Shown piece by piece: positions 1-50,074 of a stretch of 50,074 bases of DNA. This DNA comes from a virus. The notes beneath the pieces are model-generated. The model searched no databases. It was given only the letters and a program-made list of their open reading frames with translations, and was not told the origin of the DNA. A program made the position numbers and the translations under genes. The stretch is from positions 1 to 50,074 of IMG/VR virus record IMGVR_UViG_3300022707_001484, one strand, 5' to 3'. The first letter of the stretch is position 1. Each line of letters opens with the position of its first letter.

Positions 1-54
1 ATCGTTTCAGCATTGGCTATTTTGATGTGGGAATTCGGGGTTTTTAATGGTTAA
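1..54 (+). CDS. 3' end of a hydrophobic protein (partial)
   Basis: The window opens inside a frame reading IVSALAILMWEFGVFNG and ending at a TAA, overlapping the start of the next gene. The residues visible are mostly hydrophobic, as expected for the last transmembrane segment of a small membrane protein such as a holin. An alternative frame ends in TAA at 45-47, overlapping the next ATG, and reads RFSIGYFDVGIRGF; either could be the true gene end. The 5' part lies outside the window, so function cannot be assigned. Confidence 0.3.
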   Translation: MVSALAILMWEFGVFNG

Positions 55-487
55 ATTAGTAGAACAACGCAAAACATGGGATTGTCTCCACGCATGTTTG
101 GCCATGTGGGCAAAAGTCCCTTATGACATTGTTGCTATCAAGGCTAAGTCGCTTGAGATTTATGACGCGGGTTTAGGAGAAGGCGAATTCAAGGTTTTAT
201 GCCATTCTTTCGGTATAACTCCATTTTTTATTGATCAGGCATATGGGGGGCTCGAGGGGGTTTTGATACTACCTTCTTTGAATAATCCAGGTGAAGCACA
301 CGCAGTTTATCTAAATAACAATGATGTGTACGACCCATCAAATAAGAAAAAATATCTGAGACATTTTAGTCCATGGCCTCCATGCTATCAATTGGCGATC
401 GATTTAAATGACGACTACGGTCTAGAAATGGCCGGCGAATGGCTTCAATTCAAACAAAGGCTTTTTGATGACGGGAAACCGGCATGA
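47..487 (+). CDS. C39-like cysteine-peptidase fold protein
   Basis: The protein has 146 residues. The N-terminus has EQRKTWDCLHACLAMW (residues 6-21), resembling the Q...DCxxAC signature of C39/papain-like peptidases: Q7 as oxyanion residue and C13 as nucleophile. A later HAVYL (H85) and VYDPS (D96) sit where the catalytic His and Asp of that family are expected, after the usual glycine-rich and hydrophobic strands. The length fits an isolated C39-like domain. No ABC-transporter partner is present, so a bacteriocin-processing role is unlikely; a structural, lysis-related or host-modifying role is possible. The gene overlaps the next by four bases (ATGA) and so probably belongs to the terminase operon. 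The fold assignment is by motif only. Confidence 0.55.
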   Translation: MVKLVEQRKTWDCLHACLAMWAKVPYDIVAIKAKSLEIYDAGLGEGEFKVLCHSFGITPFFIDQAYGGLEGVLILPSLNNPGEAHAVYLNNNDVYDPSNKKKYLRHFSPWPPCYQLAIDLNDDYGLEMAGEWLQFKQRLFDDGKPA

Positions 488-621
488 TTGAATGGCTCAT
501 AAGATTTTTCTTTCGATTCCCTGCAAAATGCCCTAAATGCAAATTATATGGAGATCATAGAACCAATATTGGAAAATGCGTTTTCTGCATGCACCAGATT
601 AGAAAAGGAAAATTTAGATAA
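484..621 (+). CDS. Small zinc-ribbon protein
   Basis: A 45-residue frame starts on the ATGA overlapping the stop of the upstream gene and ends in TAA that overlaps the ATG of the next. It begins with an amphipathic, aromatic stretch (MIEWLIRFFFRF) followed by CPKC near residues 16-19 and CVFC near 32-35, a typical four-cysteine zinc ribbon. The basic C-terminus (RKGKFR) suggests nucleic-acid or protein contact. Translational coupling on both sides argues that it is real despite its size. Function is unknown. Confidence 0.6.
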   Translation: MIEWLIRFFFRFPAKCPKCKLYGDHRTNIGKCVFCMHQIRKGKFR

Positions 622-800
622 TGGATAATGATTTTGAGAAATTAAATGATTGTCCATTTTGCGGTGGAAAATGCGATCTTCCAAAATATTCTTTGACAAG
701 TGTTGTTTGCTCCAAATGTGGGACTATTTTCAATTTTGTTTCAAATACTGAAAAAGGGACAATCGAACTTTTTAATAAAAGAGTGGTAAAAAATGGCTAG
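621..800 (+). CDS. Lar-like zinc-finger protein
   Basis: The product has 59 residues. CPFCGG (residues 11-16) is followed by VVCSKCGTIF, and then TIELFNKRV near the C-terminus. The pattern CPFCG...C..CG...A/E..FN.R is that of the Lar/restriction-alleviation family, small phage proteins of about 60 residues; in Rac and related prophages Lar modulates type I restriction. Here the usual WN.R ending reads FNKR. The gene overlaps the terminase start by eight bases. An anti-restriction role is inferred from the family only. Confidence 0.6.
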   Translation: MDNDFEKLNDCPFCGGKCDLPKYSLTSVVCSKCGTIFNFVSNTEKGTIELFNKRVVKNG

Positions 801-1449
801 TGTTGTCGGATACCAACCAGGGAAAGAAGCGATTAGAGCTCACAAGAGCCTTGCTCGAATCCGTTGTCTAATTTGGGGAATCAAAAGCGGAAAGACAGAG
901 TGGGGAGCAGCCGAGACGGTTCATTATGCAAGACATAATTCAAATAAATTGGCTTGGTGCGTAAGTTCATCGTTTCATAACCTTGAGGCGTGTATTACTG
1001 CACTTAGAAAACTTTTAGATTATTACAAAGTTGGCTATAAATACAAAATTGCCGAGCATTCTTTTTATCTAACCAATGGAACCATCATTGCATGCAGATC
1101 GGCGGATCAATATGACAATTTACGTGGTCCAAACGTTGATTTCTTATGGATTGATGAAGCTGCATTTGTCAAAGAGGAAGCTTGGTTTATCTGTCAAGAT
1201 AGATTGGCTGCCACCGATGGCGATATCATTCTGACAACAACAACAGACGTAAGAAATTGGATTTGGGAATTGTGCCTTGAAGGCGGAATGCCTTCGTCAA
1301 TGGCGTATGGCGTTTTTGAGAGCAAAAAAGCAAATGGCAAGAAAGACCACATGTATTTTATCAGCCATTGGCCGACGTGGCATTTCCCATGGGTACCTCA
1401 AGCCTGGATTGACGACAAAAAAACTGAAAAGGCCAAGAGTTATATTTGA
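793..1449 (+). CDS. terL: Terminase large subunit, N-terminal ATPase part (frameshifted)
   Basis: This is the ATPase half of the DNA-packaging motor. Walker A is GIKSGKTE (residues 29-36), Walker B plus catalytic glutamate is VDFLWIDE (115-122), and TTTTDV about 25 residues later fits the coupling motif. The frame then stops at 1449, while the nuclease half continues in the next frame. In the A7 run at 1417-1423, removing one A joins IDDKK directly to LKRPRVIFDRDIGALF and restores a normal terminase of about 475 residues. This is most simply a sequencing or assembly indel in a homopolymer, but a recent mutation or +1 recoding cannot be excluded. No separate small terminase was recognised upstream. 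Confidence 0.85.
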   Translation: MASVVGYQPGKEAIRAHKSLARIRCLIWGIKSGKTEWGAAETVHYARHNSNKLAWCVSSSFHNLEACITALRKLLDYYKVGYKYKIAEHSFYLTNGTIIACRSADQYDNLRGPNVDFLWIDEAAFVKEEAWFICQDRLAATDGDIILTTTTDVRNWIWELCLEGGMPSSMAYGVFESKKANGKKDHMYFISHWPTWHFPWVPQAWIDDKKTEKAKSYI

Positions 1450-2224
1450 CCGTGATATTGGGGCTTTATTTTCTTCACATGGAACGGCCGTTTTCAATTA
1501 TGTTTGGGAGGCATTGTCTCGAGCGCCATTAATACAAAGTCAAACGGCGCAATATGTTATTGGCCTTGACCTTGCCAAAGAGCAGGATTTTACAGTTATT
1601 ACAATAATGGACGGAGACGGCCGAGTCTTCAAAGTTATTCGATTTCAAAAAGTAGATTACAAAATCCAGGTCGAAAGAGTTGAGGAACAAGCGAAACTTT
1701 GGAATGCAATCGTTGTTCTCGACAGAGCAAACGTGGGAAATGTTATTCAAGAACTTTTAAGAGAAAAAAATGTCAGAATCTATCCTATGGACATGAACAG
1801 CGCCGAAGTCAAAACTTCATTGATTCAAGAATTGCAAGTAGCATTTGAAAATAAATCAATCAAATTAATTGATCCGAAAGCAGAATGGGGCACTGCAGAC
1901 GACAAACAAATGTATGAGGAATTAGGATATTATGCAACAAAATTAACACCAGGACGAAAGCAATTAAGTTATGGAGCGCCAAGCGGATTCCATGACGATT
2001 GTGTGGTTTCTTTAGCTTTGGCAAATTGGGGAAGAAGACACGGTCTAGCGGGTGGTGGACTGATAGCGGCACAAGTGGGCGTCGGTCTTAAAGATTGGGA
2101 AGAGACAATGGCAAAAGCAAAAAATAGAAAAAATGTAAGAAGAATCACCGCAAATCCGTTAAAAAGGTATTATGGACAACAGTCAAAACTCGGTTTTAAA
2201 TCGGGTGGAAGGTTTTGGAGGTAA
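1277..2224 (+). CDS. terL: Terminase large subunit, C-terminal nuclease part (frameshifted)
   Basis: This is the RNase H-like nuclease half of the terminase. The true in-frame portion begins near 1418; the residues from the nominal ATG at 1277 are out-of-frame translation of the ATPase gene. Acidic active-site motifs are IGLDLAKEQD (D98 in this frame), IVVLDRANVG (D149) and GFHDDCVVSL (residues 238-246, HDD), the expected three-aspartate set. The FDRDIGALFSSHGTAVF linker is typical of the junction between the ATPase and nuclease domains. Because all catalytic residues of both halves are intact, the split probably does not mean an old pseudogene. Confidence 0.85.
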   Translation: MKAECLRQWRMAFLRAKKQMARKTTCILSAIGRRGISHGYLKPGLTTKKLKRPRVIFDRDIGALFSSHGTAVFNYVWEALSRAPLIQSQTAQYVIGLDLAKEQDFTVITIMDGDGRVFKVIRFQKVDYKIQVERVEEQAKLWNAIVVLDRANVGNVIQELLREKNVRIYPMDMNSAEVKTSLIQELQVAFENKSIKLIDPKAEWGTADDKQMYEELGYYATKLTPGRKQLSYGAPSGFHDDCVVSLALANWGRRHGLAGGGLIAAQVGVGLKDWEETMAKAKNRKNVRRITANPLKRYYGQQSKLGFKSGGRFWR

Positions 2225-2230
2225 AAACAC

Positions 2231-3661
2231 ATGTCAATATTTTCACGATTTAAAAAACAAAAAATACAAGAATCGAAAGCGCCAAAAGAACCTAAAGCCG
2301 TCGGTTCTTCCCAGAGACGACCAAAAACTGTCAAGAGAATTTCTGAAAACATATTTGCAACGGGAGACGATTTAGACGTAGGCACAGAATTTAGCGACAT
2401 ATTTTTTAAACAATTAACCGGAATTACAGATATTGATTTGCCCGATCAAACATTGTTTAGGGCGCAAAGACTCTCAATACTTTTATTTCGAAAAAATGCC
2501 AGAGCTTGGAGTGGAACTGAAATTTTTAAAGATTTTGCTTTAGGTGATGGTGTTAAATATAAAGCTGAAGACGACAAGGTCCAGGAGCTTTTGGATAAAC
2601 ATTGGCTCATAAATGAATGGAAAGATAAGATCGAGGAGAGAATGAGGGGGCTTGCTTTGTTTGGGGAACAGGTCTATCCAACGTTTATAAATGAGGAAAC
2701 CGGAATTGTAAAACTTTCCTCAATATCTCCATTTAGAATTAAAGGAATTGCTAGAAATCCAAAAGATGCGGAAGAATTGGTTAGTGTCGTTACGAAAATA
2801 AAAGGACTTGACCCTCTCGAAATCATTAGAGTCAATGATGAAGGTAAATTGCAAGGAGAAGTGTTTTATTTTGCTGTAAATCGAATAAGCGGTGGAAGTC
2901 GGGGAGTCCCTGACATGCTTCCCTCTGTTGATTGGCTTGAAGGTCTTGACGGAATGCTCTTTGCTCTCATGGAAAGAAGCTCATTGTCTCAGGACATTGT
3001 TTTTGACCTTGAATACAAAGGTGCAAACGCCAACGAATGCCGAGAAATGGCTTTAGACTTCATTCAAAGCTTAAAAGAGGGCGGAGCATATGCCCACAAC
3101 GAAAAAGTAAAATTGCAAATCATGTCACCGGATTTGGCCGCTTCTGAAGCCGAAACAGTAATTTCAATATTATTGCGTCAAATCCAATCCGGAATGAGAT
3201 TGGCCGGTTTATTCTTTGGAGACGCAGAAGATTTGACTAAAGGAAGTGCGTCAGAGCTATCAATACCCGTCGCCAAGGCCATAAGGGCAAGACAAAATTT
3301 TTGGAAAAAATCTTTAGAAAAAATATTTGAATTTCAAATTCAAACCGCGCAAAGACTTGGCAAATTGGAAGGCGTCACAAATTTTGGTTTTAAAATCTCA
3401 ATGGCCCCAATACTTCTTAGAGACGTGGCAACAATCACAAAAGCTTTGATTGATCTGTCAACAACTTTGGCCGACGGATTAGAACTAAACTTTATTTCGG
3501 AAAAAGAAGGCGCCGAAATTTATAGAAATGTATTGGAGCAGCTTGGTGCTTTAATGGAAGATTTCAACGCTGAAGATTTCAGAGATCTTGATAAGGTCAT
3601 GAACAGATTTGGCAAAAAGAAAGACAACGACGAAAGTGATAAAGGAGACGCCGAAGAATGA
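2231..3661 (+). CDS. Portal protein
   Basis: The 476-residue protein forms the dodecameric ring at the capsid vertex through which DNA enters. It follows the terminase directly with a strong GGAGGT ribosome site. Residues from about 65 on (FRAQRLSILLFRKNARAWSG), a wing rich in short strands, SSISPFRIKGIARNPKDAEELV, and a long helical region with QIQSGMRLAGLFFGDAEDL near residues 315-335 match the general plan of phage portals. The acidic lysine-rich C-terminus is a common unstructured tail. Size and position support the call; I did not identify a specific portal subfamily. Confidence 0.75.
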   Translation: MSIFSRFKKQKIQESKAPKEPKAVGSSQRRPKTVKRISENIFATGDDLDVGTEFSDIFFKQLTGITDIDLPDQTLFRAQRLSILLFRKNARAWSGTEIFKDFALGDGVKYKAEDDKVQELLDKHWLINEWKDKIEERMRGLALFGEQVYPTFINEETGIVKLSSISPFRIKGIARNPKDAEELVSVVTKIKGLDPLEIIRVNDEGKLQGEVFYFAVNRISGGSRGVPDMLPSVDWLEGLDGMLFALMERSSLSQDIVFDLEYKGANANECREMALDFIQSLKEGGAYAHNEKVKLQIMSPDLAASEAETVISILLRQIQSGMRLAGLFFGDAEDLTKGSASELSIPVAKAIRARQNFWKKSLEKIFEFQIQTAQRLGKLEGVTNFGFKISMAPILLRDVATITKALIDLSTTLADGLELNFISEKEGAEIYRNVLEQLGALMEDFNAEDFRDLDKVMNRFGKKKDNDESDKGDAEE

Positions 3662-4020
3662 AACGAAACCTTCACCTCAATCCACGTAGATATAAATATC
3701 ACTGTATTTTGGCAAAGAATAAATATAACGAAGATTTATTTCATGAAAAATGTTGCGATACATTTAAAAAACATGTGGACAAAGACGGGCCGTGGAGAGA
3801 TAGAACAACTAATACATATATTATTGTGTCATGTAATGATGAAAGGGATTTTTTAGAAGCTCACGAAAAATTTTCTGCATACGTGCCTCATTTTTATCCA
3901 AAAGAAATCACCGATATCGTTCCAGACCCTTTAAACATGACTCCAAAACAAGGGCGATTGCTTGGAAGGTCAGATTTTTTCATAGATAGACATGCACCTA
4001 TAAAAGTTATGGATAAATAA
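3658..4020 (+). CDS. Unknown head-module protein
   Basis: The 120-residue protein starts on the ATGA overlap with portal, so it is probably translationally coupled to it. The sequence is rich in His, Tyr and Cys and contains the pattern GPWRDRTTNTYIIVSCND near residues 44-61, followed by a helix-strand region. I recognise no domain. Its place between portal and a structural-looking protein suggests a small virion or assembly protein. Confidence 0.6.
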   Translation: MKRNLHLNPRRYKYHCILAKNKYNEDLFHEKCCDTFKKHVDKDGPWRDRTTNTYIIVSCNDERDFLEAHEKFSAYVPHFYPKEITDIVPDPLNMTPKQGRLLGRSDFFIDRHAPIKVMDK

Positions 4021-4021
4021 A

Positions 4022-4762
4022 ATGGGAAAAGCAATAATATTTCCAAATCTCCTTACAAGTCACTTTCCTCAAGAGGAAGCGCTCGGAATTCCAATGCAAG
4101 ACGATTTGCCGGCCGCTAAACATTACAACAGTATAACCGGAGGCACACCCACAGGAACAAGCGTGATTTATGATGGTGCCGGCAACAAAACGGATTCAAA
4201 AACAAAAGCAAACGGTATTTTTATAGATATAACCGGCAGTGTGACCATGTATATGGATTTGATAGCAATCACCGCCATTGGTCCCGTTCAAGAATTTTGG
4301 ATCAGACCAAAGGTTTTCAACGCGACGAGACAAGGCCCGAATATAGCGCCTCTTTTTAATGGCACTCTTGGAAGAATGAATTTTGCGGCCCATCAAGCGG
4401 CTGGATCGGCTGTTGTAGACTTACAAATGGGAAGGGATTTCAACGAGGCAGAACGATGTCTGGCTATATTGTCTTACGACTTCCCCGCAAAAGTTATTAA
4501 TGCCCTTCTTTATAGTAAAGACGGGCTTAGACTTTCAGGGTCATCGGTACCAGGAACGGCCGATCCAGGATTCGGGGCCACAGACTTTTACACGCAATTT
4601 GACAGCACGTCGGGAGTTTTTTCTAATGTTGAATTGGTAGATCAAGGCGGCGGAAATGTGGCGGTAACATTAGAAGAAATGGTATCTGAGGCCGAAAGAT
4701 GGCTAACGCTTGAAGACAAAAAAGCAAGCCGCGCATTGTTATTGCTTGAAGACGATAATTAA
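4022..4762 (+). CDS. Probable virion structural protein
   Basis: The 246-residue protein is rich in Gly, Ala, Thr and Asn with alternating hydrophobic residues, typical of beta-sandwich phage structural proteins. The segment FIDITGSVTMYMDLIAITAIGPVQEFWIRP looks like strands of a jelly-roll or Ig-like fold (given here in outline: residues 67-96). The C-terminus ends in a charged helix (EEMVSEAERWLTLEDKKASR). It lies between portal and head morphogenesis genes. It could be a head decoration, head fibre or appendage protein; no family was recognised. Confidence 0.5.
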   Translation: MGKAIIFPNLLTSHFPQEEALGIPMQDDLPAAKHYNSITGGTPTGTSVIYDGAGNKTDSKTKANGIFIDITGSVTMYMDLIAITAIGPVQEFWIRPKVFNATRQGPNIAPLFNGTLGRMNFAAHQAAGSAVVDLQMGRDFNEAERCLAILSYDFPAKVINALLYSKDGLRLSGSSVPGTADPGFGATDFYTQFDSTSGVFSNVELVDQGGGNVAVTLEEMVSEAERWLTLEDKKASRALLLLEDDN

Positions 4763-4785
4763 TGAAAAATTTAGAAAGGTAAACC

Positions 4786-5097
4786 ATGAAATATGCATTA
4801 ATCAAAAATGTTCCATTAGGACATCTTTTTGATAGGATCAACGATACTGTAGCTTGGAGCAAATATGGATTCAAGCCAATTGACGTTCAAAGAATCATTG
4901 TTCAAGGAAATGATAGTGAAGGAAATTATAGTCAAATAATCCCAATATCTAATGAAACTCAATTTAATAAAATGTTGCCAGGATTACAATCAAAAATTGA
5001 TACCAATGTTTATGAAAATGATTCGATAGAAATAATTGAACAAGCAGAAAAGGATACCATAACAACCGATATTGAAGAAATTAAAGCGGCGGAGTAA
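4786..5097 (+). CDS. Unknown small acidic protein
   Basis: The 103-residue protein is preceded by GAAAGG at a normal distance from the ATG. It contains LGHLFDRINDTVAWSKYGFKP near the N-terminus and an acidic, Ile/Glu-rich C-terminal half (SIEIIEQAEKDTITTDIEEIK). No cysteine motif, signal peptide or membrane segment is visible. It ends three bases before the propeller-like gene. Function unknown. Confidence 0.55.
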   Translation: MKYALIKNVPLGHLFDRINDTVAWSKYGFKPIDVQRIIVQGNDSEGNYSQIIPISNETQFNKMLPGLQSKIDTNVYENDSIEIIEQAEKDTITTDIEEIKAAE

Positions 5098-5100
5098 TTA

Positions 5101-5802
5101 ATGTCTCATAAACTTTTTGTTGTTTGCCAAAACGATGACACGATACATCGATTGAATCAAAAGACTTTCGCGTCTGAATTCAGCGCATCGACTCCAACCT
5201 CACTACCAAAAGGAGTTGGCGGAATAACAAATAGGCTTTTTCATGCCAATAACGCACCTGACCTTCTTTTTGAATTAGATCAAGATACTCTCGCGGATCT
5301 AAGTGGTGGCGGCGTTACTTCCCCCGCCAGCAATCCGGCGGGAATTGGAGGTATTAAAAGAAGGCTTTATCATTCCGGCGCAACCAATGCGAGATTATGG
5401 GAAATTGACCCAGACACACTTGCAAATCTAAGCGGATCCGGCGTGGCTTCCCCTGGTTCGCTTCCAAGAGGGATTGGTGGGGTTGGAGGCATAGCCAATA
5501 AGCTTTATACGCTTGCCGGAACTGCAAGGCTTCTTTTTGAACTTGACCCAGAAACTTTGGCTAATTTAAGCGGAAGCGGTGTTAGTTCCCCAGGAACTTC
5601 GGGAATGGGAATTGGTGGCCTAGACAAAAGACTTTTTTTCACAAATGCCAACGATAATATACATGAAATTGATATTAATACATTAGCAAATTTAAGTGGG
5701 GGCGGAATAAGTAGCCCATGCACAGCAGTTGGCGATATTGGTGGCTCAAAATCAAGAAAATTGACATACACCAAATTAATTTTATTAAAAGATCTTGAAT
5801 AA
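5101..5802 (+). CDS. Beta-propeller-like repeat protein
   Basis: The 233-residue protein is built from four to five tandem units of about 42-45 residues. Each unit has the signature LFELDxDTLANLSGxGVxSPG followed by a variable GIGGxxxRL(Y/F) segment (here written as a consensus). The units start near residues 1, 42, 87, 134 and 180. Short strand-rich units of this length and spacing are typical of bladed beta-propellers of the PQQ/NHL/WD-like type. Five blades would be few for a closed ring, so it may oligomerise. Its position between portal and MuF genes suggests a virion appendage or capsid-surface protein. The last unit breaks into a basic, Leu-rich tail. Confidence 0.65.
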   Translation: MSHKLFVVCQNDDTIHRLNQKTFASEFSASTPTSLPKGVGGITNRLFHANNAPDLLFELDQDTLADLSGGGVTSPASNPAGIGGIKRRLYHSGATNARLWEIDPDTLANLSGSGVASPGSLPRGIGGVGGIANKLYTLAGTARLLFELDPETLANLSGSGVSSPGTSGMGIGGLDKRLFFTNANDNIHEIDINTLANLSGGGISSPCTAVGDIGGSKSRKLTYTKLILLKDLE

Positions 5803-6842
5803 TGACTCACAGCGAAGATTCAAATAAATTTGTCCAATCGTTTGATGATAGTAGAAAATCTCTTTTTAAACTTTCAGACGCAGCAGTTTTAAATATTATT
5901 GATCTTATGAACGATTTCAGAATAGACGCGATTGAAAGATTAAGATTTGATAGGCCGTCAGATCCTAGAGCGCCTTTTGACGTTCGAATTTTGCCTGAGC
6001 TGCAAGTAAGTTTAAACGCTTCCTTAGATACTTTAAGAAAAAGATCAGGTCAAGAAATCGATGAAAAATTGGGCTTAGGTTTCGATCTTGGCCAGGGCGT
6101 CACGGCAAACGCTTTGACCGCAGCGGGAATTTCATTTTCAGGTCCACAGATTGCGCCGTCTGTTTTGGCCACATTGTCTCGGGACACTATCAATATATAC
6201 AGTGAAATGTTTGACGATCTCGGGACGGCGATCACAACACAGGTGAGTAGATCGGTTGCGGGTCTTCAATCATCAGGCCAAGCAATGTCAAAAATAAATC
6301 GGCTTTTAAGAACAAGTATTGAAGTTAGAGCAGGATTGAGAAGAAGAGTTAAATTCGCTTTCCAGGCGGAAGCAATCGCCAGAACTGAAATCGCAAGGGC
6401 TTTTTCAAGCGCTCAACAGGCGGCGTCAGAGCAATTGTCTGATTCAATCCCAGGTTTAAAAAAAAGGTGGCTTCCAGTTGGTGACGGACGAGTCAGGCGT
6501 GGCCATGCAGAAGCAGGACAAATTTATGGTGTTGGTGGCAGCATTGGCCCAATTCCAATAAAGAGCAGATTCAAAATAATCGATTATTCGAGAACCGGAA
6601 CGAGTACCTTTCTCACTTTGGGCGGATCAGCAAGCCCTAAAGGGTTTACGGGTGGTCAGGTCGTTGTCCCTGTAAATCGATTCGTAAGACGTGGCGTATT
6701 GATCACCGATCGAATGCTATTTCCCAGGGATCCAATTGCAAGCGCTGGAAATGTCGTTCAATGCCGGTGCGTTGTGATTGATGTCGTTCCCGATCTCGAA
6801 AGCACTTTAGACAAATCACTTGGAGTTATTCAACAATCTTGA
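5802..6842 (+). CDS. MuF-like minor head protein
   Basis: The 346-residue protein belongs by motif to the Mu gpF / SPP1 gp7 head morphogenesis group, which acts during capsid assembly and enters the head with DNA. The diagnostic features are AIARTEIARAFSSAQQAAS (about residues 187-205), a KKRWLPVGDGRVRRGHAEAGQ block (about 221-241, shown in outline), and MLFPRDPIASAGNVVQCRC (about 304-322), the usual P.DP....NCRC ending. The central helical N-terminal half is also usual. It overlaps the upstream stop by one base. A glycine-rich insert at about 270-285 is slightly unusual. Confidence 0.8.
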   Translation: MTHSEDSNKFVQSFDDSRKSLFKLSDAAVLNIIDLMNDFRIDAIERLRFDRPSDPRAPFDVRILPELQVSLNASLDTLRKRSGQEIDEKLGLGFDLGQGVTANALTAAGISFSGPQIAPSVLATLSRDTINIYSEMFDDLGTAITTQVSRSVAGLQSSGQAMSKINRLLRTSIEVRAGLRRRVKFAFQAEAIARTEIARAFSSAQQAASEQLSDSIPGLKKRWLPVGDGRVRRGHAEAGQIYGVGGSIGPIPIKSRFKIIDYSRTGTSTFLTLGGSASPKGFTGGQVVVPVNRFVRRGVLITDRMLFPRDPIASAGNVVQCRCVVIDVVPDLESTLDKSLGVIQQS

Positions 6843-6853
6843 CAGGAGCGAAA

Positions 6854-7462
6854 ATGGAAAATGTATTATTAATAAATGAGATTCGGAAAAAGCATTACAC
6901 GATAAAACACGAATATCATGATCAGATTGATTATGGGATTCAGGAGCCTTTGTTAATGAAAACGGCTTATTCGCTAAATGGCGATTACATTGGAAACTCT
7001 CGGCTAGCCCATCGATTCGTAAAGAATTACGGGATAACTGAATTTGAAAAGACTTCAAAAAATCATTCCGTTTGTTCAATTGGGTATAGCCCAAAAAAAG
7101 GAAAATGGTTCGGTTGGTCACACAGGGCCATATATGGATTTAAAGTTGGAAGCAAGACGAAAAAGGGCGATTGTTCTTTTTTGCCAAAAAATAAAACTGA
7201 ATTTAAAGAAGATCTTCTTAGATTCTGGTCAGACAAAAAACTTCACAAAGAAACAACGGCCAGATTCGCAACGATAGACGGAATAAAAGGAGTAGAAGTC
7301 AGTTGGCAATATAACGATAAAGCAAAAAATAAAAATGTTCATCACACAATATGTAGCCATTTCACAGAGTATCCGGATAAATGGGGCCGTGGTGAATGGA
7401 CCGCAAAAAATATGAAAGAAGCAAAACGAATGGCAATTGATTTTGCTGAAGGCGTGAGTTAA
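6854..7462 (+). CDS. Conserved phage protein of unknown function
   Basis: The 202-residue protein is called from the ATG at 6854, which has CAGGAGCG eight bases upstream; an in-frame TTG at 6839 would extend it but lacks a ribosome site. The middle contains SIGYSPKKGKWFGWSHRAIYGF (residues 77-98), a highly aromatic motif I associate with an unnamed phage protein family. The C-terminal KNMKEAKRMAIDFAEGVS is a helix. It is soluble and basic. Function unknown. Confidence 0.6.
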   Translation: MENVLLINEIRKKHYTIKHEYHDQIDYGIQEPLLMKTAYSLNGDYIGNSRLAHRFVKNYGITEFEKTSKNHSVCSIGYSPKKGKWFGWSHRAIYGFKVGSKTKKGDCSFLPKNKTEFKEDLLRFWSDKKLHKETTARFATIDGIKGVEVSWQYNDKAKNKNVHHTICSHFTEYPDKWGRGEWTAKNMKEAKRMAIDFAEGVS

Positions 7463-7507
7463 TCAAGGACAAATAATTTAACCGTATCCATACAGGAGGT
7501 ATTTATC

Positions 7508-7861
7508 ATGGCAAAGAAAAAAGCCGCAAAGAAAGCAGTAAAGAAAAAAGAAGAAGTCAAAGATCTAAAGGACGAAGTCAAAAATGAAGAAGTCAAAAAG
7601 CCTGAAGAAGTTGAAGAGGTAAAAGGTCAAGAATCTCCGGAAGAAGTCAAATCCGAAGAATCTCCAAAAGCTGAAGAAAAGCCCGAAACTGAGGAAAAAG
7701 CAAAGCCTGGAAGCTTGCCAGAAGGTGCGCCGGACCCGGAACATTGTCACGGCGAATTTGAAACGAGGACGCATTTTATATACAAAATAAAACATGAACA
7801 CGTCAATAAATATCGTGGTCAAAAGAAGATTATTATCGAAAAAACAAAGACTAAAATTTAA
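7508..7861 (+). CDS. Lys/Glu-rich low-complexity protein
   Basis: The 117-residue protein is preceded by ACAGGAGG. Residues 1-70 are almost only Lys, Glu, Ala, Val and Pro, first basic (AKKKAAKKAVKKK) then repeated EEVK units. The C-terminal 45 residues are different: DPEHCHGEFETRTHFIYKIKHEH, which looks like a short folded domain. Such charged tethers are seen on internal head proteins or capsid decoration factors. A terminator follows immediately, so it ends the first transcription unit. Confidence 0.55.
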   Translation: MAKKKAAKKAVKKKEEVKDLKDEVKNEEVKKPEEVEEVKGQESPEEVKSEESPKAEEKPETEEKAKPGSLPEGAPDPEHCHGEFETRTHFIYKIKHEHVNKYRGQKKIIIEKTKTKI

Positions 7862-7879
7862 GACATGAAAAAAAAGTGA

Positions 7880-7931
7880 ACGGATTGTTCACCAAATACT
7901 CGCTGTTATTTGGTGACAATCCGTCTATTTT
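7880..7931 (+). terminator. Rho-independent terminator after the portal-MuF unit
   Basis: An inverted repeat pairs ACGGATTGTTCACCAAATA with TATTTGGTGACAATCCGT with a single bulged base, an eight-base loop and the T-rich tract CTATTTTTC. The left arm also contains GAAC-N5-GTTC, repeated almost exactly at 48611. Confidence 0.8.
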
Positions 7932-7969
7932 TCTTGACCCGATCCGTTTAAATCAGTTATTTTTAATAC

Positions 7970-10465
7970 ATGAACCAATTTCTAGAAAAAAGTAATGTCT
8001 TACTTTTAAATGATGTTAGCGGAAAAACCGGAAAAGAATGGGACGTCGTTCTCATCGAATCGGGACTATCTCTAAACAATAGATTTTATTCAAATCAAGT
8101 ATTAGAAAGTGCGCTTAGTCTTTTTGAAGGCGTCAAATGCTGTGCTTTCTTAGAGGGTGACGAACTCAATCACCGCGACCAGGGCAACGCTCAAAGAAAT
8201 CCTTCAGGACCATCAAAAAATGTCGTTGGTTGGTTTGAAAATGTAAGATTTGAAGAATTTCAAAAGCCTGACGGCTCAAAGGCCCATGGCATTATTGCGA
8301 AATTCCATATTCTTCCTAGTCATCAATGGCTAATGGAAGATTTAAAACATTCTTTTAGCCATGGAAAAGCCGATTTGCTAGGTTTCTCAATAGACGCTCA
8401 CGGCGAATCACGCGGGGGAATGGTTGACGGAAAAGAAGCCCTTATCGTTGAAAAAATTACACAAGTTGAATCAACCGACGTTGTCTCTAGCCCAGCGGCG
8501 GGAGGCCAAGTTCTCCGCATTGCTGCAAGTCAAGAAAAAGGAAAGTCAGGTATGAAAAATATTCGAAAATTTGCTGAGAAACAAGGACTCAAACAAGAAG
8601 AGGACGAGTCCGATGAAGCTTTTGCAAAAAGAGTTTTGGAGGCTTTGGAATCAAAAACGCCTAAAGAAGACGAAAACCCTCTTGGCAATTTCATAAGACA
8701 AATTTCTGAAGAAAAAGGAATTTCGACAAATGTCATAGCTGAATCGGCACACCTGGAAAAAGGTCAACTTGCCTTAATTATGAGTGGAAAAATAAAAAGA
8801 CCACCAGACGAACGGCTTAAAAAAATGGCCAAGGCTTTGGGGGTTTCATTTGAGGAACTTAAAAACAAAATACCCGAAAGCGTAAAAGAAGTAGACGGAG
8901 CTTTTATAACTGATCAAGAAACGGAGTTAGCAATGAAAACCGCAGAACAAATTAAAGAAGCTGAAAAGAAACTTGCAGAAGCGCAAAAAGCTTCAAATAT
9001 TAAAATGGGTGAACTCCTGGTCAAAGAAGCTTTGATTGAATGTGATTTGCCAAAGCAAGCAAAAGAAAAAATCACAAAACTCTTTGAAGACAAAGAAGAC
9101 GTGACTAAAGAGGGTGTCGACGAAGCCATAAAAGAAGAAAAAACTTATATTGCTTCATTCAAAGAGAAAGGCACAGGTCAAGTGACAAATCTTGGTGACG
9201 CTCATAATGATAATGACGATGAAGCTTCGCGTATAAAAGTCAACGACAGCCAAAGAGAAAAATTTGATAAGGCTTGGGACGGAATGTACGCCATGGAAGA
9301 TATTGACGGCGTTCCAAAGTTTTCCAGTTTAAACGAAGCTTGGAGAGCTTATAACGAAAACAATAGAAATGCTCATGGTGGCCAAGAAGAAGTATCTCAC
9401 AATATTTTTGAATCGATTGCCCGAGCTTTTCCTAGAAAAATCTCATATGATTTTGGCGATCCTTACAAGAAACATGAAAGAAGACTAAAAGAAAGTTGGG
9501 TCAGAGAATCGACGGAATGTTTAAGAGAGGCCACAACTACAAGTGATTTTTCAGTTGGTTTTGGTCAAGCCATGTTTCGCAGATTGCAGATAGAATACAC
9601 TCAAGATCCTAGAAATGATTGGCGTAAAATCATATCTAGTATTGAAAATTTAAAAGACGCAACCAACACATTTTCAATTGTCAGACTCGGTGAAACTAAA
9701 GAGCTGCCAATTGTCAGTGAAAAGGGAACGTATCAAGAATTGAATCCGACTCGGGCTGAAGAAGTTGAGGTTATCACTCCTGAAAAGCGTGGTGGCTTAG
9801 AGATCGTCACTTGGGAAGACGTTTTGGCAGACAGAATCGGAATCATCAGACGTATTCCTAAAAACCTTGCCAGAGCTTCAAACATAACAGTTCATAAAAA
9901 AGTTTGGGACGAGATTGAATCAAATCCAACAATGCAAGACGGAAACCCTCTATTTGATGCAGCTCACAATAATATTATTTCCGGCAATCCCGCGCTTTCT
10001 TATGCGAATGCGGTCGTTGGGGTAACAGCTTTAAGAAACCAATTGGCTTTTGAATCAAATGAAAAATTAGGTTTAATGCCAAAATGGTTGATCACAGCAG
10101 TTGAACAAGAAGCGTCAGCCGAGGAAATAATTGCGTCACTGGCAAAAGCAACATCAGCCGAAGATTCAACACTCAAAAACGTTTTGAAATCAAAATTTGG
10201 AATGGAAGCGCTTGGAACAATTGGACTTGGCAGAACAGCAGGGACAACTTTGTTTTGGTATATCGCAGCAGCCGGACGAGACGCCGAAACAATCGCCGTC
10301 GGTTTCTTGGGTGGACGTGACAGACCTGACATTTTCGTTCAAGGTATTGATACGCCAACTTCCGGATCAATGTTTGACGCAGATAAAATAACTTACAAAA
10401 TTAGATTAGTTTGTGGTGCAAAAGTTGTAGATCACCGTTGGATTCAACGTTCTGCAAATACTTAA
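7970..10465 (+). CDS. Fused prohead protease, scaffold (with XRE HTH) and major capsid protein
   Basis: The 831-residue polyprotein has three parts. Residues 1-190 are a capsid maturation protease: H68 in ELNHRD, VVGWFENVRF, S140 in LLGFSIDAHG, and STDVVSSPAAGG, as in phage U35/S78-like proteases. Residues 195-430 are a charged helical scaffold region with a complete XRE-type helix-turn-helix at about 237-303 (FIRQISEEKGIS...GKIKRPPDERLKKMAKALGV). Residues 430-831 resemble Mu gpT-type capsid proteins: PLFDAAHNN near 654, LMPKWLITAVEQEASAEEI, and LFWYIAAAGRD near the end. Protease-capsid fusions are known; an HTH inside the scaffold is unusual. In-frame Met codons at residues 195 and 322, the latter after GGAG, might give internal starts. 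No separate capsid gene exists elsewhere in the window. Confidence 0.8.
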   Translation: MNQFLEKSNVLLLNDVSGKTGKEWDVVLIESGLSLNNRFYSNQVLESALSLFEGVKCCAFLEGDELNHRDQGNAQRNPSGPSKNVVGWFENVRFEEFQKPDGSKAHGIIAKFHILPSHQWLMEDLKHSFSHGKADLLGFSIDAHGESRGGMVDGKEALIVEKITQVESTDVVSSPAAGGQVLRIAASQEKGKSGMKNIRKFAEKQGLKQEEDESDEAFAKRVLEALESKTPKEDENPLGNFIRQISEEKGISTNVIAESAHLEKGQLALIMSGKIKRPPDERLKKMAKALGVSFEELKNKIPESVKEVDGAFITDQETELAMKTAEQIKEAEKKLAEAQKASNIKMGELLVKEALIECDLPKQAKEKITKLFEDKEDVTKEGVDEAIKEEKTYIASFKEKGTGQVTNLGDAHNDNDDEASRIKVNDSQREKFDKAWDGMYAMEDIDGVPKFSSLNEAWRAYNENNRNAHGGQEEVSHNIFESIARAFPRKISYDFGDPYKKHERRLKESWVRESTECLREATTTSDFSVGFGQAMFRRLQIEYTQDPRNDWRKIISSIENLKDATNTFSIVRLGETKELPIVSEKGTYQELNPTRAEEVEVITPEKRGGLEIVTWEDVLADRIGIIRRIPKNLARASNITVHKKVWDEIESNPTMQDGNPLFDAAHNNIISGNPALSYANAVVGVTALRNQLAFESNEKLGLMPKWLITAVEQEASAEEIIASLAKATSAEDSTLKNVLKSKFGMEALGTIGLGRTAGTTLFWYIAAAGRDAETIAVGFLGGRDRPDIFVQGIDTPTSGSMFDADKITYKIRLVCGAKVVDHRWIQRSANT

Positions 10466-10496
10466 TCCCAAAGCTGAATGGAAGGAATAAAAGAAA

Positions 10497-10928
10497 ATGA
10501 CTAAAAGTAATAAAGTAGCGGATCTTCCAGGGGATCACGTAGCACAGGCAAGAACAATCATTGTGGCTTTGGGTTCAGACGAAGAATCTACAATTTGGCA
10601 GAACTTGACCGGAAAAGAAGTCGAGATCACAGGCGCTAAATGGATTCCTGATTCAGCCGTAACAGGTGATGACACAGATAATCTGATTATCGGAATTGTG
10701 AATAAAGGTCTGTTAGGCGTCGGCACCGTAGCGGTCACGGATCTCAAAACATATGCAACCGGTGTAAACTCCGTAGCACATAAATCTGAAGATTTAACTC
10801 TTTCATCAACGGCAGCAAGTTTACTTGTCGCTATAAATGAAGTTCTTTCTTTCGACAAAACCGAAACCGCATCAGGATTGGCGCTGCCTCCTGGTCTAGT
10901 TCAGCTCACATACGAACACAAAGGGTAA
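10497..10928 (+). CDS. Probable capsid-associated protein
   Basis: The 143-residue protein follows the capsid gene. It is strand-rich (EVEITGAKWIPDSAVTG, NLIIGIVNKGLLGVGTVAV) with a helical SSTAASLLVAINEVLSF stretch. Small proteins of this size and position are often head decoration or stabilisation proteins. No family motif was recognised, so the role is inferred from context only. Confidence 0.55.
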   Translation: MTKSNKVADLPGDHVAQARTIIVALGSDEESTIWQNLTGKEVEITGAKWIPDSAVTGDDTDNLIIGIVNKGLLGVGTVAVTDLKTYATGVNSVAHKSEDLTLSSTAASLLVAINEVLSFDKTETASGLALPPGLVQLTYEHKG

Positions 10929-10934
10929 ATAATC

Positions 10935-10956
10935 GGGCCTCCTTCATTGGAGGCCC
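10935..10956 (+). terminator. Strong hairpin between head genes
   Basis: GGGCCTCC and GGAGGCCC form an eight-base GC-rich stem with a six-base loop directly after the upstream stop codon. There is no T-run, so it may be a weak terminator, an RNA-processing or stabilising hairpin that sets higher expression of the capsid genes. Confidence 0.5.
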
Positions 10957-10979
10957 ATAAATACAAACCAGGGGCATAA

Positions 10980-11336
10980 ATGATCCGTCAAGTCAGACCA
11001 GATACCAGCTTTTTTCCGAGCATAGAAGTAACCGCAAATAGTAATTCGGAAGAACGTGGAAATCTATCAGCTAAAACAATTGAATTTTGGGTTGATGTAA
11101 CCGCTTTGGGAGCAAGTGGTGATTATGACCTCAATTTTCAAACTTCTGTATTGAAACAAGGTGAGGCCGTTGGAACTAAATTTGTAACACAAGAAACAAT
11201 AAACATTACAGCAACCGGACTTGTCGTTGTTGTTATAAACAGAATCGATCATGCATTGGGTCAAAAATATAGAGTGAATTTCGTAAAAAATACGACTGAA
11301 ATAACGCTTAGTATAAAAACGGTCATTCTGGAATAA
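10980..11336 (+). CDS. Small strand-rich virion protein
   Basis: The 118-residue protein has alternating polar and hydrophobic residues (TIEFWVDVTALG, ITATGLVVVVINRID, YRVNFVKNTTEITLSIKTV), consistent with a compact beta-sandwich. Its size and position after the capsid and before the neck genes match phage decoration or head-fibre base proteins. No motif allows a firm call. Confidence 0.5.
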   Translation: MIRQVRPDTSFFPSIEVTANSNSEERGNLSAKTIEFWVDVTALGASGDYDLNFQTSVLKQGEAVGTKFVTQETINITATGLVVVVINRIDHALGQKYRVNFVKNTTEITLSIKTVILE

Positions 11337-11351
11337 AGGAGGTGTTCCACT

Positions 11352-12326
11352 ATGACATTCACACTTTCGGACGCAACCACAAGAGTCGCTCTATACGTTA
11401 AAGACATTGCCCCCTTCCTAACCGCCGGCGACGATCAATTGGCCATCGAAGCAGCGACACAACAATTAAACAAAGACAAACCTCTCAATATTGTTTCGGA
11501 TATTCCAGGCGATGGCTCTCAAGACTATAGATTGCCAGTCGCTTTCATAAAAGGAATGTCGGACGTCAAAACGGTTGAATCTCCTGCGGGTCAAACACCG
11601 GTTAGAATGCGGCCACGAAATGACGATTGGTTTTTATATGAAGATCCTACTTTTGCTGAAGGCCAAAAACAAAGATTAAGATTCAATCAATCTTCACCGA
11701 GCTTTTCAAATGTTGTTGAAGGTCTGGACGTCGACACAATTTTATTTCAATCTGGGAACACCATAAGATATACATTTAACGGATCCCCCGATTTAAGTGT
11801 GATTTCCGTAAACGACGTTCTTTTTGCTGACAGCTCAACAAATGCTCTTAATGATGGAAGTTTTTTTATAAGCACAGTTGATGACGGTTCTAATTTCATT
11901 GAAGTCACAAATGATTTGAGATCTGACGACACATTAGACGAAGCTTCAGACACTTCATCAACAGTTAAATTAAGAACAGTTGAAACAATTCGACTTGTAT
12001 ATAACGGGCTTCATTCTATTAGTGCAACAACTTCCACTTTGAATGATACGGAATTCAACGCGGTTTGTTATTTAGCGACTTCTTTATTGCTATATTCACT
12101 TTCAAATTTCATGAATGAATCTGTAAACAGGCAAATTGACGCTGATAGTGTTGATTATGCAATCAAAGGCCAAAACTACAGACAGACAGCCAGAGACTTT
12201 CAGGATAAATACGAACAAATTGTCGGATTGAAAGGTGATATCAAAGCCGCACAAGCATTGCTCGAATTAGATATCAAATTCTCACATGGCGAAGACTTTC
12301 TTTTTCATCCGAGTCATCGAAGATAA
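11352..12326 (+). CDS. Probable head-tail adaptor (neck) protein
   Basis: The 324-residue protein has a very strong AAAGGAGG site. The N-terminal 45 residues and the C-terminal 110 residues (TEFNAVCYLATSLLLYSLSNFMNES, given in outline, then ARDFQDKYEQIV) are helical, as in gp6/gp15-type adaptors that bind the portal. Between them lies a roughly 170-residue strand-rich insert (SNVVEGLDVDTILFQSGNTI). Its location just before the gp10-like neck gene supports the call. The large insert makes it longer than most adaptors. Confidence 0.55.
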   Translation: MTFTLSDATTRVALYVKDIAPFLTAGDDQLAIEAATQQLNKDKPLNIVSDIPGDGSQDYRLPVAFIKGMSDVKTVESPAGQTPVRMRPRNDDWFLYEDPTFAEGQKQRLRFNQSSPSFSNVVEGLDVDTILFQSGNTIRYTFNGSPDLSVISVNDVLFADSSTNALNDGSFFISTVDDGSNFIEVTNDLRSDDTLDEASDTSSTVKLRTVETIRLVYNGLHSISATTSTLNDTEFNAVCYLATSLLLYSLSNFMNESVNRQIDADSVDYAIKGQNYRQTARDFQDKYEQIVGLKGDIKAAQALLELDIKFSHGEDFLFHPSHRR

Positions 12327-12835
12327 TGGGCGCTAAATTTTCCATATCATTAAAAGACAGACCACAAAATATAAGAGGTCAAATTCCTTTTAATATCCAG
12401 ATTCAGGAATATTCAAGGGCCGTTGCCGAAGGAATTGTTTTGATTCGTGGTGACTTCGTTGAAAAGTCTCCCGTTGGCGGAACAGGCATTTTAAGAAACT
12501 CATGGATCACTAACGGGCCGAATGTTTCAGGTAACACGATTAAAGGCGAGGTTGTCAGTTCAGTAATTCAAGCTCAAGTTGTTGACGGAGGAGCGAAAAG
12601 ACATTTGCCACCGCACACAGAAGGTTCGGGTCTTCATCAATGGGTCAGAAGAAAATTAAACATAACCAATAGAACGCGGGTAAATAGTGTGGCTTTTCTG
12701 ATTTCCAGAAAAATTAAAAGAGACGGAATCAAAGCTAAAAGAACTTTTAAGATATCGTTCGGATCTATTAAACCTCAAATCGACGCCACAATGGAAAGAG
12801 CCAAAGATCGTGTTGTCGCAAGGCTAGGTAAATAA
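12326..12835 (+). CDS. HK97 gp10-like neck/tail completion protein
   Basis: The 169-residue protein contains the family hallmark KSPVGGTGILRNSW near residues 48-61, then strands SGNTIKGEVVSSVIQAQVVDGG, and a basic helical C-terminus. HK97 gp10-like proteins sit at the head-tail junction and help tail attachment. The start codon overlaps the stop of the adaptor gene by one base. It ends directly at the next ATG. Confidence 0.7.
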   Translation: MGAKFSISLKDRPQNIRGQIPFNIQIQEYSRAVAEGIVLIRGDFVEKSPVGGTGILRNSWITNGPNVSGNTIKGEVVSSVIQAQVVDGGAKRHLPPHTEGSGLHQWVRRKLNITNRTRVNSVAFLISRKIKRDGIKAKRTFKISFGSIKPQIDATMERAKDRVVARLGK

Positions 12836-13303
12836 ATGTCGTATCAAACCATAATTGATCAAATCGCAATAATCTTAGACCAAGTCTCAGGAGCCGGAGC
12901 AAATATTCACAAATTCATAAGGTCTTTACAATTTTGGAACGAATTCTTTGCGGAACATAAAGACGGCGCAAGAATATTAACATGGGAAATTACCAGACTT
13001 GCAACGGCCGAGCAAGTCGCCACAGTTCAGAATGCAGTTGGGAACGAACCAAATTTTCATGACACTCATAATTTTGCAATTGTTGGACGTATGGCCTTGC
13101 AAGATTCAACGGCTACAGAAACGGAGTTCCAAACTATTCTTTCTGATATTCAAGCAGAATTTAGACAAAACAATGATCTCAATGGAACGGTCATAATTCC
13201 AAAGCAATTACAAATAAGGTCCGTTGGTCATGAAATGTATGGCGGCGTATTATGTCACCATGCAGCACTTACATTTGAAGCAATCGAAAGAGTCGGAGGA
13301 TAA
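12836..13303 (+). CDS. Probable tail terminator protein
   Basis: The 155-residue protein occupies the place where siphophages encode the tail terminator (lambda gpU type), between the gp10-like gene and the tail tube. Predicted helix-strand alternation (DQIAIILDQV..., RILTWEITRL, NFAIVGRMAL, HHAALTFEAIERVGG) fits that fold. Sequence motifs are too weak for certainty. Confidence 0.55.
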   Translation: MSYQTIIDQIAIILDQVSGAGANIHKFIRSLQFWNEFFAEHKDGARILTWEITRLATAEQVATVQNAVGNEPNFHDTHNFAIVGRMALQDSTATETEFQTILSDIQAEFRQNNDLNGTVIIPKQLQIRSVGHEMYGGVLCHHAALTFEAIERVGG

Positions 13304-13306
13304 ATC

Positions 13307-13477
13307 ATGTCAAAGAAAAGTGAAATTAAAAACAACAACACAAAATCCGGTTTTTGTCGAAAAGGCGGAACTTGGGTTTATGACAAAAACGGAAAGCTTT
13401 TGGAAGGGCCAGGAACGACCAAAGCCAAACCTAAAGAAACTAAAAAATTAACCAAAGACGACGACGGGGGTAAATAA
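13307..13477 (+). CDS. Small basic tail-module protein
   Basis: The 56-residue frame begins at an ATG preceded by GGAGGA and ends in TAATG overlapping the tail tube start, so it is well placed and coupled. It has a SGFCRKGGTWVYDKNGKLLEGPG core with one cysteine, and a lysine-rich then aspartate-rich tail. Function unknown. Confidence 0.6.
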   Translation: MSKKSEIKNNNTKSGFCRKGGTWVYDKNGKLLEGPGTTKAKPKETKKLTKDDDGGK

Positions 13478-14433
13478 TGGTATTTTTAACTAAAAGACAA
13501 CAAATTGCAGTAAAAATTGAAGCCACTGAAGGCACAGAAGAAAGTTTGGCCGACGTTGATGCAATTGCTCCAATTTATGGTCCTGAATATACAATTGATA
13601 ATATTCAAAATGATCGTCTTGAAGTGGTTCAAGCAAGCTTTTCAAGGCTGCCACAAGTTGCGGGAGAAATAAACGCAACTTTAACATTTCGAACCGAATT
13701 AAAAGGTTCGTCAGCAGCAGGAACGGCACCGCCACACCTAAGCGCTTTGTTCAAAGCGTGCGGCATGAGTGAAACAATTGTTTCCGTAACAAGCGTGACA
13801 TATGCGCCCGTAACTGAAGATATTCCGACAGTCACTTTAGATCTCAGAGAAGGTTCTGACAGCTCGGGTTTCAAATCTAAAGTCTTAATCGGTGCTAGAG
13901 GAACTTACAAATTGGTTGCCGTTAAAGGCGCAATCGTCATGGTGGAATTTGAATTCAAAGGCAAATACAAAGAACCAACGGACACGGTTGCGTTTGCACA
14001 GGCCGCGCCTGGTGTTATCCCACAAACATTTTTGGGAGTCGGTTTCAGCGTTCTAAGCGTAGGAACTTTGAACATTCAAAATCTGACAATTGACATAGCA
14101 AACGAAATTATTCACAGACCCGACGTCAATGAGGCAACAGGTTTTTTATCTGCTTTATATGTTGGTAGAACGCCAAAAGCTGAAGTGGATCCGGAGCAAG
14201 TTCTCAATTCGGTTATAAATTTCTTTCTCAAAATAAGAGACAATTCAGAAGGAATTTTGACTTATAACCTAACGGGTTCAGCCGGTAATATCATGACATT
14301 CACAGCGCCAAAAGCCCAATTCATTAATCTCAGCGAAGGTGACTCCGATTCAATCCGGACGGAAGAATTGGAAATGGCATTAAACCAGGACGGAGACGAA
14401 GGAGACGATGAATTTACAATCGCATTTACATAA
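13477..14433 (+). CDS. Major tail tube protein
   Basis: The 318-residue protein polymerises into the tail tube. Evidence is the N-terminal FLTKRQQIAVKIEATEGTEE, then strands ATLTFRTELKGS, the ALFKACGMSE helix (about residues 88-97, the common L.KACG tube signature), and an acidic C-terminus (EELEMALNQDGDEGDDEFTIAF). Neighbours are a tail terminator upstream and tail chaperones downstream, the normal siphophage order. Length suits a tube protein with one extra domain. Confidence 0.75.
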   Translation: MVFLTKRQQIAVKIEATEGTEESLADVDAIAPIYGPEYTIDNIQNDRLEVVQASFSRLPQVAGEINATLTFRTELKGSSAAGTAPPHLSALFKACGMSETIVSVTSVTYAPVTEDIPTVTLDLREGSDSSGFKSKVLIGARGTYKLVAVKGAIVMVEFEFKGKYKEPTDTVAFAQAAPGVIPQTFLGVGFSVLSVGTLNIQNLTIDIANEIIHRPDVNEATGFLSALYVGRTPKAEVDPEQVLNSVINFFLKIRDNSEGILTYNLTGSAGNIMTFTAPKAQFINLSEGDSDSIRTEELEMALNQDGDEGDDEFTIAFT

Positions 14434-14478
14434 ATAAAATTTAACCGAATTAGTTAACCAGGAGCAAAGGAGCAAATT

Positions 14479-14853
14479 ATGGACATTCGGAAAATACAAG
14501 AAGACAACAAGCCTAAAAAATACAAGATCGCTAATAGTGAGGCGAAATTGTTGATTGTCGAGCCTAAGCCAAAAGAATTGACAGAATTACGAAAAAAATG
14601 TAGCCGTAGAACTCGGGGCTCAAGAGCTCTTGGCGAAATTTTGGACGAAAAGAAATTCAACAAAGCCCTTATGGAAAAATTCATTGTCGGTTGGGAAGGC
14701 ATAGTTCTTGACGGGAAACCGGCGCCATGTGATTTAGCAAACAAAATTCTTTGTGATGACAATTGGAAAGATTTCAGTGAATGCTGGAATAACGTGGTCG
14801 GAGGATTTGAAGACGAAGCGGAAGACGAAGCGGAGGAAGAAGTAAAAAACTAA
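14479..14853 (+). CDS. Tail assembly chaperone G
   Basis: The 124-residue upstream chaperone binds the tape measure protein before tube assembly. It has a double ribosome site (GGAGCAAAGGAG), a mixed alpha/beta N-terminal part (AKLLIVEPKPKELTELRKK) and a strongly acidic C-terminus made of EDEAE repeats. It stops at TAA (14851) immediately after AAAAAAC. Position between tail tube and tape measure genes is diagnostic. Confidence 0.75.
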   Translation: MDIRKIQEDNKPKKYKIANSEAKLLIVEPKPKELTELRKKCSRRTRGSRALGEILDEKKFNKALMEKFIVGWEGIVLDGKPAPCDLANKILCDDNWKDFSECWNNVVGGFEDEAEDEAEEEVKN

Positions 14854-15230
14854 TTGCCTGGGCAGAGTTTAACTATGCTCAGGAAAATAGAGGCAATATC
14901 GAACATTGCGGCGGTTGCCAAAGAGGGGTCGAAGGTACATGTTTAAGAGACTTAAGTGAAAACGGTTTGTGTCCAATTGAAGACGAATCCCCTCTACTTT
15001 GGGACGAAAATCAAATCGTTCTTCATTTATACATGCAAGCAATGCAAACGTCAAAGTCTGTTAACGGTGAAGATAAAGACATTTTTTATATTCAGCCTTC
15101 AGACATCGATACCCTAATGAATTTTTCTCAGGTAGAGGAAGACGACAAAAAGGAAATCATGGACCGAGTGATGATAATTCAAGGAATCGCAAACGATCAA
15201 AGGCCAAATAGGCCAAAGAGTAGAAAATAA
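14479..15230 (+). CDS. Tail assembly chaperone GT (-1 frameshift product)
   Basis: A -1 shift at AAAAAAC (14844-14850) joins G to the overlapping frame that continues LIAWAEFNYAQENRGN and runs to the TAA at 15230. The fusion is about 250 residues. The T part has CGGCQRGVEGTC, two CxxC-like pairs that might bind zinc, and ends in an acidic-to-basic helix. The internal ATG at 14967 has no good ribosome site, so the T part is probably made only by frameshifting. GT fusions of this kind are known from lambda and most siphophages. Confidence 0.75.
14844..14897 (+). promoter_or_regulatory. Programmed -1 frameshift signal
   Basis: The slippery heptamer A AAA AAC is in the correct phase (gtA AAA AAC TAA). 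Downstream, an outer stem ATTGCCT/AGGCAAT (14853-14859 with 14891-14897) and an inner stem TGGGCA/TGCTCA (14859-14864 with 14876-14881) could stall the ribosome. Spacing to the inner stem is about eight bases. Confidence 0.75.
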
Positions 15231-17764
15231 TGGATCTTAGATACCTGCTCGAAGTTGATGATTTCGGAACCCCCACTATCAAGAAATTTGATTCGGCGAT
15301 CGATAAATCAGCAGCCAACACCAAAAAAGCTTCTAATAAAATTGGCAAATCGTTTAAAGCCATTGGAAAGGCTGGAAAAAAAGCGGCTCTTGTATTCGGA
15401 GCCATTGGCGTTGCCGCAGTTGCTTTGGCCGGTATTGCTCTTTTCAAACTTGGGAAAAGTGCCGTTAAAGTTGCTACTGATTTTACTGAAATTGAACAAA
15501 AATTTGGTGAAGTTTTTAAAAGCGTTCAAAATCAAGCAGATAAAACGGCCGATAATTTAGCCAAGAATTTTGGACTCTCAAATAAAGCAGCTAGGGAATT
15601 GTTAAGTGGAACCGGAGATCTCCTTACAGGTTTCGGATTTACCGATAAGGCCGCACTTTCAATGAGTCAAAGAGTAAATGAATTAGCGGTTGACTTAGCT
15701 TCATTTACAAATCTTCAAGGAGGCGCCGAAAGAGCTAGTGTTGCCCTTACAAGAGGATTGCTTGGTGAAAGAGAAATGTTAAAAACATTAGGCATTAGTA
15801 TTCTTGAGTCTGATGTCCAAACACGTCTCCTAGCTGAAGGCTTGGATAAATTGACAGGCGTTGCACTGAAAGCCGCTAAAGCTCAAGTGACCTTTGATTT
15901 GATCTTACAGCAATCCGAAAAGGCTTTAGACGATTTCAAAAGAACAAGTACGAGTTTGGCCAATCAACAAAGAATCTTAAACGCTAGATTCGAAGATCTT
16001 CAAGTTACCCTCGGAAAAAAATTGACGCCAATTGTGAATATCTTCGTGGGTGCAGCTATCAAGGTTGTAAACGGATTGGAAAAGTGGATAAAAACCAACG
16101 ATAAATTAATCAATTCAGGAATCGTTAAATTTGCAAAGCTTTTCGCAAACGCTGTATTTTTCCTAGGCGACGCTGTTTTATTTGTTATTAAGAAATTCAA
16201 TTTCATGTTGGCAGGGCTTCAATTTTTAGACGCTCAATTTCTTTCATTGAAAATTACTATTCTTGAATTTTCCAAAAGCGTTTTGATTGCATTCTCACAA
16301 ATAGGAAAATCTATTGTTAAATTTTTTCAGGAGCCCGTAGACGCAATTAAACGCCAATTTATTAACTTTTCATTGTTTATTAATGGATTAATTCAGGACG
16401 CAGTTAGTTTTGGCTCGGCTATTTTGCCTCAATCGGTTGTCGACAACGTGAATAAAAACGTTGCCACGTTAAAAAAAGAACTTGCAAGTATGGGAAAATC
16501 AACGGCAGACGGGACAAACGCAGTTAGCACAGCCTTTGACACAATGGCATTTGCAATTGATGAAGGTATAAAGGTTTCAAAAAAACAAATAATAGAGAAT
16601 GCCAAAGCTAGTCTGTCTTTTATTATATTAGGGCTATCATCGGACAAATTCAAAAAGAAACTATCTTCTTTGAACGATGAGGTTATAAAAAACATTAATT
16701 TAACCTCAAAAACACCAGATAAGATTGTCGCCGCAAAGTCTGCAAATATTCCAAGCACAGACCCTAAATTCATTCAACAACGGTTGGCAGCCGAAAGGGC
16801 AGCGGCAGCCGAAGCGGCAAAGATTGAGTTGGCGCGACAAGCAAAGATACTTGAAAGCGCAAAAGAAGTAAGTGCATTTCTCATAACAGAGAACCAACTT
16901 AGATTTGCCGAAATCGAAGCGAATGCAGCTAAACAAATCGCAGCGGCCAATTTTCTTCAAAACGAGGGGTTGCTACCTGGAATAATCGAACACGAAAACC
17001 TTAAGACTGAAATTGCCGTACAAGCGGAATTGCAAAGAAACGCCGTTTTAAACGATATTAGACAAGTGGAATTTGATTTGGCGCAATCTCATAGAGAAGC
17101 GGAAATTGATGGCTTGATGTCTCATGAGCAAGCATTGTTTGACGCTTCAGCGGGGGGGTTGTTTCAAAGGAATGCAATGGTCCAAAAGGCACAGGCCGAC
17201 AGAATGAAACTGATTTCTAAACAAGTCGCCGCTGAAAAAACATTAGAAGGACAGAAAAACAAGGCTTTATTATTGACGACGGCTCAACTCGGAGGGGCTT
17301 TGTTAGGACTTGCACAGCAGCAAGGCGGAAAATTATTTGCTATAGCTAAAGGCATTGCCATTGCTGAAGCAACGGTAAACACGATTAGGGGGGCCATGTC
17401 GGCATTTGGTAGCGTTCCATATCCGGCAAATATCGTGGCCATGGCTTCAGCTCTTGTGACTGGATTCGCTCAAGTTGCGGCCATTTCATCAACTTCAGTT
17501 GGAGGCGGTGGAGGTGGAGGCGGTGCGATTCCTAGTGGTGGCGGAGTTTCTGGTGGTGGTGGGGGATTTGGGTCAGCTCCTGGTCTGGACTCCTTCACCA
17601 CACCAGTTTTGACGGACCTAGCAGAAAACCCACAGCAAATAGTAATTAATATAACAGGTTCATTCATTGGCAATGAAGCCGAATTGGCAAGCAAAATAGC
17701 TGAAATCATTGAAGACGCGACGGCCGATGATGTTGATTTTGGATTATCGGTTAGGGGTTCATAA
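15230..17764 (+). CDS. Tail tape measure protein
   Basis: The 844-residue protein sets tail length. It is mainly helical and Lys/Ala/Glu-rich, with a hydrophobic segment at about residues 50-74 (KKAALVFGAIGVAAVALAG), a conserved phage TMP block with DLLTGFGFTDKAALSMS and ALTRGLLGEREMLKTLGI (about 130-190), further hydrophobic helices, and a long coiled coil at about 515-680. A glycine-rich run near 757-783 precedes an Ile-rich C-terminus. Start overlaps the chaperone stop by one base. At about 0.15 nm per residue the tail would be roughly 125 nm, an estimate only. Confidence 0.9.
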   Translation: MDLRYLLEVDDFGTPTIKKFDSAIDKSAANTKKASNKIGKSFKAIGKAGKKAALVFGAIGVAAVALAGIALFKLGKSAVKVATDFTEIEQKFGEVFKSVQNQADKTADNLAKNFGLSNKAARELLSGTGDLLTGFGFTDKAALSMSQRVNELAVDLASFTNLQGGAERASVALTRGLLGEREMLKTLGISILESDVQTRLLAEGLDKLTGVALKAAKAQVTFDLILQQSEKALDDFKRTSTSLANQQRILNARFEDLQVTLGKKLTPIVNIFVGAAIKVVNGLEKWIKTNDKLINSGIVKFAKLFANAVFFLGDAVLFVIKKFNFMLAGLQFLDAQFLSLKITILEFSKSVLIAFSQIGKSIVKFFQEPVDAIKRQFINFSLFINGLIQDAVSFGSAILPQSVVDNVNKNVATLKKELASMGKSTADGTNAVSTAFDTMAFAIDEGIKVSKKQIIENAKASLSFIILGLSSDKFKKKLSSLNDEVIKNINLTSKTPDKIVAAKSANIPSTDPKFIQQRLAAERAAAAEAAKIELARQAKILESAKEVSAFLITENQLRFAEIEANAAKQIAAANFLQNEGLLPGIIEHENLKTEIAVQAELQRNAVLNDIRQVEFDLAQSHREAEIDGLMSHEQALFDASAGGLFQRNAMVQKAQADRMKLISKQVAAEKTLEGQKNKALLLTTAQLGGALLGLAQQQGGKLFAIAKGIAIAEATVNTIRGAMSAFGSVPYPANIVAMASALVTGFAQVAAISSTSVGGGGGGGGAIPSGGGVSGGGGGFGSAPGLDSFTTPVLTDLAENPQQIVINITGSFIGNEAELASKIAEIIEDATADDVDFGLSVRGS

Positions 17765-18591
17765 TGGGTCTTGCAATTATAGGAGCTGATTCAAGGCTCG
17801 ATTCTGATACCGTTACAGTTGTTCCGGCCGAGAATGCAAGCTTTCCGGCTTCAAATCTATCTGACGACAGAACTTACACAGTTTTCAAACCTGGATCAAC
17901 CGCAACCAGCGTGACAATCAAAACAGACGCGGGAGTCGGAAATACTGTTGATGTTGATTATTTCATGTCAATTGGCCATGATTATTTCGATCCTGCTTCA
18001 GACGGTAACGGGGCGGTAGACGTTAAATTTGAACATAGTGCCGACGACGCGGCATACACAACTTTGTTTGATGAAACCGGCATTCTTGATAACAAAATAA
18101 TTTTAAGATCATTTACTAAGGCAACGAATAGATTCTTCAGATTGACCCTTTCAAGGGCCGGCACATTCATTCCCTCGATCGGGCAACTCCAATGGGGGAA
18201 GGCCGTTGAATTTCCTGCAGGAACCATTTTAAAAGGATATGACCCGCAAATGGAACGTATCAAAAACGTGACCTCGAGATCTCAATCAGGTCAGATTCTA
18301 GGGGCCGTCCGTTTTTATCAAGAAAGAAGGGCTGATATCAAGGCAAAGCTTTTCACAAATGCTTTTATTCGAGACGAAACTTTAGGAGGTTTTCAAGACT
18401 TTTGGGACAATCACGGCGTTCAATTAAAACCTTTTGTTTTTTCTTGGAATTCAGGGAATCCAGGCAGTTTTGAGAAAGACTCTTTTTTCTGTCAAGTTGA
18501 TGAAAAAAGAGGGATTTCGCGGCCAATAGTGACTCCAATCGCTTCAGGATTTAGAGACTTAACATTTTCAGTCATAGGAGTTAAAGAGTAA
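17764..18591 (+). CDS. Probable distal tail protein
   Basis: The 275-residue protein follows the tape measure gene, the usual place of Dit-type proteins. The N-terminal 145 residues resemble a galactose-binding-like beta-sandwich (SFPASNLSDDRTYTVFKPGS, then FRLTLSRAGTFIPSIGQLQWG). The C-terminal half has KNVTSRSQSGQILGAVRFYQERR and FQDFWDNHGVQLKPFVFSW, a pattern frequent in distal tail proteins. It is coupled to both neighbours by one-base overlaps. Confidence 0.65.
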   Translation: MGLAIIGADSRLDSDTVTVVPAENASFPASNLSDDRTYTVFKPGSTATSVTIKTDAGVGNTVDVDYFMSIGHDYFDPASDGNGAVDVKFEHSADDAAYTTLFDETGILDNKIILRSFTKATNRFFRLTLSRAGTFIPSIGQLQWGKAVEFPAGTILKGYDPQMERIKNVTSRSQSGQILGAVRFYQERRADIKAKLFTNAFIRDETLGGFQDFWDNHGVQLKPFVFSWNSGNPGSFEKDSFFCQVDEKRGISRPIVTPIASGFRDLTFSVIGVKE

Positions 18592-20810
18592 TGGCTTCAG
18601 CAGCATATTTGACTGAGCTTGCAAAAGTTTCAAGAGAAGTAACCCACTTGGTAAGAATCACAGTTGCCGGAACCGTTGCAGGATCCACAATTTTTAAATT
18701 CTCCCCTCGAGACGGCAATCTTATAAACCTTCAATTAAATGATGATATCAGGCCATATATGAAGAGTTTCACAGGTCGTCCATCAAGGATTAGACCTGAA
18801 AAGTCAATCACTGAACAAACAAATTTTTCAATCACATTCTTTGATGATTTAAATCCACCACCCTTTGACTCTGCAGTTTTCACGGTGACTACAGGCGGCA
18901 CTTTTTGGCAAAGATTACTTATAGCTCAACCGGATATCATTGGATCAAAAGTTGAAATACTTCGCGGATTCAAAGCTGATGGCTTTTTAGAATCTGATTT
19001 TGAAGTCATATTTTCAGGCCGTTTTGAAGATTACAAATATGGTTCAGGTCGAGAAATCACTATAAAATCCAAAGATTTACAGGTTTTGACTAACACTGAA
19101 ACGCCTTCAGAAATCACAGATACAAATCTAATCGACGGCGCCATTCTTGCAACAGATTCAACATTTGACGTCGACGACGCAGCGGAAATAACGGACCCCG
19201 ACTCATTAGGATCAAAAGATCAAATGCCTATTGTGATCAGGCTTGATCCTGACGACGTTGATGAAGAGGACGTTATTATAAAAGGCATTTCCTCAAACAC
19301 GGTTTCAGTTCAAGACAATCACCTTGAAAGATCAGAAGATTTTGCAAACGCCACATGGGTAAAAACTAGCGGAACGACCGCAAAAGGGTCTTTTACCGTT
19401 GGTCCCTTTGCCGTTGATATCAATGCCTCACAAATAATTTTTAATGCCGTTGCTGACGAAATTTCTCAAGATCCGACAGTTCCTTCTATGTCAAATGAAA
19501 CATGGGTTTTCTCAATTTGGCTTAGATCTGCAGTAGGTGGAACAATCACTTTGGAAGTTGATGAAGACGGCGGTGATAATTTTACCTCACAAGTTACGCT
19601 TACTGATATCTGGACAAGGTTTCAACTTGTGGCCGCTTTTACAGGAGCCGCAGCATCAGCCGTTCACATCATTCTTAAGCGTGATACGGGCGATTTGATA
19701 GACGTCGAAGCGTACGGGGCACAGTTTGAAGAAAGCGCAAATAGAGGCTTCTATGTGGCCACAACAGATCTTGCATCATCAGGCGTTGACGCTGGAAGGG
19801 GGGCTTTCGGAACGACAGGTGAGGCCCATGGTGATGACGACCTATTTACCGAAGTTGCTATCTATAGACAGCATTTGACAGAAGAAGGAATCGGACCGAT
19901 TGTCATTTTGAGAGATTTGATATCAAGAACCGGAATTGGCGACTCTGATTTAGATTTGGCGGTTTTTTCTTCTGAATTTGACGCAGATTCAGGAAAAGCA
20001 TTTAGAAGAGGCCGAGCAACCGCCGTTGTTGATACAACCATTGTTGAACCTCGAACAATTAGAGAATTAGTCACCGAAGTTAGAAAACAATCATTAATTG
20101 ATGTCTGGATTAGTGAGCAAGGAAAATATAAGGCAAAAGCACCATTGACCATTAGACCAGGCGAATCAATTGATTTGTTCACCGATGAAGCAAGTATTGT
20201 TTTCAAATCTTCTGATCAAGAAGGCAATACAAAAGAGCGTGTGACCAGGGCCATACTTTATTATGACAAAAAAGCTGCAGCAAACGGTGACAAGCCAGAG
20301 GATTTTGAGCAAGTTAGAATTAATGTCGATTTAGGAGTCGAAGATCTTTCAGGCCCAAATGTTAAAGTGATCTTTTCAGATTGGATTTATAGGGCTTCAG
20401 AAGCTTCTCAAGTAACAGAGGGATTGGTTTCAAGATTCAGAAGAGGCGCCGAAAGATTGCGAATCAGTTGCGAAATCAAAGACGATTTTGATATTGTTGT
20501 TGGCAATGTTATTGCCTTAAACACTGAAGACGTTTTGACCGAAAGTTCAGACGGAAGCATTTCAAGAGGTAATACATTTTGGCAAGTCACTCAAAAAATA
20601 CCCAAAAAAGCAACGGGCCAAATTTCAATAGAATTGGTTCTTATATCCAAAAAACACATTTGTTTTATATCGCCAGCAATTCCACCAAGCGGTTCGTTTC
20701 CAGAAGATTTTGATGACGCTACAGAGGAGCAAAAGATTTTTGGATTCATTGGAACGGCAGGGGGAAATAAATTAGGCGATAACGCGGTTGACGGCTGCGT
20801 AATATTTTAA
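18591..20810 (+). CDS. Tail hub/tip protein with carbohydrate-binding-like insert
   Basis: The 739-residue protein has an N-terminal hub-like part (VTHLVRITVAGTVAG..., FEVIFSGRFEDYKYG, ITIKSKDLQVL) and a C-terminal hub part (IRELVTEVRKQSLIDVWISEQGKYKAKAPL, in outline about residues 483-512). In the middle, about residues 243-395, sits a jelly-roll domain starting LERSEDFANATWVKTSGT and containing TWVFSIWLRSAVGGTITL and an AYGAQFEE ending. This is a common carbohydrate-binding-like module of phage proteins. The protein likely caps the tube and contacts the cell surface. Confidence 0.65.
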   Translation: MASAAYLTELAKVSREVTHLVRITVAGTVAGSTIFKFSPRDGNLINLQLNDDIRPYMKSFTGRPSRIRPEKSITEQTNFSITFFDDLNPPPFDSAVFTVTTGGTFWQRLLIAQPDIIGSKVEILRGFKADGFLESDFEVIFSGRFEDYKYGSGREITIKSKDLQVLTNTETPSEITDTNLIDGAILATDSTFDVDDAAEITDPDSLGSKDQMPIVIRLDPDDVDEEDVIIKGISSNTVSVQDNHLERSEDFANATWVKTSGTTAKGSFTVGPFAVDINASQIIFNAVADEISQDPTVPSMSNETWVFSIWLRSAVGGTITLEVDEDGGDNFTSQVTLTDIWTRFQLVAAFTGAAASAVHIILKRDTGDLIDVEAYGAQFEESANRGFYVATTDLASSGVDAGRGAFGTTGEAHGDDDLFTEVAIYRQHLTEEGIGPIVILRDLISRTGIGDSDLDLAVFSSEFDADSGKAFRRGRATAVVDTTIVEPRTIRELVTEVRKQSLIDVWISEQGKYKAKAPLTIRPGESIDLFTDEASIVFKSSDQEGNTKERVTRAILYYDKKAAANGDKPEDFEQVRINVDLGVEDLSGPNVKVIFSDWIYRASEASQVTEGLVSRFRRGAERLRISCEIKDDFDIVVGNVIALNTEDVLTESSDGSISRGNTFWQVTQKIPKKATGQISIELVLISKKHICFISPAIPPSGSFPEDFDDATEEQKIFGFIGTAGGNKLGDNAVDGCVIF

Positions 20811-20879
20811 ATGGAAAGGGAATAAGTTGTTTACCGTATATAACAATTGTATTAAATCCCATCACGAAAGGAAGTATTA

Positions 20880-21428
20880 ATGGCCATCGACGGCTTCAGT
20901 TACACAGTCATAGTTTCCGGCAGAACTGATCCGGACTCACCACTTGACACAACATTATTTGTAGACATTACAGATAACCTTGAATTCTTAAAACTATGGC
21001 TTGGCAAAAGCTTTATCGGGGCAGCCGTTGCAGATCATGATCATGACGGAGTGAATTCGGCTCAAATCGATTCAGGCGACTTAACAGGGGCCGCGATCGA
21101 CAACGGCTTTGTCTGGATTGATAGTGGAACTAATGTTGGGTTGACGTCTGGAGTCAAAGATATTTCTTCAATCGTCCCTGTTGACACTGTTTTTGTTCAA
21201 GTTTATATTCGATATGACGTGACAAGTGGATCCACGGCAACCATCGACGCCGGCGAAGTCTCAGGGACATTAAGAGAGATAGCCCGAAACAGATCAACAA
21301 ACCCCACTTCACCACAACATTATGCGGCTTTGTCTCTTCTTCCGGTTGACAGTAGTCGTCAAATTGAAATAGCAGTCACCGGAACAATAGCGGACGGATT
21401 TTTGGAAATAAGGAGCAACCAGAAATGA
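20880..21428 (+). CDS. Fibre-like tail protein
   Basis: The 182-residue protein has GAAAGGAAG before the ATG. A DHDHDGVNSAQID motif at about residues 56-68 is typical of the trimeric head or fibre region of phage tail proteins, where histidines bind metal along the axis. The rest is strand-rich with Thr/Ser/Gly. It may be a tail-tip fibre attached to the hub. The 69 bases before it hold a weak promoter-like TTGTTT-17-TATTAA. Confidence 0.55.
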   Translation: MAIDGFSYTVIVSGRTDPDSPLDTTLFVDITDNLEFLKLWLGKSFIGAAVADHDHDGVNSAQIDSGDLTGAAIDNGFVWIDSGTNVGLTSGVKDISSIVPVDTVFVQVYIRYDVTSGSTATIDAGEVSGTLREIARNRSTNPTSPQHYAALSLLPVDSSRQIEIAVTGTIADGFLEIRSNQK

Positions 21429-21757
21429 CAATAGAAACAATATATGATTGTATTTCAATAAAAGAATTTAAAGAAAAGGTCGAGGCTGAAGAAAAGGGCG
21501 AGTTTAAGGAAGTCGTTGTATATTATGAAGTTGAACACGACAGCCATTTTGTTAAAGGCATAAAAAAAGTTCAATTTGCTGTTGTTAGCACCCATAAACG
21601 TTCCAAAGACCCCAGGATATTTATTGAAACAGGCCGGCCAGCGATAACCGAAGTTATTGAAAAAGGGGGGATCGTAAGAAGTTTTAAAGTTGAGTCTTTT
21701 TGTGAAGACGATAAAAATAGGCATTTTCGTGTATTTACAACCGATTCCAAACCATAA
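21425..21757 (+). CDS. Unknown protein
   Basis: The 110-residue protein overlaps the upstream gene by four bases (ATGA). It alternates charged helices with strands (EVVVYYEVEHDSHFVKGIKKVQFAVVS) and has no signal peptide, membrane segment or cysteine pattern. Its place at the end of the tail module, before the membrane proteins, does not settle its role. Confidence 0.6.
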   Translation: MTIETIYDCISIKEFKEKVEAEEKGEFKEVVVYYEVEHDSHFVKGIKKVQFAVVSTHKRSKDPRIFIETGRPAITEVIEKGGIVRSFKVESFCEDDKNRHFRVFTTDSKP

Positions 21758-21766
21758 GGATTTTTC

Positions 21767-22090
21767 ATGGAAGAATTAAAAGCTTCAGAGATTGGCGTCA
21801 TAGCTATTATTTTATTATTCGTAATCAAGGAATTGATTGGACTCATAAAATGGCTTATGTCTAAAAAGGACGATCAAAAAAAACCTGATCAGCCAATTAT
21901 GGTTTGCAATGCTGAAAGCAAAGACGTCTTGGACATGAAGCTGAAAAGACACGAAAAAATGATTGAAACTCTTGAGACAATGAAAACAACTTTAACAATC
22001 ATGAATGAGAGCGTTCAAAGCACGAATGCAAAAGCCGCTAGAGTTGAGGAAAAAGTTATTTTAATTCACCAAACAGTAGACAAACTATAG
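21767..22090 (+). CDS. Holin-like membrane protein
   Basis: The 107-residue protein has one clear membrane segment at about residues 9-30 (IGVIAIILLFVIKELIGLIKWL), then a KKDDQKK turn and a long coiled coil to the C-terminus. One N-terminal membrane helix plus coiled coil resembles small phage holin or XhlA-type accessory proteins. It lies directly before a lipoprotein gene at the end of the late region, where lysis genes are expected. No endolysin was recognised beside it, which leaves the call tentative. Confidence 0.5.
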   Translation: MEELKASEIGVIAIILLFVIKELIGLIKWLMSKKDDQKKPDQPIMVCNAESKDVLDMKLKRHEKMIETLETMKTTLTIMNESVQSTNAKAARVEEKVILIHQTVDKL

Positions 22091-22109
22091 TTTTTTAAAA
22101 GGAGCAAAT

Positions 22110-22700
22110 ATGAAGAAGCTAAAAATATTTTTAAGCATAACATGCCTGATTGGCATATGTCTCATAATGTCAGCTTGTGAAGGCTTTGAAAGAGATTATG
22201 GAGACGGAACACCGGTTGAAAAGATTGGATTTTGGGACAAAACAAAGGACGTGTTTACAGGAAAGCCAATCAGAAAACAGAAAGAAAAGATAGCTTTGAC
22301 GGGTGACGAAAAGAAGGATATTGAGATAAAAAAACAGAATGCCGAAATTGAGAAATTCAATGAGTTTGCCAAAAAAGACAACGAAACACCAGACGAGGGA
22401 TTAATGCCTATTGTCCAGTGGGTGTTTGGCGCAGGAGGATTGGGTACTATTGGAATGATGTTAAGAAAAGTCAATTTACAGCGAAAACGCGAAGAAAAGG
22501 TAGTTGTTGAGCGTGACGAACTCAGGGCCGGATATCAAGAAATAAAAGAAACCGCCAGAGGTGACAATAAGAAACTTCAAGAAATCAAAGGCATATTCAA
22601 ACAAGGCGTTAAGAATATTCAAAAAGCAATCAAAAATAAAGAGGTTCCCGAAGACATTGAACAATTCAAAGGTATTTATAATAAAGTGAGAAAATTATAA
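22110..22700 (+). CDS. Phage lipoprotein, possible lysis component
   Basis: The 196-residue protein starts after AAAAGGAGCAA. Its signal peptide MKKLKIFLSITCLIGICLIMSAC ends in the lipobox IMSAC, predicting lipid attachment at C23. A second hydrophobic stretch, MPIVQWVFGAGGLGTIGMML (about residues 99-118), is followed by a basic coiled coil. A lipoprotein after a holin-like gene suggests an outer-membrane spanin, but the second membrane segment is unusual for one. The next bases form a terminator, so this ends the late operon. Confidence 0.6.
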   Translation: MKKLKIFLSITCLIGICLIMSACEGFERDYGDGTPVEKIGFWDKTKDVFTGKPIRKQKEKIALTGDEKKDIEIKKQNAEIEKFNEFAKKDNETPDEGLMPIVQWVFGAGGLGTIGMMLRKVNLQRKREEKVVVERDELRAGYQEIKETARGDNKKLQEIKGIFKQGVKNIQKAIKNKEVPEDIEQFKGIYNKVRKL

Positions 22701-22742
22701 TCGCAATTGCCTCAATCAACAAATCAATTGAAAACTCAACAG

Positions 22743-22773
22743 AAAAGCCACCGTCAAAAGTGGCTTTTTTCTT
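22743..22773 (+). terminator. Rho-independent terminator of the late operon
   Basis: AAAAGCCAC and GTGGCTTTT form a nine-base stem with loop CGTCAAAA, followed by TTTTTTC. It lies 43 bases after the lipoprotein stop. Confidence 0.85.
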
Positions 22774-22785
22774 ATCAAAAAAATA

Positions 22786-23049
22786 GTTATCGGATTTTGA
22801 GAATTTATTCTTGACACTTATTTCAAAATGACGCACCATGTTATTGGTTGATATGAGCAAAAGCATAAAAATTAAGAAAACTATTCTATCGTTAGCAATT
22901 TGTTAATACGATAGTTCTTCGCAAAGTGGTCGAAACTCTGCCATGACGACCGGCCATCTAGCTCAAGCATGTGATCCTTTCATGTGTGAATCAACCAGGG
23001 TGCAATTTGTGTCGATTCAAGTTGCACCCACTATTTTTTTTGGTTGATA
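22786..23049 (+). promoter_or_regulatory. Early promoter and structured leader with terminator
   Basis: This 359-base gap holds no gene. It begins with GTTATCGGATTT, shared with 25174, then TTGACA at 22811. CTATCGT/ACGATAG forms a stem around an extended -10-like TGTTAATAC (22901). GGTCG/CGACC form a further stem. GGGTGCAATTTG (22998) pairs with CAAGTTGCACCC (23018) and is followed by eight Ts, a strong terminator. TCAACCA (22991) could also pair with TGGTTGA (23041) around it. Regulation by read-through is inferred. Confidence 0.6.
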
Positions 23050-23059
23050 AGGAGCAATT

Positions 23060-23308
23060 ATGGAATATATGAAAAAAGTTAATTTCTGGTGCAAAGCTCA
23101 AGATTTGTATGCGGTATTCGAAGATGGTCAAAAACATTTGTATGTAGTAAATGATCATTTCAGGTCGCAACCACTATTAGAATCATTTATTAAGGTAAAC
23201 TCCCAAATTCGTAGATTTTTAAAAAAAGACTTTAAATATGAAATACATACCGCCAAAGGTAATGAAATGGTTTATAGCCCGTTAGGGTTGGATAGAAAAA
23301 ATCACTAA
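23060..23308 (+). CDS. Unknown early protein
   Basis: The 82-residue protein has GGAGCAATT before its ATG, the ribosome site style of this phage. It is basic and strand-helix mixed (NFWCKAQDLYAVFEDGQKHLYVV). It follows the first structured leader, so its expression probably depends on read-through of that terminator. No family recognised. Confidence 0.55.
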   Translation: MEYMKKVNFWCKAQDLYAVFEDGQKHLYVVNDHFRSQPLLESFIKVNSQIRRFLKKDFKYEIHTAKGNEMVYSPLGLDRKNH

Positions 23309-23366
23309 TAAATTGAAAAAAACCACACTATACGGAATAAAGTCACACCTGTTTGATTTATTGGCA

Positions 23367-23458
23367 GACATGTTAATATATTCAATATGCTTTCCTGATA
23401 AAAGGATTGCTTTTCTTCTCTCAGAGGAGGCGATTTCCCGATTGTCTCCTCATTATTT
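23367..23458 (+). promoter_or_regulatory. Promoter-like element and leader hairpin
   Basis: GACATGTTAATAT (23367-23379), also present at 35134, contains an extended -10-like TGTTAATAT. Downstream, GAGGAGGCGAT (23424) pairs over 11 bases with ATTGTCTCCTC (23441), with a TTCCCG loop and an ATTATTTCTC tail. The hairpin lies just before the ribosome site of the 23474 gene and may act as an attenuator. Confidence 0.45.
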
Positions 23459-23473
23459 CTCAAGGATCCAATT

Positions 23474-23683
23474 ATGAATAGCTGCAGCAAAGGCCATTGG
23501 TCTATTTGGTTTAAAACAACCAATTGCCCTTTGTGCGAAAAAAGAGAAGTGAACCCCGAACAAGTTAAAAAAAGACTGACAAGGCAAGTAAAAAAAGTAA
23601 TGATTGAAACTAATAAGCTTGAGCAAATCATTCTTGAAAACATGACAGAAATTAACAAACTGGAAGAGAAAAAGGAGAAATAG
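23474..23683 (+). CDS. Small CxxC coiled-coil protein
   Basis: The 69-residue protein has SCSKGHWSIWFKTTNCPLCEKRE at its N-terminus, with Cys/His spacing of a single zinc site, then a Lys/Glu coiled coil. AAGGATC precedes the ATG. It lies before the recombination genes, so a role in DNA metabolism is possible but not shown. Confidence 0.55.
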   Translation: MNSCSKGHWSIWFKTTNCPLCEKREVNPEQVKKRLTRQVKKVMIETNKLEQIILENMTEINKLEEKKEK

Positions 23684-23688
23684 CAATT

Positions 23689-24219
23689 ATGGAAGAAGAC
23701 CAAAACGCAGACATTGTTTATGAGCCAAGTAAAACCGGACATTGGAAAACTTTATTTCCAAGCAAAAACAATCTTTTAGGTTCTCACAATCTAAAACCAG
23801 GAGAAGAGATAGTTTTGACAATCAAAGATATTTCAATAAAAAAAGTCAAAAGCGCTCGAAGTCCAAATGGTGACGACGTTCCGGTCATTCACTTTGACAA
23901 TACAAAAGTTCCCGCATTCTGCTTGAATGTCACGAATTCAAAAACAATATCTTCAATGTATGGATCAGTGTACAAAGATTGGATAGGTAAAAAAATACAG
24001 CTTTACGCAACTATGGTAAAAGATTTTGGAGGCGGTAAGACTGAAGGATTGCGAGTCAGACCCAAAAAACCTGTTGAAAGTAAAGACGTTGAAATGCATT
24101 CAAAGATATTGAAAGAATGTAAATCGATTGAAGAATTAAAAGAAGTTTGGGGATTAATTCCAAATGCACTTCAGGGCCAATTAATAGACGTGAGAGACGA
24201 AATGAAAGGAAAGCTTTAA
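23689..24219 (+). CDS. Probable OB-fold, SSB-like recombination accessory protein
   Basis: The 176-residue protein contains HWKTLFPSKNNLLGSHNL, GEEIVLTIKDI, CLNVTNSKTISSMYG and DWIGKKIQLYAT (residues 18-110), a pattern found in phage proteins encoded next to lambda-type or YqaJ exonucleases. Strand order fits an OB fold. The 40 C-terminal residues form a helical appendix. The stop overlaps the start of the exonuclease gene, supporting joint function in homologous recombination or DNA replication. The SSB-like role is inferred from fold and context. Confidence 0.6.
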   Translation: MEEDQNADIVYEPSKTGHWKTLFPSKNNLLGSHNLKPGEEIVLTIKDISIKKVKSARSPNGDDVPVIHFDNTKVPAFCLNVTNSKTISSMYGSVYKDWIGKKIQLYATMVKDFGGGKTEGLRVRPKKPVESKDVEMHSKILKECKSIEELKEVWGLIPNALQGQLIDVRDEMKGKL

Positions 24220-24848
24220 TGTTAGAAGAGGTATGTAAGGAGCAGTTGTCCCAAGAATGGTTTGAGGCACGATGGGGCAAAGTAACAGGGACGTCATTGA
24301 AAAACGCAATTGATACGGCCGCAAAACAAAGCACTTTAATGATGCAAGTTGTTGCTGAGAAAATGTCTGTTTTAGAAATAATCGAACTCAACACACCGGC
24401 AGTTAATCGAGGTTTGGATTTAGAAGCAGTAGCTTTAGACCAAGTTTGCAGGAAGACAAAGATTAAATTTGAAACCACTGGATTTCTAGCATCAAAAGCA
24501 ATACCTGAATTTGGCTTTTCACCTGATGGAATCTTTAAAAAAGACGGAAAAATAATAGGTGGAGTAGAAATAAAATGCCCGTCTCAGAAAAAGCATATCG
24601 AATACATGCTTGGTGATGCAGTACCAAAAGACTATAAAGGCCAAGTTTTATCGCCATTCGTTGCAAGTGATGACGTTGAATGGTGGTACTTTGCAAGCTT
24701 TGACGACAGATTTTATCAGAGAGAATTATTTTTGCACAAAGTCGAACGCAAAGATATTGAGGATCAAATCGAACCGGCACGAAAAAAACTTAAGCACCTT
24801 ATTGAAATGATTGAGACAACATATAAGAAGCTGAGCTATGGAGACTGA
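24219..24848 (+). CDS. YqaJ-type viral exonuclease
   Basis: The 209-residue protein is called from the ATG at 24219 because it overlaps the upstream TAA; a start at 24147 lies far inside the preceding gene. Motifs of the PD-(D/E)XK lambda-exonuclease/YqaJ group are visible: EWFEARWGKVTGTS (13-26), NRGLDLEAVALD with E69, FGFSPDGIF with D103, GGVEIKCPS with E117 and K119, and a YKGQVLSPF helix with the conserved Gln. It digests duplex DNA 5' to 3' in homologous systems. No obvious single-strand annealing protein such as RecT lies beside it. Confidence 0.8.
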   Translation: MLEEVCKEQLSQEWFEARWGKVTGTSLKNAIDTAAKQSTLMMQVVAEKMSVLEIIELNTPAVNRGLDLEAVALDQVCRKTKIKFETTGFLASKAIPEFGFSPDGIFKKDGKIIGGVEIKCPSQKKHIEYMLGDAVPKDYKGQVLSPFVASDDVEWWYFASFDDRFYQRELFLHKVERKDIEDQIEPARKKLKHLIEMIETTYKKLSYGD

Positions 24849-25092
24849 AAAAATAACCGACATAATCAACGAAAAAACGTCGCTATGTGAATACCATACT
24901 CTAGGGGCTTATGATTTAAAAGAATTGATTGAACGCTGTGAAAATTACCTCATTATTCTTTGGATTAAACCATATGAGGGAGGCGAAACCGAACTCTTTA
25001 TCGATCGAGATCGTTTTATTGAATGTTTAGAAACATATGATCACAATCGATATCGAATTCAAATGGGCATAGATCAGATATTTATAGGATAA
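24838..25092 (+). CDS. Unknown early protein
   Basis: The 84-residue protein overlaps the exonuclease by 11 bases and is probably co-translated. It is acidic and helix-strand mixed (LKELIERCENYLIILWIKPYEGGETELFID, in outline 24-53). No motif recognised. A terminator follows. Confidence 0.55.
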   Translation: METEKITDIINEKTSLCEYHTLGAYDLKELIERCENYLIILWIKPYEGGETELFIDRDRFIECLETYDHNRYRIQMGIDQIFIG

Positions 25093-25125
25093 GTTTTTAA
25101 AAATTAAAGCATACATCGCAACACG

Positions 25126-25160
25126 GCCGGCTCAGATTATTATTTGAGTCGGCTTTTTTT
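25126..25160 (+). terminator. Rho-independent terminator after the exonuclease unit
   Basis: GCCGGCTCA pairs with TGAGTCGGC (one G-U pair), loop of ten bases, followed by seven Ts. Confidence 0.85.
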
Positions 25161-25189
25161 ATTTAAATTTTTTGTTATCGGATTTATGG

Positions 25190-25217
25190 TTGACGAACTT
25201 TAGGAATAAGTTAATAT
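25190..25217 (+). promoter_or_regulatory. Sigma70-type promoter for leader RNA
   Basis: TTGACG and TAATAT are separated by 16 bases. GTTATCGGATTT, shared with 22786, lies five bases upstream of the -35. A second terminator-like structure follows within 100 bases, so this promoter first makes a short leader. Confidence 0.55.
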
Positions 25218-25221
25218 TGTG

Positions 25222-25319
25222 AATATGAAACCGCTTAATTATTTGCAAAAATTATATTTGGCCCGATCCTAACAAGTCTCTTAGCGGTTTCATGTTGGGA
25301 TTTGGGCCTTCTTTTTTTT
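25222..25319 (+). ncRNA. Crossed-stem leader RNA with terminator
   Basis: Two long pairings cross. Stem 1 is AATATGAAACCGCT (25222-25235) with AGCGGTTTCATGTT (25283-25296). Stem 2 is GGCCCGATCC (25260-25269) with GGATTTGGGCC (25298-25308), followed by TTCTTTTTTTT. The 3' strand of stem 1 lies in the loop of stem 2, so the two are either a pseudoknot or mutually exclusive. Stem 2 alone is an intrinsic terminator. A similar arrangement exists at 39405. It may be a riboswitch-like attenuator or an independent small RNA. Confidence 0.6.
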
Positions 25320-25334
25320 GAAAGGCTATGTGTA

Positions 25335-25724
25335 ATGAGCGATAAATCCAAATTGAATTTGATTCATGAAGAGACTGGGTCTCCTCCTGGATATTTTCCA
25401 AATAAGGCTAATCTTATTACTGTTGAAGCTGCTAACGAAATTATCCAACACTGGTACGACAAAGAGTTTAGCGTGGGCTACACTTGCGAATCTTTCGTTA
25501 AGCAATTTGATTGGTCCTGTATTGCTGAAGAAAAACAAGATAACGACACCCACCGCATAATCTACAAAATCGAATCTTTGAAAAAGGAAAAGCCAAAATG
25601 TGGAAGTTGTTCTTTCTACAAAGCTATGAGAGCAGACGAACTAGCCAGGAAATTCGGTGGCACTTGTAAATATTGCATGGAATGCGGAGAACCAATATTT
25701 CGATCAAAAACTCGGTTTAAATAA
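25335..25724 (+). CDS. Zinc-ribbon protein downstream of leader RNA
   Basis: The 129-residue protein is called from the ATG at 25335; an in-frame TTG at 25302 lies inside the terminator. Residues 1-85 are helical with no known motif. The C-terminal 45 residues hold CGSCSFYKAMRADEL and CKYCMECGEPIF, six cysteines forming one or two zinc sites. As the first gene after the crossed-stem leader it is the natural target of that regulation. Confidence 0.6.
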   Translation: MSDKSKLNLIHEETGSPPGYFPNKANLITVEAANEIIQHWYDKEFSVGYTCESFVKQFDWSCIAEEKQDNDTHRIIYKIESLKKEKPKCGSCSFYKAMRADELARKFGGTCKYCMECGEPIFRSKTRFK

Positions 25725-25749
25725 TGTCTCAAGAAATCAAGGAATAATC

Positions 25750-25914
25750 ATGATCTTCTGCAAAATATGCTTCTTCTGGCAAATAATAGTTTTGATCCTT
25801 TGCATACTTTTAACGCAAAAAGAAGAGGATAATTCACAAATTCAAATGTGTCTTTTATTAGTTCTTTTACCTTCATTGATTACAACTTATTACTTGATTT
25901 GGGGGCAATATTGA
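25750..25914 (+). CDS. Small two-helix membrane protein
   Basis: The 54-residue protein starts at the ATG following CAAGGAATAATC. It has two hydrophobic segments, IIVLILCILL (about residues 12-21, extended upstream) and MCLLLVLLPSLITTYYLIW (about 33-51), separated by a charged QKEEDNSQ turn. Its stop codon overlaps the next start. Function unknown; early membrane proteins may affect superinfection. Confidence 0.5.
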   Translation: MIFCKICFFWQIIVLILCILLTQKEEDNSQIQMCLLLVLLPSLITTYYLIWGQY

Positions 25915-26477
25915 TGGATATTGATGTGGTTAAAAACGGAACTGTCTATAGAAAATGCTGCAAATGTTCTCTGCCAAAAGAAATATCCTGTTTTGGCAGA
26001 GAAAAAAATCGTTATGGAAACACGTTTACACGTTCGACTTGCAAGGAATGCAGAAAGCCAAAGGGCGAGGCTTTAAAAAGACATAAGGAACAAATAAATA
26101 AATACCAACAAGATCCAGAAAACAAACGCACAGCCCAAGTATCGAGTCTAAAGAGAATGAGGACGGAAAAAGGAAGATTAAGAAGAAAATTTCAAAAAAT
26201 AGGAAAAAATTATCCCGCTTCTCTTGCCAGTAGGGGTCATGAATGGGAGCGAAAAAACAGGGAAAGGGCCAATGTTGCAACTAATATTTATCGCAAAATA
26301 AAGGCTGGAAAAATAACAAAGCCCACTCATTGCCCAGAATGTCAAAAATTAACTCCAACAAAAAACATGCAAGTTGATATCGATGAAAATTTGGATTTCG
26401 TCGGTTGGCTATGTTCGTGGTGTAAGGGAGAGAGAAGGATAAAAAACAACATGGGGTTAAATAATGGCCCGAGCTAG
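25914..26477 (+). CDS. Degenerate HNH-like zinc protein
   Basis: The 187-residue protein is called from the ATG at 25914. It begins with CCKCSLPKEISCFGREKN and TRSTCKECRK, the zinc module often found at the N-terminus of phage HNH proteins, then a very basic helical linker. Near residues 150-180, THCPECQKLTPTKNMQVDID and GWLCSWCKGERR match the scaffold of the phage HNH family with CxxC pairs. The histidines expected at the catalytic positions are missing (QVDIDEN). It is probably a DNA-binding protein without nuclease activity. Confidence 0.5.
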   Translation: MDIDVVKNGTVYRKCCKCSLPKEISCFGREKNRYGNTFTRSTCKECRKPKGEALKRHKEQINKYQQDPENKRTAQVSSLKRMRTEKGRLRRKFQKIGKNYPASLASRGHEWERKNRERANVATNIYRKIKAGKITKPTHCPECQKLTPTKNMQVDIDENLDFVGWLCSWCKGERRIKNNMGLNNGPS

Positions 26478-27198
26478 AAATCTTAAGCCCGCTTCTTGTG
26501 AAAACGAGGTTTTGGCCAAATTAACACCACATGTTAGGCTTTTATGGGCATTCCTACCTTGTCACGCAGATTGTGAGGGAAAGCTAGAAGATAGGCCAAC
26601 GAGACTTCATATAAAAATATTCCCATATGAGCCAAAATTGAAATTTAATGACATGCTGCAAACTCTTCATGACAAGAAATTCATAACCAGATATGAGGTT
26701 GACGGGGAAAAATTCATTTGGATAAACAAATTTTTAGACCACCAATCTCCAACCACCAAAGAGAAGGCAAAAGGGTCTAATATCCCTGATTATGATTCAA
26801 ATTCCCATGGGACGTTACCGGAACATAACGGGGATAATACCGGTTTGGCCTTAACCCTTAACCCTAAACCCTTAACCCTTAACCCTAAACCCCTAGAGAT
26901 TGAAAATAAAATTAATGAAATTGGTGAGTATTATAAAAAAAATATAAATCCACAAGAAATATCGTCAGGGAAAAGAAATCTAAAAAAAATAGCGACAACG
27001 ACAAATATCGACAAATTATTTCAATACGTCAAAAACTATCACAATTCAACAAAACATAATTCAGGGACTCAATACAAAATCAGAATGAGAAATTTTTTCG
27101 GAAGAGATCGCAGATTTGAAGATTACAAAGAATTTGTCAATCCAAGCCAATATTCAAAAGATTCAGACACTTTTGAACTTCCAAAGTTAGGCCAATAA
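26464..27198 (+). CDS. Phage replication initiator / replisome organiser
   Basis: The 244-residue protein has an N-terminal winged-helix region typical of phage initiators: MARARNLKPASCENEVLAKL, RLLWAFLPCHADCEGKLEDRP and IKIFPYEPKLKFNDML, followed by a short strand-wing (FITRYEV). The centre contains a seven-residue repeat LTLNPKP twice, encoded by a 21-bp tandem repeat. The C-terminal part is helical and basic with YKIRMRNFFGRDRRFEDY, like DnaD/DnaT-type domains that contact helicase or loader. The helicase gene follows with a one-base overlap. It likely binds the origin and loads the helicase. Confidence 0.75.
   Translation: MARARNLKPASCENEVLAKLTPHVRLLWAFLPCHADCEGKLEDRPTRLHIKIFPYEPKLKFNDMLQTLHDKKFITRYEVDGEKFIWINKFLDHQSPTTKEKAKGSNIPDYDSNSHGTLPEHNGDNTGLALTLNPKPLTLNPKPLEIENKINEIGEYYKKNINPQEISSGKRNLKKIATTTNIDKLFQYVKNYHNSTKHNSGTQYKIRMRNFFGRDRRFEDYKEFVNPSQYSKDSDTFELPKLGQ
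26851..26892 (+). repeat. Telomere-like tandem repeats inside the initiator gene
   Basis: Six 7-mers, TTAACCC TTAACCC TAAACCC twice over, form two perfect 21-bp direct repeats. The repeat length keeps the reading frame. In lambda-type phages the origin iterons lie inside the initiator gene, so this may be the replication origin. Confidence 0.7.
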
Positions 27199-28496
27199 TG
27201 AAATACACCGCCGAACAATCAGAAAAAGCTTTTATAGGCTGCTTGATTCTAGACCCTGAATTGCTAGAAGTCGTTAATGACAAAGGACTTACGCCAGCTT
27301 GGCTTAAAGACGGCAAACATAAAAGGATCTTTGAAATCCTGTTAGAAGCCTTTGATGAGGGCAAAGAACTCGATCCAAACACAATCTCAGATAAAGGCGT
27401 CGACTACTCAATCCTGACAGAATTAATGGACAGCGTCACTAGCACGTCAAATTTCGACGAACACGCATACAACATAGGGTTAGCCCGTTTAAACGAAGCG
27501 ATTCAAAATAGGCTTCTACGCGATCCTGAGAACCCACAATCGGTTAGAGGGTTAATTGATTCTTTTGAGAACAGGTTTTCGGACAAAAAGATTGTCAGGG
27601 TCAGCGATATTGCAAAAAAAATTGCTGAAGAGGTTATCAACGAGAATCCAGATATCGAAATGAATCTACCATGGAACAATTTAAACCAACTTTTAAGCGG
27701 AATTCAGCGCAAAAAGCTTTATTTCGTCGGTGGTTTACCAGGGCATAGAAAAACTGATTTCGTCATAAATATCTCTGATCACATTTTGAAACAGGGATTT
27801 AAGGTTCTGCATTGTGATTATGAAATGGGCGAATCAGACACTTTTAAACGATATCTGACAAAACGAAAAGAGATTCCAAATACTTGGATTGACACAAGAC
27901 GCGATAAGTGGGGAAATGTTCTAACCGCTGATGTTCGAGAAGTCATGTCAAATCACACAAGTGAGTACGGCAAAGAGATTGACGAAAATTTGAAGATCGT
28001 TTGTTATCGCAAAATCAATGAAATCAAATCAATTGCCAAATCTATGCAAGCAGACGTTATTGTGATTGACCACATTCAATTATTTTGCGAAGAGCACCCC
28101 ATGAGAAAAGGTTCGACCAATGCAACACATATAAATAATCTATGCCGCAGATTAAAGAAATTGGCCATGGAATTGGACATTGCAATTATTTGTCCAAGTC
28201 AAATCGACAAAAATATGGAGGGACCGCCGAGAAAGAAGGATTTCAAAGAATCGGCCGGAATGATGGAAAACGGAGACGTCTTGATTGGGATCTGGTGGCC
28301 ACATGCAGAACAGAAAAAGAAATCAAGTCGGGGCGTTGAATGCCTAATGAACTTTTTTGAATATGTGCTTGCAAAGCATAGGGGCGGTCCGGTTGGAAGA
28401 GACGATTTGGAATGTCAACCAGATACCGGACTAATGAAAGAGTTTTCAAAAAGAGAAGAGCCAAGCAATTATTATGACAAGGACGCAGAATTATGA
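27198..28496 (+). CDS. DnaB-like replicative helicase
   Basis: The 432-residue protein has a DnaB N-terminal-like helical domain (EQSEKAFIGCLILDPELLE, residues 6-24) and a RecA-type core. Walker A reads GLPGHRKTDF (179-188), with Arg where the usual GK motif has Gly; Walker B is DVIVIDHIQLF (286-296); CPSQIDKN (332-339) corresponds to the conserved SQ motif; and LAKHRGGPVGRDDL (near 395) fits the arginine-finger region. It unwinds DNA at the phage replication fork. The primase is not apparent nearby, so the host primase is probably used. Confidence 0.8.
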   Translation: MKYTAEQSEKAFIGCLILDPELLEVVNDKGLTPAWLKDGKHKRIFEILLEAFDEGKELDPNTISDKGVDYSILTELMDSVTSTSNFDEHAYNIGLARLNEAIQNRLLRDPENPQSVRGLIDSFENRFSDKKIVRVSDIAKKIAEEVINENPDIEMNLPWNNLNQLLSGIQRKKLYFVGGLPGHRKTDFVINISDHILKQGFKVLHCDYEMGESDTFKRYLTKRKEIPNTWIDTRRDKWGNVLTADVREVMSNHTSEYGKEIDENLKIVCYRKINEIKSIAKSMQADVIVIDHIQLFCEEHPMRKGSTNATHINNLCRRLKKLAMELDIAIICPSQIDKNMEGPPRKKDFKESAGMMENGDVLIGIWWPHAEQKKKSSRGVECLMNFFEYVLAKHRGGPVGRDDLECQPDTGLMKEFSKREEPSNYYDKDAEL

Positions 28497-28699
28497 AATT
28501 TAAATTTTTTCACAAATATCCACCCAATGAAGTGATTTATGCAAAACTTGAGGAATGGGCAGAAAAAGGAATTGGAGACAAGCCAAGGGAACGGCCGGTC
28601 GATCTTTTGTTTAATAATTATGGCATGGGTTACAAATTAGCGGTCGAGTATCAAAAAGAATTCTATGAAAGACAGAAATTGAAAAGGAGCGAAAAGTGA
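28493..28699 (+). CDS. Unknown small early protein
   Basis: The 68-residue protein overlaps the helicase by four bases (ATGA). It is basic and helical with KYPPNEVIYAKLEEWAEKGIG. No motif recognised. Being coupled to the helicase, it may belong to the replication set. Confidence 0.55.
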   Translation: MKFKFFHKYPPNEVIYAKLEEWAEKGIGDKPRERPVDLLFNNYGMGYKLAVEYQKEFYERQKLKRSEK

Positions 28700-28893
28700 A
28701 ATATTCAGAAGTTATACAAGGGAAAGTATTTGCCCATGAAGATCAAATGTATATCAAATCTGGTGGCGTAAAGTGTGTTGGCTTGACCGGCGCAATGGCG
28801 GGCCAAGAAATGGCATTTCTAGCCGAACAGAGCATTTACGTTTTAGACACAGCAAAAATAACAGTCAAAAACGAAGTGGAGATTGGAATATGA
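28696..28893 (+). CDS. Unknown small early protein (GTG start)
   Basis: The 65-residue protein starts at GTG, with AAAAGGAGCG eight bases upstream, which decides the start. It is strand-rich (VIQGKVFAHEDQMYIKSGG). It ends overlapping the next ATG. Function unknown. Confidence 0.55.
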   Translation: MKYSEVIQGKVFAHEDQMYIKSGGVKCVGLTGAMAGQEMAFLAEQSIYVLDTAKITVKNEVEIGI

Positions 28894-29456
28894 GAAAGCC
28901 AATTGCAATTTCGGAGTCCGTTTACCAGTGGACTATTGTTTGTGATGACGGATCAATTTGGAGTAAGCCAAGCGAAAAAGATTGGGTCCGTTTGAAACCT
29001 ATTCCTCAAGACCAAAACGCTCATGAAAAAGATATCCAAGGATATAAAGATAAAATTTCAGAATTAAAAAATAATCGTGAAACCTTATTGAAAGAACAAT
29101 TGGAAGAAAACGAGGAATTAAAAACGAAATTATCTAATTTAGAAAAAATTCTAAAACTTCGAGGCGGAGAGGCCGAAAGACATAGCCTTGAAATGGATCA
29201 TATTAAAAACGTTGAACTCCCTAATTTACAAATGAAAAATGAAACGTTACGACAAGCTATAGATCAGAACAAAATGCCAGGAGAAATAATTGCTAATAAT
29301 GATTCTCGAATTGTCGATTTAAAGAAAAAGTTTTCAGGTTTTGTAGAAGACTATGAAAGAGTCAAAAGGGTTGCTTTAGGAGAAACCCGTATAAGCATGG
29401 GAATAATCAGGCGGGCATTTTCTGACTTGGATAGTTGTATTGAGGTTTTAAAATGA
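28890..29456 (+). CDS. Coiled-coil protein
   Basis: The 188-residue protein is called from the ATG at 28890, overlapping the upstream stop as ATGA. After a short strand-rich N-terminus (VYQWTIVCDDGSIWSKPSEKDW) comes a long heptad-rich coiled coil from about residue 45 to 120 (LLKEQLEENEELKTKLSNLEK). The C-terminal 50 residues are helical. No enzyme motif is visible. Confidence 0.55.
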   Translation: MRKPIAISESVYQWTIVCDDGSIWSKPSEKDWVRLKPIPQDQNAHEKDIQGYKDKISELKNNRETLLKEQLEENEELKTKLSNLEKILKLRGGEAERHSLEMDHIKNVELPNLQMKNETLRQAIDQNKMPGEIIANNDSRIVDLKKKFSGFVEDYERVKRVALGETRISMGIIRRAFSDLDSCIEVLK

Positions 29457-29932
29457 TCTTCGATCAAATAGTTATTCCGGGCCAAGTAATTTCTAAAAAG
29501 AATACTCAACGAGTAACTAGCTATGGTGGTCATTCAAGTATTCGAGCAAGTAAAGCTTATGAAGCATGGGAAAAATCAGCAAAAATATTTATGGCCGGAA
29601 GAATAAAATTTAAGAAAGTTTATCCTATTTTTCTCCATTTTGAATTTGTTATGAAGAATGATAGAGGGTGGGATTGGAACAACCTTAGTCAGGGGCCGCA
29701 AGATATTTTAGTTCAAATGGGAATCATGGCAGAAGATAACTATAGATATTGCATTCCAGTGTTTTTTGGAAAATATGCGGGCGTTTATAAAGACAAAGAT
29801 AATCCAAGACTGACTTTGACATTCACAGATTTAGAAGAATTGAGAAAGCCTGATTTTCTTGAAGGTGAAGAGGCAAAATTAAATCATTACAAGCACCTTG
29901 CAGAAGTTGCCGAGAAAAAGAAGGGGAAATAA
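29453..29932 (+). CDS. RusA-like Holliday junction resolvase
   Basis: The 159-residue protein has VIPGQVISKKNTQRV (7-21) at the N-terminus, YEAWEKSA (36-43), and DRGWDWNNLSQGPQDILVQMG (70-90) followed by EDNYRY (94-99). These match the RusA pattern with acidic residues D74, D84 and D95 available for metal binding; the usual DxDN reads DWNN, so one aspartate is Asn. It resolves branched DNA arising in recombination and replication. The neighbours fit this role. Confidence 0.7.
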   Translation: MIFDQIVIPGQVISKKNTQRVTSYGGHSSIRASKAYEAWEKSAKIFMAGRIKFKKVYPIFLHFEFVMKNDRGWDWNNLSQGPQDILVQMGIMAEDNYRYCIPVFFGKYAGVYKDKDNPRLTLTFTDLEELRKPDFLEGEEAKLNHYKHLAEVAEKKKGK

Positions 29933-29933
29933 A

Positions 29934-30230
29934 ATGGAATCAAAAAAGTTAATGGAAGAAATAAACAAATTATCATTGGAAGTGTCATTACTGGCAACGA
30001 GTAAGTGTGAAAAAAGAAACGTCCCCGCTTCATGCGTCCCCACAGTTTTATTAGCTTCACTTCAAACCGCGATTGTCGCTAACTGTTTAATTGTGCTGGA
30101 AGAGTATGGAAGAGAAGATTGTAATGCTTTTTTCAAAAATATGAATGACCAAATCAAGGTCATGGGCGAAGAAATTAACGAATATCTAAATGAAGAAATC
30201 AAAAACTTTAACAAAGAAAGCAAAAGGTAA
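29934..30230 (+). CDS. Unknown helical protein
   Basis: The 98-residue protein starts at the ATG at 29934, two bases after the RusA stop and with AAGGGG upstream. It is mainly helical, with a hydrophobic stretch VPTVLLASLQTAIVANCLIVL (about 35-55) that might be a buried helix or a membrane segment, and an acidic-basic C-terminal tail. Function unknown. Confidence 0.55.
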   Translation: MESKKLMEEINKLSLEVSLLATSKCEKRNVPASCVPTVLLASLQTAIVANCLIVLEEYGREDCNAFFKNMNDQIKVMGEEINEYLNEEIKNFNKESKR

Positions 30231-30595
30231 TGAGAGATATTTTCACGCCAGAATTTGAACAGCATGCAATTAATCACCCTTTGGTCGGTATGCCGATAAA
30301 AGGCGACGGAGGGGCTTATTTAATTCCATATACAAATAAAAAAAATAAAACAGTCTTTTTAAATGTTCAAGTGAGCATTGGCGGCGGTTGGGATCATGTA
30401 AGTGTTTCTCTAAAAAATCGTTGTCCAAATTGGTTTGAAATGGATTATATAAAAAGACTGTTTTTTGAAGAAGATGAGATCGCTTATCAACTACACGTTA
30501 AGCCCGAAGATCATATAAATATTTTCAGATATTGTTTACATATTTGGAGGCCACAAAATCAAGAAATTCCATTACCGCCGGTGTATATGGTTTAA
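30230..30595 (+). CDS. DUF7694-like phage protein
   Basis: The 121-residue protein contains GGGWDHVSVSLKNRCPNWFEM (46-66), IKRLFFEEDEIAYQLHV and LHIWRPQNQEIPLPPVYMV at the C-terminus. This W.HVSVS...R.P.W.EM...FF...E...Q.H...LHLWRP...P.PP pattern is a recurrent phage early-protein family without known function. Histidines and acidic residues are conserved in that pattern, so an enzymatic role is possible. Confidence 0.6.
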   Translation: MRDIFTPEFEQHAINHPLVGMPIKGDGGAYLIPYTNKKNKTVFLNVQVSIGGGWDHVSVSLKNRCPNWFEMDYIKRLFFEEDEIAYQLHVKPEDHINIFRYCLHIWRPQNQEIPLPPVYMV

Positions 30596-30629
30596 TAAAA
30601 AAATTAAAGCCTAGCGAAAAGGAGCAAAA

Positions 30630-31040
30630 ATGGCTAAGAAAAAGAAAGAACAAGACGAAATTCAAGAAGAATTCAACGACGTACTTGCAGAAGTTAAAGC
30701 GGCGAAAACCGTTACTCAAAATAAGTTTTGGATTAAAGGTTTGAAAGAACGCAACGCAGAAAGAAATAGGGCTGTCAAAAAAGTTGAGAATCAGGTTTCG
30801 ACGGCAAACATGGGCGTTATATCAAATGTCAAGCTTGCAAAGAAAAATATGACTGAGCTTGAAAAAGTAATTGATGATTTGTCGGCATATATAAAAGACG
30901 TTACAGAAATTGTTCAAAAGCTGAATGATTTCAATGCAACATATCCAATGTTCAAAGACTATTTCACACACACAGCCGAATTCAATGTCGAAAAAGGGGC
31001 GATCGTATTGAAGGAAGTTAAAAAGAAGGAAGCAGAGTAA
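30630..31040 (+). CDS. Unknown basic helical protein
   Basis: The 136-residue protein has AAAAGGAGCAAAA before ATG. It is Lys/Glu-rich and coiled-coil-like, with ELEKVIDDLSAYIKDVTEIVQKLNDF (outline, about 73-98). Both ends are highly charged. Function unknown. Confidence 0.55.
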   Translation: MAKKKKEQDEIQEEFNDVLAEVKAAKTVTQNKFWIKGLKERNAERNRAVKKVENQVSTANMGVISNVKLAKKNMTELEKVIDDLSAYIKDVTEIVQKLNDFNATYPMFKDYFTHTAEFNVEKGAIVLKEVKKKEAE

Positions 31041-31062
31041 CCCCTGAGAAAGAGAGAGAGAA

Positions 31063-31236
31063 GTGGAGCAAACCGAAACAGAAGAAGCTAATTTAGAAGA
31101 AGAATATCAGGGTGTTCAAGAGGCCATGGCCGAACACCCTGATATTTATTTTGAAGTTAATAGCAAATATGACAAAAAGATAAGAATTTATCTTAAAGGA
31201 AAACTTGTATGGGAAAGCAAAGCGGTTGCAGCGTGA
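31063..31236 (+). CDS. Small acidic protein (GTG start)
   Basis: A 57-residue frame starts at GTG and ends in TGA inside the next gene. It has an acidic N-terminus (EQTETEEANLEEEYQG) and a strand-rich end, HPDIYFEVNSKYDKKIRIYLKGKLVW. The frame fills a gap of 168 bases and overlaps the next start, common here. The ribosome site (GAGAGAG) is weak, so the start is uncertain. Confidence 0.45.
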   Translation: MEQTETEEANLEEEYQGVQEAMAEHPDIYFEVNSKYDKKIRIYLKGKLVWESKAVAA

Positions 31237-31616
31237 TTAATTCAGATGAACGAAATGACAGTCTTTTGAATAAGCACCTTCGAGCAGAAGCAGAGGCGGA
31301 TAAATGGCAAGAAACATATGTTGAATCAGTCTTCATAACAACCGATTGTTTTGAGAATGAATTTTTTGTAGATAAATTCTGTGCCAATGTTAATTGGGAA
31401 ACAAACCCTGTTGATCTTGGTGAAGATTGCATGAATGCAATTTTAGCCTTTAGAGTTTTCAATGAACAAATCAGAAAGATTTTCAAAAGAGATTTGTCAA
31501 GGTACGTCACCTATTATTACTTCCATTGGGAAGACGGAAAAAATCAAGCAATTGCTTTGGAAACCGTGGAAGATTACAGCAATAAATTATTTGAAAGAGG
31601 AGTCAGGAGAAAATAA
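31209..31616 (+). CDS. Unknown early protein
   Basis: The 135-residue protein has AAAGGAAAA before its ATG. It is acidic and aromatic, with SVFITTDCFENEFFVDKFC and YVTYYYFHWEDGKNQAIAL. Three cysteines are present without zinc spacing. The stop overlaps the next start by one base. Confidence 0.55.
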   Translation: MGKQSGCSVINSDERNDSLLNKHLRAEAEADKWQETYVESVFITTDCFENEFFVDKFCANVNWETNPVDLGEDCMNAILAFRVFNEQIRKIFKRDLSRYVTYYYFHWEDGKNQAIALETVEDYSNKLFERGVRRK

Positions 31617-31798
31617 TGGATAGCATTGAGTTAGGTCAATATCTAAATGCCGGTGGAATTATTCGAGGTAGAGTTGAATCTTTGAAAAAATGCCATAGAG
31701 GAAAACCTGGATTTAGCAAAGAACAAAAAATAGACTTTTACCGTGAAGAAATAGTTGCTTGCCACGAATTAATTAAAGAATTAGAAAACGAGGTTTGA
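31616..31798 (+). CDS. Unknown small protein
   Basis: The 60-residue protein starts inside the previous TAATGG overlap and is helical (FSKEQKIDFYREEIVACHELIKELENEV, outline). One glycine-rich stretch, LNAGGIIRGRVES, lies near the N-terminus. No motif recognised. Confidence 0.5.
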   Translation: MDSIELGQYLNAGGIIRGRVESLKKCHRGKPGFSKEQKIDFYREEIVACHELIKELENEV

Positions 31799-31799
31799 A

Positions 31800-31979
31800 A
31801 TGAAAAGAGGTTTAAAAATGCATTCAGATGATTTTTTTAATAATTTTGACAAGGAACAAAAACAAATGATGAAGACGGGGCTTAAATTTGGTTGTTTGGC
31901 CGTGATTATCAATCTTGCAATGGTGTTGGCCGCCGTGGCCGGTATTTGTTGGATTGTTAAATATTTCTTCTTCTCATAA
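31800..31979 (+). CDS. Small single-pass membrane protein
   Basis: The 59-residue frame starts at 31800; an ATG six codons later (31818) has AAGAGG at the right distance and may be the real start. A membrane segment runs from about residue 31 to 55 (GCLAVIINLAMVLAAVAGIC and following). The N-terminus is charged and cytoplasmic. Function unknown. Confidence 0.5.
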   Translation: MKRGLKMHSDDFFNNFDKEQKQMMKTGLKFGCLAVIINLAMVLAAVAGICWIVKYFFFS

Positions 31980-31995
31980 AGAAAAGAGGTTTGAA

Positions 31996-32187
31996 ATGAC
32001 GGGAATGAGTGATAACCCAAACAAAAAATATATTGATTACATTAAGAGATCTGGCGGCAATCCCAAGATTGAATGGTTTGATGAAGATTGGGAGCCAATT
32101 GGACCAACGCTAAGAGAGGATATGAAGTCAAAAGGATTAATAAAAGAAGTTGATGGAAAAATCTACTTGGTGGAATCAGTAAATTGA
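31996..32187 (+). CDS. Unknown small protein
   Basis: The 63-residue protein is called from the ATG at 31996, which has AAGAGG upstream. It contains KKYIDYIKRSGGNPKIEWFDEDW and a wing-like GLIKEVDGKIYLVES ending, which might be a small winged-helix but is too short to be sure. Confidence 0.5.
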   Translation: MTGMSDNPNKKYIDYIKRSGGNPKIEWFDEDWEPIGPTLREDMKSKGLIKEVDGKIYLVESVN

Positions 32188-32197
32188 AGGAGACAGA

Positions 32198-32428
32198 ATG
32201 AACCTAGTTAAAGATCAAGAAAAAGCAGCGGAACGTAGAATAGTTTCAATCTCAGCAGTTCCAGCGGGTCAATACAGAAGTATTTTACAAGCTGACGACA
32301 CAGGCCAAGTTCAAGGAACCGGCAACGCTTGTGGAGTATTTGCCCTTATGAGTGATGGCACAATTGAGATATATTCAACAGAAAACAACAAATGGACATT
32401 GTTACCGCCAGTTCCAAAAAGATTCTAA
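32198..32428 (+). CDS. Unknown small protein
   Basis: The 76-residue protein has GAAGGAGACAG before ATG. It is strand-rich, with GQYRSILQADDTGQVQGTGNACGVFAL and WTLLPPVP at the end, a beta-hairpin repeat pattern. Its stop overlaps the next start by one base. Confidence 0.5.
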   Translation: MNLVKDQEKAAERRIVSISAVPAGQYRSILQADDTGQVQGTGNACGVFALMSDGTIEIYSTENNKWTLLPPVPKRF

Positions 32429-33030
32429 TGAAACGCTATGGAATTTACGGTTTCCCAGAGAAACCAACGGTCAATAAAATTGCATTGGCCAATAAAGAGT
32501 TTAGAGAAAAAAAGGTTTTGCAATATATGGAAGAATTCGCACCGGAAGTTTTGAGATTGAAAATCAAAGCTATTTATTGCAGCCAAAAAACGATCACATA
32601 TTTTATATGTCCAACTTGCAAACAAGAAACTATGAGAGTAAATGTCAGACAAAGGTTTTGTAGTACAGATTGTTATAAAAAAGGGGTGGTGGTAAAAATG
32701 CCTATTAAACCAGAGAATAGAAAAAGGTATCCGAAAAATTGGAAGGAAATCAGAGAAGAAGTTTTAAAAAGAGCCCGCGACTATTGCGAAGGATCACCAA
32801 TATATCCAAATTGTAATGTAAAAAATTACAGCATTCACCCCGTTACGGGTTCAGTGGTTATTTTGACGATTGCACACCTTGACCACATGCCGGAAAATTG
32901 CGGTGAACCAGGGAACAGGCCAAATCTAAAGGCTTGGTGTCAACGTTGTCATAACACCTATGACGCGCCACACAGAGCCAAAAACGCTAAAGAAACAAGA
33001 GAAAAAAGAAAGGTAAATAATGATATTTAG
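32428..33030 (+). CDS. HNH endonuclease with N-terminal zinc module
   Basis: The 200-residue protein is called from the ATG at 32428 that overlaps the upstream stop. Residues 92-190 are a phage HNH nuclease: YPKNWKEIREEVLKRARDYCEG (outline), HPVTGSVVILTIAHLDHMPENC with the HxDH pair near 150-153, and NLKAWCQRCHNTYDA. Residues 50-90 add a separate four-cysteine zinc site (CPTCKQET, FCSTDC). An ATG at 32698 would give the nuclease alone, so the N-terminal module may be an added domain. HNH nucleases in this position may assist packaging or recombination. Confidence 0.7.
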   Translation: MKRYGIYGFPEKPTVNKIALANKEFREKKVLQYMEEFAPEVLRLKIKAIYCSQKTITYFICPTCKQETMRVNVRQRFCSTDCYKKGVVVKMPIKPENRKRYPKNWKEIREEVLKRARDYCEGSPIYPNCNVKNYSIHPVTGSVVILTIAHLDHMPENCGEPGNRPNLKAWCQRCHNTYDAPHRAKNAKETREKRKVNNDI

Positions 33031-33292
33031 TTCTATTGAGGAAGCGCTTGAGGCTTTGTATGCCGTGCCAACAGAAAAACCAGAAACAAAACTCTTTGAT
33101 AGCAAAAAGAGAAAAGGCGACGATCCAAAAGAGTTGAATGATTTAGAAATAAAACTCAAAAGGAAGAAACAAAGACTGGTGGAATATTATGAGCTTCTTC
33201 AATATTGGAGCAAAATAAAAAGGCACAAATGGATAAAAGAAAAAATGAAACAAATAGAAAGAGAAATTGGAGAACTAGAAAATGGAAAATGA
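33020..33292 (+). CDS. Unknown charged coiled-coil protein
   Basis: The 90-residue protein overlaps the HNH gene by 11 bases. It is very basic and helical from residue 25 on (LNDLEIKLKRKKQRLVEYYELL) with a C-terminal KQIEREIGELENGK. It may act as a partner of the adjacent coiled-coil protein. Function unknown. Confidence 0.5.
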   Translation: MIFSSIEEALEALYAVPTEKPETKLFDSKKRKGDDPKELNDLEIKLKRKKQRLVEYYELLQYWSKIKRHKWIKEKMKQIEREIGELENGK

Positions 33293-33743
33293 AATTAGTG
33301 AAATAATCAGAAAGAATTTGCCTGAACAAGTGGGAAAGATATTAAAAGATCGGCTTGAATATCTTGAAGGCATTGAAAGTGACCATAAACAGATTTCGAA
33401 AATGCAGGACCAGTTGCAAGACAGAATTCGACAATTAAAAACGCAGATAGAAGAAAAAGACGAGCTATTGGCAAGGCATGCAACTTTTGATGAACGAGAA
33501 AAAATTATCTCAGCTAGAGAAAACAAAATGGACATTCATGATGCACGCACAGAATTAGAAAATGAAAGACAAAAGATTACTTTAATGGAAAGGGTTTTAA
33601 ATACTGCCTTTAAAAGCCCTATATATAGAAGTACTTACAATCATAATGTCAATCGCACAGATTATGCGGAAAATGGTGATTATATGCCCCAATCCGGTAA
33701 AATTTTAAGCGAAGAAAAATCAACAACAACTGAAGAGGTTTAA
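33282..33743 (+). CDS. Coiled-coil protein
   Basis: The 153-residue protein overlaps the previous gene by 11 bases. Residues 20-100 are a heptad-rich coiled coil (MQDQLQDRIRQLKTQIEEKDEL). The last 45 residues are polar and probably disordered. No catalytic motif seen. Confidence 0.55.
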   Translation: MENEISEIIRKNLPEQVGKILKDRLEYLEGIESDHKQISKMQDQLQDRIRQLKTQIEEKDELLARHATFDEREKIISARENKMDIHDARTELENERQKITLMERVLNTAFKSPIYRSTYNHNVNRTDYAENGDYMPQSGKILSEEKSTTTEEV

Positions 33744-34189
33744 TGATCAATCTTTCAAAAAGCATGAAAGAATTAGCCGACAAATTGAATGTGAAAGTTA
33801 TTAATAAAGGTGGTGGTCACATTCAATTTGTAGGTCAATTAGTTGTCAATTATTATCCAGATTCAAAAAGACAAACCGCTTATATTGCAGGGACTAAGCA
33901 AGGCGTTCACGGAGTAAATTTTAATAGAGCAATTAAAATGGCAAATCGAATACCCGACGTTAAAAGCAATCACAAAAAAAGAAAATATCATTTAGGATTG
34001 AAGAAAAAATTATTAGCAAAGAATAATATTTGTTGTTGGTGTCCAATGAAATTGACTTACAAGACCGCAACGCTTGAGCATATTATCCCGTTGGGTCGTG
34101 GTGGCCTGGACAATCCTAATAATATAACTTTGGCTTGTAAGCCATGTAATGAAACTAGAGGAAACAATATGCCGGAAATGGAGAATTAG
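33743..34189 (+). CDS. HNH endonuclease with N-terminal strand domain
   Basis: The 148-residue protein has an HNH domain at about 95-140: NNICCWCPMKLTYKTATLEH, with EH at 112-113, then PLGRGGLDNPNNITLACKPC with the conserved N127 and CxxC 132-135. The first 55 residues (NVKVINKGGGHIQFVGQLVV, YYPDSKRQTAYIAGT) are a separate strand-rich domain resembling small phage DNA- or RNA-binding modules. The gene meets the integrase gene tail to tail with a four-base overlap of the stop codons. Confidence 0.7.
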   Translation: MINLSKSMKELADKLNVKVINKGGGHIQFVGQLVVNYYPDSKRQTAYIAGTKQGVHGVNFNRAIKMANRIPDVKSNHKKRKYHLGLKKKLLAKNNICCWCPMKLTYKTATLEHIIPLGRGGLDNPNNITLACKPCNETRGNNMPEMEN

Positions 34190-35118
34190 ACAAGCCCGCC
34201 AGCCATTCCAATAATTGAATCCTTTTCCTCACAGTGGCTATAAATACTCGAAGTCACAAACGTCGTTGTATGATCCGCTAATTTACTCACAGTCTGCAAC
34301 GGAACCCCGTCAGCCAATTTGTGAGAAACGAATGAATGACGTGTCGAGTGGGGCGTATAACCTTTGTCACTGAATCCACAATCAGAACATGTTTTTTTAA
34401 AGAATTTAAGGGCTGCAGCATAAGACCATTGTCTATTCATATTCGATTTGAAAATAAAGCCAGAATCACAGCTTTTAATCCAATTTTGAAGGTCTGTTTT
34501 AAAGACTGAAACTTGCTTGATTAGAATGCCGTCAGAGTCGAAATAAGGCATTAATTTCGAACATTCTTTATTACCCTTGGCAATGTAATTGATTCGAATC
34601 CCGTTATCCTCAAAATGGACGTCCTTTGCTTCGATTCCCAAAGCTGAAGATATTCTTAATCCGTATAGCCTTAAAATGGCAAAGAATAAATTATTCCTCA
34701 TATCCATATCGCTTTCACTTTTCTTTGAATTTAGAAATTCAGAAATCAAGCTCAAATCGTCTTTCTGAATAGGCTTCTTATGTGAGTATTTGCTTCTAAT
34801 TGATTTGATCTTTTCAGCGACATTGTTGATTTCAAGATTATGATCAGGGTCCGACAGCTCTTTAAACATGGCTTTGATTGCAGATAAACGAGCTTTCAAA
34901 GTAGTTGGCTTAATGTTATTCAGGACACAATCAGCTAAATAATCTTTGATATCCATTGAAGTTACTTTGCTTAAAGCTTTGTCTCCTAGGTATTTGAGAA
35001 AGAGCGTGAGCCTGTTTTTATAGGCTTTAATTGTTTTTTGCGCTATGTATTGCTTTTCAATTAATTGGTTCCTTTTAACTGATTTTAGGTAGATTTCTAG
35101 GATATTTTGGTTTTTCAT
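34186..35118 (-). CDS. int: Tyrosine recombinase (integrase)
   Basis: The 310-residue protein integrates or excises the phage genome. An N-terminal SAM-like DNA-binding domain (about 24-90, TIKAYKNRLTLFLKYL) precedes the catalytic domain. Active-site residues are R155 (LYGLRISSALG), K181 (IAKGNKE), H257 and R260 (HSTRHSF), H283 (LADHTTTF) and Y293 (SSIYSH), so all six are present. Being alone on the minus strand and convergent with the HNH gene is typical of an independently regulated integrase. A TATAAT (35172-35177, minus strand) with TTATTA 17 bases upstream fits its promoter. The attP site was not located. Confidence 0.85.
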   Translation of the reverse strand: MKNQNILEIYLKSVKRNQLIEKQYIAQKTIKAYKNRLTLFLKYLGDKALSKVTSMDIKDYLADCVLNNIKPTTLKARLSAIKAMFKELSDPDHNLEINNVAEKIKSIRSKYSHKKPIQKDDLSLISEFLNSKKSESDMDMRNNLFFAILRLYGLRISSALGIEAKDVHFEDNGIRINYIAKGNKECSKLMPYFDSDGILIKQVSVFKTDLQNWIKSCDSGFIFKSNMNRQWSYAAALKFFKKTCSDCGFSDKGYTPHSTRHSFVSHKLADGVPLQTVSKLADHTTTFVTSSIYSHCEEKDSIIGMAGGLV

Positions 35119-35271
35119 ATTCGTTTCCCTTTCGACATGTTAATATTCTAAAAGATATATTTACTTTTAGTATTATAAAATGCCTTGATTTTTATAATAA
35201 CCTCACGTTAAATTGGATCTAGCCTAAAAACACAAAGAAATTGTTAATATATTGTTTCGCAAGGAGAGAAC
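35119..35271 (+). promoter_or_regulatory. Divergent control region between integrase and MazG-HTH gene
   Basis: The region holds TATAAT for the minus strand, two extended -10-like TGTTAATAT elements for the plus strand (35138 and 35242), and two dyads: CTAAAAG/CTTTTAG (35148-35170) and TTATAAAA/TTTTTATAA (about 35174-35198). CCTCACGTT at 35200 recurs inverted at 36675. Binding of a phage regulator, perhaps the HTH protein next door, is inferred. Confidence 0.5.
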
Positions 35272-35751
35272 GTGTCTGAAAAAAGAGAAGAATCGAAGAT
35301 AGTGGAATGTTTAAAAGTCTCAATGTTACAAAAGCTCAGAAACAATTCTCACAAAGAGCATTGGAAAAATTGTTCTATAAATCATTTGATAGAAATGATG
35401 GAATTAGAAATTAATGAACTTAAACACGAACTTATTGAAATGGATCTAAATGAGGCCCGAAGAGAATGCGCAGACATAGCCAATTTCGCAGCCATGATTC
35501 ATGACAATATTAGCAGAGAATTATCTTCTACAAAAAACCCTATTGAAAATTCATCGTCATATTTTAGTAATCTAATCAATTCTTTTTTTAAAGAAGTTTA
35601 TGATTCAAGTGAAAGGGGTGACAAGGCAATCGTTGCCGAGAGATTGGGAGTTAGTCAGGCGGCTATTTGCATGTGGAGAAGTAATAAGCGATTTCCAAGA
35701 GTTGAAAATTTAAATAAAATGTGGGAAATGGTAATGGAGGCTCGAAAATGA
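35272..35751 (+). CDS. MazG-like / HTH fusion protein
   Basis: The 159-residue protein starts at GTG with AAGGAGAG upstream. Residues 18-82 match phage MazG-like all-alpha NTP pyrophosphohydrolases: KLRNNSHKEHWKNCS, HLIEMMELEINELKHEL and ARRECADIANFAAMIHDNI, with the paired EExxE-like and ECAD metal-binding helices. Residues 112-155 are a separate Cro/CI-like helix-turn-helix (KAIVAERLGVSQAAICMWRSN). The combination would let nucleotide hydrolysis or binding influence DNA binding, an inference. It is transcribed away from the integrase across a dyad-rich control region, the place of a lysogeny regulator. Confidence 0.65.
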   Translation: MSEKREESKIVECLKVSMLQKLRNNSHKEHWKNCSINHLIEMMELEINELKHELIEMDLNEARRECADIANFAAMIHDNISRELSSTKNPIENSSSYFSNLINSFFKEVYDSSERGDKAIVAERLGVSQAAICMWRSNKRFPRVENLNKMWEMVMEARK

Positions 35752-36113
35752 AAGCTGTGCCATTTAAGATTCGTGTTTGGGATATTCAAAAAAAAGAAAT
35801 GTTATTCATGAAAGACATTTTTAGTAATGGCATATACCCACAAATTCTTTTTTCGGAACAAATAGGTTATACGAGAATGAGGTCCGTTGGCTTTTGTGAT
35901 CGGAAAGGAATTGAAATCTATCAAAGAGATTTTGTAAAAATCCACAGCAAAAGCAGATCTATAACCACAATGGTCGATTGGATTCCAGAGCTTGCCAAGT
36001 TTGGTTGGGGCGTAGCAGTTCCAGGGGGTGTACCTCATAGTTTCTCAATTGGGAATGCTGAGAAAATGTTTGAGGTTGTGGGGAATTATTTTCAAGATAA
36101 GGATTTAATATGA
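35748..36113 (+). CDS. YopX-family protein 1
   Basis: The 121-residue protein is called from the ATG at 35748, overlapping the MazG-HTH stop as ATGA. YopX features are FKIRVWDIQKKEMLFM at the N-terminus, SVGFCDRKGIEIYQRDFVKI (about 47-66), and FEVVGNYFQDKDLI at the C-terminus. YopX proteins are common in phages and their role is unknown. Two diverged paralogues are at 40057 and 41033. Confidence 0.75.
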   Translation: MKAVPFKIRVWDIQKKEMLFMKDIFSNGIYPQILFSEQIGYTRMRSVGFCDRKGIEIYQRDFVKIHSKSRSITTMVDWIPELAKFGWGVAVPGGVPHSFSIGNAEKMFEVVGNYFQDKDLI

Positions 36114-36319
36114 GTAAAAAGAACCTCGCCGGTATTGTTTACATAGCTTGTTTAATAATCGTTTCAATTAAAGGGATTTCTTATACTGATGACGGGGAAA
36201 ACGATCTTATTTTTACATATTCGACGACATGGATATGGCACGAATTCATAATTGCAATATTTGTAGTTATAGGAATTCAAAGAGTTTCTTTTTGGGTAGC
36301 TGAGAAATTTGGAAAGTGA
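36110..36319 (+). CDS. Two-helix membrane protein
   Basis: The 69-residue protein overlaps YopX by four bases. Membrane segments are about residues 6-22 (AGIVYIACLIIVSIKG) and 43-62 (WHEFIIAIFVVIGIQRVSFW). A short acidic loop (DDGEND) lies between. Such small inner-membrane proteins occur in superinfection exclusion, but this is only context. Confidence 0.5.
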   Translation: MSKKNLAGIVYIACLIIVSIKGISYTDDGENDLIFTYSTTWIWHEFIIAIFVVIGIQRVSFWVAEKFGK

Positions 36320-36325
36320 GTTGAT

Positions 36326-36502
36326 ATGGAAACAATAAAAGTAATTTTTAATACTGGTGCAACAACATGTATTGAAATGGAAAAAGAAGACGCTATAAGA
36401 TTTATGAATTCTCTTGAAAATAAAGACTCTGAATTTAAAACAAAACGACTATTTGTTAAAATGAATCCAATTGATTGTGCAGAGGTATTAAAAAAGCTTT
36501 AA
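36326..36502 (+). CDS. Unknown small protein
   Basis: A 58-residue frame starts seven bases after the membrane protein. It has strand-helix-strand order (TIKVIFNTGATTCIEMEKEDAIRF). No strong ribosome site is present, only a GTGAG stretch. The 195 bases that follow hold no gene; they include CTTGAAATG, AT-rich stretches and TTAAACGTGAGGACGAGG just before the next gene. Confidence 0.45.
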   Translation: METIKVIFNTGATTCIEMEKEDAIRFMNSLENKDSEFKTKRLFVKMNPIDCAEVLKKL

Positions 36503-36697
36503 AACTTCATACGATATTTTCCGAATAGCCTATACAGACTTAATTTATTTGTTCAAATAAAATAACGATTTAATAATAATTAATAGTAGTTGCAACATCA
36601 AACGCCTGATCCCGTTCAAACACCAAAACGATTATTTGTTTAAAAAGCTTGAAATGTTTTTATTGCCTTATTATGTTAAACGTGAGGACGAGGTGAC

Positions 36698-37102
36698 ATG
36701 GCACTAGACGAAAAAAAGAGTTCGACAACAATTCCAGTTGATTTTAAAACAACGGTTGAGGGTGAAGCCCTTGCCACGTTCACTCAGTTAATCGAGACAT
36801 TTTATTACTTTAGGGCAAATATTAAGATTCTAATTTCTTTTCATGCTCTCGTTCCTACTGATCCTGCGATAGTTGCAGAGGCCACAGCGGCCAATCGAAC
36901 TGTAAATCAATTAACCCTTAATGGCGATACGATTGAAACGGTTACGCAACCAGTAGACACAGAAAATTTGGACTTAAAAGATTGTGAAAAAGTCAAAGTT
37001 TTTAGCGAATTTGCATGGACTGACGCACAGGGCGACAAAGACAAAGCTCCCGAAGATTCTGAAGTCATGATTTTAATTAATTCTCCCACTGGCGAACTCT
37101 AA
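36698..37102 (+). CDS. Tail-fibre cassette protein 1
   Basis: The 134-residue protein has CGAGGTGAC before ATG. It is strand-helix mixed with an Ala/Thr-rich centre and an acidic DAQGDKDKAPEDSEVM stretch. It overlaps the fibre gene by one base. It may be a fibre connector or baseplate component, since it precedes an obvious fibre protein outside the main tail module. Confidence 0.5.
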   Translation: MALDEKKSSTTIPVDFKTTVEGEALATFTQLIETFYYFRANIKILISFHALVPTDPAIVAEATAANRTVNQLTLNGDTIETVTQPVDTENLDLKDCEKVKVFSEFAWTDAQGDKDKAPEDSEVMILINSPTGEL

Positions 37103-38721
37103 TGATTGGCGTATTTGGTGGGAGTCTGCCCCAATTAGTTAGTCAGGCAGAGGCAGAGGCCGGCACAGTAGCCGATCCTAGAACTTTCACCCCTGAAAGA
37201 GTTAAAGAGGCAATTGATGCTCTCAGCGCAATAGGATTAGTCACCACAAAGGGAGATATCCTAGTTCGTAATGCAACAGAACTTATTCGTTTGGCCGTTG
37301 GTGTTGATGGACAGCAATTAGAAGCTGATGCAGCCACAGACCCAGGAATCAAATGGAAAACTCCTATAAGATTTTTTGATTTTCCATACAGAGCAACGAC
37401 AAACACTCAAACGCCACCGCCAAATAGTGGAAGATTGATTTGGGACGACAGTGACCAGACGGCAGCCACAGAATTATTTCTAAGCACCACAACCGACGCG
37501 GGATCAACCATTACTGAGCTATTAGACTTGGTGGCCAAGAGTGGCGTTCAAGTAACAATTTTTGACAGATCCGATTTGTCATTGAGAATAACCTACATAA
37601 TGACAGCAGACGGAATAGACAACGGAACATATTTTACATTACCAGTTTCTTTTGATGATAACACAACGACATTTTCTAATAATCAAAATCTTACAGTCCT
37701 TTTCAATACAGGGCCACAAGTGGCAGCCGTATTTGGCGAAGTTCAAACAGCACCGCTTTTAGCAGGACATGCTTTAGATTTGATTAGAGTTACAAATGAT
37801 GAAACAAAATTTGAATTTGTTGATTTATCACTGGACGATATTGACGAAACGGGAACCAAAAAAATATTCACCAACGCTGAAAGAACCAAGCTTGGGAATT
37901 TAAATGATGGCTACAAAGGTTTCTTTGCCACACCTTTAGCGTTGACCACAGCATTCCCCACGGCCGCAAACGGAGACTTTGCCACAGTTGGCAGCACAGA
38001 CACTTTATGGGCATGGGACGGAGACACGACGGCGTGGGTAGATACTGATTCAAATTCATTGGGCGATATGCTCAAAACCACTTATGACCCTACCTCAATT
38101 AATGGTGACGCTTTTGATATGGCCAATATGGTTGAAAGTGCAAATGAAAAGATATTTTCAAATGCAGAACGTACAAAATTAGGGGATATCGAACTAAATG
38201 CAACGCAAGATCAATCAAATGCAGAAATTGAAGCGGCTTACAATGCGCAAGTAACCGTTGTCTCACAGGCCGAAGCCGAAGCGGGCACATCAACGACGGT
38301 GAGAAGGTGGACAGCCGAAAGAGTTAAACAGGCTATCGAAGCCTTAATGACTGAAGTCGTTCCAAATATTAATTTCTCATACACTGGTGAAAATGGAGAC
38401 GGCGCCGAAACCAAGAGCGCCACGTATGAAACCGTTGCAGCGTTCATTTTTGAAGGTTCAACGGCATTGGCGGCAATCACGTCTATTAAGGCAATAGCTT
38501 CCGCCGATGGCTCTACAAGTGCTGACATTAGAGTTTTTGACGCTACAAATTCATTAGTTATTGCTGAGTTAACGGGGTTCACAAATGCGACACCTGAAAT
38601 TATTAATTTAGGAAGCATTAGCAACGTACCCGCAGGGGAAGCTTTATTTGAATTGCAAATGTTGCGTGATGGTGGCGGTGGCGATCGTGGCTTATGTTCA
38701 TCACTACAGGTTAAATTCTAG
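37102..38721 (+). CDS. Tail fibre protein
   Basis: The 539-residue protein has two copies of a fibre repeat, VSQAEAEAGT...RxxTxERVKxAIxAL, at about residues 13-42 and 383-413. Other recurrent fibre motifs are LVTTKGDILVRN plus LAVGVDGQQLEADA (near 46-75), and KIFxNAERTKLGDI twice (near 253 and 350). The C-terminal 110 residues form a strand-rich, Ala/Thr/Gly domain ending in a possible receptor-binding or jelly-roll fold. The length fits a short side or tip fibre. Confidence 0.75.
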   Translation: MIGVFGGSLPQLVSQAEAEAGTVADPRTFTPERVKEAIDALSAIGLVTTKGDILVRNATELIRLAVGVDGQQLEADAATDPGIKWKTPIRFFDFPYRATTNTQTPPPNSGRLIWDDSDQTAATELFLSTTTDAGSTITELLDLVAKSGVQVTIFDRSDLSLRITYIMTADGIDNGTYFTLPVSFDDNTTTFSNNQNLTVLFNTGPQVAAVFGEVQTAPLLAGHALDLIRVTNDETKFEFVDLSLDDIDETGTKKIFTNAERTKLGNLNDGYKGFFATPLALTTAFPTAANGDFATVGSTDTLWAWDGDTTAWVDTDSNSLGDMLKTTYDPTSINGDAFDMANMVESANEKIFSNAERTKLGDIELNATQDQSNAEIEAAYNAQVTVVSQAEAEAGTSTTVRRWTAERVKQAIEALMTEVVPNINFSYTGENGDGAETKSATYETVAAFIFEGSTALAAITSIKAIASADGSTSADIRVFDATNSLVIAELTGFTNATPEIINLGSISNVPAGEALFELQMLRDGGGGDRGLCSSLQVKF

Positions 38722-38729
38722 GGGTTAAA

Positions 38730-39245
38730 ATGACAACTTCACCATATCCATTGAATAGCACAGTTGCATTAGAGTCCGTTGCTGAATTAAATAAAGTTCC
38801 AATAACAAACGCTGATATTAAATGTACCGTAAGAAATCAAAAGACTGATCTTTATTGGACAGGTACAGGAGCAACTTTTCAAGCAGCTCCCACTTTAATT
38901 GATCTAACAGAACTTAGCGAAGCCAATTCGCCTGGTTGGTGGAGAAAGTTATTTGACACTACAGGCATTGCAGCGGCCACATACGTAGTCACGTTTACCG
39001 ATTCAAGTGGTGAAGCTGACAATTATCCTCAATACGGGGAAATCGTTGTCGGTGACGGCGTTGTATTGCTGTCTGAGATTGCAGCGGCCGGAGTTATTGC
39101 CGAAGTCAAATATGACGAAGTTGGTTCGATAATAACTTTGAGACGTTGGGACGATCCAAGCAAAACACTTCAAATATTTGACGCAAAAGATAAGGACGGA
39201 AACCCCGCTTTACTCAATACAATGTTTGAGAAAATTCCTCAATAA
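38730..39245 (+). CDS. Tail-fibre cassette protein 2
   Basis: The 171-residue protein follows the fibre gene by eight bases. It has an Ig-like strand pattern (DIKCTVRNQKTDLYWTGTG, AATYVVTFTDSSG, YPQYGEIVVGDGVV) and an EVKYDEVGSIITLRRWD segment often seen in fibre-associated proteins. It may form the fibre tip or a receptor-binding subunit. Confidence 0.55.
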   Translation: MTTSPYPLNSTVALESVAELNKVPITNADIKCTVRNQKTDLYWTGTGATFQAAPTLIDLTELSEANSPGWWRKLFDTTGIAAATYVVTFTDSSGEADNYPQYGEIVVGDGVVLLSEIAAAGVIAEVKYDEVGSIITLRRWDDPSKTLQIFDAKDKDGNPALLNTMFEKIPQ

Positions 39246-39376
39246 TGAGCATTTCTGGCTATCTATTCGGAGTCGGTCCTAAAGGCGGAACGATTATCGA
39301 AGCTCCACCAGTAATCGTTTCCGTGAATGTGAAATCAAAAAAAATTACAATAATCGTAAATATACCTTGTCCTTAA
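39245..39376 (+). CDS. Short hydrophobic protein
   Basis: A 43-residue frame overlaps the previous stop in TAATG. It starts SISGYLFGVGPKGGTIIEAPPV and ends with Ile/Val strands. It may be a short fibre extension or chaperone. The overlap is the main evidence. Confidence 0.4.
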   Translation: MSISGYLFGVGPKGGTIIEAPPVIVSVNVKSKKITIIVNIPCP

Positions 39377-39404
39377 TAATTTCATAGCTTACAATTTTAA
39401 GCAG

Positions 39405-39500
39405 CTACGGAAAAACTAAACCAAAAACACGATTAAAAACTGAGGGTGCATTCTCTTAACGTCTATTTTCCGTAGATCGAGGGTTTGCACCTTCTTATTT
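39405..39500 (+). ncRNA. Crossed-stem leader RNA with terminator-like end
   Basis: Stem 1 is CTACGGAAAA (39405-39414) with TTTTCCGTAG (39466-39475), ten perfect pairs. Stem 2 is GAGGGTGCA (39442-39450) with TGCACCTTC (39486-39494), nine pairs with one G-U, followed by TTATTT. Again the 3' strand of stem 1 lies in the loop of stem 2. TCTCTTA(A/G)CG occurs in this loop in both this RNA and the 25222 RNA. It precedes a unit beginning at 39519. Confidence 0.6.
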
Positions 39501-39518
39501 GGGAACAGGAGCGAAATC

Positions 39519-40028
39519 ATGAAAGAGATACCAGAAATAATTATAGACAGAGCCGTTGAATTATGGAAACGGGTACTTGAAGATCCAGAATATCAAGTGG
39601 TTGAAAAAGACGCTTCGGCTGAAGACCAGATTTATCAGGCTAAGTGTTCAGGTTTGGCAAACATGGTGCCTAATAATGCCACTCCTGAATTGCTTGAGGC
39701 ATTCGGCAAAGAGCTTAAACAAAGACTTTTGAAAGGTGACGAAGCTGGATACAAAACGACATCTTTAGACGTTGATTATCACCCCGACAAAACATTAGCT
39801 GATTCAGCTCAAGCGGCTGGATTGAAACTCGAATTCCCTTATAAAACCCACATGCATCTATACTTCGACTGTGTTTCATTTACTTGTGGGTATAGGTCCG
39901 AACAGATTTGTCATTATCCAATGAAAGACGGAAAATGGTTGACGACAACTTTACGAGGGAGCGACATTGCAAAAGTCATTGAATACGTTGAAGGTGGCAA
40001 GCCAGTTTTTGAAGTAGAAAATGAATAA
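39519..40028 (+). CDS. Unknown protein downstream of leader RNA
   Basis: The 169-residue protein has ACAGGAGCG before ATG. It is helical in its first 80 residues and then has a His/Cys-rich region YKTHMHLYFDCVSFTCGYRSEQICHYP (outline) that might bind metal. It is the first gene after the crossed-stem leader. Function unknown. Confidence 0.55.
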   Translation: MKEIPEIIIDRAVELWKRVLEDPEYQVVEKDASAEDQIYQAKCSGLANMVPNNATPELLEAFGKELKQRLLKGDEAGYKTTSLDVDYHPDKTLADSAQAAGLKLEFPYKTHMHLYFDCVSFTCGYRSEQICHYPMKDGKWLTTTLRGSDIAKVIEYVEGGKPVFEVENE

Positions 40029-40056
40029 ATTCCAACACCTCAAGATAGGAGCGATT

Positions 40057-40461
40057 ATGAATAATAGGCTGAATTTCAAAGCGTGGCATGAGAAATCGAA
40101 AAGAATGGGTCAAGTTACGACTTTAACGCAATCGTGGCAAACTCCATTAACATTGGTAAAATTCGATGGTTGTGATATTTCTGAAGCTATATTGACTGAA
40201 GAATTGATAATTTTGCAATGCATGGGAAAAGAAGATAAGACCGGAAAATTAATTTTTGAGGGCAATATTTTAAGAGTTTTTGATTGGGGTCGACGTTCAG
40301 CAGAGCTTGGCGTTACTTCCGTTGTCTGGTGTGAAGACGATAAAGGTTGGCGTTATGCCGATGCTGAAATTACAGAGGACGCATATGACCAATTCAGAAA
40401 TGTTGAAATAATCGGAAACATTTATCAAGACCCTGAATTGATGGAGCGTAACAATGATTGA
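40057..40461 (+). CDS. YopX-family protein 2
   Basis: The 134-residue protein is called from the ATG at 40057 because TAGGAGCG lies just upstream; an in-frame ATG at 40021 overlaps the previous gene. Typical features are NFKAWHEKSKRMGQVTTL at the start, MGKEDKTGKLIFEGNIL (about 63-79), and VEIIGNIYQDPELM at the end. The middle EGVTSVVW core is as in other YopX proteins. Second of three paralogues. Confidence 0.75.
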   Translation: MNNRLNFKAWHEKSKRMGQVTTLTQSWQTPLTLVKFDGCDISEAILTEELIILQCMGKEDKTGKLIFEGNILRVFDWGRRSAELGVTSVVWCEDDKGWRYADAEITEDAYDQFRNVEIIGNIYQDPELMERNND

Positions 40462-40684
40462 GGGAATTAAAATAAACGATCCGCCAGATGGATTTGTTGA
40501 ATTTACCATCGAAATATTGAAACTTATTGAGTCTAAGGGTGTTAAAAATTTCATGGTTTTTATAGAAGATCCCAAAGACAACCTTGTTTCTATGTGTAGG
40601 ACTCAAAATTGTCAATGGGATTTAGATCTGTTATTGCTAGAAGTTGAAGATCTTAAAAAAACCATAGCTAAGAGGGGATCATGA
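40454..40684 (+). CDS. Unknown small protein
   Basis: The 76-residue protein overlaps the YopX gene by eight bases. It contains FVEFTIEILKLIESKGVKNFMVFIED and a C-terminal acidic helix. Function unknown. Confidence 0.5.
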   Translation: MIEGIKINDPPDGFVEFTIEILKLIESKGVKNFMVFIEDPKDNLVSMCRTQNCQWDLDLLLLEVEDLKKTIAKRGS

Positions 40685-41040
40685 AAGCATTATCACTAAC
40701 ACAGCCTTACGCAAATTTTATTAGAGACGGCTTGAAAACTATTGAAACGAGAACGCGGCCAACCAAACATCGTGGACCTCTCTTAATATGCGCCACCAAA
40801 AAAAGGGTAATGGACCCTAAAACATATAAAGTAATCGAGCCAAGAGGCGTTGCCGTTTGTATTGTCACCATTATTAATTGTAGACCCATGACAAAAGAAG
40901 ACGAAAAGGCCGCTTGCTTTGAATGGAATAAAAAATTGTGGGCTTGGGAACTTGATTTTTTACATGTCATTGAACCGTTTCCCGTTAGAGGAATGCTAGG
41001 TATTTTTAATGTGGATTATAAAAGGAAATCAAATGAGTAA
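40681..41040 (+). CDS. ASCH-domain protein
   Basis: The 119-residue protein begins ALSLTQPYANFIRDGLKTIETR (residues 3-24) and continues with HRGPLLICATKK (30-41) and RGVAVCIVTIINCRPM. This is the classical ASCH fold, a PUA-like RNA-binding domain, with the basic residues at 19 and 24 that line the binding cleft. Phage ASCH proteins are of uncertain role, possibly RNA binding or RNA modification. It overlaps both neighbours. Confidence 0.75.
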   Translation: MKALSLTQPYANFIRDGLKTIETRTRPTKHRGPLLICATKKRVMDPKTYKVIEPRGVAVCIVTIINCRPMTKEDEKAACFEWNKKLWAWELDFLHVIEPFPVRGMLGIFNVDYKRKSNE

Positions 41041-41410
41041 TAGATACAAGTTTAGAGTGTGGGATAAGAAATACAAGCAGATGTATGAAGGCGACATTAG
41101 AGTCGCTTTAGCTTATCCTGATGAAGACGTCACAATCATGCAATCCACAGGCCGAACTGATATAAACAAAAAAGTAATATGGGGAGGTAGTATTGTTCAG
41201 GGAAAACTCTCTTTCGAAGGTGGCGTTCTTCCGACAATGGGGGTAGTTGAATATTGTAGCAACGTTTGTGCTTTTGGACTAAGAAACGAGGGAGGCTTAA
41301 CCCTATTCCATAACCATATTCTCTCTTCTTTTGAAGTTATAGGCGATATTTATAGAAGCCCTGAATTGCTATTGCCAAAAAGTCAGAGGACTAAACAGAA
41401 AAATGATTAA
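41033..41410 (+). CDS. YopX-family protein 3
   Basis: The 125-residue protein is called from the ATG at 41033, which has AAAGGAAATC upstream. It has RYKFRVWDKKYKQMYEGDI at the N-terminus and FEVIGDIYRSPELLLPK near the C-terminus, with GGVLPTMGVVEYCSNV in the core. It lacks the central DKNG.EIY.GD motif of standard YopX, showing a glycine-rich replacement. Third paralogue. Confidence 0.7.
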   Translation: MSNRYKFRVWDKKYKQMYEGDIRVALAYPDEDVTIMQSTGRTDINKKVIWGGSIVQGKLSFEGGVLPTMGVVEYCSNVCAFGLRNEGGLTLFHNHILSSFEVIGDIYRSPELLLPKSQRTKQKND

Positions 41411-41474
41411 AGAAAGACTAACCATGCCCGATAAAAATATTATGAATTACAAATCATTTAAACGAAAGGAGCAT

Positions 41475-41876
41475 ATGGTGAAAAATTCATTACTCGTAAT
41501 TGCATTGTTATTGTTCTCAGGTTGTTATCAGCACAATATAACCATGGGCAAAGGAGCGCATTTAAAAGATAGCGTTGTTGATGAAATCGAAATGAGACAT
41601 TGGTATGGGCTATGGGGCAATCTAGACGTCTCAGCGGTTGACATTGACGCATTTGTTAAACGAAATCCTGATTGTGATATTAATATTGAAAGCAAATTTG
41701 TTGACTTTCTTTTAGGAATCTTCATAGGTCCGTTTAGCTTTGGCTCTCGAACTATCACGTTTGAAGTGCCTGTTGATAAAAACTCTGCTAGAGGCAGAGC
41801 TATTATTGAGAGGCAAAGAAAAGAAGCTCTTAAAAAGGCTATGGAAAAAGAAGCAGAAAGAAATAAAAACGAATAA
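41475..41876 (+). CDS. Bor-like lipoprotein
   Basis: The 133-residue protein is called from the ATG at 41475, with AAAGGAGCAT upstream. The signal peptide KNSLLVIALLLFSGC ends in lipobox LFSGC. Downstream, HWYGLWGNLDVSAVDIDAFV, a conserved Cys (NPDCDI) and FVDFLLGIFIGPFSFGSRTI resemble the lambda Bor/TraT-like outer-membrane lipoprotein family, expressed from prophage and linked to serum resistance or superinfection changes. A charged helical tail of about 35 residues follows, longer than Bor. A terminator follows directly, so it may be a small moron-type unit. Confidence 0.6.
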   Translation: MVKNSLLVIALLLFSGCYQHNITMGKGAHLKDSVVDEIEMRHWYGLWGNLDVSAVDIDAFVKRNPDCDINIESKFVDFLLGIFIGPFSFGSRTITFEVPVDKNSARGRAIIERQRKEALKKAMEKEAERNKNE

Positions 41877-41887
41877 ATTTATTGAAT

Positions 41888-41914
41888 GTGGAGGCTTAAC
41901 AGTCTCCACTTTTT
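41888..41914 (+). terminator. Rho-independent terminator after lipoprotein
   Basis: GTGGAG pairs with CTCCAC around a ten-base loop and is followed by TTTTT. Confidence 0.75.
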
Positions 41915-41928
41915 AGAAAGAGAAAAAA

Positions 41929-42078
41929 ATGATATCGGAAAATTTTGATGAAGACAAAGAAAGGCTCTTGAAAGACTACAAACAGGCTTTGGAAACAATA
42001 ATTAATTTGGAATTGGTTGACCCCGATGTAACTTATGAAGCGGCCAAAATGGTTGCTAAAGACGTTCTCGGAAGGTAA
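41929..42078 (+). CDS. Small helical protein
   Basis: A 49-residue frame lies between terminator and next gene. It is acidic and helical (EDKERLLKDYKQALETIINLEL). The ribosome site AGAAAGAG is weak. Position and amphipathic composition make it likely but not certain. Confidence 0.45.
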   Translation: MISENFDEDKERLLKDYKQALETIINLELVDPDVTYEAAKMVAKDVLGR

Positions 42079-42116
42079 TAGGACCAAACTAACAAACAGG
42101 CAAGAAAGGAAAACAA

Positions 42117-42368
42117 ATGTCAATAACATATGAGACAAAACTAATATCCACAAAAAACGAATACGAACTTGAATACAAGGGTAAAAAGTTTTCAGTAATA
42201 ACAATACACAATCCATCGGAGAAAAAAGGCCAGCAATGGTTCTATTCTCTTAACGGCGAACGCATTGAAGCCGGTTCGCAGAAGAATTTTTCGACTGGTG
42301 AAAAAATAGATAATGAAATCGAATGTTTTAGACTTATCGATCAAGCATTAATGAATCTTGAGCTGTGA
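42117..42368 (+). CDS. Unknown small protein
   Basis: The 83-residue protein has AGGAAAAC before ATG. It is strand-rich with ELEYKGKKFSVITIHNPSEKKG and a helical C-terminus. No motif recognised. Confidence 0.5.
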   Translation: MSITYETKLISTKNEYELEYKGKKFSVITIHNPSEKKGQQWFYSLNGERIEAGSQKNFSTGEKIDNEIECFRLIDQALMNLEL

Positions 42369-42390
42369 ATTTTAAAGGATAAAACGCATA

Positions 42391-42436
42391 CCTACCTAAG
42401 CTCCTTAATTGGGGCTTGGGTTAGTAGAGGAGCTGA
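42391..42436 (+). promoter_or_regulatory. Possible SD-sequestering leader
   Basis: CTACCTAAGCTCC pairs with GGGGCTTGGGTTAG over about 11 continuous pairs with a TTAATT loop. The inner AGCTCC (42399-42404) can instead pair perfectly with GGAGCT (42429-42434), which overlaps the ribosome site GAGGAG of the 42441 gene. Two exclusive folds could switch translation on and off. Confidence 0.5.
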
Positions 42437-42440
42437 GATT

Positions 42441-42626
42441 ATGAGTGAGAAGAGTGAATACGACAAGATAATGTCAAACCCTGAAAGAAAAGTTCGTTTT
42501 GATAAAGCGTACTATCGATTTCTTTTGGACGAATTAGGCACAGCTTGCTACAACGAAGACATTGAATCTATAGAAGAATTGACAAAGATGATAATCCAGA
42601 TTATTAAAGAGAAACCCACAGCATGA
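42441..42626 (+). CDS. Unknown small helical protein
   Basis: The 61-residue protein is acidic and helical (RFLLDELGTACYNEDIESIEEL). Its ribosome site lies in the alternative-fold leader described just upstream. Function unknown. Confidence 0.55.
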   Translation: MSEKSEYDKIMSNPERKVRFDKAYYRFLLDELGTACYNEDIESIEELTKMIIQIIKEKPTA

Positions 42627-42659
42627 ATAACTTCCTCCACCTAAGCGAAAAGGAAATTA

Positions 42660-43091
42660 ATGAAAACTAATAATTATAAAGACAAAAGCCCAGAGGAACT
42701 TAATAAGTTGCTGGCGACGAGGATTTGTGGTTGGCATGAAGACATTGATAGGGCCGTGAAATACGCTCCCGAACTTAAATGGTGGGTAGACGATAAGTTA
42801 ATGACGGATATACATACTGGTATTGTAATGTTGCAAAGTGATTGGAACCCATGCGACCCCAACTCAGCCCAGATTCAGAATTATGTGATCCCTGTTTTGC
42901 TTAAACACTCTAATGATATACAAATAGCAATATATTTTTGGGAGGGCGATTACACTATTAATATAGTAAGACATGATTCTAAGAACTTTTTCGACATTAA
43001 ACAAAAGACAGACGACATAACTCAACTCAACCAAGTAGTAGCAGCCGCATTCTTGGAAGCATTTGAGATTATTGAAGGAGAAAAGAAGTGA
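42660..43091 (+). CDS. ABA-sandwich-like phage protein
   Basis: The 143-residue protein has SPEELNKLLATRICGWHED at its start, then WNPCDPNSAQIQNYVIP and a C-terminal VVAAAFLEAFEII helix. This E.N...A...GW...W.P..D..QA...AFL pattern resembles the phage ABA-sandwich family, common small phage proteins without known role. It overlaps the next start by four bases. Confidence 0.6.
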   Translation: MKTNNYKDKSPEELNKLLATRICGWHEDIDRAVKYAPELKWWVDDKLMTDIHTGIVMLQSDWNPCDPNSAQIQNYVIPVLLKHSNDIQIAIYFWEGDYTINIVRHDSKNFFDIKQKTDDITQLNQVVAAAFLEAFEIIEGEKK

Positions 43092-43309
43092 GCGACAAAT
43101 ACGTAAAGAAACATTTAGAAATGAAATACTTTGTGTTGAAGCCCGGAGGTAGCAACCTTTACGCACATGCTTCGAGACTTGCTATGGAAACTTATGCCCT
43201 TGCAATTAAAGACGAGGCTCCGGATTTTGCGAAAGAGCTTGCAGATTGGGCTGATCGTGAACGGTGGAGAGATCTAGGATCCGACGATAAATTGAAGGGG
43301 GAGGAATGA
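43088..43309 (+). CDS. Conserved small phage protein (GTG start)
   Basis: The 73-residue protein starts at GTG within the ATGA-like overlap, with AAGGAG upstream. It contains KYFVLKPGGSNLYAHASRLAM (13-33) and FAKELADWADRER, a pattern found in numerous phage proteins with the KYFVLKP...YA.ASR.A signature. Function unknown. Confidence 0.65.
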   Translation: MSDKYVKKHLEMKYFVLKPGGSNLYAHASRLAMETYALAIKDEAPDFAKELADWADRERWRDLGSDDKLKGEE

Positions 43310-43491
43310 GCGAAAGACTTATAACGGTCTGTGACAATTGCCTTCAAGCCTCATGCTGGCAAGGCGAATTTATGTGTGAGAGGGCAAGGAGTGCGGGAAC
43401 TGTTGAAAAGACAATTGAGGAACTAAGAAAATTAGGTTATGAACATTCTGATTATTGGAGGAAACCACAACATGACCCAACAAGATTCTAA
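43306..43491 (+). CDS. Conserved small Cys-containing phage protein
   Basis: The 61-residue protein overlaps the previous gene (ATGA). The motif CDNCLQASCWQGEFMCE (9-25) has four cysteines and is followed by TVEKTIEELRKLGYEHSDYW. This CxxC...SCW.G...C pattern recurs in phage genomes and probably binds zinc or iron. Function unknown. Confidence 0.65.
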   Translation: MSERLITVCDNCLQASCWQGEFMCERARSAGTVEKTIEELRKLGYEHSDYWRKPQHDPTRF

Positions 43492-43774
43492 CCCCAACAG
43501 CGCAGAGCCTAAAACCCCCGAAGAGAGAGAAATCGATAAGCTAAGTAAACAAATCGACTCCCTCACCGAAGAAAATGAAGACCTAAGAAAATTCAACAAG
43601 TCATTAACAGATGATTATGAGCTTAATGATTATCTGAAAGTTAAAGAGGAAATCAAACGGCTGAAAGAGTTTGTGAAGTCAGTCGAGTTTTTGACAATAC
43701 ATGACCACGATAGGGACGTGCCCGCATGTCAAGGCTGCATGATTAGACGTAAATTGAAAGAATTGGAGAAATAA
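43472..43774 (+). CDS. Coiled-coil protein with C-terminal Cys pair
   Basis: The 100-residue protein is called from the ATG at 43472, with GGAGGAAACC upstream. A coiled coil spans about 14-70 (REIDKLSKQIDSLTEENEDL). Near the C-terminus HDHDRDVPACQGCMIRRKL holds a CxxC and several His. It overlaps the previous gene by 20 bases. Confidence 0.55.
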   Translation: MTQQDSNPNSAEPKTPEEREIDKLSKQIDSLTEENEDLRKFNKSLTDDYELNDYLKVKEEIKRLKEFVKSVEFLTIHDHDRDVPACQGCMIRRKLKELEK

Positions 43775-43996
43775 ATGATACTTCTTGATTACACAACAGG
43801 AATCGAATTGAAAAGAGGGTTTGTTTGGATCGAACACTATGAAAATTATGTTATCAAATGGCCATGCTGTCATGTCGACGAATGTCCAAATGGAATCTGC
43901 GTTGGTCAGAATAAAAAATATTGTCACCCACACATGTTTGAAAAGGGAATGGAAAGTATTGAGGAATTGAAGGGAGAGACTCACGATGGAAAATAG
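43775..43996 (+). CDS. Cys/His-rich small protein
   Basis: The 73-residue protein starts on the base after the previous stop. The middle WPCCHVDECPNGICVGQNKKYCHPH (outline, about 29-53) has five Cys and three His, suggesting one or two zinc sites. No family recognised. Confidence 0.55.
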   Translation: MILLDYTTGIELKRGFVWIEHYENYVIKWPCCHVDECPNGICVGQNKKYCHPHMFEKGMESIEELKGETHDGK

Positions 43997-44351
43997 AGAG
44001 CTTGAGATTCGGGCGGCTAAAATATTAGGTTGCAAAGAAACAGAAGACGGAACTTATTGGAAGATAGAAAACGTTTCTCAACCCATATTAGATTTGATTG
44101 GAGAGAAAAATGATTATCATGACGTTGTCTTGGTTTCTCAGCTCAAATTCACTTCTTCTTATGATTGGGCTTTTCTAGGCTTGACAAGTCCTGCTAAGTT
44201 AATCTTTGAAGGAGTTTGTGAAAAAGTCAGGGCACGTTATAGCAAAGCAAATGGCTTTCATATGACTTCAATGCCTTGGGATTTTATGCTCGCATCACCG
44301 GAGGAAATGACTCAGGTTTGGGTGGAAGCAAGGGAAAATGAGGCGAAATGA
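43986..44351 (+). CDS. ABA-sandwich-like phage protein
   Basis: The 121-residue protein overlaps the previous gene by 11 bases. It starts RELEIRAAKILGCKETEDGTYW and has DYHDVVLVSQL, WAFLGLTSPAKLIFEGVCEK and SPEEMTQVWVEARE. Organisation resembles the ABA-sandwich group seen at 42660 but without its repeat tryptophan motif. Function unknown. Confidence 0.5.
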   Translation: MENRELEIRAAKILGCKETEDGTYWKIENVSQPILDLIGEKNDYHDVVLVSQLKFTSSYDWAFLGLTSPAKLIFEGVCEKVRARYSKANGFHMTSMPWDFMLASPEEMTQVWVEARENEAK

Positions 44352-44380
44352 AAAATAAATTTGAGAAAGAGAATTAGAAA

Positions 44381-44704
44381 ATGGAGCAACAAATGAAAAT
44401 AGATAAAAAATTAAAATTACCTGAAGGCTTATTCGCATGGCTATGTGAAAACAACGGAACAATATCTTTCTATAAAGATAACAGAGGATATGAAAAAGAC
44501 GTCCAAGCTGTAAGGCTTACGGCCAAGCCTAAATTTGCCGAAGAAGCCATAACGGAAACGTTTGTAATCTTTAAACATGACATGGATAACATATCCTTAT
44601 TCAATAATAATATTTATAGATTCGTTATGAAAGTTCAAAAAGATCTTGTTTTTGGCAGAGATGAAGAAGAGGCATTCATGAGGCGTAGAAAGGATAAGGA
44701 ATAA
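44381..44704 (+). CDS. Unknown protein
   Basis: The 107-residue protein has GAATTAGAAAATGGAG around its start. It contains LFAWLCENNGTISFYKDNRG and FVIFKHDMDNISLFNNN. The C-terminus is highly basic (MRRRKDKE). Function unknown. Confidence 0.5.
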   Translation: MEQQMKIDKKLKLPEGLFAWLCENNGTISFYKDNRGYEKDVQAVRLTAKPKFAEEAITETFVIFKHDMDNISLFNNNIYRFVMKVQKDLVFGRDEEEAFMRRRKDKE

Positions 44705-44705
44705 T

Positions 44706-45074
44706 ATGGAAAGTGCAGAATCATTAAAGTTTGATAGATTTTTAAAGGTATTTCCTAAAGAGCTTCATGAATTAATTCTTAAAGATCAAATGATTTATAA
44801 CATGATTCGTTTGTGTTTTGAAAACGGTGCGTCTTTAATGGAAACGTATGTCAATATCATTCTTTTTAGTTTTTATGATCGTGATAAACTTAAAGATTTG
44901 TTGATTGAAAAAGAAAGTAACAGGAAGCAGCCGATTTTTTACAAAATGAAAAGCGAAAAAGAAATCGCTCAAGATATTTGGACTTGTAAAGCATGTGGAA
45001 AGCCAATAACTGCAGGTGAAACGTATTCTCAAGCGGAAAATGTTTTGTATCATTCTTATTGTAAGGAGAAATAA
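44706..45074 (+). CDS. Zinc-ribbon protein
   Basis: The 122-residue protein has a helical N-terminal domain of about 85 residues and a C-terminal LIM-like zinc site IWTCKACGKPITAGETYSQA...LYHSYC (CxxC then HxxxC). The module is common in phage and bacterial small proteins. No catalytic motif seen. Confidence 0.55.
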   Translation: MESAESLKFDRFLKVFPKELHELILKDQMIYNMIRLCFENGASLMETYVNIILFSFYDRDKLKDLLIEKESNRKQPIFYKMKSEKEIAQDIWTCKACGKPITAGETYSQAENVLYHSYCKEK

Positions 45075-45075
45075 T

Positions 45076-45459
45076 ATGGAATTCAAATCTAAATACAATT
45101 GCGGCGATAAAGTTTTTTGTATTCAACTTGAAAACGTTAGGAATACAGGCGTTTGTACAAAATGCAATGGCCAGTGGAGAGTGAAATTACATAATGGTGA
45201 ATACCTTGAATGCTTTACTTGCCATGGTGGAAAAATAGTCATTGGCGAAAGTAGCAAATGGTTTATCAGAGGAGTCGTTACAATTGGGCTAGTAAGAATT
45301 GAATATACTGATCTTGACTCCGTTAAAGAACAATATATGTGCGTAGAAACCGGAGTAGGCACAGGGACGGTTCATGATGTTAAAAATCTACTCTCGGCTG
45401 ATAGCGACGCTTTGAAAGAAATTGAAATTCGTAATGAGAAATTAAGGAGTGAAGAATAA
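45076..45459 (+). CDS. DnaJ-type Cys-rich small protein
   Basis: The 127-residue protein is called from the ATG at 45076, with AAGGAGAAATAAT upstream. The centre has CTKCNGQWRVKLHNGEY and CFTCHGGKI, two CxxC(x)G repeats as in DnaJ zinc centres. The rest is strand-rich. No J-domain or peptidase motif is present. Function unknown. Confidence 0.55.
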   Translation: MEFKSKYNCGDKVFCIQLENVRNTGVCTKCNGQWRVKLHNGEYLECFTCHGGKIVIGESSKWFIRGVVTIGLVRIEYTDLDSVKEQYMCVETGVGTGTVHDVKNLLSADSDALKEIEIRNEKLRSEE

Positions 45460-45460
45460 T

Positions 45461-45931
45461 ATGAGAGATAAATATTTAAGATACATACCCAGGCAATTAG
45501 GACACACCACAATGATTGCTAAAGCCGTCAAAGAAAGCAAGGGTGTCCTGATTTGCGCTGATCAGAATCAAGCAGACCAGAACCGTAAAAGGTTTGATAT
45601 TGCAACAGTTTCAATTCATAATTTGGAAAGATTACGTGTTGGCCCCGTTCCAATGGTGTTTGATAATCATGCCGTGGATATGATGAATACTGAGTATGAG
45701 AGGGAAATATCGGCTTTACAGCTCACTATATTAAAATATGGATTGGGTCATTCTGTCAATTGCACACACATTGAAGGCCGTTCAAAAGGAGAGAATTGGT
45801 TTTGTAATTGCAATCGGAGAGAAGTATTAGAAGACATTAAAAAAATTGTTGAAAAAGAAATGGGAGGCAAAATAGGAGTTCAAGATAGAGAAAATTTTAA
45901 TGGTTCTGATATTAAGGGATTTAAATTATGA
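45461..45931 (+). CDS. Phage protein with P-loop-like start
   Basis: The 156-residue protein is called from the ATG at 45461, ten bases after AAGGAG; a GTG at 45449 is too near that site. The start IPRQLGHTTMIAKAVKESKGVLICAD resembles a Walker A of the GHTT type followed by a strand, and NQADQNRKRF adds polar residues. The C-terminal half contains HSVNCTHIEGRSKGENWFCNCN, a Cys/His cluster. It may be a small NTP-binding protein, but the P-loop is short of a full GxxxxGK[ST]. Confidence 0.5.
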   Translation: MRDKYLRYIPRQLGHTTMIAKAVKESKGVLICADQNQADQNRKRFDIATVSIHNLERLRVGPVPMVFDNHAVDMMNTEYEREISALQLTILKYGLGHSVNCTHIEGRSKGENWFCNCNRREVLEDIKKIVEKEMGGKIGVQDRENFNGSDIKGFKL

Positions 45932-45939
45932 TTAAATAT

Positions 45940-46026
45940 GGGGAGGTAGCTCAGTGGCAGAGTACCATCATGAACGGCCGTTCTTTAGAATGGAAGTCGC
46001 AGGTTCGAGTCCTGCCCTCCCCTCCA
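45940..46026 (+). tRNA. tRNA-like gene with enlarged anticodon arm
   Basis: The acceptor is GGGGAGG with CCTCCCC, the D arm is GCTC...GAGT with AGTGGCA loop, and the T arm is GCAGG TTCGAGT CCTGC; CCA is encoded at the 3' end after a U. The anticodon region (45965-45993) has 29 bases instead of 17. CCAT can pair with ATGG at its ends, and it contains the palindrome GAACGGCCGTTC, or alternatively CCGTTC TTTA GAATGG. No normal seven-base loop with U33 results, so the anticodon is unknown. The discriminator U with CCA is typical of tRNA-Gly or tRNA-Cys. It could be a disrupted tRNA, a decoy or a tRNA-derived regulatory RNA. Confidence 0.6.
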
Positions 46027-46049
46027 TTTTTTAAAGAAAAGAGAAGAAT

Positions 46050-46304
46050 ATGAAATTATGGATATTAAGACCTGTAAAACATTTACCAGACGACAAAGGT
46101 CCGTGGAATCCTTGGTATGACAAATCGTTTGGATTTGTTGTTATTGCTGACACTGAAAAATTAGCTCGGAAAGTTGCTCATGATAATGCGGGTGATGAAA
46201 ATGATGATTATTCACCTTGGATAGATTCTAAATATTCTACGTGTGACGAACTTACGCCAGAATATGGGAAAGAATTGGTTATGAAGGATTTTGCGGCCGC
46301 ATAA
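46050..46304 (+). CDS. Conserved small phage protein
   Basis: The 84-residue protein contains KLWILRP and NPWYDKSFGFVVIADTEKLARKVAHD (outline), then DYSPWIDSKYSTCDELTPE. The WYDK.FGFVVRA...AR..A.....PW.D...STC pattern recurs in phages of Gram-negative hosts. AAGAGAAGAAT precedes the ATG. Function unknown. Confidence 0.65.
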   Translation: MKLWILRPVKHLPDDKGPWNPWYDKSFGFVVIADTEKLARKVAHDNAGDENDDYSPWIDSKYSTCDELTPEYGKELVMKDFAAA

Positions 46305-46337
46305 TAAAAACTATCACCATTTTAGAAAGTTGTTTCT

Positions 46338-46598
46338 ATGGAAAATTATATTGTAGGAAGTCATTGCCGCCAAACCTGTAAAAGATCTGGATCATATGAA
46401 TTATGTGAGCATCAAATGATTGACGGGCCGGCTAAGATTTGGGCTTGTTCTGGAATTGGTTGCAAAAGCGTATGCAATAAAGGCGATCAATTTTCATGCA
46501 TGTGTGAGGCTTGTTATGAAATTAAAGTTGGCCGGCCACGTGCTAAACGGTTTAGAGTTGGATTCAATTACAGCCCTTCTCACCATTTACAATACTGA
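46338..46598 (+). CDS. Cys-rich small protein
   Basis: The 86-residue protein has about eight cysteines (CRQTCKRSGSYELC, CSGIGCKSVC, CMCEAC), which would bind zinc or form disulfides. The C-terminal 25 residues are basic (RPRAKRFRVGF). The ribosome site is weak. The 3' end overlaps a minus-strand zinc-like frame, so its last residues are less certain. Confidence 0.4.
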   Translation: MENYIVGSHCRQTCKRSGSYELCEHQMIDGPAKIWACSGIGCKSVCNKGDQFSCMCEACYEIKVGRPRAKRFRVGFNYSPSHHLQY

Positions 46599-46759
46599 GA
46601 TTTATGAGCATTCCCACATTTTTTACAGAATTCAATTCAAATTGGCCGCGACCAGACGTTTCCGCCATACACATTTTCAAGGTGTTGGATCCTGCACGAT
46701 AAGATTTGGTCCAACTTATTAACCGGCCTACCTATCAATATGTCCCTTAGCTTAACCAT
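46580..46759 (-). pseudogene. Possible zinc-knuckle gene with in-frame TGA
   Basis: On the minus strand, a 59-codon frame starts at ATG 46759 and reads MVKLRDILIGRPVNKL..., then ENVYGGNVWSRPI, a TGA at 46637-46639, and IEFCKKCGNAHKSQYCKW. The last part looks like a real CCHC zinc site. It could be a gene with a nonsense change or a sequencing error. There is no clear ribosome site at the ATG. The bases 46760-46987 hold nothing else I can name. Confidence 0.3.
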
Positions 46760-46987
46760 TGTGGGGGCCACGATATTTAAATATGTTATCAGAAAATTAG
46801 AAATTAAAGAAAGAGACAGCGACCGGGCTTGATTCCGGCTTCGTGATCACATTGTGCCTCCAAGTGTTAATTCACTCGTATCACATATTAAGACTAAACG
46901 TGAGTTAGATAGACACACTCAAATCGTCCCTCACTTAAGCGAACCTACATAGTCTCACACTTCCTTCAGTGTTGCGCTGTCATGTTT

Positions 46988-47179
46988 TTAAGAGGCTTCT
47001 TCGGTTTGTCTGGCTTCTTGTTCTTCACCAAGTGAGGCAAATAATTCACCAATGCCAGTGATGTTGTTTGATTTGGCGAGTATTACCAAAGCGTTGATAA
47101 CTCTGGCTTCGTCTTGTTTCCCTAAAAAACTTAGGTGATCAATTGCTGACGCTAAGTAGGCGTTAATTTCTGGATCCAT
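46988..47179 (-). CDS. Unknown minus-strand protein
   Basis: The 63-residue protein has AAAGGAGCAACG before its ATG, the favoured ribosome site of this phage, which makes the minus strand convincing. It is helical and acidic (LASAIDHLSFLGKQDEARVINAL). A promoter with TATACT lies about 30 bases upstream. It could be a small regulator, but no DNA-binding motif is evident. Confidence 0.6.
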   Translation of the reverse strand: MDPEINAYLASAIDHLSFLGKQDEARVINALVILAKSNNITGIGELFASLGEEQEARQTEEAS

Positions 47180-47207
47180 CGTTGCTCCTTTGTTACGTGG
47201 TCTAAAT

Positions 47208-47259
47208 AGTATACGGGAAAGCGTGACATAATTGAAACGACATATTAATAAGGGTTCAG
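47208..47259 (-). promoter_or_regulatory. Minus-strand promoter and dyad
   Basis: On the minus strand, TTCAAT and TATACT are 17 bases apart (TATACT at 47208-47213). Just upstream, ACGACATA (from 47237) and TGTGTCGT form an almost perfect dyad at about 47237-47267. It may be an operator for the 46988 unit. Confidence 0.45.
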
Positions 47260-47318
47260 TGTGTCGTTAATTTTGCTTGCGTGTTGTTTATTTTAAAAAA
47301 ATGGGCATTATTTTGAAT

Positions 47319-47401
47319 CGAACAGATTACGAACGATCTACGAACAGGTTTCGAACAACTAAAACCTTCCCAGTTTCTTCCTAACCTTCCTTTTTCTTTC
47401 C
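47319..47401 (+). repeat. 11-bp-phased iteron array
   Basis: CGAAC occurs at 47319, 47330, 47341 and 47352, exactly 11 bp apart, in units of CGAAC + 6. Directly after it, TTCC occurs at 47367, 47378, 47387 and 47398. The array lies in a 490-base region without genes between divergent transcription units. Phased sites on one face of the helix are typical of initiator, partition or repressor binding. Confidence 0.6.
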
Positions 47402-47521
47402 TAATCGTTTTTTTCTGTATAATATTTGAAGTAGTCATGCTAATGACCTTTTCACGCTAAATAGATTGAGGTTGTCCGGAACGCCTTCTTGTGTTGAATG
47501 TGGATTGTTTGCGGATATTGG

Positions 47522-47612
47522 TAGCGGGTTGGGTGCGACTCAATCAGGGGGTTCGATTCCCTCTCGCTCATTCGGCCAAGCCCGCTATCTTAATCGATAT
47601 GGCTTGGCCGAA
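47522..47612 (+). promoter_or_regulatory. Alternative-fold leader with 12-bp perfect hairpin
   Basis: TTCGGCCAAGCC (47571-47582) pairs perfectly with GGCTTGGCCGAA (47601-47612). Its CCAAGCCCGCTA (47576-47587) can instead pair with TAGCGGGTTGG (47522-47532). GGTTCGATTCC within it looks like a tRNA T-loop but no acceptor partner was found. The structure lies 57 bases before the next gene and may attenuate it. Confidence 0.45.
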
Positions 47613-47669
47613 CGCCTCTCTTTGATTTCATGCTTATTCTGATAGGATAGTTATTGAGAGGGAAAGACC

Positions 47670-48224
47670 ATGGCACAAGGTCAGGGAGAAGAGCATAATT
47701 TCAATGAAGATCTGCAAAAATCCTTAGCATACGCCAAAAACCCTATATGGGAGAAGATTTATAGAAGGGCGTTCACCAATTTCGGTTCCATGACGGACAT
47801 TTGGCATAAGTGCCAAGCACAGCTTGACGGGATTGATAGAGTTATAGTTTTGACGAATGGTGAGACGATCAATATTGAGGAAAAGGTTAGAGACAAACAC
47901 TATCCGGATATTTTACTTGAGATATGGGCAGACAAAAAGAATAGTGTCAAAGGTTGGATTAAAAAGGATTTACGCTGTCATTTTATTGCGTATCTGTTTA
48001 AGGACATCGAGGCTTGTCATATGCTTGCGTATGCCCCACTTAAAGCGGCTTGGAAGAAAAATGAGGTGGAATGGTGTGAATTGGCAGCAAAAGAAAAGGA
48101 CGGATTTAGATTTGCCCGAGCAAATAACGATGGTTACACGTCCGAATGTATATGTATCCCTACTGGAAAATTACTATTGGCCATGAGGGACGCCATGATG
48201 ATTAATTTAAGGATTGAGCAATGA
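47670..48224 (+). CDS. PD-(D/E)XK-like nuclease-fold protein
   Basis: The 184-residue protein has GAGAGGGAAAGACC before ATG. The segment CQAQLDGIDRVIVLTNGETINIEEKVRDKHYPDILLEI (about 48-85) has an aspartate in a strand-turn (D53 or D56) and an ExK in the next strand (EEKVR), followed by D and E, matching the core of PD-(D/E)XK folds. The next part GWIKKDLRCHFIAYLF is a usual helix. Restriction-type or DNA-repair functions are possible. Confidence 0.5.
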   Translation: MAQGQGEEHNFNEDLQKSLAYAKNPIWEKIYRRAFTNFGSMTDIWHKCQAQLDGIDRVIVLTNGETINIEEKVRDKHYPDILLEIWADKKNSVKGWIKKDLRCHFIAYLFKDIEACHMLAYAPLKAAWKKNEVEWCELAAKEKDGFRFARANNDGYTSECICIPTGKLLLAMRDAMMINLRIEQ

Positions 48225-48379
48225 AAAATAGATACGAAGAGCTCGACTATTCAACCCTCAAAAGAATGGAAAAACTCTATAAAAATATTGATTTCGAGAA
48301 ACTTACTGAAGTGATGCTTAAAGGATTGTCTAAAAACAATGCAATCATTGAAGAAATGGAATGGCGTGAAAAGACGTAA
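48221..48379 (+). CDS. Small helical protein
   Basis: A 52-residue frame overlaps the previous stop as ATGA and ends within the following gene. It is helical and charged (LKRMEKLYKNIDFEKLTEVML). Function unknown. Confidence 0.5.
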   Translation: MKNRYEELDYSTLKRMEKLYKNIDFEKLTEVMLKGLSKNNAIIEEMEWREKT

Positions 48380-48563
48380 TTTTTTAAAAGGTCTGCTATT
48401 CTCGGCAATGATGCCCGTTGCAATGAGATTGGGGATTCCTGATATTGTTGTCCCGGGGCCAATATTTACATATGACGTCAAGCTCACCGTTGGCGCTTCT
48501 CATGTTGATTATCGATATACATTCAAACAAGGTCTGCTTAATCCCCTACATACTGAGAAATAA
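48366..48563 (+). CDS. Small protein with twin-arginine signal
   Basis: The 65-residue protein is called from the GTG at 48366, giving MKRRNFLKGLLFSAMMPVAM at the N-terminus: RRNFLK is a classic Tat signal with a following hydrophobic stretch. An ATG at 48339 is in frame but weakens the Tat position. After a possible cleavage near residue 30, the mature part is PGPIFTYDVKLTVGASHVDY... with no known motif. Small Tat proteins of about this size are known in phages without a defined role. It overlaps the upstream gene by 14 bases. Confidence 0.55.
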   Translation: MKRRNFLKGLLFSAMMPVAMRLGIPDIVVPGPIFTYDVKLTVGASHVDYRYTFKQGLLNPLHTEK

Positions 48564-48610
48564 AGCATATCACCGTAACTCCTTGAAATGAAAAGCTTTA
48601 AAGAAAAAGA

Positions 48611-48657
48611 GAACGATCTGTTCACCAAATGACTTATAAAATTATATAAATAGTCAT
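48611..48657 (+). repeat. Operator-like repeat and dyad
   Basis: GAACGATCTGTTCACCAAAT (48611-48630) differs at three central bases from GAACGGATTGTTCACCAAAT at 7878. Both hold GAAC-N5-GTTC. Here it is followed by a dyad ATGACT/AGTCAT (48629-48657). The 243-base gap between 48564 and 48806 otherwise holds nothing I can name beyond a GC-rich GGCGGCGG stretch near 48753. Confidence 0.45.
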
Positions 48658-48806
48658 AACCCCCTAAGAAACAACAACTTACGACAATAAACACCCCCTA
48701 AATGTCAAATGTAAACGTTTGCTCACATTAAAGAAAAAACTTAACGTTGGGACGGCGGCGGCTTTCCCTTAGCGCCTTCTCAATAACCTCTTAAAGAAAG
48801 TGATTC

Positions 48807-49121
48807 ATGACAAAGTCATATGGCAATTGGAAGAATAGAAACAACTCTCAAGAAAGAATATCACGTGAAAACTCACGGTATCAAGAGAATGGTACGTTTA
48901 TCCTCGATCAGTTTGAAGTTGTAAGGAAATCCGACGCTTCTATTACGTTTAGATTTAGAAACTGCAATGACCTGCATACTATCCCTAAGTCTCAGATATG
49001 TGATAAAAGATTTGGAATTGGCATGACACCACCACAGAAAGGCCATGACTTGATAGTCGTCTCATGGTTCTTTCATAAACACTTGAAGAAGAATCTCGTT
49101 AGAAAGTCAGTGTCGTCATGA
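48807..49121 (+). CDS. Unknown basic protein
   Basis: The 104-residue protein has AAAGAAAGTGATTC before ATG. It starts with a polar, Asn/Arg-rich stretch and has strands FILDQFEVVRKSDASITFRFRN (outline). No motif recognised. It is the last gene before the large non-coding end, and a terminator follows. Confidence 0.5.
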   Translation: MTKSYGNWKNRNNSQERISRENSRYQENGTFILDQFEVVRKSDASITFRFRNCNDLHTIPKSQICDKRFGIGMTPPQKGHDLIVVSWFFHKHLKKNLVRKSVSS

Positions 49122-49132
49122 CCTTGTGATAT

Positions 49133-49233
49133 AATATTATTCTCTCTATCTCATATTATCAGGCCTTGAGAATATCCCAATCTCAGGGCCTTTTTAATCG
49201 GCTCTCTCGATACATTCTCCCCTGCAAAGCTCT
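49133..49233 (+). repeat. Left arm of perfect 101-bp inverted repeat
   Basis: This arm matches the reverse complement of 49974-50074 without a mismatch. It contains a terminator hairpin and starts 12 bases after the stop of the last gene. Confidence 0.9.
49161..49195 (+). terminator. Terminator within the inverted repeat
   Basis: AGGCCTTGAGA pairs with TCTCAGGGCCT over 11 bases (one G-U), with a nine-base loop and TTTTT. Its inverted copy in the right arm would terminate transcription arriving from the other side. Confidence 0.75.
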
Positions 49234-49599
49234 GCAAGATTAAACGTTGCAACTTTGCAAGCGATCGTAACCCCTTGATATCAAACAACTTAGCTCTGCA
49301 AACCTCTGCAAAGTTAAAGATTTCACGCTTGCACACTCGCTGAGTAATCACCGAAGGAATAACGAAGGAATACATAAGGATTACCGAAGTCAATCTATAA
49401 GTCGTTGATATGTAACAGGTTATGTCATTGTAGTTAAGGCACTTACTGAATACTTACTGAGAAGTTACTGAACATTTACTGACGCTGATTAATTGTTGAT
49501 AACTTTCTTATTCATACAACCATGCACGTAATATTGTTTAGATCTAGGGAATACTCAGCACATTACAAGGCTCTCAGATTGTTGATAACTTGTGGATAA
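49223..49599 (+). repeat. Repeat-rich non-coding region, probable origin or partition site
   Basis: TGCAA occurs at 49223-49311 six times, twice as CTCTGCAAA ten bases apart. CGAAG(GAATA) units begin at 49352, 49363, (ATAAGGATTAC) 49374 and 49385, all 11 bp apart. TTACTGA occurs at 49443, 49454, 49465 and 49476, again exactly 11 bp apart. Three DnaA-like boxes follow: TGTTGATAA (49494 and 49580) and TGTGGATAA (49591, perfect). The bases 49600-49973 hold no gene and no further clear repeat. Confidence 0.65.
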
Positions 49600-49973
49600 C
49601 TATTGATAGTGAGTGATAGTAGGGGAATGTAAGGGGTTCAACGCTACAATTTATTTTTAAATAAAGATCGCTCGATGAACAACGTATTCAATCTATCATT
49701 TGCTTAATAATTACCATGTGTCACACGTCAATGAGTGGTAGTTATATAGTATTTAAAAGGCGTATCGTTGTTTCTGTGCTTAAATGAGGATTGGTGGTCA
49801 ATAGATCTATAAGTTCTCTTTACCTTTGAGATTATATTCTGCTATAAAAGATACTGATTGAAGGAGCTTATGATAATCACTTGGGACAGTGTCACCACAA
49901 GCCATATAAAGCACCATGTATTAGACTTATCTTGTCCCTTATTACTACACATAAACCTTTGATTCTATTCGTT

Positions 49974-50074
49974 AGAGCTTTGCAGGGGAGAATGTATCGA
50001 GAGAGCCGATTAAAAAGGCCCTGAGATTGGGATATTCTCAAGGCCTGATAATATGAGATAGAGAGAATAATATT
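49974..50074 (-). repeat. Right arm of perfect 101-bp inverted repeat
   Basis: It is the reverse complement of 49133-49233 and ends exactly at the last base of the window, suggesting that assembly stopped at the repeat or that the end is a real hairpin-like terminus. Confidence 0.9.

Follow-up and report, generated by a model that had tools for sequence, protein, structure and literature searches.

An XRE-type helix-turn-helix domain inserted between protease and scaffold in a phage protease-capsid fusion protein

What is a repressor-type helix-turn-helix (HTH) domain doing inside the precursor of a phage major capsid protein? The window analysed here, a 50,074-nucleotide stretch of IMG/VR virus record IMGVR_UViG_3300022707_001484, contains an open reading frame (7970..10465, + strand) for an 831-residue fusion of prohead protease, HTH, scaffold and major capsid protein, an architecture common to four relatives, L001, L002, L063 and L064. 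The capsid domain (residues 521-826; 9530..10447, +) matches Pfam family PF25209, Phage_capsid_4, at 83.1 bits against a cut-off of 27, and its model adopts the HK97 fold, with Foldseek matches to HK97 and encapsulin; PHROG head-protease profiles also match this part of the protein. The protease region (residues 1-190; 7970..8539, +) matched no Pfam family in the profile search. By tblastn, residues 5-229 weakly resemble Arthrobacter phage proteins annotated as capsid maturation proteases (E=2e-3), and the region is similar to Microcystis phage Mae-JY22 (E=2e-15) and to a Methanoculleus virus. The proteases of phages Rings and CN1A are among the Foldseek matches of the full-length model, and S140, S168 and D170 are conserved in alignments A1 and A9. 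We tentatively assign this putative protease to the Arthrobacter capsid maturation type, on a weak likeness of sequence and structure. The scaffold region (residues 322-520; 8933..9529, +) is modelled with a long helix, residues 315-356, directly after the HTH and with low-confidence stretches within 400-527, ahead of the HK97-fold capsid domain. The full-length AlphaFold2 model, built from an alignment of 32 sequences, has a mean pLDDT of 71 and a pTM of 0.44, at which the relative placement of the domains is not reliable.

Is the HTH real? An initial annotation, made from the letters of the DNA, had placed a full Cro/CI-like HTH at about residues 237-303 (8678..8878, +), and profile search and structure prediction both uphold that assignment; its coordinates hold on recalculation, residues 238-303 corresponding to window positions 8681-8878. 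In the whole protein, Pfam HTH_26 (PF13443) scores 25.4 bits against a cut-off of 22 and HTH_3 scores 23.1 against 23, while a 73-residue cut-out scores 30.3 bits with HTH_26 (E=5e-7) and 29.1 with HTH_31 (cut-off 27). These Cro/C1-type families are placed at residues 238-300, HTH families exceed their cut-offs in all four relatives as well, and the same residues are matched by repressor families of PHROG. Modelled by AlphaFold2 as a single sequence, residues 195-322 (mean pLDDT 80.5) take the five-helix order of an XRE domain and not the helix bundle of a scaffold. The model superposes on SinR, including the SinR-DNA complex 3zkc, at 1.4-1.5 Å over about 61 residues, and equally closely on 434 Cro and CapH; the Foldseek E-values are modest, none falling below 0.001, which is usual when a domain is this small. 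Within the full-length model the HTH block, at a pLDDT of about 82-95, is among the most confident parts and is flanked on either side by linkers below 50. By profile and by model, the HTH in the capsid precursor is thus a genuine folded XRE domain, more than a chance resemblance. It shares fold and helix order with SinR, 434 Cro and CapH, and the 434-derived match also has its KRP-type loop; unlike these proteins, it is embedded in a structural precursor, and its DNA binding is putative.

How widespread is this arrangement? The same fusion with HTH occurs in four other IMG/VR contigs, at 77% (L001), 71% (L002), 61% (L064) and 60% (L063) identity, so that five separate contigs share one in-frame architecture. 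More distant homologues, namely L003, L004 (Actinomadura), L058 (Crossiella) and Mae-JY22, have homologous protease and capsid parts and are collinear with the window protein (Mae-JY22 over 97% of the query) but differ from it in their 27-29% identity and in having no HTH. Profile scans found no HTH in 43 other fusions, comprising 32 further Phage_capsid_4 proteins and 11 of the L003 type. Among 35 Phage_capsid_4 proteins the HTH families matched only the three lineage members then known, and a further 13 proteins added L063 and L064 and no others. No HTH was found, either, in the stand-alone proteases of phages Rings and Yappy or of Methanoculleus virus L4768. Searched by tblastn in 50,697 phage records, the HTH returned repressors and unnamed proteins, none of them an annotated head protein, and a scan of GTDB species genomes with alignment A3 returned only two actinobacterial relatives, both without HTH. 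The capsid family PF25209 as such has 10 matches in 396 actinobacterial genomes. In alignment A9, and also in A1, the HTH cassette is inserted after the protease and before the scaffold relative to HTH-less homologues, fused and unfused alike. The suspicion that the insert is unusual is borne out, in that the HTH-bearing fusion was found in this lineage only. In the open-access literature, which our search mainly covered, we came across no description of a protease-capsid fusion that contains an HTH. Another domain gained by proteins of this kind is DUF6582 (PF20223), which precedes the protease in L058 (residues 73-147) and in one further member of alignment A8.

The protein itself belongs to a broad and known kind, the prohead protease/major capsid fusion, and the inserted repressor-type domain is what sets it apart. 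NF045541, NF045540 and PHROG families 4523 and 133 describe proteins that, as here, begin with a protease and end with a capsid domain of the Phage_capsid_4/Mu gpT type, a middle region lying in between. In the window protein the two NCBIfam models match the capsid part only and fall short of their cut-offs (133.7 against 525 and 115.4 against 475, respectively); its protease is of another type than in those fusions, and it has the HTH in addition. In Arthrobacter phage Rings gp23 and Curtobacterium phage Yappy gp55 a homologous protease is followed by a scaffold-like tail, but the capsid protein is encoded by a separate gene and there is no HTH.

Does every copy of such a fusion carry protease and HTH into the capsid? 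In phage lambda, the protease gene C contains the nested scaffold gene Nu3. An in-frame internal start with a Shine-Dalgarno (SD) sequence between protease and scaffold, the hallmark of the C/Nu3 arrangement, is found in the window sequence as well, and like Nu3 within C it would give scaffold without protease. This predicted start, M195 (8552..8554, +; AAGGA, 7-nt spacing), lies at the protease/scaffold junction, and a second predicted start, M322 (8933..8935, +; GGAG, 5-nt spacing), lies directly behind the HTH. Four internal methionines are conserved in all five HTH genomes; only M195 and M322 have an SD, of 4-5 nt, in every one of them, a pattern that position alone produces in 37 of 815 columns. 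At M322 the SD is kept although the encoded residues differ, being ETE in three genomes and EKD in two. At the gene's own start the window and L001 lack an SD, and the other three genomes have one of 4 nt at most. Distant relatives also have an ATG or GTG with AGGAG, AGGAGG or AAGGAG at 5-nt spacing, 17-29 residues after the AGG motif of the protease. This junction start is present in L003, L004, L058, L073-L078, L080, L081 and L083 and was not found in L006 or L079 at the SD threshold used. An SD of at least 5 nt accompanies 12 of 26 start codons at the junction compared with 16 of 620 elsewhere (p=2e-11, an optimistic value because the sequences are related and the rows not independent). A windowed analysis of synonymous conservation across three sequences was without significant result; it is SD conservation on which the case for internal starts rests.

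From these signals we propose that M195 is likely the start of an HTH-scaffold-capsid product and that M322 may be the start of a scaffold-capsid product without HTH, so that the gene probably makes three nested products, the full-length protein included. Since the HTH is downstream of a family-wide internal start, it would likely sit near the N-terminus of the HTH-scaffold-capsid product. The strong SD at the junction in distant fusions suggests nested, protease-free products throughout the family, and the shared start suggests a possible way for such phages to avoid one protease per capsid subunit. By a rough estimate, 415 full-length copies would amount to about 24 MDa compared with about 27 MDa of room in an interior with an assumed radius of 20 nm; being tied to that radius, the figures are suggestive only. 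A scaffold domain carried on the capsid protein is also known from HK97, where it makes up the N-terminal portion of that protein and points inward (PMC10275583). The window differs from both lambda C/Nu3 and HK97 in having protease, scaffold and capsid in one gene, to which an HTH and another internal start are added.

Has the HTH kept a function, and is that function DNA binding? The domain is under purifying selection at the sequence level: dN/dS is about 0.12 (0.08/0.65) between the window protein and L001, 0.02 (0.01/0.58) between L064 and L063, and 0.05 (0.07/1.45) between L002 and L063. Within the trio of L002, L063 and L064, moreover, the HTH is 90-97% identical, above the 66-73% of the protease. 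The HTH is therefore not a passenger. The five domains fall into two types, one in the window and L001 and the other in L002, L064 and L063, with 46-54% identity between types. L002 is a mosaic whose residues up to about 420 are like L063 and L064 and whose capsid part is like the window protein (84%); the HTH type thus travels with protease and scaffold. Positions invariant across the HTHs include S252-T253 and I275-K276-R277-P278-P279, located where XRE domains typically touch the DNA backbone. The recognition-helix region, which together with the IKRPP loop spans residues 264-279 (8759..8806, +; helix from the model), differs between the two types. The HTH carries a net charge of +2 to +4, against negative values for each of the other parts, protease, scaffold and capsid. 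We read the positive charge and the invariant S-T and IKRPP residues, combined with a type-specific recognition helix, as signs of retained DNA binding; the smallness of the charge counts against this reading. On balance, we consider it moderately probable that the HTH still binds DNA.

The main alternative to DNA binding is a purely structural role, in which the XRE fold has become an oligomerisation or spacer module of the scaffold, acting through protein-protein contacts (scaffold-scaffold, scaffold-portal or in placing the protease), and has lost its DNA binding. The modelled position of the HTH directly before the scaffold helix would suit such a role, as would its joint inheritance with protease and scaffold in L002 (residues 1-420 like L063 and L064) and the fact that most positions varying between the two types lie outside the signature residues of the fold. 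That the XRE fold can serve outside repressors is indicated by a Foldseek match to methylphosphonate synthase (6b9s), which is an enzyme and contains an XRE-like domain. Against a structural role stand the invariant IKRPP loop and S-T residues and the fact that the HTH is the only positively charged domain; nor would a spacer need a second start, M322, that removes the HTH and nothing else. We regard the structural role as possible but rather unlikely.

If the HTH does bind DNA, where might its target lie? A palindrome, GAACRGATTGTTC, precedes the fusion gene in all five HTH genomes, and in the window the conserved site GAACGGATTGTTC (GAAC-N5-GTTC; 7878..7890, +) is a candidate operator. In its form GAAC(A/G)GATTGTTC it lies in the left arm of a terminator-like hairpin that is followed by a T-rich run (7880..7932, +), kept in all five genomes just before the gene and just upstream of a promoter-like motif, TTGACC-18-TATTTT (7934..7963, +). 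The TTG box and a TAYTTT-like box of this motif hold one fixed position in 5/5 genomes, about 6 bases separating the second box from the start codon. Since promoter-like matches occur near chance level over the first 20 kb, it is positional conservation that speaks for this one. The upstream layout looks like a terminator and then a promoter whose transcript would have hardly any leader, in keeping with the lack of an SD at the gene start. Elsewhere in these genomes GAAC-N5-GTTC sites are rare. The motif has a second copy, GAACGATCTGTTCACCAAAT (48611..48630, +), which agrees at 17 of 20 bases (3 mismatches), with 0.02 matches expected in shuffled sequence; the 13-mer with up to two mismatches occurs in the window at chance level (5 found, 3 expected), so that only the 20-mer copy goes beyond chance. 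This copy lies in a 190-bp non-coding element (window 48565-48755, G001:C1:25017-25209) that is 90% identical between the window and G001, more alike than the neighbouring genes, and the copy is present, its position kept, in both genomes where the element was found. In G001 about 4 kb separate the element from the terminase gene downstream, and it is a candidate cos/pac site, origin or operator. Gene order suggests that the contig and G001 are circularly permuted relative to each other, the end of the window matching the region upstream of the terminase. The large terminase itself is encoded in two overlapping frames, 793-1449 and 1277-2224 (window 793-2224), a split that is either a sequencing error or a real frameshift, the gene being one intact 478-residue frame in L063. 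A tRNA gene is also present in this phage contig, at window 45940-46023.

The conserved palindrome is a lead for regulation by the HTH. The case for it as a target rests on its presence in 5/5 upstream regions, the second, non-coding copy and the adjoining conserved promoter-like motif. A role at the HTH's own operon is less sure, because the palindrome is nearly the same across both HTH types, showing none of the co-variation that we looked for and would have expected, because it overlaps a terminator-like hairpin, whose RNA structure may account for some of the conservation, and because three relatives encode a separate XRE protein that could bind it instead. It also lies some 45 bp ahead of the promoter-like -35 box, which is unusual for a simple repressor site.

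We propose that a protease-scaffold-capsid fusion acquired an XRE/Cro-type domain at the hinge that joins its protease to its scaffold, and that selection has since maintained the domain in this lineage. Initiation at M195 and M322 would most likely add two shorter products to the full-length form, three nested products in all; by analogy with HK97, the HTH would lie in the prohead interior and be removed at maturation. Sequence and model establish the fold, insertion and conservation of the HTH and the conservation of start signals and palindrome, whereas use of the internal starts, DNA binding, its target, the feedback and the removal are inferences. If the HTH still binds DNA, unassembled precursor could act on its own operon via the upstream palindrome, a feedback that would match capsid synthesis to assembly. 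Taken as a whole, this is the reading we favour, tentatively and with somewhat less than even confidence.

The palindrome may instead belong to another regulator, either the separate 75-80-residue XRE protein encoded in G001, G002 and G003 or a host factor, the capsid HTH being unrelated to it. The existence of that separate gene and the lack of co-variation with the capsid HTH type speak for this; but selection on the capsid HTH would then go unexplained, and the separate protein has no known target. We think this unlikely, though worth serious consideration. Separate XRE genes of this size lie upstream of the terminase at L065:3389-3631, L066:2994-3227 and L067:4844-5071, and a counterpart in the window would fall beyond its start.

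A bolder version of the favoured feedback makes the capsid precursor itself a sequence-specific transcription factor. The HTH of the unassembled protein would bind the palindrome at its own promoter, assembly would set capsid expression by hiding the HTH in the prohead, and the two internal starts would set the share of regulator-bearing subunits. We consider this version quite doubtful. More doubtful still is DNA handling in the prohead, in which the HTH would mark or gather phage DNA, tie procapsids to the packaging site or meet incoming DNA before its removal by the protease. The inward position expected from the HK97 analogy would allow it, and the second palindrome, within the element upstream of the G001 terminase, is the sole hint of packaging. 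Yet the net charge of the HTH is small, scaffold is normally gone before or during packaging, and the element occurs in only two genomes among the sequence examined. Finally, a passenger or artefact, whether chance fusion, assembly error or decaying remnant, has its rarity and nothing further in its favour and is refuted by conservation, namely the same in-frame architecture in five separate contigs and the low dN/dS of the HTH.

To our knowledge, how tailed phages match late gene expression to head assembly is little understood. In this lineage, whose capsid precursor contains a repressor-type domain and whose fusion gene follows a conserved palindrome, the question can be put to a direct test with one protein fragment and one DNA fragment.
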